In this document: positions 1 through 21,368 of the stretch, piece by piece
Layout of the letters: each line of letters starts with the position of its first letter
Position numbering within the stretch: the stretch's first letter is position 1
Virus record (IMG/VR): IMGVR_UViG_3300042465_004100
Coordinates: 1-21,368 of that record
Reading direction: 5' to 3' (one strand)
DNA: 21,368 nt
DNA from: a virus
Translations under genes and position numbers: made by a program
Notes under the pieces: generated by a model
What the model saw: only the letters and a program-made list of their open reading frames with translations
Database searches by the model: none
Told to the model about the DNA's origin: nothing

Positions 1-18
1 TGCATTTGTTGAAGACAT
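1..18 (-). CDS. Start of next virion gene, probably major capsid protein (partial)
   Basis: Only the first six codons (MSSTNA) are in the window; the gene runs off the low-coordinate edge. The ATG at 18-16 is preceded by GGAG with an 8-base spacer, a good Shine-Dalgarno site, and starts 32 bases after the stop of the preceding gene. The order terminase, portal, scaffold, then this gene is the usual place for the major capsid protein in tailed phages. That assignment is an inference from position only; the six residues carry no family signature. Confidence 0.5.
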
Positions 19-50
19 ATTAGTCACTCCAAATCATGGTTCAGAATCCA

Positions 51-590
51 TCACCGGAACACGGGGATGGGCATAGGTTTATCAAGTTCACTGATGCCTT
101 CACCTTCAATCTGACCAAGACGCCTGCCATTACTGTCTCGCCCCATCGTCTGCTCAGCCTGAACGCGAATTTTGTCCGCTTCATCCTGAGGAGCATGATG
201 GTGCAACTCTGCCATGATGTCCTGATAAACTTCCTCAGGCAACTTGTAGAGCAACATTTCATTACAAGCGACGAATCCAGTGTGCTCACCGGCTTTAACT
301 TTATAGTTCTCAAAGCCCGGAACCTCTTCAATCCTTACTGGTTCGTAACCCATGCGAATTCGCTTGTGGATAGGGTCGTACCCATTGGTCGTTGAAAGCC
401 AACATACGTGAAATCCCGGAATATCCGGAGGTTTTGGAAGGGACTCTTGAATCCATTCCGAACTGAACATCCTACGACGTTCTTGCGCGCTCGCCAGTTT
501 CTCAGTTGCTGAACCGCGTTCACTATCCTGCTGTGCGCGGGATTCACGGCCACCACCTGAAAGGTCTTTTTTCAATCGGTCATCTCTCAT
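51..590 (-). CDS. Conserved phage protein of unknown function, between scaffold and capsid genes
   Basis: A 179-residue soluble protein. The first 45 residues are hydrophilic and charged with Arg, Lys, Ser and Glu. A compact mixed region follows, with a WLSTTNGYDPIHKRIRMGYEP segment near residues 64-84 and FVACNEMLLYKLPEE near 106-120, then a Gln/Glu-rich helix. No signal peptide or membrane segment is visible. It starts 6 bases after the scaffold-like gene and lies directly upstream of the probable capsid gene, so a head-assembly or minor virion role is likely. I recognise this kind of protein from podovirus-like structural clusters but cannot give it a function. The ATG at 590 has only a weak ribosome site, consistent with translational coupling. 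Confidence 0.85.
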   Translation of the reverse strand: MRDDRLKKDLSGGGRESRAQQDSERGSATEKLASAQERRRMFSSEWIQESLPKPPDIPGFHVCWLSTTNGYDPIHKRIRMGYEPVRIEEVPGFENYKVKAGEHTGFVACNEMLLYKLPEEVYQDIMAELHHHAPQDEADKIRVQAEQTMGRDSNGRRLGQIEGEGISELDKPMPIPVFR

Positions 591-596
591 AATCTG

Positions 597-1592
597 TTAC
601 CCCTTGTTCACATTCATGCGGTCATATTCCGCGTATTTACGAATCATCTTGTTACGCTCGGTGATGTTGTCCCATCTACCGGCTTCCTTGATGGCGCGGA
701 CTCGCTCAGGTGACAACCGGAACTCGTTTCCACGAGCTGTCGATTGTGATTCACGGCCTGAACTTGTTACCACGGTGCGAGGTCTCCGATTTGACGACTG
801 ATTGTCGTTGCCGCTATTATAACGGTGCGGCAGGTATTTTGTCAATCTATTATCTAATTCTTCCCAGTACTCGGCAGTCTTCGGATCCCAGCCGTCGGCC
901 ACGAGTGCCTCGTCCACCTTAGTGGCGACTTGAGAGTCCATGTCCTTGCCGTTCGGGTCGTACCAATCGTTTCGAGCCATCCAGTCCGAAGCGTGACGCT
1001 TCAGGAGAGGGTCCGGAGCTTGAGGTACAGAATTACGGGAGGGTTCGGAGGCTACGGCACGCTTCTTGAGTGCTTCGAGTGCCTCCACTTGGCGGCGGGC
1101 TTCATACCACGCCTCTTGCGCCTCGACGACGGAAGTGCCGTCGGCCATCTCGGTGGCCTCTTTCACCTTCATCTTGGCGTACTGAAGTCGTAAATTACCG
1201 TCTTCGATCGCCTTGTCCAGTCGAGCAAGGTCCGAACCGGCCGTGCGCTTTTCCAGAACAGCAAGGCGTTCAGCCATGTGGTCATTCTGACGTTTCAGCG
1301 ATGTGATCAGATGGTTCGACTCATTCGCCTTGGCCTTCTGAAGCTTCTTCTTGAGCTGTCGCTCTTCGCGACGAGCCAGTCGAATAGCTTCGCGCTCGGG
1401 ATCGGCGTGAGGTATATTATCGGCGGGATTATCATCATCGTCGCCGTCATCCGCGTCAACGCGACCACCGGTCCGAAGACCTTCGTCGCCATTGTCGGCG
1501 GTATTCGGTGCTTCGCCATCGGGCAAAGACACCGTTGCGGACCCATCGGGTTCTTCCGCAAGTTGCAAATCGAGTTTATCATTAGGGGTCAT
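597..1592 (-). CDS. Probable capsid scaffolding protein
   Basis: A 331-residue, strongly biased protein. Residues 1-65 are very acidic, with a run of Asp near 48-54. Residues 68-180 are rich in Arg, Lys, Glu, Ala and Leu and look like long coiled-coil helices (RREERQLKKKLQKAK). The C-terminal third carries WDPKTAEYWEELDNRLTKYL and ends in a basic segment. Acidic N-terminus, coiled coil and basic C-terminus are typical of phage scaffolding proteins, and the gene lies between portal and capsid genes where scaffolds usually sit. Its ATG overlaps the stop of the GroES-like gene as ATGA (1589-1592). There is no protease domain. Sequence recognition of scaffolds is weak, so the call rests on composition and position. 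A consensus promoter lies inside its 3' third. Confidence 0.75.
   Translation of the reverse strand: MTPNDKLDLQLAEEPDGSATVSLPDGEAPNTADNGDEGLRTGGRVDADDGDDDDNPADNIPHADPEREAIRLARREERQLKKKLQKAKANESNHLITSLKRQNDHMAERLAVLEKRTAGSDLARLDKAIEDGNLRLQYAKMKVKEATEMADGTSVVEAQEAWYEARRQVEALEALKKRAVASEPSRNSVPQAPDPLLKRHASDWMARNDWYDPNGKDMDSQVATKVDEALVADGWDPKTAEYWEELDNRLTKYLPHRYNSGNDNQSSNRRPRTVVTSSGRESQSTARGNEFRLSPERVRAIKEAGRWDNITERNKMIRKYAEYDRMNVNKG
816..845 (-). promoter_or_regulatory. Consensus promoter inside the scaffold gene
   Basis: On the minus strand TTGACA (845-840), an 18-base spacer and TATAAT (821-816) match the sigma70 consensus at all 12 hexamer positions. The spacer ends GCACCGT, close to the GCACCTGTGT of the early promoters, but lacks the extended -10 TG. 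It lies within codons for LTKYLPHRYN of the scaffold-like protein and would start transcription near 809. That would drive the 179-aa gene and the probable capsid gene. Activity is inferred, not shown. Confidence 0.7.
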
Positions 1593-2023
1593 AAGAAGGC
1601 TTTCACTTTCAAGGGGTCACACGTAACTTTCGCAATTACTTCGTGATCATTAAAAATACTAAAAAGGGCTTTTCCTTCGAGTCCGTCGATTGTGAAAGGT
1701 ACTTCCCAACGGTCTCCGCCCCATTTTGGCATGCGAACATAGTCTCCGACGGAAATCCAGTTGCCCTCGGGCCATGGCTCCATCGTGTCGCGCTTCTTGA
1801 AAGCCAGTGGGCCAAGCATAATCACTTTCGCGACTTGCGTGTTCCACTTCTCTGTTTCCTTCGTTTCTTCTGGCAGTATTAAGCCTGATTTCGTCAGTTT
1901 CTCTGCAACGGCTCTCCATTGCACGAGAATACGTCCACCTACAGGCAAAGCACCGGGGTCAACTGCTGGAAATGCTTCCCGCAACGCGGCTTCATTCGAA
2001 GCTTCCGGTTGTGTGTCACTCAT
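1589..2023 (-). CDS. GroES-like co-chaperonin-fold protein in the head gene cluster
   Basis: A 144-residue protein. From about residue 27 it follows the GroES (Cpn10) pattern: PVGGRILVQ (like PLGDRVLVK), SGLILPEE at 47-54 (like GGIVLPD), AKVIMLGP near 65-72, VGDYVRMPKWGGDRW at 92-106, and FSIFNDHEVIAKV near 121-133 (like YLLMREDDILAVI). Residues 1-26 are an acidic extension absent from bacterial GroES. The in-frame ATG at 2023 is preferred over the one at 2038 because GAGGA lies just upstream and it gives an 8-base ATGAGTGA overlap with the preceding stop. Its place between portal and scaffold suggests a role in folding or assembling capsid protein, either as a partner for host GroEL or as a virion part with a Cpn10 fold. 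Confident on the fold, less on function. Confidence 0.75.
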   Translation of the reverse strand: MSDTQPEASNEAALREAFPAVDPGALPVGGRILVQWRAVAEKLTKSGLILPEETKETEKWNTQVAKVIMLGPLAFKKRDTMEPWPEGNWISVGDYVRMPKWGGDRWEVPFTIDGLEGKALFSIFNDHEVIAKVTCDPLKVKAFL

Positions 2024-2201
2024 TATCATCTTCCTCATTTAAAAGGTCGTTTAAAATTACCAGAGCTTCTTCAAGCCCTTGGTGCTGGCCAACTAAGCGT
2101 TGGTAGGCCTCAAAAGTGACGGCATTGCCGTTCACCAATGACTGCGCGATCGCCGATTTGCGGACCTCAATAGCACCGATGAGGTCACTGACGTATCGCA
2201 T
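2016..2201 (-). CDS. Small helical phage protein of unknown function (61 aa)
   Basis: A 61-residue, mostly helical, acidic-tailed protein with the pattern SLVNGNAVTFEAYQRLVGQ, followed by GLEEALVILNDLLNEEDDNE. Small proteins of this pattern are common next to portal and scaffold genes in podovirus-like genomes, but their role is not known to me. Its ATG shares one base with the stop of the preceding 55-aa gene (TAATG), and its TGA overlaps the GroES-like start. It is therefore part of a tightly coupled head-gene transcript. Confidence 0.8.
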   Translation of the reverse strand: MRYVSDLIGAIEVRKSAIAQSLVNGNAVTFEAYQRLVGQHQGLEEALVILNDLLNEEDDNE

Positions 2202-2368
2202 TATTTCTTTTTAGCTTGCGCTAATGCACCACCACCACGCTTTGGTGCACTGGGCGTCTTCGCGGGTTCTTTTGCACCAAGCGAGGAACCGTCGAGCTTC
2301 GCGCCCATGGCCATTCGTTTGTGGTAAGGTACGTTGATGCCCATCTGTTCTTGATCACTAGTAGCCAT
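2201..2368 (-). CDS. Very small basic protein downstream of portal (55 aa)
   Basis: A 55-residue reading frame filling the space between the portal and the 61-aa gene. The ATG at 2368 follows the portal stop by a single base and is preceded by TAGGAG at good spacing; the TAA overlaps the next ATG as TAATG. The product begins MATSDQEQMGINVPYHKRMA, has several Gly, Pro and Ala residues, and ends in a basic GALAQAKKK tail. The perfect fit between neighbours, the ribosome site and the coupling make it a real gene despite its size. I do not recognise a family. A small DNA- or head-associated protein is possible from its charge, but that is a guess. Confidence 0.75.
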   Translation of the reverse strand: MATSDQEQMGINVPYHKRMAMGAKLDGSSLGAKEPAKTPSAPKRGGGALAQAKKK

Positions 2369-2369
2369 G

Positions 2370-4868
2370 TTACACTCCTAAAGTTCGTTGTGCGCTCTCT
2401 TGCGCGGCCAATGCAGTTTGCTCCTGCTCGCTCTTCAGAACTGCCGCGTCTTGCGTCAATTCTGCAGTCTTGATCCGTTCTTCGGTCAAGTTGTCCGATG
2501 CGTTCAGCGCGATTTTGATCTGCTGTTCGCGGTTTTTGCTCAGTGCGTCGTTTTTCAGACGCTCTTCTTGCAACGCCAGTTCTTTCGCGTCGCGCTCTGC
2601 ACGTCGTTTGGTCTCGGCCATCGATGTCTGGAGGATCACCTGATCCGATCCATCCATCTGTGGCTTCGGTTTAAGATTCTGCACAGTCTCCAAGATCTTT
2701 TGCATTGCGGGCATAACCTTCGCGAACGCCTCTTTCGCGTCCATCTGGGTATGCTGGGACGCCAGCGCGTACAGCTTGTCGATCTCTCCGGTGATTCCCG
2801 CAATGTCGTAATCCTTCACGGGACGGCCAAGCGATTCCTCGACGTAGCCGTTCATGTGGCCGAGATACCACAGCATCAAGTGTTGCTTAAAGTGCTCAAG
2901 GAAAGCGGGTAAGAACGCTGGCGCGATAATCGGATTGGACCCAAGCATCGGGTTCAGTGCGAAATCGAGGTGGCTCTGAATATGCGCCAGCTGGTTCTGA
3001 TGTGGGTACGCAAACGCGGCGCGCCCAATCGACATCGCCGCATTCTCTTCTGCCGCATTGATCTCCATCGGCTCGGCCGTTGCGGGCATCAGCTCCTGCA
3101 CGTTCGGTATCTTCATCTGCTTCAACGCACGCTGGACGACCGCCCGACGATCGAAAAGATCAGGGTACTTGTCCATGTAGGCCATCACCGCTTGGGTCTG
3201 GGCCATCCGCTGAGTCTCGGAGAATATGTGCGGATCGCTCACCGGTATCACGTCGGTGTTTCGATTGAAGTCTTCGCGTCGGATGTCCAGCTCTTGGACC
3301 ACGTCGCCCATTCGCATTTCTTCCAAGTACCAGCGATTGATACGCTGAAGTACCTTCAGAACACGCGATTGAGAGTCGTGCAGTCGTGCGTGAATCGCTG
3401 AGAATACTTTCGAACCCTGCTCGATCAACGCCTGAGTAGTGCCAACTGGTGTGTTGGCATTCAACTCCGCGATCTTCTCCTCGGAGGTGGTCACCACACC
3501 CTTAGCGGCGTCCGTCAGGAAGCCCACGAGCTTGAAGAGCACTTCGCTCGGCGGGTTGAAAGGCATTGGCATCGCGATTTTGCGAATGTCGTCAACGCCC
3601 GGAGCACCTTCGATCTCGGTAATTTGTGTCACCTCGACGTTCTGCGACTGTCCAGAGATCTTTGCGCCCTTGATTTTGAGCATCGTGGCGGCGTTGTTAA
3701 TGTGTGCTGTGTCCAGTAGAGCACGCAGACCACCGGTAATAGCGGCAGAAAGACCACCAATGAGATGAGGCAGTCCAATAGCGTACGCACCACGCCATGG
3801 GATGAACTTGAATTCGATGATATGATCGAGCTTCGCCATGGCTTCATCGCCTTGCTCCCAGTTCCGGTACATACCGACGACTTCCGTGTTGTTCTCGTCG
3901 ATCATCAAAATGTAAGGGGCCAATTCGCCTTTTGAGTGCGAATCATCGTCTTCAGCGATAAACGCATAAATGTGGTACACACGACGCAGTCCATCGGTGT
4001 CGTCACTCCACTGTCTACCCTCGATCTTGTTATTCGCCTTCTCGGGAGACGTCGGCTCGGGTTCCATGCTAGCACGAGTGAACGTGACGTCGCGATACAG
4101 ACCCGACGACATACGCGACTCGAATTCCTGCTGGGTGATGTCTTGCACCTCAGTCACACGTTGTGCAGTGTAGAAATTACCAGCGGAGAAAGGCAGTAGG
4201 ATGTTATCAATCGGCACAAACTCCGCGCAAGGTCTCTTCTTGCGATCGTCGTACCAGAGCTTCATGAACTGCGAGCCGCCGAGTGGTAACTGCGTGAGCA
4301 TCTGCTCCTGCTCGTCGCGGAATTCCTCGATCTGCTCGGTGAGTTGCCAATTCATGAAATCGCGTTTGCGCTCGGCCCGTTTCGTTTCCTCTTCGGTGAC
4401 TTCGCCCAGTATGTTCGTGCGCACTGGACCATCCGGCGGGAACAGCTCCTTAATGGCACGCGACTCGAAATCGATACAGGCTTCAGCCATGACGGGGTGC
4501 ACCACTTTGCTGGCACCTTGGAACTGCGCACCGCCGGGGGCGTCGTGCCCAAGGCCAGTGCGTTTGAGTCCCTCTTCGTACTGCTTGTCGCGGTCTTTGC
4601 GTGCCTCTTTGTCCTTCTCGATCAGACCGAGGTAGTGCATCGCGAGCTTGTCGAGCTTCCACGGGTCGAGATCGTCGGCCAAATTCGCGTAGAAGTCTTG
4701 GTCCTCGTTCGGCCCTTTGAATTCGTCCATGCGAACGATAGCCGAACCGTCCGGTTGCTCTTCCACTTCCGCGTACGGGTCCTCCATGTCGAGGTCGAAC
4801 ACCATGCCCGCCGTGTCCTCAGGACCTGCGGGTGCTTCCATCTGCGGTTGTGGGAATTCAGTTGCCAT
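2370..4868 (-). CDS. Portal protein, SU10-like
   Basis: An 832-residue protein forming the dodecameric vertex through which DNA enters and leaves the head. The N-terminus (about 1-60) is acidic. The signature stretch is at about 100-150: YEEGLKRTGLG, then GASKVVHPVMAEACIDFESR, then AIKELFPPDGPV, typical of the SU10-type portal family. The middle (about 195-265) has QLPLGGSQFMKLWYDD and FVPIDNILLP. The region GLSAAITGGLRALLDTAHINN (near 382) and LIEQGSKVFSAIHARLHDSQ (near 480) fit the helical stem and wing. The C-terminus is a long Gln/Glu/Lys-rich coiled coil. The length suits this large-portal family. It lies two genes after the large terminase. The start at 4868 has only AAGG as a ribosome site, and 31 bases separate it from the preceding stop. 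Confidence 0.92.
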   Translation of the reverse strand: MATEFPQPQMEAPAGPEDTAGMVFDLDMEDPYAEVEEQPDGSAIVRMDEFKGPNEDQDFYANLADDLDPWKLDKLAMHYLGLIEKDKEARKDRDKQYEEGLKRTGLGHDAPGGAQFQGASKVVHPVMAEACIDFESRAIKELFPPDGPVRTNILGEVTEEETKRAERKRDFMNWQLTEQIEEFRDEQEQMLTQLPLGGSQFMKLWYDDRKKRPCAEFVPIDNILLPFSAGNFYTAQRVTEVQDITQQEFESRMSSGLYRDVTFTRASMEPEPTSPEKANNKIEGRQWSDDTDGLRRVYHIYAFIAEDDDSHSKGELAPYILMIDENNTEVVGMYRNWEQGDEAMAKLDHIIEFKFIPWRGAYAIGLPHLIGGLSAAITGGLRALLDTAHINNAATMLKIKGAKISGQSQNVEVTQITEIEGAPGVDDIRKIAMPMPFNPPSEVLFKLVGFLTDAAKGVVTTSEEKIAELNANTPVGTTQALIEQGSKVFSAIHARLHDSQSRVLKVLQRINRWYLEEMRMGDVVQELDIRREDFNRNTDVIPVSDPHIFSETQRMAQTQAVMAYMDKYPDLFDRRAVVQRALKQMKIPNVQELMPATAEPMEINAAEENAAMSIGRAAFAYPHQNQLAHIQSHLDFALNPMLGSNPIIAPAFLPAFLEHFKQHLMLWYLGHMNGYVEESLGRPVKDYDIAGITGEIDKLYALASQHTQMDAKEAFAKVMPAMQKILETVQNLKPKPQMDGSDQVILQTSMAETKRRAERDAKELALQEERLKNDALSKNREQQIKIALNASDNLTEERIKTAELTQDAAVLKSEQEQTALAAQESAQRTLGV

Positions 4869-4899
4869 AGTCAGCCTTTAATATGCGATTTTAACACGA

Positions 4900-6231
4900 C
4901 TAGCGGTTGCCGATAATTTCCCAGATCTTTGGGTCACCACGCAAGAACATTTCCACTTCGTCTTCGCCTCTCAATACACCACGCCCCAGCGCATTCTCAA
5001 TCGACTGCATCGAGAAATCGCGTGATGCATCTTTCAATTCTTCGTACTTCTTCGGAGCCAGACCCCTCATCGCCCGAAGCTCAGGGCGTGCGGCCATGAT
5101 CGATGGCTTCTCTTGTGCGGCGAGCAAATCGCGCATCACGTCGGACGGCGAGAGCAAATCGTCCTCGTAATCCATGCGGAACGGGTTTTTGTAATTGCGG
5201 TATGTCTCTTCAAGTTGAAATAATTCGTCCGCGTTCGGCACTTTACTGCGCACAAAATTCAGCGCATCGCTTAACTTCATGCCTTTTTCAGCGGCTTGGG
5301 CCAGTAATGGGGCGATCATGCTCGGCGGCAAAGCTGTGGGAGCGGCCGCAGATTCTGCGACTTTGGCCACATTGCCAAGAGCACTTAAACCACCGAGATC
5401 GGGCAACATTCCGCGCATCGCCTGACCCGCCGCTGTCTGCAACACTTCGCGCCTCGACATCGGCGTTTCGCTGATCGATTTGAGTGTGGACTTTGCCGCG
5501 CCTTTGCCGGGATCAATGGTCACGGATTTCTCGGTAATGGCTGGCGCATTTTTGAACATATCTTTGTCCATCTTCGCGAGTGGGAAATCCGCCGCCTTGC
5601 CAAGGCCGAGAAATCCACGGCGTGCGAGGTCTGGCTTGTCACCGAGCTTGACGCCCTTTTGCATCATCTCCGCCGCCATCTGGTCCAGCGTCTTTTTCGC
5701 CGAGCCGCCTTTGTTAAACGGCTGTGCAGTGGGAATGAATCGTCCACCGTCGGCCATGTCGGGCGTGGAGAAATCGATCGCGCCGCCATTGGCGAATTTC
5801 CTCTTCTTAGGTGCGGCACTCATGAACTGCTGGGCCGACATCGGCGCTTCTTCGAAATCGCGACGGCGTGTCGCGGTCGTTGGACTGTATGGGTCGCTTC
5901 CTTGACGAACGTATGCGTCCATCATCGCCCTGAGCATTTGGTTGTTCATCGTCGGCTTATCAGGATGAACACCAAACACCCGAGGGTCCGGGTAATCGAG
6001 CTTGAACTTGATCTCTTCCCACGTCTGCGGATCGATCGTTGGCGGCCTTGGTGCACTGGCTGGTCCACGACGTCTGGCCAGCTCCTCATCGTGACCCTCA
6101 TTCGTGCCCGTGGCTCCTAGTGCGGCGTACACTGGTATAGCGTTGCGCAATCCGGCGAACAACGTGAGAACATCGGCGGGTTGGAGTGACGCTTTGAGAT
6201 CGTCAAGTATGTCGGCGTAATTATTGGGCAT
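4900..6231 (-). CDS. Unknown 443-aa phage protein between terminase and portal
   Basis: A 443-residue protein with no family I can name. It looks multi-part: a helical N-terminal region with LQPADVLTLFAGLRNAIPVYAALG (15-38), a low-complexity middle rich in Lys, Gly, Ala and Pro with short Gly-Gly turns (FANGGAIDF, ADGGRF, NKGGSAKK) around 145-180, and a helical C-terminal half with LAAQEKPSIMAARPELRAMR near 369-388. A hydrophobic but not clearly membrane-spanning stretch lies at about 270-320. Gly-Gly turns of this kind occur in podovirus internal virion proteins, so a head-internal or ejection role is possible. Its ATG overlaps the terminase stop by 11 bases with GAGG upstream, so it is co-translated with packaging genes. 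Confidence 0.8.
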   Translation of the reverse strand: MPNNYADILDDLKASLQPADVLTLFAGLRNAIPVYAALGATGTNEGHDEELARRRGPASAPRPPTIDPQTWEEIKFKLDYPDPRVFGVHPDKPTMNNQMLRAMMDAYVRQGSDPYSPTTATRRRDFEEAPMSAQQFMSAAPKKRKFANGGAIDFSTPDMADGGRFIPTAQPFNKGGSAKKTLDQMAAEMMQKGVKLGDKPDLARRGFLGLGKAADFPLAKMDKDMFKNAPAITEKSVTIDPGKGAAKSTLKSISETPMSRREVLQTAAGQAMRGMLPDLGGLSALGNVAKVAESAAAPTALPPSMIAPLLAQAAEKGMKLSDALNFVRSKVPNADELFQLEETYRNYKNPFRMDYEDDLLSPSDVMRDLLAAQEKPSIMAARPELRAMRGLAPKKYEELKDASRDFSMQSIENALGRGVLRGEDEVEMFLRGDPKIWEIIGNR

Positions 6232-7657
6232 AAGGGTTGCCTCGGTTGGGTCGGTATTCGTCGTCCACGTAATCGTTGTCCGGTGGGATCGGATCGATCT
6301 GCAGGAACGACATATCTTTCAGCAATCGCAACGCTTGAGACAGCGTGTCGGTCAAATCGTCCCGATCTGCCTCGGGGAATGAGCAGACTTGGGACACTAG
6401 CGGCTCTGCCCAGTCGCGTGGCTGGCCCCGGTGGACAAGCGACTCGGGAATGTAGACGCGGCCGTGTGCGATGATGTTTGCCACCAAATGCAAACGCTGT
6501 ACTTTGTCAGCGCGGCCCGGGTTGTAGGCGCGGCAAGGCACACCAGCACGTTGCAAGTCCTGCAAAATGCTAATGCCCGAGGCTTTGTCCTCCACGAGCA
6601 CGAGGTCCACCTTTTTGCCGGGTTCGCCGTAGATGGAGCCGTACTCGTCGATGATCTTGGGCCGCAGGTCTGGGTACGCGAGGAAGTCCTCCCAGCAGTC
6701 GATGAGCATCGCGCAAAGCCCGGTGTCCTCATTCGGCCGAAAGATGCCCCACACTGAGCACGCAGTCGGATCGTTTTGCGTCTTTTCCGTGTACGCGCAG
6801 TCGTAAGACTGGAGCACGTAAATGAACTCGGGCAATGGCTTGTTCGCGTCCCACAGCTTGAACCACTCGCGCTTGACGATGCCGTAGTCTTCGGGGTCGA
6901 TGACCTCCGCGTACAGCTCTTGCCGCCCAATGCGTGTGCCCTCGTACTGCGACACGATTTCATCACGAAACGTGGGTGCGAGGTTATTAAAATTCTCGTG
7001 TGTCGTGCCCGTGGTTACGTACACGCGGTCCTCGTTAATCAAGCGACGGACGATCGGGATGGGCTTGGGCGTCGTGGTGATGCAAACGCGGGGCTTTTGC
7101 CCAAGTCGTAGGCCGAACATCAAGTTGGACCACATATCCTCCGCGTTGCGGAATTTCGCCAGTTCGTCCACCCACGCCAAATCGTGCTGTGGTCCCCGCA
7201 GTGTCTCGGGGTCGTTGTCCGAATAGATCGTGGCGATCGCACCGTTGGGCCACTCCAGTCGCCGCTTCGATGGGACGAACACTGGTTTGCACTTGGGATG
7301 CGAGATGGCCAAAATGCCGGACTCGCCTTCCACCATAACGTCGCGTGCGTCACCCGCGTCTTCGGCGATCAGTGCAATACGGCCCGCCAGTCCGTTTTCG
7401 GCGTGGTAGCGCACGAATTCGGCACCACACCGGGTCTTTCCCCAGCCACGTCCGGCGAGGATCATCCAGATGGTCCAGTCGTCCCCGGGTGGAATAAGCT
7501 GGTTGGGCCGTGCCCACGTTTGCCAGTCGTAAAAGAGTTCGAGTGCTTCGCGGTCCGACAGTTCGTCCACGAACTCGTGCCAGTTCGCCGAGTCGACAAT
7601 CGTCGACTTTTTACTCCGCCTTTGAGCGCGAGTTAAGACGTTGGGCAAGGCGATCAC
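6221..7657 (-). CDS. Terminase large subunit (packaging ATPase and nuclease)
   Basis: A 478-residue DNA-packaging motor. The ATPase domain has Walker A LAGRGWGKTR at 67-76, Walker B and catalytic Glu DLAWVDEL at 159-166, and the coupling motif TTTPKP at 194-199. The nuclease domain has the expected acidic residues: Asp286 (LQSYDCAYT), Asp357 in LVEDKASG, and Asp434/Asp437 in RDDLTDTLSQ. I chose GTG at 7657 because GAGG lies 6-7 bases upstream; a TTG at 7669 would add four residues. The gene overlaps the small terminase gene by 47 bases, an unusually long overlap. It acts with the small subunit and portal to cut and pump DNA into proheads. Length and motifs are normal for TerL. Confidence 0.95.
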   Translation of the reverse strand: MIALPNVLTRAQRRSKKSTIVDSANWHEFVDELSDREALELFYDWQTWARPNQLIPPGDDWTIWMILAGRGWGKTRCGAEFVRYHAENGLAGRIALIAEDAGDARDVMVEGESGILAISHPKCKPVFVPSKRRLEWPNGAIATIYSDNDPETLRGPQHDLAWVDELAKFRNAEDMWSNLMFGLRLGQKPRVCITTTPKPIPIVRRLINEDRVYVTTGTTHENFNNLAPTFRDEIVSQYEGTRIGRQELYAEVIDPEDYGIVKREWFKLWDANKPLPEFIYVLQSYDCAYTEKTQNDPTACSVWGIFRPNEDTGLCAMLIDCWEDFLAYPDLRPKIIDEYGSIYGEPGKKVDLVLVEDKASGISILQDLQRAGVPCRAYNPGRADKVQRLHLVANIIAHGRVYIPESLVHRGQPRDWAEPLVSQVCSFPEADRDDLTDTLSQALRLLKDMSFLQIDPIPPDNDYVDDEYRPNRGNPYAQ

Positions 7658-8270
7658 GGAGACCCTCAATGTTGATGTTCGAGTCCAGCTGGCCCGACAC
7701 GTTCATGTTGACGTCTTTCGAGCGGAATTTCGCGTCGTACCCCATGAGCGTGAACTGGAGCAGTGAATCACTGAACTTTTTCACAGTGTCGCCCGTTTTG
7801 ACGCCCTGATGCACGATCGGCTCGTCGTGTCCCACGACAGAGCGACGGTACGCTTCGGCACGCATCGTATCGACCATTTCTTCCTGAATGCTGTCCATGA
7901 TGCCGTCGAACAGCTTGTGGTCACCGCGCCAGCCGATCAGCGTTTGCCGATGGATGCCCGCCGTGTTGTACGCATGGCGCAGTGAGAAACGCGATTCGGG
8001 TGGACCATCACGGAATTCGGCGATAATCTGTAGCATTTTGTATGCCTTTGTCTCCTCGAGCAATGCAAGCTCGTCCGTTGCCGTGATGCTTGGGTCGTTG
8101 CATGTGGGAGAGTGGGACATAAGGCACGAGGGGCTGGGCGGGTGTCGCACGCGGTCACGCACCACAGCGTCCAGCAGTGTTTGCACAGAAATCCCAGCAC
8201 GACGCTCGTATTCGGCAATCGTCTCAGGTCCGATGTCTTTTAGCAGTTTGCGTTCGTCAGGTAAGGCCAT
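7611..8270 (-). CDS. Terminase small subunit (DNA recognition)
   Basis: A 219-residue protein directly before TerL. Residues about 95-120 (FSLRHAYNTAGIHRQTLIGW) form a plausible helix-turn-helix, the DNA-recognition part of TerS. A helical oligomerisation region follows (IQEEMVDTMRAEAYRRSV, 128-145), then a likely C-terminal beta segment (DEPIVHQGVKTGDTVKKF) and a basic tail. The ATG at 8270 is the best start, but it has no clear Shine-Dalgarno. The frame stays open upstream to 8459, so an N-terminal extension cannot be excluded. The extension has a Cys-rich piece (YCVLCGICG) and starts inside a repeat cluster, so I judge it non-coding. The repeat-rich region just upstream is a candidate binding site for this protein. 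Confidence 0.82.
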   Translation of the reverse strand: MALPDERKLLKDIGPETIAEYERRAGISVQTLLDAVVRDRVRHPPSPSCLMSHSPTCNDPSITATDELALLEETKAYKMLQIIAEFRDGPPESRFSLRHAYNTAGIHRQTLIGWRGDHKLFDGIMDSIQEEMVDTMRAEAYRRSVVGHDEPIVHQGVKTGDTVKKFSDSLLQFTLMGYDAKFRSKDVNMNVSGQLDSNINIEGLRDRLAQRLNSRSKAE

Positions 8271-8274
8271 GGAG

Positions 8275-8287
8275 CGAATTAAACCAC
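8275..8287. repeat. Direct repeat, terminase-side copy
   Basis: CGAATTAAACCAC, found again exactly at 8754-8766 in the same orientation. Including flanks, 18 of 20 bases match, and both mismatches are transitions. This copy lies just upstream of the small-terminase ATG; the other covers the stop codon of the nuclease gene. Together they bracket the repeat-rich intergenic region. Confidence 0.8.
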
Positions 8288-8351
8288 AAATGCCACACAG
8301 CACACAATACCCGGCTTTGTCTGCCGGATCGTTATAGCGAATCGCCGGAGC

Positions 8352-8366
8352 ATAACTCCGAGTTAT
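8352..8366. promoter_or_regulatory. Perfect 15-bp palindrome, possible operator
   Basis: ATAACTC-C-GAGTTAT is a perfect inverted repeat with one central base, about 85 bp upstream of the small-terminase start. Its size suits a dimeric repressor or activator site. A -10-like TATAAC overlaps it on the minus strand but has no good -35. The function is inferred only. Confidence 0.4.
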
Positions 8367-8452
8367 AACGCTTTTATGCGCGTACACGAGAAGCCCTAAG
8401 AGAGGCCCTGAGTGGTGGTGGAGGAATATTCGACGTCTGGAAATCCCCTCGT

Positions 8453-8706
8453 GTTCCATAATGATGGAACGGCGATGGAACGCACTACTGTCTCACAAGC
8501 CCCGTCCGACGCGGGTTTCGAGACACACAGCCCGTGTACCACCGTTCCATCATATACCCATATATATCAAACCATGCCGTTGACAGGGCAGTACCCCCGC
8601 GTGCGCATGTAACAATGGAACACCGGGTCTTTTTTCGAATGGGAGGAGCGTTCCATTGTGCGTTCCATCTTAATGGAACGGTGGAACGTTGCTTTTCTTG
8701 TTCCAC
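8453..8706. repeat. Cluster of GTTCCAT/ATGGAAC repeats
   Basis: Eight exact 7-mers occur in 254 bp. GTTCCAT is at 8453, 8544, 8650 and 8662. ATGGAAC is at 8464, 8475, 8615 and 8673. Two near copies (GTGGAAC at 8681 and GTTCCAC at 8700) extend the cluster. Two pairs form perfect palindromes with the same 4-base spacer, GTTCCAT-N4-ATGGAAC, at 8453-8470 and 8662-8679. An AT-rich tract (8551-8570) lies between them. The array looks like protein-binding sites such as terminase sites, origin iterons or operators. Confidence 0.8.
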
Positions 8707-8753
8707 CAGCGTCGAGGGGCACGACGCGAGTACAGCGCATTGCACGCTGTGAA

Positions 8754-8766
8754 CGAATTAAACCAC
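8754..8766. repeat. Direct repeat, nuclease-side copy
   Basis: Second exact copy of CGAATTAAACCAC, 479 bp from the copy at 8275-8287. It spans the stop codon (8760-8758) of the nuclease gene. Confidence 0.8.
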
Positions 8767-9204
8767 GAATTCGCGTAGTGCCACAAGTACGTCCTCGGTG
8801 CTACAGGCTTTTTTGTCGAGTCGCACGCTGTACGAACGCCATTCGGCTTGGGTCCAGTCGCTGGTGGCCAGCTCCGCCGCGTTGAACACGAAGACTTCGT
8901 CGCCGACTTGGACCACGAGCCACGTGTTGCCGCCGTACGTTTTGTGCCGAATCGCCCAGTAGCGTTGGCCGTTGGTCCAGTGCGGGAGCTTGACGGTGGT
9001 GGTGGCCTTGACGGGAAAGGCGTCGAGGCATTTCAGTTCGATCCAGCCCGACAGCGGGCGGTCGTCGGTGGCAGGTGTGGCTCGGACGCTGAAGTACAGG
9101 TCCGGGGTGTCTTTTTTTACCCGGTTCTCGACACGCTCCAGCAGTGCCCGGTGGCCGATTTTGCGGACCAGCCAGTCGTAGAGCTTCTGTTCAGGTAGTC
9201 GCAC
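8758..9204 (-). CDS. PD-(D/E)XK nuclease, VRR-NUC-like
   Basis: A 148-residue predicted endonuclease. The core reads RVENRVKKDTPDLYFSV (about 31-47), then GWIELKC (about 60-66): an upstream Glu, the Pro-Asp of the active site and the Glu-x-Lys pair, in the usual spacing for VRR-NUC or Holliday-junction-resolvase-like domains. LPHWTNGQRYWAI follows, matching the conserved Gln/Arg helix. A beta-rich C-terminus (WLVVQVGDEVFVFNA) completes the fold. The GTG at 9204 is preferred because GGAGG lies immediately upstream; a longer frame reaching 9420 has an unlike, Pro/Arg-rich translation. A likely role is trimming or resolving recombining or packaging DNA. It is the last gene before the repeat-rich intergenic region. 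The exact substrate is unknown. Confidence 0.78.
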   Translation of the reverse strand: MRLPEQKLYDWLVRKIGHRALLERVENRVKKDTPDLYFSVRATPATDDRPLSGWIELKCLDAFPVKATTTVKLPHWTNGQRYWAIRHKTYGGNTWLVVQVGDEVFVFNAAELATSDWTQAEWRSYSVRLDKKACSTEDVLVALREFVV

Positions 9205-9304
9205 GGGACCTCCGCAATTCGTTCCGATACCTCTCCGAGGCCTTCCTTGGGGTCTTCCTTGCGCTGGAGGATATAGTACCGGTATGGTAATAGCTTGGCA
9301 TATC

Positions 9305-9538
9305 TCAAGAGTCTCCGGAGGGCTTCCGTGCACCCCTTGCTCGGATGGCGTGAGCGGCTTCAATCGATGGTTTAAACGGCCACGGTGGTGTCTTTTCGCA
9401 CACCTTTGCACACGCTTCACGCTCGGCCATGGCTACTAGCTCAGCAAAGGCTTCAACAACAGGGTCATGCCAATTGGAATCGAAGTTCGGATTGTTACTG
9501 GCTACTTTCCACATATGTTCGATTTCACTTTTAGTCAT
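9305..9538 (-). CDS. Small phage protein, AEREACAKVCE type
   Basis: A 77-residue protein with the pattern FAELVAMAEREACAKVCEKTP (31-51) and a C-terminal HAIRARG. This pattern is frequent in small proteins of unknown function encoded by phages of Proteobacteria. The start at 9538 gives an ATGA overlap with the preceding stop and has a weak AGGGGG site upstream. Two Cys four residues apart (Cys43 and Cys47) could bind metal, but no second pair is present. About 100 bp without an assigned gene separate it from the nuclease start. Confidence 0.75.
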   Translation of the reverse strand: MTKSEIEHMWKVASNNPNFDSNWHDPVVEAFAELVAMAEREACAKVCEKTPPWPFKPSIEAAHAIRARGARKPSGDS

Positions 9539-9966
9539 GCGGCCCCCTTCGCACGGAGCGCATTGGCCAGACGCATGGCGGCCACCCCGGGGTTCGGGGC
9601 ACCAGTGAAGATCACCGGATCGACGCCGTATTTCGCGCACAGTCCGAGCCGCGCTTCGCGGGTCTTGTGGATGGCGAGGAGCTGGGCTACGGAGTCCGGG
9701 GTCCGAGTGGGCTTCGGAGGGGTCGCCGGGGCCTTCCGTGGGGTCTCCGTGACGCTTGCCGCCCGGGGTTGGGGTGTAAGTACCGGGGCGGGTCTCGCGG
9801 CGACGGGAAGCCTTCCGGTGGCCCGGCCGCCGACGATCGTCACGCCCGATTCGGTGGTGTAGCTCGTGCCACGGGTACGGGCGTACTCGCCCTTTGCCCA
9901 GTAGGGCACGTAGTCGGGGTCCCCACTGGGACGGGGGGAGTGTTCGGTCAGGGGTGCAAAGTCCAT
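9535..9966 (-). CDS. Proline/alanine-rich protein of unknown function
   Basis: A 143-residue protein. Its N-terminus (DPDYVPYWAKGEYARTRGTSY) looks ordered, the middle (about 48-90) is a Pro/Ala/Arg/Thr-rich linker, and the C-terminal 50 residues are helical (SVAQLLAIHKTREARLGLCA). I do not recognise a family. The ATG at 9966 is preceded by AAGGAG at 8-base spacing, a strong site. It shares an operon with the coiled-coil gene upstream and is translationally coupled to the 77-aa gene downstream. Confidence 0.75.
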   Translation of the reverse strand: MDFAPLTEHSPRPSGDPDYVPYWAKGEYARTRGTSYTTESGVTIVGGRATGRLPVAARPAPVLTPQPRAASVTETPRKAPATPPKPTRTPDSVAQLLAIHKTREARLGLCAKYGVDPVIFTGAPNPGVAAMRLANALRAKGAA

Positions 9967-9980
9967 AGTTCGGCTCCTTT

Positions 9981-10256
9981 TTACTGGTTTACGGCTTCGG
10001 TGATCTCTTCCAGCGCGGACTCGACGTCGTCGATCGCGGATTCGAACGTGCTATTGGCCGAATCGAACGCTTGGGCGATCTCCTCGATGCGCTGGCCGTT
10101 GTCGGACGCTTGGAGGCCTTCGGGCATGTTGTCGAAGCACTCTTGCTCTTCGTTCGCGAGGTCTTGCAGGTTCTGCAGAGCGAAACGCAGGGCTTCGATC
10201 GCGGTTTGGGCGGCGAGTACTTCGGCTTCTACTTTGGCGCGGCGTTGCTTGTTCAT
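9981..10256 (-). CDS. Acidic coiled-coil protein, conserved in phages
   Basis: A 91-residue protein, nearly all helical and rich in Glu, Ala and Gln. The basic start MNKQRRAKVEAEV is followed by heptad-like repeats, a short break DNMPEGLQASDNG (42-54), and a second helix ending VESALEEITEAVNQ. Two helices joined by the NMPEGLQ turn suggest an antiparallel hairpin. Similar small proteins are widespread in phages, without known function. It is the first gene after the promoter at 10292-10321, and GAGGA lies 7 bases before its ATG. Confidence 0.85.
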   Translation of the reverse strand: MNKQRRAKVEAEVLAAQTAIEALRFALQNLQDLANEEQECFDNMPEGLQASDNGQRIEEIAQAFDSANSTFESAIDDVESALEEITEAVNQ

Positions 10257-10291
10257 GGTGTTGTCCTCTATCTGTTGGTTAAAAAAGACGT

Positions 10292-10321
10292 ATTATAACA
10301 CAGGTGCGATACCTTTGTCAA
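10292..10321 (-). promoter_or_regulatory. Strong early promoter, extended -10
   Basis: TTGACA (10321-10316), an 18-base spacer and TATAAT (10297-10292), with TG in the extended -10 position. The spacer ends GCACCTGTGT, as in the other early promoters. The TGA inside the -35 is the stop of the 41-aa zinc-binding gene. It drives the coiled-coil gene and those after it. Confidence 0.9.
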
Positions 10322-10443
10322 TACCCCAGCTTGCGCTGGGTGAACTGGACCCAGCAACGGGCACACAGCCACCGGCCGGGGCGGGTTTCGACGCCGCCGC
10401 CAGCCAGTCGCTCAGCTTTGCATTTCGCACAGGTGTGCGTCAC
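10318..10443 (-). CDS. Tiny zinc-ribbon-like protein (41 aa)
   Basis: A 41-residue protein with two Cys pairs: THTCAKCKAE near the start (Cys5, Cys8) and LCARCWVQF (Cys27, Cys30), separated by a basic Gly-rich loop. This is a typical four-Cys zinc knuckle. The GTG at 10443 overlaps the upstream stop as GTGA and has GGAG 8 bases before it. Longer upstream frames are Arg/Pro-rich shadows of the neighbouring gene. Its stop codon lies inside the -35 of the next promoter. A nucleic-acid or protein-binding regulator is likely, but no family is assigned. Confidence 0.7.
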   Translation of the reverse strand: MTHTCAKCKAERLAGGGVETRPGRWLCARCWVQFTQRKLGY

Positions 10444-10652
10444 GCCATACGCTCCAAATCGAGCGGCAAGCCGTCGAGCTTGGCGTCGTCCATGAGCCGC
10501 TGGCGGATTTTGGCCAGCTGGATGCGCACGTCGCGCTGGCGGGCCGGGGTGAGATCGGCCAAGTCCGCCGTTTTGCCGTAGAAGGCGGCGTCGATCCAGT
10601 CCACCGCGATCAGGTGGGCGATGGTCTTTGGGGTCATCTTTGCGTATTGCAT
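10440..10652 (-). CDS. Small helical protein of unknown function (70 aa)
   Basis: A 70-residue protein beginning MQYAKMTPKTIAHLIAVDWI and continuing with charged helices (ARQRDVRIQLAKIRQRLMDD). No motif is recognised. The ATG at 10652 has AGAGG upstream and overlaps the end region of the preceding gene. Its stop overlaps the GTG of the 41-aa zinc-binding gene. It belongs to the transcript from the promoter at 11434-11463. Confidence 0.75.
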   Translation of the reverse strand: MQYAKMTPKTIAHLIAVDWIDAAFYGKTADLADLTPARQRDVRIQLAKIRQRLMDDAKLDGLPLDLERMA

Positions 10653-10655
10653 GGT

Positions 10656-10871
10656 TCATCCTCTCAAGTTGTCGTCGATCCAGCGGTCCAAGGCGCGGAA
10701 AGCGAGCCAGCGATCGATGTGCTGACCCTCTTTCACCGGATCGAACCACGCGTCCACCTTGCCGCCGTCGATTTCGGCGCGGAAGGCGATGCGCTGGCCG
10801 TCCAGTAGCATTTCACCCGTGAGGGTGGCCGAGTGCAAGCGCACCCGGACTTCTTTTTTGGTATCAGGCAT
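10656..10871 (-). CDS. Small phage protein of unknown function (71 aa)
   Basis: A 71-residue protein with a predicted beta-rich first half (EVRVRLHSATLTGEMLLDGQ) and the phrase AWFDPVKEGQHIDRWLAFRA, followed by a charged helix. I do not recognise the family. Its ATG overlaps the preceding stop by 8 bases (ATGCCTGA), showing coupling to the 167-aa gene. Confidence 0.78.
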   Translation of the reverse strand: MPDTKKEVRVRLHSATLTGEMLLDGQRIAFRAEIDGGKVDAWFDPVKEGQHIDRWLAFRALDRWIDDNLRG

Positions 10872-11367
10872 TTGCGGCTTCCTTCATGGCGCGGCGGATC
10901 ATGTTACCGAGGTTCATGCGTTGCATGCCGGGGTTCAGGTGGGCGAAGCGGTCTTTAAGACTCACGATCGCGATACCAGTGGCGGCGGCCGCATCTTTGT
11001 AAGTCGTCTCGAGCGGCTGGCCACGGAGCATGACAGCGATCGCGTCGCCCTTGTCGATCGAGCGGATTTTGGTGCCGTCTTTGCGCACGGCCGTGTAAGC
11101 CTCGTACTGGGGCAAGTAGAGCGGATCGACTTTGCCGTTTTTACGCTCGTTAATGTCCATCTTGACGCGAGCGGAGGTGCGGGCCTTTTCGATCACGAGT
11201 TCGGCGGTCACGGGCGTGGCCTTGGTGATCTCGGTGTGGCCAGTCAATTCGCCGTTGCGCACGTTGATGATCTTTTGCTGGCCGATTGCGCGGATCTTGG
11301 TCCAGCCGCCGTTCACGGAGACGATTTCGACTTGAGTCTTAGTAGCTGTGCGTGTTGCGATTTTCAT
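10864..11367 (-). CDS. Conserved phage protein of unknown function (167 aa)
   Basis: A 167-residue protein. The N-terminal half is a beta-rich small domain (KTQVEIVSVNGGWTKIRAIG). The middle has LYLPQYEAYTAVRKDGTKIR and SIDKGDAIAVMLRGQ. The C-terminus (YKDAAAATGIAIVSLKDRFA, then HLNPGMQRMNLGNMIRRAMK) has a helix-turn-helix flavour. Proteins with this C-terminal ending recur in phage early regions with no assigned role; DNA binding is a reasonable inference. It is first in its transcript, with GAGGA nine bases before the ATG, and has a structured-looking leader shared with the gene starting at 14860. Confidence 0.82.
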   Translation of the reverse strand: MKIATRTATKTQVEIVSVNGGWTKIRAIGQQKIINVRNGELTGHTEITKATPVTAELVIEKARTSARVKMDINERKNGKVDPLYLPQYEAYTAVRKDGTKIRSIDKGDAIAVMLRGQPLETTYKDAAAATGIAIVSLKDRFAHLNPGMQRMNLGNMIRRAMKEAANA

Positions 11368-11433
11368 GGTGTGTGTCCTCTATAAGATTATCGGGTTGTG
11401 GGTTCTGTATCTTTTTATCGATCCAGAAACTGA
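11368..11433 (-). promoter_or_regulatory. Leader shared with the 14861-14929 leader
   Basis: This 5' untranslated leader can be aligned with the leader at 14861-14929 along nearly its whole length. Both contain a TTCTGG segment, a GATAA-rich middle, a CAG or CCAG segment able to pair back with it, and CCGATA before the TATAGAGGACACAC ribosome region. TTCTG can pair with CAGAA here, and CTGG with CCAG in the other leader. Confidence 0.55.
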
Positions 11434-11463
11434 ATTATAACACGGGTGCAATGGGTTTGTCAA
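11434..11463 (-). promoter_or_regulatory. Strong early promoter, extended -10
   Basis: TTGACA (11463-11458), an 18-base spacer ending GCACCCGTGT, and TATAAT (11439-11434) with an extended -10 TG. A GGGGGGTAC stretch lies upstream of the -35. It drives the genes from 11367 downward. Confidence 0.9.
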
Positions 11464-11475
11464 GTACCCCCCTGA

Positions 11476-11502
11476 AATGACCCTACTGCGAATAGGGTCA
11501 TT
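11476..11502 (-). terminator. Perfect 10-bp hairpin after the 90-aa gene
   Basis: AATGACCCTA and TAGGGTCATT form a perfect 10-bp stem with a 7-base loop. The stem covers the stop codon of the 90-aa gene and precedes the next promoter. There is no long U tract after it, so it may be a weak terminator, an mRNA end-protecting stem, or a processing site. Confidence 0.5.
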
Positions 11503-11770
11503 CGGCCTTTCCCGAGGGATCGAGTAGGGTATCGACGTACTCTTGCACCCCGTCGGTCCATTCGACGCGGGACCAGTAGACCACGTAGCCTTTGCCCATC
11601 TGGTCCACCGTGGCCCCCTCTTTTGGCAGTCCTTCCATGTCGGACCCCTCGTCCACGACGCACGCGACGCAGTCCTGCCCGTACATGAAGCGGCCCGAGT
11701 AGGCGAAAGGGATCAGGTCCCGATTAACGATCGCGTCGATCAGGTTCATGGTAGCGTTTTGAATCATCAT
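11498..11770 (-). CDS. Small phage protein of unknown function (90 aa)
   Basis: A 90-residue acidic protein starting MMIQNATMNLIDAIVNRDLI, with a central FAYSGRFMYGQDCVACVVDE and a C-terminal VVYWSRVEWTDGVQEYVDTL. It looks like a small alpha/beta protein with no recognised motif. The ATG at 11770 is chosen because AGGAG lies 7 bases upstream and it overlaps the preceding stop as ATGA. Its stop lies in a strong hairpin. Confidence 0.75.
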   Translation of the reverse strand: MMIQNATMNLIDAIVNRDLIPFAYSGRFMYGQDCVACVVDEGSDMEGLPKEGATVDQMGKGYVVYWSRVEWTDGVQEYVDTLLDPSGKAE

Positions 11771-11988
11771 ACATAGGCTCCTTTTCTCTTCAGTAGCATT
11801 TGGCGGTCGCGGATGGCGTCGATTTCGCACCACAGCTTCCGGGCGTATTCGGGGTCAGTCGTCTCGCCCACGGCGAGCATCGCGTCGTAGCAGTCGCGCA
11901 GAGCGTTGTCGCACATATGGGCGTCGTACTCCGCGAACTTGCGACGGAAGACCGCCGCGAGGTCAGTGTAGGAGATCGTCCGGTTCAT
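11767..11988 (-). CDS. Small helical phage protein of unknown function (73 aa)
   Basis: A 73-residue protein, MNRTISYTDLAAVFRRKFAE followed by charged helices, with two Cys (HMCDNALRDCYD) that do not form a known motif. GGAGGTGA just before the ATG is one of the best ribosome sites in the window. The start shares a base with the preceding stop (TAATG). The frame is open far upstream, but that part is Arg/His-rich shadow sequence. Confidence 0.75.
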   Translation of the reverse strand: MNRTISYTDLAAVFRRKFAEYDAHMCDNALRDCYDAMLAVGETTDPEYARKLWCEIDAIRDRQMLLKRKGAYV

Positions 11989-12245
11989 TACTTCACCTCC
12001 GCGCCAGCGGACATTGTGCCGTCCATGATATCGAACAGGATCGATTTCGCCCGGTTCAGGTACTGGCGTGCGGTCTCGGTCTGCCCCATGGCCATCAGCT
12101 CTTGCGCGTCGGACATTAGGCCCGCGACGACCATGTTGCCGCCGGTGAAGCGGTAGGTAATTGAACGACGGACGGATTCTTTGTACTCGGTGATGTTGCA
12201 CCCGTACACGGTCTGCTCTGCGCTGGGGTAGGATGTGGTTTGCAT
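11988..12245 (-). CDS. Small phage protein of unknown function (85 aa)
   Basis: An 85-residue protein. The first half may be beta-rich (YPSAEQTVYGCNITEYKESV), and the second half is helical (SDAQELMAMGQTETARQYLN), with Met-rich stretches. No family is recognised. It is the first gene after the promoter at 12280-12309, with the standard leader GAGGACAACACA before its ATG. Confidence 0.78.
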   Translation of the reverse strand: MQTTSYPSAEQTVYGCNITEYKESVRRSITYRFTGGNMVVAGLMSDAQELMAMGQTETARQYLNRAKSILFDIMDGTMSAGAEVK

Positions 12246-12279
12246 TGTGTTGTCCTCTATGTGTTGTTAAAAAGGTTAT

Positions 12280-12309
12280 ATTATAACACAGGTGGGACAA
12301 TCTTGTCAA
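12280..12309 (-). promoter_or_regulatory. Strong early promoter, extended -10
   Basis: TTGACA (12309-12304), an 18-base spacer ending CCACCTGTGT, and TATAAT (12285-12280). The stop codon of the 248-aa gene lies inside the -10, and the conserved spacer encodes its last residues PPVL. Confidence 0.9.
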
Positions 12310-13027
12310 GTATATTCACCAGTTCGCCCGTGCTACCGTTGCAGAAACGCAGATCGGTGGCCTTTCGGTATTTGTCCTGCACGGCGTGCGAAATGAACTT
12401 GGTCATCAATATCGTATGTGCTCGGACGAGCTTGGGCTTATGCACAGCGTCTTCGGCCGTGTAGAAGGTCAGGTCCAGCCGATCGCCGACTGCCGAGACA
12501 ATTTGGTACGCCTGTGCCGGTAGTAGTCCGATCACCAGCACGCCGGGTTTTGCCACGCCGGTGGGGTGAGGGATCGGCTGGGGGTTATGCTTCGGACGAT
12601 GTTCGGTGAGAGAGATACCGGGCTGGAATTGCCGGGCGGGGAGATCCGCTACCTTCGCCGCAACCCGAGCCGCCACGGACTCGGCGACGACGTCCAGTAG
12701 TAGCTCGAGTATATCCGCGAGCCTCGTCTTGGGGTCTTCCTTACGCTCGGGCGCGGGGTTCGGGGCTAGTATAGGGGCGGGGGCTTCGACGGCCTTCTCG
12801 GGCGTTCTTCTCGACGCTTGTAACGCACGTTGCTGGGCGATATCGATGCGGTCTTTGTAGTTGAACACGCGCTGATCGGTGATCTTCACCCAGCGGCTGG
12901 AATTGAGCACGGACTGCGCTTCCCGCAATGCCTGTTTGCGTGTGGTATTCGGGTACTGGCGAAAGACTTGCTCCATGCGAGCGAAGACTGCGCCTTTTTC
13001 GATGTGTGACCAGACTATTCGAGCCAT
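12281..13027 (-). CDS. Phage protein with DUF2325-like C-terminal domain (248 aa)
   Basis: A 248-residue protein of a kind often seen in phage early regions. Residues 1-70 have a DNA-binding, HTH-like look (REAQSVLNSSRWVKITDQRV, then FNYKDRIDIAQQRALQASRR). Residues 75-100 are a Pro/Ala-rich linker, followed by a helix with coiled-coil character (ILELLLDVVAESVAARVAAK). Residues about 160-248 resemble the Rossmann-like DUF2325 fold: GVLVIGLLPAQAYQI, a DLTFY strand, TILMTKFISHAVQD and DLRFCNGSTGEL. A sensor or regulator role is possible; no catalysis is evident. It follows a promoter plus terminator leader, so its expression may be attenuated. Its ATG has GAGGA 7 bases upstream. Confidence 0.8.
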   Translation of the reverse strand: MARIVWSHIEKGAVFARMEQVFRQYPNTTRKQALREAQSVLNSSRWVKITDQRVFNYKDRIDIAQQRALQASRRTPEKAVEAPAPILAPNPAPERKEDPKTRLADILELLLDVVAESVAARVAAKVADLPARQFQPGISLTEHRPKHNPQPIPHPTGVAKPGVLVIGLLPAQAYQIVSAVGDRLDLTFYTAEDAVHKPKLVRAHTILMTKFISHAVQDKYRKATDLRFCNGSTGELVNILDKIVPPVL

Positions 13028-13046
13028 ATGTATTTCCTCTATGTGT

Positions 13047-13105
13047 TTAAAAAGCGGGGGCCGAAGCCCCCTAAAGTCTCATGGCACTGCGGGACCGTGA
13101 AGTCC
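13047..13105 (-). ncRNA. Candidate short RNA or attenuator leader
   Basis: The promoter at 13112-13139 would start RNA near 13105. The transcript begins with a hairpin (13106-13091, five GC-rich pairs, 6-base loop) and about 20 bases later meets a strong intrinsic terminator (13073-13049). The predicted product is about 59 nt with two stem-loops. It could be a free small RNA or an attenuating leader for the 248-aa gene. Confidence 0.5.
13049..13073 (-). terminator. Intrinsic terminator before the 248-aa gene
   Basis: On the minus strand GGGGGC-TTCG-GCCCCC (six GC pairs with a stable TTCG tetraloop, positions 13071-13056), then GC and a run of five T. It lies downstream of a promoter and only about 22 bases before the ATG of the 248-aa gene. 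Confidence 0.8.
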
Positions 13106-13111
13106 CCCACC

Positions 13112-13139
13112 ATTATACCAGAGCCAACGCCTGTGTCAA
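13112..13139 (-). promoter_or_regulatory. Strong early promoter upstream of a terminator
   Basis: TTGACA (13139-13134), a 16-base spacer, and TATAAT (13117-13112) with an extended -10 TGG. It encodes the last residues (LTQALALV) and stop of the DUF932 gene. Unlike the others, its spacer lacks CACCTGTG and it is followed at once by a terminator. Confidence 0.8.
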
Positions 13140-14093
13140 TGCGTCGCGTTTCAGTCGCGCACCAGCACCGAACCACGCGGATTGCAAGCGGGTGTCGCGG
13201 GACGCGGCCTTACGCTCGTGATCGGCGAAGCGGGTAACGGCGTTCAGCAGTCCCCACGCGGTGCCCTGTGCGGTCTTGGCTCGCTGGCCCACGCCGTCGA
13301 GGTAAATCTTCGTCACCAGCTCGATCATCGGACGCTTAGCTTCGACGTCGATCGACTCGGCTTCGTCGCCGTAGAACACGTCGAGGAAGTAGCGAGCCGC
13401 CTCCTCTTTCGACACCTTGCGCTTGGACAGTGTGGTAGCGTTCGTCTTGAACTGGCTCCAAGTGTCCGCGCACAGTCCCAACTCAGCCTTGAACTTGTCG
13501 GCGTTGAACTGGGTGCTGTGCGGCACGCGGATTTGGCCAGTCTTGTTCGCCACGGCAAGCGACAGTGTGTTATTGCACACCACACGGGTGGTCGTGAACT
13601 GCGCGGTGTTCGACATCGAACCGTCGCAAGACGTCGCCAAGAGTAGGTAAGGTAGGACCACGTCACCGCCGCCTACGTCGAACGAATCTTCGGCCTTGGC
13701 CAACGCCCAGTAGGTGGAGCCGTTGCGAAGGACCCCGGCGGTCTCCATCTTGAAGTCGCCGCCTTCGGTCAGGTCGCGGAAGAACTCCATCACGGCGCGG
13801 GGCTGGGTGATGTGGTAATTGCTCGACATGACGGACAAGGGCGCACCAGTGTCGGAGCGGTACAGTGCCCAGCGTGCGGGTACGGTCTGCATACGGACCG
13901 GATTGTCCTCCTCGTCGCGCACTTCGTAGGCGATCGCGCCCTTTTTGACCTCCCAGTCCAGACCCGCTTCGCGAGTCCAAACGTCGAGGGGAGCGTCCGG
14001 GGTGAGCTTTTGTCCGAGGCCGTGCCAAGGGGTCTCGCCCGCGTATGCCATTGATGCTTTACCTGCCGCATTGAAGTTAAGTTCGTGTGCCAT
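13113..14093 (-). CDS. DUF932 family phage/plasmid-like protein
   Basis: A 326-residue protein of the DUF932 (phage/plasmid-like protein) family. Recognisable pieces are the start MAHELNFN with MAYAGETPWHGLGQKL (15-30), SVMSSNYHITQPRAVMEFF (about 86-104), TYWALAKA, LPYLLLATSCDGSMSNTAQF with VVCNNTLSLA (about 147-178), and the C-terminal QGTAWGLLNAVTRFADHE. Length is normal for the family. The family is common on plasmids and phages; its biochemical role is not established. It is first in the transcript from the promoter at 14129-14157. Its stop lies inside the -10 of the next promoter. Confidence 0.92.
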   Translation of the reverse strand: MAHELNFNAAGKASMAYAGETPWHGLGQKLTPDAPLDVWTREAGLDWEVKKGAIAYEVRDEEDNPVRMQTVPARWALYRSDTGAPLSVMSSNYHITQPRAVMEFFRDLTEGGDFKMETAGVLRNGSTYWALAKAEDSFDVGGGDVVLPYLLLATSCDGSMSNTAQFTTTRVVCNNTLSLAVANKTGQIRVPHSTQFNADKFKAELGLCADTWSQFKTNATTLSKRKVSKEEAARYFLDVFYGDEAESIDVEAKRPMIELVTKIYLDGVGQRAKTAQGTAWGLLNAVTRFADHERKAASRDTRLQSAWFGAGARLKRDALTQALALV

Positions 14094-14128
14094 GATCTGA
14101 ATGTCCTCTATGTGTTGATGAAGAATGA

Positions 14129-14157
14129 ATTATAACACAGGTGCAATAACCTGTCAA
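14129..14157 (-). promoter_or_regulatory. Strong early promoter, extended -10
   Basis: TTGACA (14157-14152), a 17-base spacer ending GCACCTGTGT, and TATAAT (14134-14129). It begins 7 bases after the stop of the zinc-ribbon gene and drives the DUF932 gene. Confidence 0.9.
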
Positions 14158-14164
14158 GTATCGT

Positions 14165-14356
14165 CTAATCGCCCAGTACTTCCCATGTGTCGCCTTGGTG
14201 ACCACACTCTTCGCACTGGTACCCGTATTTCGCCCAAAAGATGTCGTGCCGGGGGTCAGTCTTTGACTGCAGACACTTAGTGGCCATCCCTGCGTTGCAG
14301 ATGGGGCAAGTGTTCGCACCCTCGTCCTCTTCCAGCTCGATATCGTCGTCACGCAT
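14165..14356 (-). CDS. Small acidic zinc-ribbon protein (63 aa)
   Basis: A 63-residue protein. After an acidic start (MRDDDIELEEDEGA) it has CPIC at 17-20 and CEEC at 48-51, with His53 shortly after: a classic two-knuckle zinc ribbon. The loop between contains ATKCLQSKTDPRHDIFWAKY. It may bind nucleic acid or a protein partner; no closer family is recognised. AGGAG precedes the ATG, and the start overlaps the end of the membrane-protein gene. Confidence 0.82.
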   Translation of the reverse strand: MRDDDIELEEDEGANTCPICNAGMATKCLQSKTDPRHDIFWAKYGYQCEECGHQGDTWEVLGD

Positions 14357-14567
14357 AGTGTACTCCTATCACTAACGCCACAAGCAGTGCGGCACTGACG
14401 GCCCAAAGGACCGCATCCCAAAAGACCTCAGCCGCCGGACGGTGAGTCGGATCGAGGAGGGCCGATTGCAGATTCTCCATGTCGGCACTTGGCTCCCACG
14501 TCTGCTTCGGCTCGTACATGCACCCGATCTGAATGCCGGACTTCGTGGTGTAGGGGGTTACCTTCAT
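14349..14567 (-). CDS. Small tail-anchored membrane protein (72 aa)
   Basis: A 72-residue protein starting MKVTPYTTKSGIQIGCMYEP, with a soluble N-terminal half containing DMENLQSALLDP, and a single C-terminal membrane helix (AVLWAVSAALLVALVIGVHY, about 52-71). This is a tail-anchored layout with the bulk in the cytoplasm. Similar short proteins with the TKSGIQIG start occur in many phages; their function is unknown. The start at 14567 overlaps the preceding stop as ATGA. It might act at the host membrane, for example in superinfection exclusion, but nothing in the sequence proves this. Confidence 0.78.
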   Translation of the reverse strand: MKVTPYTTKSGIQIGCMYEPKQTWEPSADMENLQSALLDPTHRPAAEVFWDAVLWAVSAALLVALVIGVHYA

Positions 14568-14860
14568 TTTACGATCTCCATTTGGCGGATGTTCATTACC
14601 TCGACTTCGCCGGTGTTCTCGGCGATCCACTCGGCCGAGAGCTTCGCACGGACGGCATCCATGTCGAGCTGAGGACGCTTGGTGAACTTGATCTCGATCT
14701 GGTGCTGGTCGCCACGGTAGATCGCGTCGCCACCGGCGCGGAAGATCTCTTTAAGGTGCTTCTCGCGAGCAGTCAACGCCTTGAGCTGGTCACGCACGCT
14801 GGCGAGTTCGTCCACCATGTCAGTGGTGATTGCGACGGGTTTAGTAGTAGTCTTTGCCAT
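14564..14860 (-). CDS. Small phage protein, coiled coil plus beta domain (98 aa)
   Basis: A 98-residue protein. Residues 15-45 form a likely coiled coil (MVDELASVRDQLKALTAREK), and the rest has a small beta region (GDQHQIEIKFTKRPQLDMDA) and WIAENTGEVEVMNIRQMEIV. I do not recognise the family. It is first in the transcript from the promoter at 14930-14959. GAGGA lies 9 bases before the ATG, and its leader resembles that at 11368-11433. The in-frame extension to 15043 crosses the promoter and is not credible. Confidence 0.78.
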   Translation of the reverse strand: MAKTTTKPVAITTDMVDELASVRDQLKALTAREKHLKEIFRAGGDAIYRGDQHQIEIKFTKRPQLDMDAVRAKLSAEWIAENTGEVEVMNIRQMEIVK

Positions 14861-14929
14861 GATTGTGTGTCCTCTATAGTGTCTATCGGTTGAGTGGTTA
14901 CTGGATCGTCTTATCAACCCAGAATCTGT
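14861..14929 (-). promoter_or_regulatory. Leader paralogous to the 11368-11433 leader
   Basis: This 5' leader of the 98-aa gene aligns with the leader of the 167-aa gene over almost its full length, while the encoded proteins are unrelated. A pairing CTGG with CCAG flanks a GATAAGACGAT loop. The repeated order of segments suggests a shared RNA element or a duplicated promoter-leader cassette. Confidence 0.55.
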
Positions 14930-14959
14930 ATTATAACACAGGTGGGGTAGCCTTGTCAA
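14930..14959 (-). promoter_or_regulatory. Strong early promoter, extended -10
   Basis: TTGACA (14959-14954), an 18-base spacer ending CCACCTGTGT, and TATAAT (14935-14930). A GGGGGGTAT stretch lies just upstream. The stop codon of the DUF6378 gene is inside the -10, and the spacer encodes its final PPVL. Confidence 0.9.
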
Positions 14960-15236
14960 TACCCCCCTTTGGTATTCGTGTCGCCACGATGGTCGCGTAC
15001 CCTGCGATATCCACCCACGAGTCGAGGTGATTAGGGTCGCCATTTAAAATGCGGGAGGCCTTGCACGCGATCATGTCGAGCGATTCGCGCTGGTGGTACT
15101 CCAGCCGCTCCCAGCCCGGGCACTCGCGAAAGAGGTCCTTCAGCGTCTGTGCGATCTCGGCTTGGACCGTGTAATCGCCGTACGACTCGCCGCGCTCCGC
15201 GACCACCCCGTCTATATCAAGCGATGACTGCGGCAT
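14931..15236 (-). CDS. DUF6378 domain protein
   Basis: A 101-residue protein matching the phage DUF6378 pattern: ERGESYGDYTVQAEIAQTLK near the start, ESLDMIACKASRILNGDPNH in the middle, and LDSWVDIAGYATIVA towards the end. The family is common in phage early regions, often near nucleotide-metabolism genes. Its helical, acidic-residue-rich layout is reminiscent of MazG-like folds, but the function is not known. The ATG at 15236 is chosen because AGGAGG lies upstream. It overlaps the 422-aa gene by 20 bases. Its last residues are encoded by the conserved promoter spacer. Confidence 0.85.
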   Translation of the reverse strand: MPQSSLDIDGVVAERGESYGDYTVQAEIAQTLKDLFRECPGWERLEYHQRESLDMIACKASRILNGDPNHLDSWVDIAGYATIVATRIPKGGIDKATPPVL

Positions 15237-16485
15237 GAGCCAGTCCTCCTTTTTTGTATCGGTTCTTATAAGCACCCTGTGGGGCCTCTTTCACCAGACG
15301 CTCAACGATCTCTGCAGGGTCGTACCCCTTGAGCATCCCACGAATGAGGGCCTCGGTCGTGGCTTGTCGTCCGAGTGTCGTAGGGCCGAAAGCGCCCGCT
15401 AGGTCTTGTGGGTTCGCTAGGACTTGCGGCTCGGCGAGATTCTTGAGCAAAACGTCCTCGTAGGGGCGCACTTGGCTTACTCTCAAAGGTGACGCCGTAC
15501 CAGTCCCGGGACCGTAGGCTCCGGCCATCTGCGCTTCACGTGTCATCAGTGTGCCAATGGTCTCATCAGGTGTCATCTTCAAGAAATTCGGCGTGCGCAA
15601 ATCTAGCGCCGCGTCCATCAGTTCGTCAGTCTTCTTATTGGTTACTAAGTTCGGACCACCGAATAGCTTCTTTAGGTAGTAATCTTCCTTGTGACTGGCC
15701 TGAACTGGCATCGAGAAAAGCTGGCCGGACATCCCGGGCGAATACGCCACCTCTTCGACTGGGGCGATGTATCCAAGGTTGCCGTGTCCGAGCGAATGCG
15801 ACGATACGTTACCGAGTCGTCGGACTTGGTTCACATCGGTCAGGTGCGACGCGAAGTTCCCGTGCCCTTGTGCACGCATCATGTCGTACGCGAGCGCGTA
15901 CAGCTCTTTGCCTTTTGCAGGAAGGCTCTTCCACCACGCGGAATCGGGGTCCTTCAAGCCGTACGTTCCGGGCTTTACGTCCATCGCGTAGAGGTCGGTC
16001 ATCGTTGGGTGTGGCATATCCATACCGTATTGTGCCCGCGCCGCGTTGAACTTAGGATCACGCATCGCCGCTTCTGCCATGTAACGCTCCAGCTCAAAAC
16101 CCATCGGAGTCTTGTCTTTGTCGAGCCTAGAGGGTGACCACGAAATGTTCGGATGTATACCTCGTGCGTGCGCCTCGTCTATACTCTTCGGTGCTTTGCT
16201 CTCGGGGTCAAGCCGGATTTTGCCGGTGGAGGGCATATACCCACGCTGTACCGCACCCTCATTCGTCGAGGACATTGTGCCACGAATCGGCTCGCCACTG
16301 GCGGTCTTGCCAAAGATCCCGGCTTGATTGTACTGCTCAAGCACTTCGCTCGGGAGCATGCCAGCTTGTGCTTGCCGCATACCCAGCGGAATGCGCTGTG
16401 CGCCCGGGAGAGCGGCAATGGCGCGGTGGCCCTTGCCTACTCCGCCCATTAGGTCAGCGAACGACAGATTCTTCACTGGTGGCAT
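15217..16485 (-). CDS. Unknown 422-aa phage protein in the early region
   Basis: A 422-residue soluble protein I cannot assign. It starts MPPVKNLSFADLMGGVGKGH. The middle (about 195-240) has MMRAQGHGNFASHLTDVNQV followed by SHSLGHGNLGYIAPVE, a pattern that recalls domains in large phage virion or polyvalent proteins. The C-terminus is basic, YKNRYKKGGLAHAAVIA, with a Gly-Gly turn like those in the 443-aa late protein. GAGG lies 6 bases before the ATG, and the gene overlaps the deacetylase-like gene by 32 bases, so the two are co-expressed. A virion-like protein in an early operon would be unusual; it may be injected or host-directed. No catalytic motif is evident. Confidence 0.75.
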   Translation of the reverse strand: MPPVKNLSFADLMGGVGKGHRAIAALPGAQRIPLGMRQAQAGMLPSEVLEQYNQAGIFGKTASGEPIRGTMSSTNEGAVQRGYMPSTGKIRLDPESKAPKSIDEAHARGIHPNISWSPSRLDKDKTPMGFELERYMAEAAMRDPKFNAARAQYGMDMPHPTMTDLYAMDVKPGTYGLKDPDSAWWKSLPAKGKELYALAYDMMRAQGHGNFASHLTDVNQVRRLGNVSSHSLGHGNLGYIAPVEEVAYSPGMSGQLFSMPVQASHKEDYYLKKLFGGPNLVTNKKTDELMDAALDLRTPNFLKMTPDETIGTLMTREAQMAGAYGPGTGTASPLRVSQVRPYEDVLLKNLAEPQVLANPQDLAGAFGPTTLGRQATTEALIRGMLKGYDPAEIVERLVKEAPQGAYKNRYKKGGLAHAAVIA

Positions 16486-17323
16486 AGTATACCTCGTTGC
16501 TGATCTTCAGCGTTTGCAGGTGGATGTCGATCGTGTGTTGCATCGGCTTCGAGTATCCCCCTGCTAGATTCCAGACTAATGGGACCCCGGCTTCGCGTGC
16601 GGCGGTGAAGATGCCACGATCGCGGGCCGCGAGACCCTCGACAGACAGGTATCCGACTCCGTAGGGATCTTGGTCCCAAGCGTCAGCACCGGCCTGATAC
16701 AGTATTATACCCGCCTTCGAGTTCCGAATCAATCCCTTAGCAAACGACTGCCACATCGCGGCGTTCCACTCGGACTGAATAGGGCGTCCTATATCGGGGC
16801 GGGTGACGTGCGTGACGCGACCCCGGACCATCAGGTGGTCCAGTACGTCCTCGGTCCCGTCGCCGTAGTGTCCATCCCCGTCGATAATCAGCACATTCGT
16901 CGCGCCGTTGCGCAGTGCCTTCATCGCGGTGATCATCAGCCCGTTGAACGTGCAGAACCCGTAGCCGTCCTCGAAGTGAGCGTGGTGGAAGCCCTGAGTC
17001 GCGGAGCACGCCACGGCACCGCGCACGCCGCCTTGCTGGAGCACATGCTTGGCCGCCGCCCAGTGGCCAGCGTTCGAGTAGAGGAGCGAGTTCGTGATCT
17101 CGGGATCGATCGTGTTGAAGCCGTTCGGGGCGACATTCTTCAGGATGCCACGGACGTACTCGCGGTGGTGCGCCTCCTCGAAGTCTACCGCCGTGTACGG
17201 CTCGAAGTTCGATCGCACGTCGCCCTCCAACTGATGTATGAACTCGGGGATCTTCCTTACCGAGATAAAGTCGTAGGAGACCTCTTGGGCCGGGTGGTAG
17301 AATACGGGGGTGCTAGTCGTCAT
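16454..17323 (-). CDS. Histone deacetylase / acetylpolyamine amidohydrolase-like hydrolase
   Basis: A 289-residue member of the zinc-dependent arginase/deacetylase superfamily, which removes acetyl groups from lysines or polyamines. Visible signatures are GFHHAHFEDGYGFCTFNG (111-128), with the catalytic His pair 113/114; IIDGDGHYGDGT (146-157), with ligands Asp150 and His152; AGADAWDQDPYG (211-222), with the third ligand Asp214; and LAGGYS (253-258), with the transition-state Tyr257. All expected metal and catalytic residues are present, so it is probably active. It is shorter than most bacterial HDAC-like enzymes (typically over 300 residues). It is the first full gene after the promoter at 17359-17387, immediately beyond the 2-aminoadenine genes, and is coupled to the 422-aa gene. 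The substrate is unknown. Confidence 0.9.
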   Translation of the reverse strand: MTTSTPVFYHPAQEVSYDFISVRKIPEFIHQLEGDVRSNFEPYTAVDFEEAHHREYVRGILKNVAPNGFNTIDPEITNSLLYSNAGHWAAAKHVLQQGGVRGAVACSATQGFHHAHFEDGYGFCTFNGLMITAMKALRNGATNVLIIDGDGHYGDGTEDVLDHLMVRGRVTHVTRPDIGRPIQSEWNAAMWQSFAKGLIRNSKAGIILYQAGADAWDQDPYGVGYLSVEGLAARDRGIFTAAREAGVPLVWNLAGGYSKPMQHTIDIHLQTLKISNEVYYATSEESVVR

Positions 17324-17334
17324 GGTGGTGTCCT

Positions 17335-17550
17335 CTATGGTTTATTGGTCGAGGATCCATTATACCACACGTGGGACAGATTGTCAAGTCCCTTCTTTTC
17401 GTCCTCAAGCGATTCGGGCATTTCGGCCCTTTCGCGTGTAGTGAAGCGAAATTCACAGTGGTTGCAAGTCCGGCGACGGCGAGTGACGCCATTCGCGTTT
17501 TGATATGTGGTAGTGACTCGGGTCTCCTCGCCGCACTTAATACAATTCAT
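17335..17550 (-). CDS. NrdR-like zinc-ribbon protein without ATP cone (71 aa)
   Basis: A 71-residue protein whose first 40 residues resemble the zinc ribbon of the ribonucleotide-reductase repressor NrdR: MNCIKCGEETRVTTTYQNAN, then TRRRRTCNHCEFRFTTRER. The Cys pairs are 3/6 and 29/32. The ATP-cone domain of NrdR is absent, and a short acidic and then variable tail replaces it. The ATG at 17550 overlaps the DatZ-like stop as ATGA, and GGGGG precedes it. The last 20 codons contain the whole promoter at 17359-17387. Small DNA-binding or decoy regulators of host dNTP synthesis would fit this place, but that is an inference. Confidence 0.78.
   Translation of the reverse strand: MNCIKCGEETRVTTTYQNANGVTRRRRTCNHCEFRFTTRERAEMPESLEDEKKGLDNLSHVWYNGSSTNKP
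17359..17387 (-). promoter_or_regulatory. Strong early promoter inside the zinc-ribbon gene
   Basis: TTGACA (17387-17382), a 17-base spacer containing CCACGTGTGG, and TATAAT (17364-17359) with an extended -10 TGG. It lies within the codons for GLDNLSHVWYNG of the NrdR-like gene and drives the deacetylase-like gene, whose leader carries ATAGAGGACACC. Confidence 0.88.
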
Positions 17551-18110
17551 AACCATCCCCCTGTAATTCCTATATCGTTGCACACGCGGCGAACCGATTC
17601 GCGCACGTTCAATGCTGGGTGCAAACGCTCGGCCTCGTTCACCATGTCGGACAGGATCGCACGAAGGCCATCGAGCACTTGCTTGGCGTGCGCCCCGACT
17701 CCGTTGTCCTGCAGGAAAAAGATCGCCTCGATCTGGTCCGCGAGCTTGACTATGGTTTCTATATCTGTCCCTTTTACCTGACGGTAAGCCGCCATTGTAT
17801 CGCTGTCAACTCGGTCTTCAGCCTTTTCCACGATACCCTTACCCCCTACCGCTTCTAGGTCACGCTTGAACGGTGTTGGCATATCTCCGGTACGCACCTC
17901 GATTACGTCGTGCGCGAGTGCCCACTGCAGGAGCTTGAGCCTGCCCGAATCGTGCAACAAGCCCTTCCACCGCATGGCCGCCGCAAGGGATCCCGCGATC
18001 ACCGCGACTGCGAAAGAATGCTCAGCCAACGTCTGCTCCCGCGACGTCTGCACTATGTGCCACCGCTTGACGTGGCAAGCGCGAAGTTGTTCATATACTG
18101 TTAAACTCAT
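17547..18110 (-). CDS. datZ: DatZ-like HD-domain dATP phosphohydrolase
   Basis: A 187-residue HD-domain enzyme of the YfbR/DatZ type. The metal-binding HD signature is complete: His31 in LAEHSFAVA, His67-Asp68 in ALAHDVIEVRTGDMPTPFK, and Asp125 in VKLADQIEA. The TGD-x-PTP-x-K stretch is shared with YfbR deoxynucleotidases. Near the N-terminus, VKRWHIV has Trp17 and Ile19, the spacing I recall for the base-selecting Trp/Ile pair of cyanophage S-2L DatZ. In 2-aminoadenine phages DatZ strips triphosphate from dATP, removing adenine from the pool. AAAGGAG precedes the ATG, and both ends overlap neighbours as ATGA. Without the purZ and mazZ genes nearby I would call it a YfbR-like nucleotidase; the context favours DatZ. 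Confidence 0.82.
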   Translation of the reverse strand: MSLTVYEQLRACHVKRWHIVQTSREQTLAEHSFAVAVIAGSLAAAMRWKGLLHDSGRLKLLQWALAHDVIEVRTGDMPTPFKRDLEAVGGKGIVEKAEDRVDSDTMAAYRQVKGTDIETIVKLADQIEAIFFLQDNGVGAHAKQVLDGLRAILSDMVNEAERLHPALNVRESVRRVCNDIGITGGWL

Positions 18111-18352
18111 GTGTTTTTCTCCTTTAGTTCGGCTTCAACTGCTCGGTAAATATCTTTGGTACTGTAGGTTCCCATAAGCCGGATTTTGACCGCCCTGTGT
18201 AAAGCATCAAGCTCTTCATCCGTCAGCCCTACCCATGTGCGCTTCGACATTGCGTCCACTGCTTTGTTAACAGTGGTCTGTGTCTGATACATCATGCCAT
18301 CAATAAATCCGCGCTCGTAGTCCGGGCCTTGGTCAAGCCTAGGTTTATCCAC
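18107..18352 (-). CDS. Small phage protein, WVGLTDEE motif (81 aa)
   Basis: An 81-residue helical protein with RTWVGLTDEELDALHRAVKI in the middle and IYRAVEAELKEKNT at the end. WVGLTDEE-type segments are common in small phage proteins of unknown function. The GTG at 18352 is preferred: GGAG lies 7 bases upstream and the start overlaps the preceding stop as GTGGATAA. The stop overlaps the datZ-like ATG, so it is translated together with the nucleotide genes. Confidence 0.78.
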   Translation of the reverse strand: MDKPRLDQGPDYERGFIDGMMYQTQTTVNKAVDAMSKRTWVGLTDEELDALHRAVKIRLMGTYSTKDIYRAVEAELKEKNT

Positions 18353-18983
18353 CGTTTTTCTCCTTAATGTCGTAGAACCAGTCGTCCCCGGCACTCCATT
18401 TGCGTGTGCCGTCGACGGTCCACATACGTTGTGCCGCTTGAAAGTCGGGGAATTTAGTCTCGGCGGGAATTAGGCTCTGATCGTACCACAGGCACCGATT
18501 ATTCGGCTGGCAAGCGAATTGGCCGTTATCCAGCGCAATGAAGTTGAAGCTCTTGTGCTCTTCGGCTTGCTCGGTGAATCCCGTATCTATATCCATGCCG
18601 TCAGCACAGAAGTCCACGGTGAATAGGTATCGGCCGAAATGCCATTCCCGGTCTTTGCCGAGGAACTTCACACCTAGGTTACGCAAGCCGATCTTCTCGA
18701 CGATCGTGAACCGGTAGCCCATGCAGTCCCACAGTTGCAGGACGTCGATCGGCAGATTGCCGGTGTAGTCCGATTGCCAAACGTAGGCGTGGATGGGAAG
18801 CTTGTCGTACAGTGCGCCGTAATTGGGCAAGAGCGACTCGATCCGGAACACTTGACCCCGGAGGGCCTTAATGCTGACCCAAATCGCGGGTTCCAGTTCT
18901 CCATGGCCTTTGTGGTCGTTATACAGGAACTCGCGCCGCACAAAGCACTTCATGGGCGGAAGAGATGCAACGATGTAACTCAT
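18345..18983 (-). CDS. Conserved phage protein of unknown function (212 aa)
   Basis: A 212-residue protein of a conserved phage type: SLPPMKCFVRREFLYNDHKG at the start, then AIWVSIKALRGQVFRIESLL, YGALYDKLPIHAYVW, DVLQLWDCMGYRF, KDREWHFGRYLFTVDF and SFNFIALDNGQFACQPNNRC. It is beta-rich and has no membrane segment. These proteins recur in phage early regions without an assigned function. It lies between the mazZ-like and datZ-like genes, and its start overlaps the preceding stop as ATGA. A role linked to the nucleotide pathway cannot be excluded, but the family is also seen in other contexts. Confidence 0.85.
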   Translation of the reverse strand: MSYIVASLPPMKCFVRREFLYNDHKGHGELEPAIWVSIKALRGQVFRIESLLPNYGALYDKLPIHAYVWQSDYTGNLPIDVLQLWDCMGYRFTIVEKIGLRNLGVKFLGKDREWHFGRYLFTVDFCADGMDIDTGFTEQAEEHKSFNFIALDNGQFACQPNNRCLWYDQSLIPAETKFPDFQAAQRMWTVDGTRKWSAGDDWFYDIKEKNGG

Positions 18984-19195
18984 GACTTCACCGCCTGCAG
19001 ACGCCTGATTTGGTCAGCGATCTGATCGCCTGAAAGCTCGTCGAAGAGCTGGAATTCGTACTTACGAGCGATCCGCTCCAGTGCTCCGTTCCAGATCTTT
19101 TTTACCGCTTCGCGGTTGTCGTCGTCCTCAGACCCCAGCACGTGGCCGAAGGTCTCGTTATACCAGTTGTTGAATTCATCATTTCGGTTCGACAT
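18980..19195 (-). CDS. Small acidic phage protein of unknown function (71 aa)
   Basis: A 71-residue protein starting MSNRNDEFNNWYNETFGHVL, followed by charged helices (EAVKKIWNGALERIARKYEF). No motif is recognised. AGGA lies nine bases before the ATG. It overlaps the end of the mazZ-like gene by 17 bases and the start of the 212-aa gene by 4, so it belongs to the same transcript. Confidence 0.78.
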   Translation of the reverse strand: MSNRNDEFNNWYNETFGHVLGSEDDDNREAVKKIWNGALERIARKYEFQLFDELSGDQIADQIRRLQAVKS

Positions 19196-19682
19196 GGCGC
19201 ATGATCCTCGTGTTGACGTCCACTTCCCATTCGCGTCCCTCGTTGATATCCATCTTGTCCTCTACCGCCTTGTGTACGTCTATACCGTTTTTATGCGCAA
19301 CGTCCAGCAGTAGGATCATAATGTCACCCATTTCGAGAGCGGCTTTTGGGTTACGAGCGTACTCGCCCACCTCCTCGTAGAGCTTGAGTAGGATGTCCGC
19401 AGTGGTACGCGCCGGAAAACGCGAGTCTGCCCACTTGGTAATTCTATCCTGAAGTTGTCGGATATCTGCTCCACCACGCTTCTTATACGCGTTGACGGCA
19501 CGGACCGCAAGGTCGGCATTTTTATCGCAATTGGCCATAACGCCACGCAAGTGGTGACGCACCTCGAAAGACGCGACGGTTGCGCCGTGCGCATCGACGA
19601 CTTCTGCCGCCCGTTCGGGGTGAATCGCCCAAGGGGTCTCATTAACTTCATCCGTGTGTACTGTTGATTCTACCTGTAGCAT
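19179..19682 (-). CDS. mazZ: MazZ-like MazG-type (d)GTP pyrophosphatase with N-terminal extension
   Basis: A 167-residue protein. Residues about 75-155 form a MazG-like all-alpha NTP pyrophosphatase with the complete metal signature EExxE (Glu103, Glu104, Glu107 in LYEEVGEYA) and ExxD (Glu117, Asp120 in LEMGDIMILLLD), then KMDINEGREWE. In 2-aminoadenine phages MazZ turns dGTP into dGMP, the substrate of PurZ. Residues 15-70 (PWAIHPERAAEVVDAHGATV, continuing to AVRAVNAYKKRG) resemble a small domain common in other phage proteins, fused here to MazG. GGAG lies 5 bases before the ATG at 19682. The gene overlaps the purZ-like gene by 35 bases, strong coupling. MazG assignment is secure; the Z-pathway role follows from the neighbours. 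Confidence 0.85.
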   Translation of the reverse strand: MLQVESTVHTDEVNETPWAIHPERAAEVVDAHGATVASFEVRHHLRGVMANCDKNADLAVRAVNAYKKRGGADIRQLQDRITKWADSRFPARTTADILLKLYEEVGEYARNPKAALEMGDIMILLLDVAHKNGIDVHKAVEDKMDINEGREWEVDVNTRIMRHVEPK

Positions 19683-20775
19683 ATGCTCTCCAAAGTTCAA
19701 GAATTCGTGCCATCCGTGCCTCGGGACCGTATTGTGGCATCGAGTACACATCCTTATAAGCGGGTCCAAGTCCAATCCAGCGCACCACTGTGTCTTTACT
19801 GCGCTCAATCGACTCCACGATATCCCGCACCTCGTCCTCGGACCTGCAATAATTAACGAAGTTCAGGAAGATCTCCCGAGCACCATTGTACTCGATCGCC
19901 TCTTCGATCTGCTTGCGGCTAAACGTGAAAATGCGACGCGGGAGCTTGGTCACCGTAGTCAGCTCGGTCTTCTGTCCGATCTCCTCAAACGTGATTTCCA
20001 GCTGGTCACCGTAGCAAGGTCCAGAGTAGCCGACTTGTGTCCCGTGGGTGTCGAATCGATTGGCCACGCGGATCGGATAAGTGCGGCATGTGCCGATCAC
20101 GTTCATCATCAGATCGCCGAACACCTCGGGGAGCAGGTCGTGCGGAATGCCGCAATCGGCGAGGATTTGCCATAGGCTCACATCACGCGAAGTGGTGTAG
20201 GGGTAAAAGCCGTGGTACATCGACAACCCGTAGCCCTGTGCGCCTTCCACCAGCACACTCTTGGCGTCACGCAGTGCGGCGCGGTAAGTGGCCACTGTGA
20301 CTACGTATTTTGCAAGCTCCTCGCAGTCGGCGGCGATGTTTAGATCGTCCGGATTGCGTCGGATGCGTTGAATCATCGCGGCACCCACACCCTTTTTGGT
20401 CGAGCCGATCTTGGTCATCGGTCCCGCTTCTTCCTCAATGTGACGCTCGGTCACTACAGCGGCGTGTGGGTGAATCAGAATCTCTACCTTTCCGAGCAAG
20501 TCCGAGCACGCGGCGATCTCTGCCAGCAGTTGCCGGGGGTTGATCAGCGAGCCGGGGCCGAGGAGCACTCGACGGAGCTTGGGCGACACTATGCCATTGG
20601 CAAGGTGCGTGTGAATGAACTTGCGTCCATCTTTGCTGATGTACGTGTGCCCCGCATTGGGTGCCCACGCGGTGATCACCGTATCGGGTGCTTCGTCCTC
20701 TGCGATCTTACCTACGATCAGCCCCTTGCCGGTGCTCCCGTATTGCAGATCGACTACGATTCTAATCTTTTCCAT
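19648..20775 (-). CDS. purZ: PurZ, phage succino-2-aminodeoxyadenylate synthase (PurA homologue)
   Basis: A 375-residue enzyme of the adenylosuccinate synthetase family. The P-loop region reads VVDLQYGSTGKGLIVG, with Ser14 where PurA has the catalytic Asp of GDEGKG; this Asp-to-Ser change is the hallmark of phage PurZ. NAGHT with His43, IGSTKKGVGAA (like PurA IGTTGRGIG), EGAQGYGLSMYHG and YPYTTSRDVS are also present. PurZ condenses aspartate with dGMP; host PurB then gives dZMP. The protein is shorter than bacterial PurA (about 430), as expected for phage forms. ATG 20775 starts 5 bases after the polymerase stop; upstream extension to 20856 lies inside that gene. It is placed with dpoZ, mazZ and datZ homologues, the complete pathway set. 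Confidence 0.93.
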   Translation of the reverse strand: MEKIRIVVDLQYGSTGKGLIVGKIAEDEAPDTVITAWAPNAGHTYISKDGRKFIHTHLANGIVSPKLRRVLLGPGSLINPRQLLAEIAACSDLLGKVEILIHPHAAVVTERHIEEEAGPMTKIGSTKKGVGAAMIQRIRRNPDDLNIAADCEELAKYVVTVATYRAALRDAKSVLVEGAQGYGLSMYHGFYPYTTSRDVSLWQILADCGIPHDLLPEVFGDLMMNVIGTCRTYPIRVANRFDTHGTQVGYSGPCYGDQLEITFEEIGQKTELTTVTKLPRRIFTFSRKQIEEAIEYNGAREIFLNFVNYCRSEDEVRDIVESIERSKDTVVRWIGLGPAYKDVYSMPQYGPEARMARILELWRAYATGRINSTHG

Positions 20776-20780
20776 TACCT

Positions 20781-21368
20781 CTATCCTTTCGCTTCGTACC
20801 AGTCCTCGCCTATACCCCAGTCGCACGTGATTGGAACACGCAGATGAATGGGACATTCTACACCATCAAAGGTCGTGTAGATTCGTGCTACCTCTTTCGC
20901 TTTATCGAGTGAGTCATTATCGAGCGATATGCCCACCTCGTCGTGCACCGTCAGCAGTAGTCGCCCACAGCCTTCGGCGGTTAAATATTCGTGAAGCTCG
21001 ATGAGCTTTTGCTTCATGCAGTCCGCGCTGGTGGCTTGATAGATCAGCCCTGACGCCTTGTGCACGAATTGACCGCCCGGGAACCGAAGCCGACGGCCCA
21101 TCACTGAATGCACCGAGCCGCGCTCCTTGGCGATGTTACTTGCCTTTTGCGCGGTGTTGCGCATTCCGGGGTTCGCGGCGTGGTACTTCTCGAACAGTGC
21201 CATCGCCTCGGGTCCGGCCTTTAGGAACACGTTGCCGTTGGGTCCCACCTCCTCGGTGTAGGGTAGCCCGCACTCCTGCGCTAGCCGCCCGGACCCCATG
21301 TTGAACGCCAGCCCGAGGTTAATCGCTTTTGAAGACGGGCCACCAGCGTACTGGGCGTTTCGGGGAAT
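20781..21368 (-). CDS. Family A DNA polymerase, C-terminal part (probable DpoZ)
   Basis: The last 195 residues of a PolA-type polymerase; the gene continues beyond the window edge. The O-helix is visible at the edge as SSKAINLGLAFNMGSGRLAQ: the Lys, Gly and aromatic positions match E. coli Pol I KAINFGLIYG, with Leu at the Phe762 position and Phe at the Tyr766 position. Motif C is RLLLTVHDEVGIS, with the catalytic His-Asp-Glu. MGRRLRFPGGQFVHKASGLI and ATSADCMKQKLIEL match the palm. It lies directly before purZ, as the DpoZ polymerase does in several 2-aminoadenine phages, so it probably replicates the phage genome with dZTP. The exonuclease domain cannot be judged here. Confidence 0.9.
   Translation of the reverse strand: MPRNAQYAGGPSSKAINLGLAFNMGSGRLAQECGLPYTEEVGPNGNVFLKAGPEAMALFEKYHAANPGMRNTAQKASNIAKERGSVHSVMGRRLRFPGGQFVHKASGLIYQATSADCMKQKLIELHEYLTAEGCGRLLLTVHDEVGISLDNDSLDKAKEVARIYTTFDGVECPIHLRVPITCDWGIGEDWYEAKG

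Follow-up and report, generated by a model that had tools for sequence, protein, structure and literature searches.

Analysis of a 21,368-bp IMG/VR fragment of an uncultivated bacterial virus (the whole stretch is referred to here as the window) revealed the genes of a 2-aminoadenine (Z) pathway. We put at about 93% the probability that this region is a complete Z-cluster (dpoZ-purZ-mazZ-datZ), with a PurZ that is not of the PurZ0 type, that it is carried by a predicted SU10-type podovirus and that it works as proposed below. The gene content argues strongly that 2-aminoadenine would take the place of adenine in the virion DNA. The Z pathway itself is already known; the new part is its carrier, a distinct PurZ/DpoZ clade in podoviruses of approx. 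57 kb, predicted to be of the SU10 type.

Organization of the Z-cluster

The genes are arranged on the minus strand in the order dpoZ (last 195 aa), purZ, mazZ (MazZ-1 type) and datZ (Table 1). The first-pass annotation had described a complete four-gene set at positions 17547-21368, with the polymerase gene adjoining purZ. All four genes were indeed found, and dpoZ and purZ are neighbours on the same strand; however, the window holds only the C-terminal part of the polymerase, and the set is not contiguous, as approx. 1.1 kb with two or three other ORFs separates mazZ from datZ.

Table 1. Predicted features of the window
Feature	Position	Strand	Remarks
Small zinc-ribbon protein, NrdR-like N-terminal domain	17335..17550	-	PF22811, 34 bits (> 27)
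Perfect extended -10 sigma70-type promoter (predicted)	17359..17387	-	TTGACA-N17-TATAAT
datZ, predicted dATP triphosphohydrolase	17547..18110	-	187 aa; PF12917, YfbR-like
95-aa ORF	18107-18394
phrog_3704 ORF	18345..18983	-
71-aa ORF	18980..19195	-	Kept in all compared Z genomes of the lineage
mazZ (MazZ-1/DUF550 type), predicted (d)GTP pyrophosphohydrolase	19179..19682	-	Start ATG 19682; 167 aa; PF04447
purZ, predicted N6-succino-2-amino-2'-deoxyadenylate synthetase	19648..20775	-	375 aa; NCBIfam NF038379
dpoZ, family A DNA polymerase	20781..21368	-	C-terminal 195 aa, cut by contig end; NCBIfam NF038380

The product of the 71-aa ORF is 44-90% identical to its counterparts in five related genomes (G002, G005, G009, G010 and G012), and no relatives of it were found in named phages. 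The phrog_3704 ORF was placed outside the core set, since among the compared genomes it occurs only in the window and in G001, a relative at 93-97% identity; the "ferredoxin" label of phrog_3704 was rejected for this ORF, which has no Pfam match. The zinc-ribbon gene, located directly after datZ, is kept in the lineage.

In G001, a perfect promoter precedes the series ssb-dpoZ-purZ-mazZ-...-datZ, and the following one lies beyond datZ; in the window, the predicted promoter opens the unit that comes after the Z operon. It is plausible that the four Z genes form one transcript, as the first-pass annotation had proposed.

The E-values of the gene matches (1e-104 for PurZ and 1e-31 for DatZ) exclude a chance origin. 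The Z genes are under purifying selection: at unsaturated dS, PurZ, MazZ and the polymerase fragment always gave dN/dS values below 0.25, and so did DatZ apart from its comparison with G012, the most distant genome (0.43).

Specificity residues and the predicted pathway

All four enzymes have solved structures, the closest being those of S-2L PurZ, MazZ and DatZ and of phiVC8 DpoZ. Residue lists for the conservation check were taken from PMC8342488, PMC8065100 and PMC8599892, and nearly all of the published specificity residues are kept across the four proteins. The signatures by which the first-pass annotation had recognized PurZ and DatZ were each found.

PurZ scored 348 bits against NF038379 (curated PurZ cut-off 300), and its best solved relative is S-2L PurZ (7odx; E 5e-84). 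The signature MEKIRIVVDLQYGSTGKG is present, with Ser14 replacing the PurA Asp (Asp13). S23 and the PurZ-specific T273-T276 are kept, and the equivalent of S-2L Q308 is Asn, as in nearly all of the PurZ proteins listed. In the tree, the window protein fell inside the PurZ group, in one monophyletic clade with the known PurZ sequences that was separate from PurZ0 and PurA, and the PurZ of this podovirus lineage formed a clade of its own (support 97/99). A search of 84,980 prokaryote genomes for PurZ relatives, as a link to the host, found none.

S-2L MazZ (7ody) matched residues 72-164 of the window MazZ (E 2e-11), which carries a lineage-specific N-terminal extension of approx. 65 aa. Residues E35, E38, E50, D53 (metal ligands), I56, D60 (guanine contacts) and R83 of S-2L MazZ are all present. 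The protein shows the features of the MazZ-1 class, including the position of its gene between purZ and datZ; its matches were MazZ-1/DUF550 proteins, with no similarity to the MazZ-2 of phiVC8 or ZP6, and the MazZ-1 contacts are absent from aligned MazZ-2 sequences.

DatZ matched phrog_7076 (dATP triphosphohydrolase; E 6e-31) and S-2L DatZ (6zpa; E 4e-18). Both the HD signature and TGDMPTP were found, and all checked residues are kept: R19, W20, I22, H34, H66, D67, E70, P79, K81, K116 and D119. These comprise the HD metal ligands, the phosphate contacts (R19, K81 and K116) and further residues that define the class (W20, I22 and P79). All of the tblastn matches listed for DatZ are phages of the Z group, and datZ was present in each of the 11 large relatives searched.

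The polymerase fragment, about a third of the protein, scored 213 bits against NF038380; the full-length 611-aa homologue of G001 scored 772 (cut-off 500). The fragment is 99% identical to its relatives over 195 columns and includes L455/F459 in motif B, G548 in motif 6 and the HD of motif C (phiVC8 numbering). The assignment to DpoZ was based on the full-protein cut-off, L455/F459/G548, the insertions on helix O and the fingers tip, and monophyly. Insertions 2 and 3 are kept, and part of insertion 1 is variable. The tree placed the polymerase inside the phiVC8/SH-Ab DpoZ clade (97/98), as a separate clade of this lineage (100/100), apart from the non-Z controls, which were PolA proteins other than that of phage JL001, a known non-Z relative of DpoZ. 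The trees of PurZ and the polymerase thus agree with the grouping with known Z phages that had been expected.

In the predicted pathway, (i) MazZ would convert dGTP to dGMP, (ii) PurZ would join dGMP and aspartate into N6-succino-2-amino-2'-deoxyadenylate, (iii) host PurB and host kinases would convert this product to dZTP, (iv) DatZ would remove dATP, and (v) DpoZ would favour dZTP over dATP, giving a phage genome with Z for A. The activities, the host steps and the extent of substitution are those expected from the genes.

PurA-like, MazG-like and HD hydrolase genes are common in phages, and some Mycobacterium phages carry PurA-like genes, so the cluster might encode an ordinary adenylosuccinate synthetase with neighbours serving general nucleotide recycling, in a phage whose DNA contains no Z. 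We consider this extremely improbable in view of Ser14, the PurZ-specific T273-T276, the tree position inside PurZ, the DpoZ signature residues and the strict pairing of purZ with dpoZ across genomes with the same capsid. A reading in which dZTP is made but replaces adenine only partially in the virion, through a modest DpoZ preference or a weak DatZ, is unlikely. The Wayne-like DpoZ and S-2L indicate that the completeness of substitution cannot be read from gene lists alone, and DpoZ specificity has no single determinant, being thought to depend on backtracking (PMC8599892). Against partial replacement, the complete gene set, which includes a dATPase and a polymerase of the DpoZ clade, is that described for complete-replacement phages (PMC12884076), and, as an indirect signal, palindromes containing A/T are less avoided in Z genomes than in the non-Z sisters (0.80 vs 0.64), with no difference for GC-only palindromes.

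The carrier lineage and known Z phages

Megablast found no near-identical named phage, and no named Z phage has the same capsid or portal; IMG/VR holds 26 relatives of the window. The earlier suggestion of a Z-phage lineage not commonly described is therefore upheld. As for the SU10-type portal proposed with it, the window portal matched the phrog_1216 portal, with no match to the solved SU10 portal or any other PDB portal. The relative G001, however, encodes an SU10-type adaptor (Pfam SU10_adaptor, 96 bits > 27; solved adaptor 7z47, E 4e-5), and it is on this protein that the assignment to the SU10 type, predicted from the genes, rests.

The head, packaging and tail genes are held in common with the Caulobacter phages RW, KcrB, RLK and GB2A and with Manatee Spring phage MW202545 (major capsid protein identity 79% and 88%, portal 46% and 59%, respectively). 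Unlike the window, KcrB and MW202545 lack purZ, mazZ, datZ and DpoZ (tblastn).

A parallel in gene order is provided by the siphophages SH-Ab 15497, PMBT28 and K21lambda1, which have the same series of primase, SNF2 helicase, UvrD helicase, polymerase, PurZ, MazZ-1 and DatZ (identity 48-50% for PurZ, 46-49% for DpoZ and 43-44% for MazZ). In contrast to these phages, the window lineage has ssb before rather than after the polymerase, small ORFs between mazZ and datZ, a MazZ carrying a short N-terminal extension of its own in place of a longer fusion (290-385 aa), and unrelated head and tail genes. Cyanophage S-2L (datZ-mazZ-purZ) has the same three enzymes and the kept residues in common with the window, but it is a siphovirus of cyanobacteria that has PrimPol and lacks DpoZ (PMC8065100). 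The Z podoviruses phiVC8 (Enhodamvirus) and ZP6 (Mareflavirus; short-tailed, PMC8515928) encode PurZ, DatZ and DpoZ, but have a MazZ-2 type enzyme, genomes of 38-40 kb, another capsid, portal and tail, and PurZ and DpoZ of another clade. The PurZ0/Wayne-like actinobacterial phages also obtain Z-DNA through a PurZ homologue and DpoZ; these belong to other clades, and DutZ/DmtZ stand in for DatZ/MazZ (PMC12884076).

Z and non-Z sisters of the lineage

Among 19 contigs with the same capsid, purZ and dpoZ were both present in five and both absent in 14, with no mixed state. The major capsid proteins of the non-Z sisters are 87-93% identical, whereas a region of approx. 25 kb with the early and replication genes is wholly different. 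No PurZ was found in these sisters, nor any polymerase of family A or B; 10 of the 14 encode a DUF1376 protein, which adjoins a DnaB-like helicase in the one examined (G014). The sisters therefore probably rely on host replication. Their lack of a polymerase of their own suggests that Z-DNA was acquired together with an autonomous replisome rather than by purZ alone.

The portal tree contained one change between the Z and non-Z states (support 99/99). It is probable that a capsid lineage related to non-Z Caulobacter phages gained Z once, by exchanging the early/replication half of its genome (approx. 25 kb) for a Z-type replisome block. The reverse course, in which Z was ancestral in the capsid lineage and was replaced in the non-Z sisters by a host-dependent replication module, draws on the dependence of the root on a single long outgroup branch (KcrB, 1.77). 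We judge it improbable, because in the tree rooted on KcrB the Z clade is flanked by non-Z clades on either side (93/93), and no known Z phage is among the nearest cultivated relatives by capsid (Caulobacter phages, pelagiphages and roseophages).

Perfect extended -10 sigma70 promoters were found in 18 of 34 Z records outside this lineage and in 2 of 71 non-Z records (rows that are not independent), and they are absent from the non-Z sisters of the lineage. Sigma factors are reportedly sensitive to the replacement of A by Z, so this enrichment may represent a genomic footprint of Z-DNA. We propose that Z phages keep perfect TTGACA/TATAAT hexamers and the extended -10 TGn because host sigma70 must start on Z-containing -35/-10 sequences, and that a whole-replicon exchange brought both the Z genes and promoters of this kind to the SU10-type lineage. 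This reading as a whole is tentative, and we hold it to be possible but somewhat short of probable. Avoidance of GATC or GANTC, considered as a possible mark of Z or of methylation by the host, showed no clear split between Z and non-Z genomes; GANTC is strongly avoided in Caulobacter phage KcrB.

The window would add to the Z phages an uncultivated podovirus lineage whose head genes are unlike those of any named Z phage. The near-identical capsids with and without Z constitute a natural experiment, which makes the costs and gains of Z-DNA testable: escape from restriction, how stiffer DNA is packed into the same capsid, and how host sigma factors act in transcription from promoters that contain Z.

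The Z gene cluster and its predicted function

The IMG/VR virus record is linear, comprises 21,368 bases and is probably a fragment, with every relevant gene on the minus strand (see the table). A complete gene set for the replacement of adenine by 2-aminoadenine (Z) had been predicted in the first-pass annotation, and both this gene set and its interpretation proved to be right. PurZ scored 348 bits against the NCBI curated PurZ model (cut-off 300), the MazG-like protein showed 43% identity to a protein of SH-Ab 15497 and 36% to S-2L MazZ, and the HD hydrolase matched phrog_7076 (dATP triphosphohydrolase); all of the matches listed for the hydrolase in a tblastn search of 50,697 phage records were in Z-group phages. 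The window contains only the C-terminal third of the polymerase, and the full-length protein (611 aa) was taken from the relative G001 (IMGVR_UViG_3300044614_000423; 56,225 bp), which is 93-97% identical in nucleotide sequence over most of the window. This polymerase reached 772 bits with NCBIfam phage_DpoZ_1 (cut-off 500), and phiVC8 DpoZ was by far its best match in a library of solved structures (E 4e-135).

Features of the window discussed in the text
Position	Strand	Feature	Remark
20781-21368	-	family A polymerase (DpoZ), last 195 aa	at right edge of window
19648-20775	-	PurZ	next after polymerase, reading from right edge
19179-19682	-	DUF550 MazG-like protein (MazZ)	next after PurZ
18980-19195	-	71-aa ORF	after MazZ; then one or two further small ORFs
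17547-18110	-	YfbR-type HD hydrolase (DatZ)	last gene of Z set from right edge
16454-17323	-	histone-deacetylase/acetylpolyamine-amidohydrolase superfamily	
8758-9420, 14931-15275	-	relatives of phrog_2165 and DUF6378 protein	
1589-2038	-	GroES-like co-chaperonin	within head gene module
17387, 14959, 14157, 13139, 12309, 11463, 10321 (starts)	-	perfect sigma70 promoters	mostly extended -10 (TGn)

The residues named in structural papers (PMC8342488, PMC8065100, PMC8599892) were checked by alignment to the S-2L and phiVC8 proteins. Retained were G22, S23, N49-T53, T132, Q190, R240, V241 and T273-T276 of PurZ, the MazZ-1 set of MazZ (E35, E38, E50, D53, I56, D60, K76, N80, R83, W85 and H95), all 15 residues checked in DatZ (including R19, W20, I22, P79, K81 and K116), and L455, F459 and G548 of DpoZ. 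Control non-Z PolA proteins carry tyrosine at position 459, with the exception of a distant 960-aa polymerase of phage KcrB, which has Phe there, where the alignment is poor. Of the insertions that characterise phiVC8-like DpoZ, 2 and 3 are present, and insertion 1 is variable. Residues 1-65 of MazZ form an N-terminal extension that is not alignable to other MazZ-1 proteins; N-terminal fusions are known for this type (PMC8342488).

In the PurZ tree the lineage formed one clade inside PurZ (97/99), separate from PurZ0 and PurA, and in the DpoZ tree one clade (100/100) inside phiVC8-like DpoZ (97/98), separate from non-Z PolA. Comparison of the window with its relatives gave dN/dS values of 0.01-0.23 for PurZ, 0.04-0.13 for MazZ (where dS was unsaturated) and 0.03-0.11 for the part of the polymerase in the window; for DatZ the range was 0.02-0.12, but 0.43 against the most distant genome (G012). 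These low ratios mark all four as functional genes. The PurZ proteins of two IMG/VR contigs (L236 and L237) share 82-84% identity with the PurZ of cyanophage S-2L, which apart from them is a lone branch.

The 71-aa ORF, which may be an accessory of the Z operon peculiar to this lineage, is kept in all lineage Z genomes compared, and no relatives of it were found in named phages. The deacetylase-superfamily gene (His-His, Asp-x-His and Tyr motifs visible) is kept in most of the lineage and absent from one genome (G010); the only named phages with a related protein are Rhodococcus phage E3 and some very large ones. In other Z phages, genes for phrog_2165 (a family annotated as DNA helicase or nuclease) and for a DUF6378 protein lie at or near datZ; their relatives in the window are located elsewhere in the early region.

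The carrier lineage and its non-Z sisters

Three lineage genomes (G002, G009 and G010; about 56-57 kb) are bounded by direct terminal repeats 87-127 bp long. G001 encodes an SU10-type adaptor (Pfam, 96 bits), which also matches 7z47, the solved adaptor of phage SU10. No named Z phage was matched by the capsid or the portal, their closest named relatives being MW202545 (Manatee Spring) and the Caulobacter phages RW, KcrB, RLK and GB2A; tblastn detected no purZ, mazZ, datZ or DpoZ in MW202545 and KcrB. The system of the window is a further PurZ-type Z phage (seven groups are on record in PMC12884076), in a podovirus lineage absent among named phages. The co-chaperonin gene is kept across the whole capsid lineage, including KcrB. 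GANTC (the CcrM target) is strongly avoided in KcrB (L030, L031; 59 found vs 257 expected), which is not so in the Z lineage.

At least 596 relatives were found in an IMG/VR capsid search. Among 19 contigs that exceed 44 kb and whose capsid protein is 89-98% identical, purZ and dpoZ were both present in 5 and both absent in 14. A single supported branch of the portal tree (99/99) split 13 Z from 15 non-Z genomes. When this tree was rooted on KcrB, non-Z clades lay on both sides; Z was likely gained, not lost, but the long outgroup branch keeps this short of proof.

Gene-by-gene comparison of complete genomes revealed head, packaging and tail genes common to Z and non-Z phages (major capsid protein 89-93% identical in the three non-Z genomes examined). 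The early and replication genes, which span about 25 kb (approx. 20.6-46.5 kb of G001), are essentially without counterpart in the non-Z sisters. The gene order of this block is that of the Z-siphophages SH-Ab 15497, PMBT28 and K21lambda1, except for the place of ssb. A Pfam search covering polymerase families A and B found neither in any of the 14 non-Z sisters, 10 of which encode a DUF1376 protein; in the one examined (G014), its gene adjoins that of a DnaB-like helicase. We infer that the non-Z sisters rely on the host replicase, and that the Z trait came in as a whole Z-type replisome block.

Six-base palindromes containing A/T were less avoided in Z genomes (mean observed/expected 0.80) than in non-Z sisters (0.64), the range for named Z phages being 0.77-0.92, while GC-only palindromes showed no difference (0.32 vs 0.39). 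This pattern, a single evolutionary contrast, fits protection of A-containing restriction sites.

Promoters of the Z genomes

Perfect promoters (TTGACA-N16-18-TATAAT) occurred at 2-12 sites per genome in nine lineage Z genomes (approx. 0 in shuffled sequences), whereas the 14 non-Z sisters scanned (12 contigs from IMG/VR plus MW202545 and KcrB) had none. G001 has one perfect extended promoter at 31301, where the UvrD helicase gene is followed by ssb; datZ precedes the next one, at 37015 (window 17387). These positions fit ssb-dpoZ-purZ-mazZ-...-datZ as one putative unit, as the first-pass annotation had supposed.

Outside the lineage, at least one such site was present in 9 of 13 named Z phages and in 9 of 21 Z contigs (three lineage members left out), compared with 0/7 other named non-Z phages, 0/14 sisters and 2/50 non-Z PolA contigs; pooled, this gives 18/34 Z vs 2/71 non-Z (Fisher p approx. 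4e-9, the rows not being independent). Among the Z sites beyond the lineage, 41 of 44 have the extended TGn, which is missing from both control sites. Exceptions among the Z phages were S-2L, Bm1 and the PurZ0 phages of Actinobacteria, in which no perfect promoter occurred. Inheritance of the promoters with the module and effects of the host taxon are both live alternatives for this enrichment. The chief value of the system lies in the matched Z/non-Z pair and in this promoter lead.
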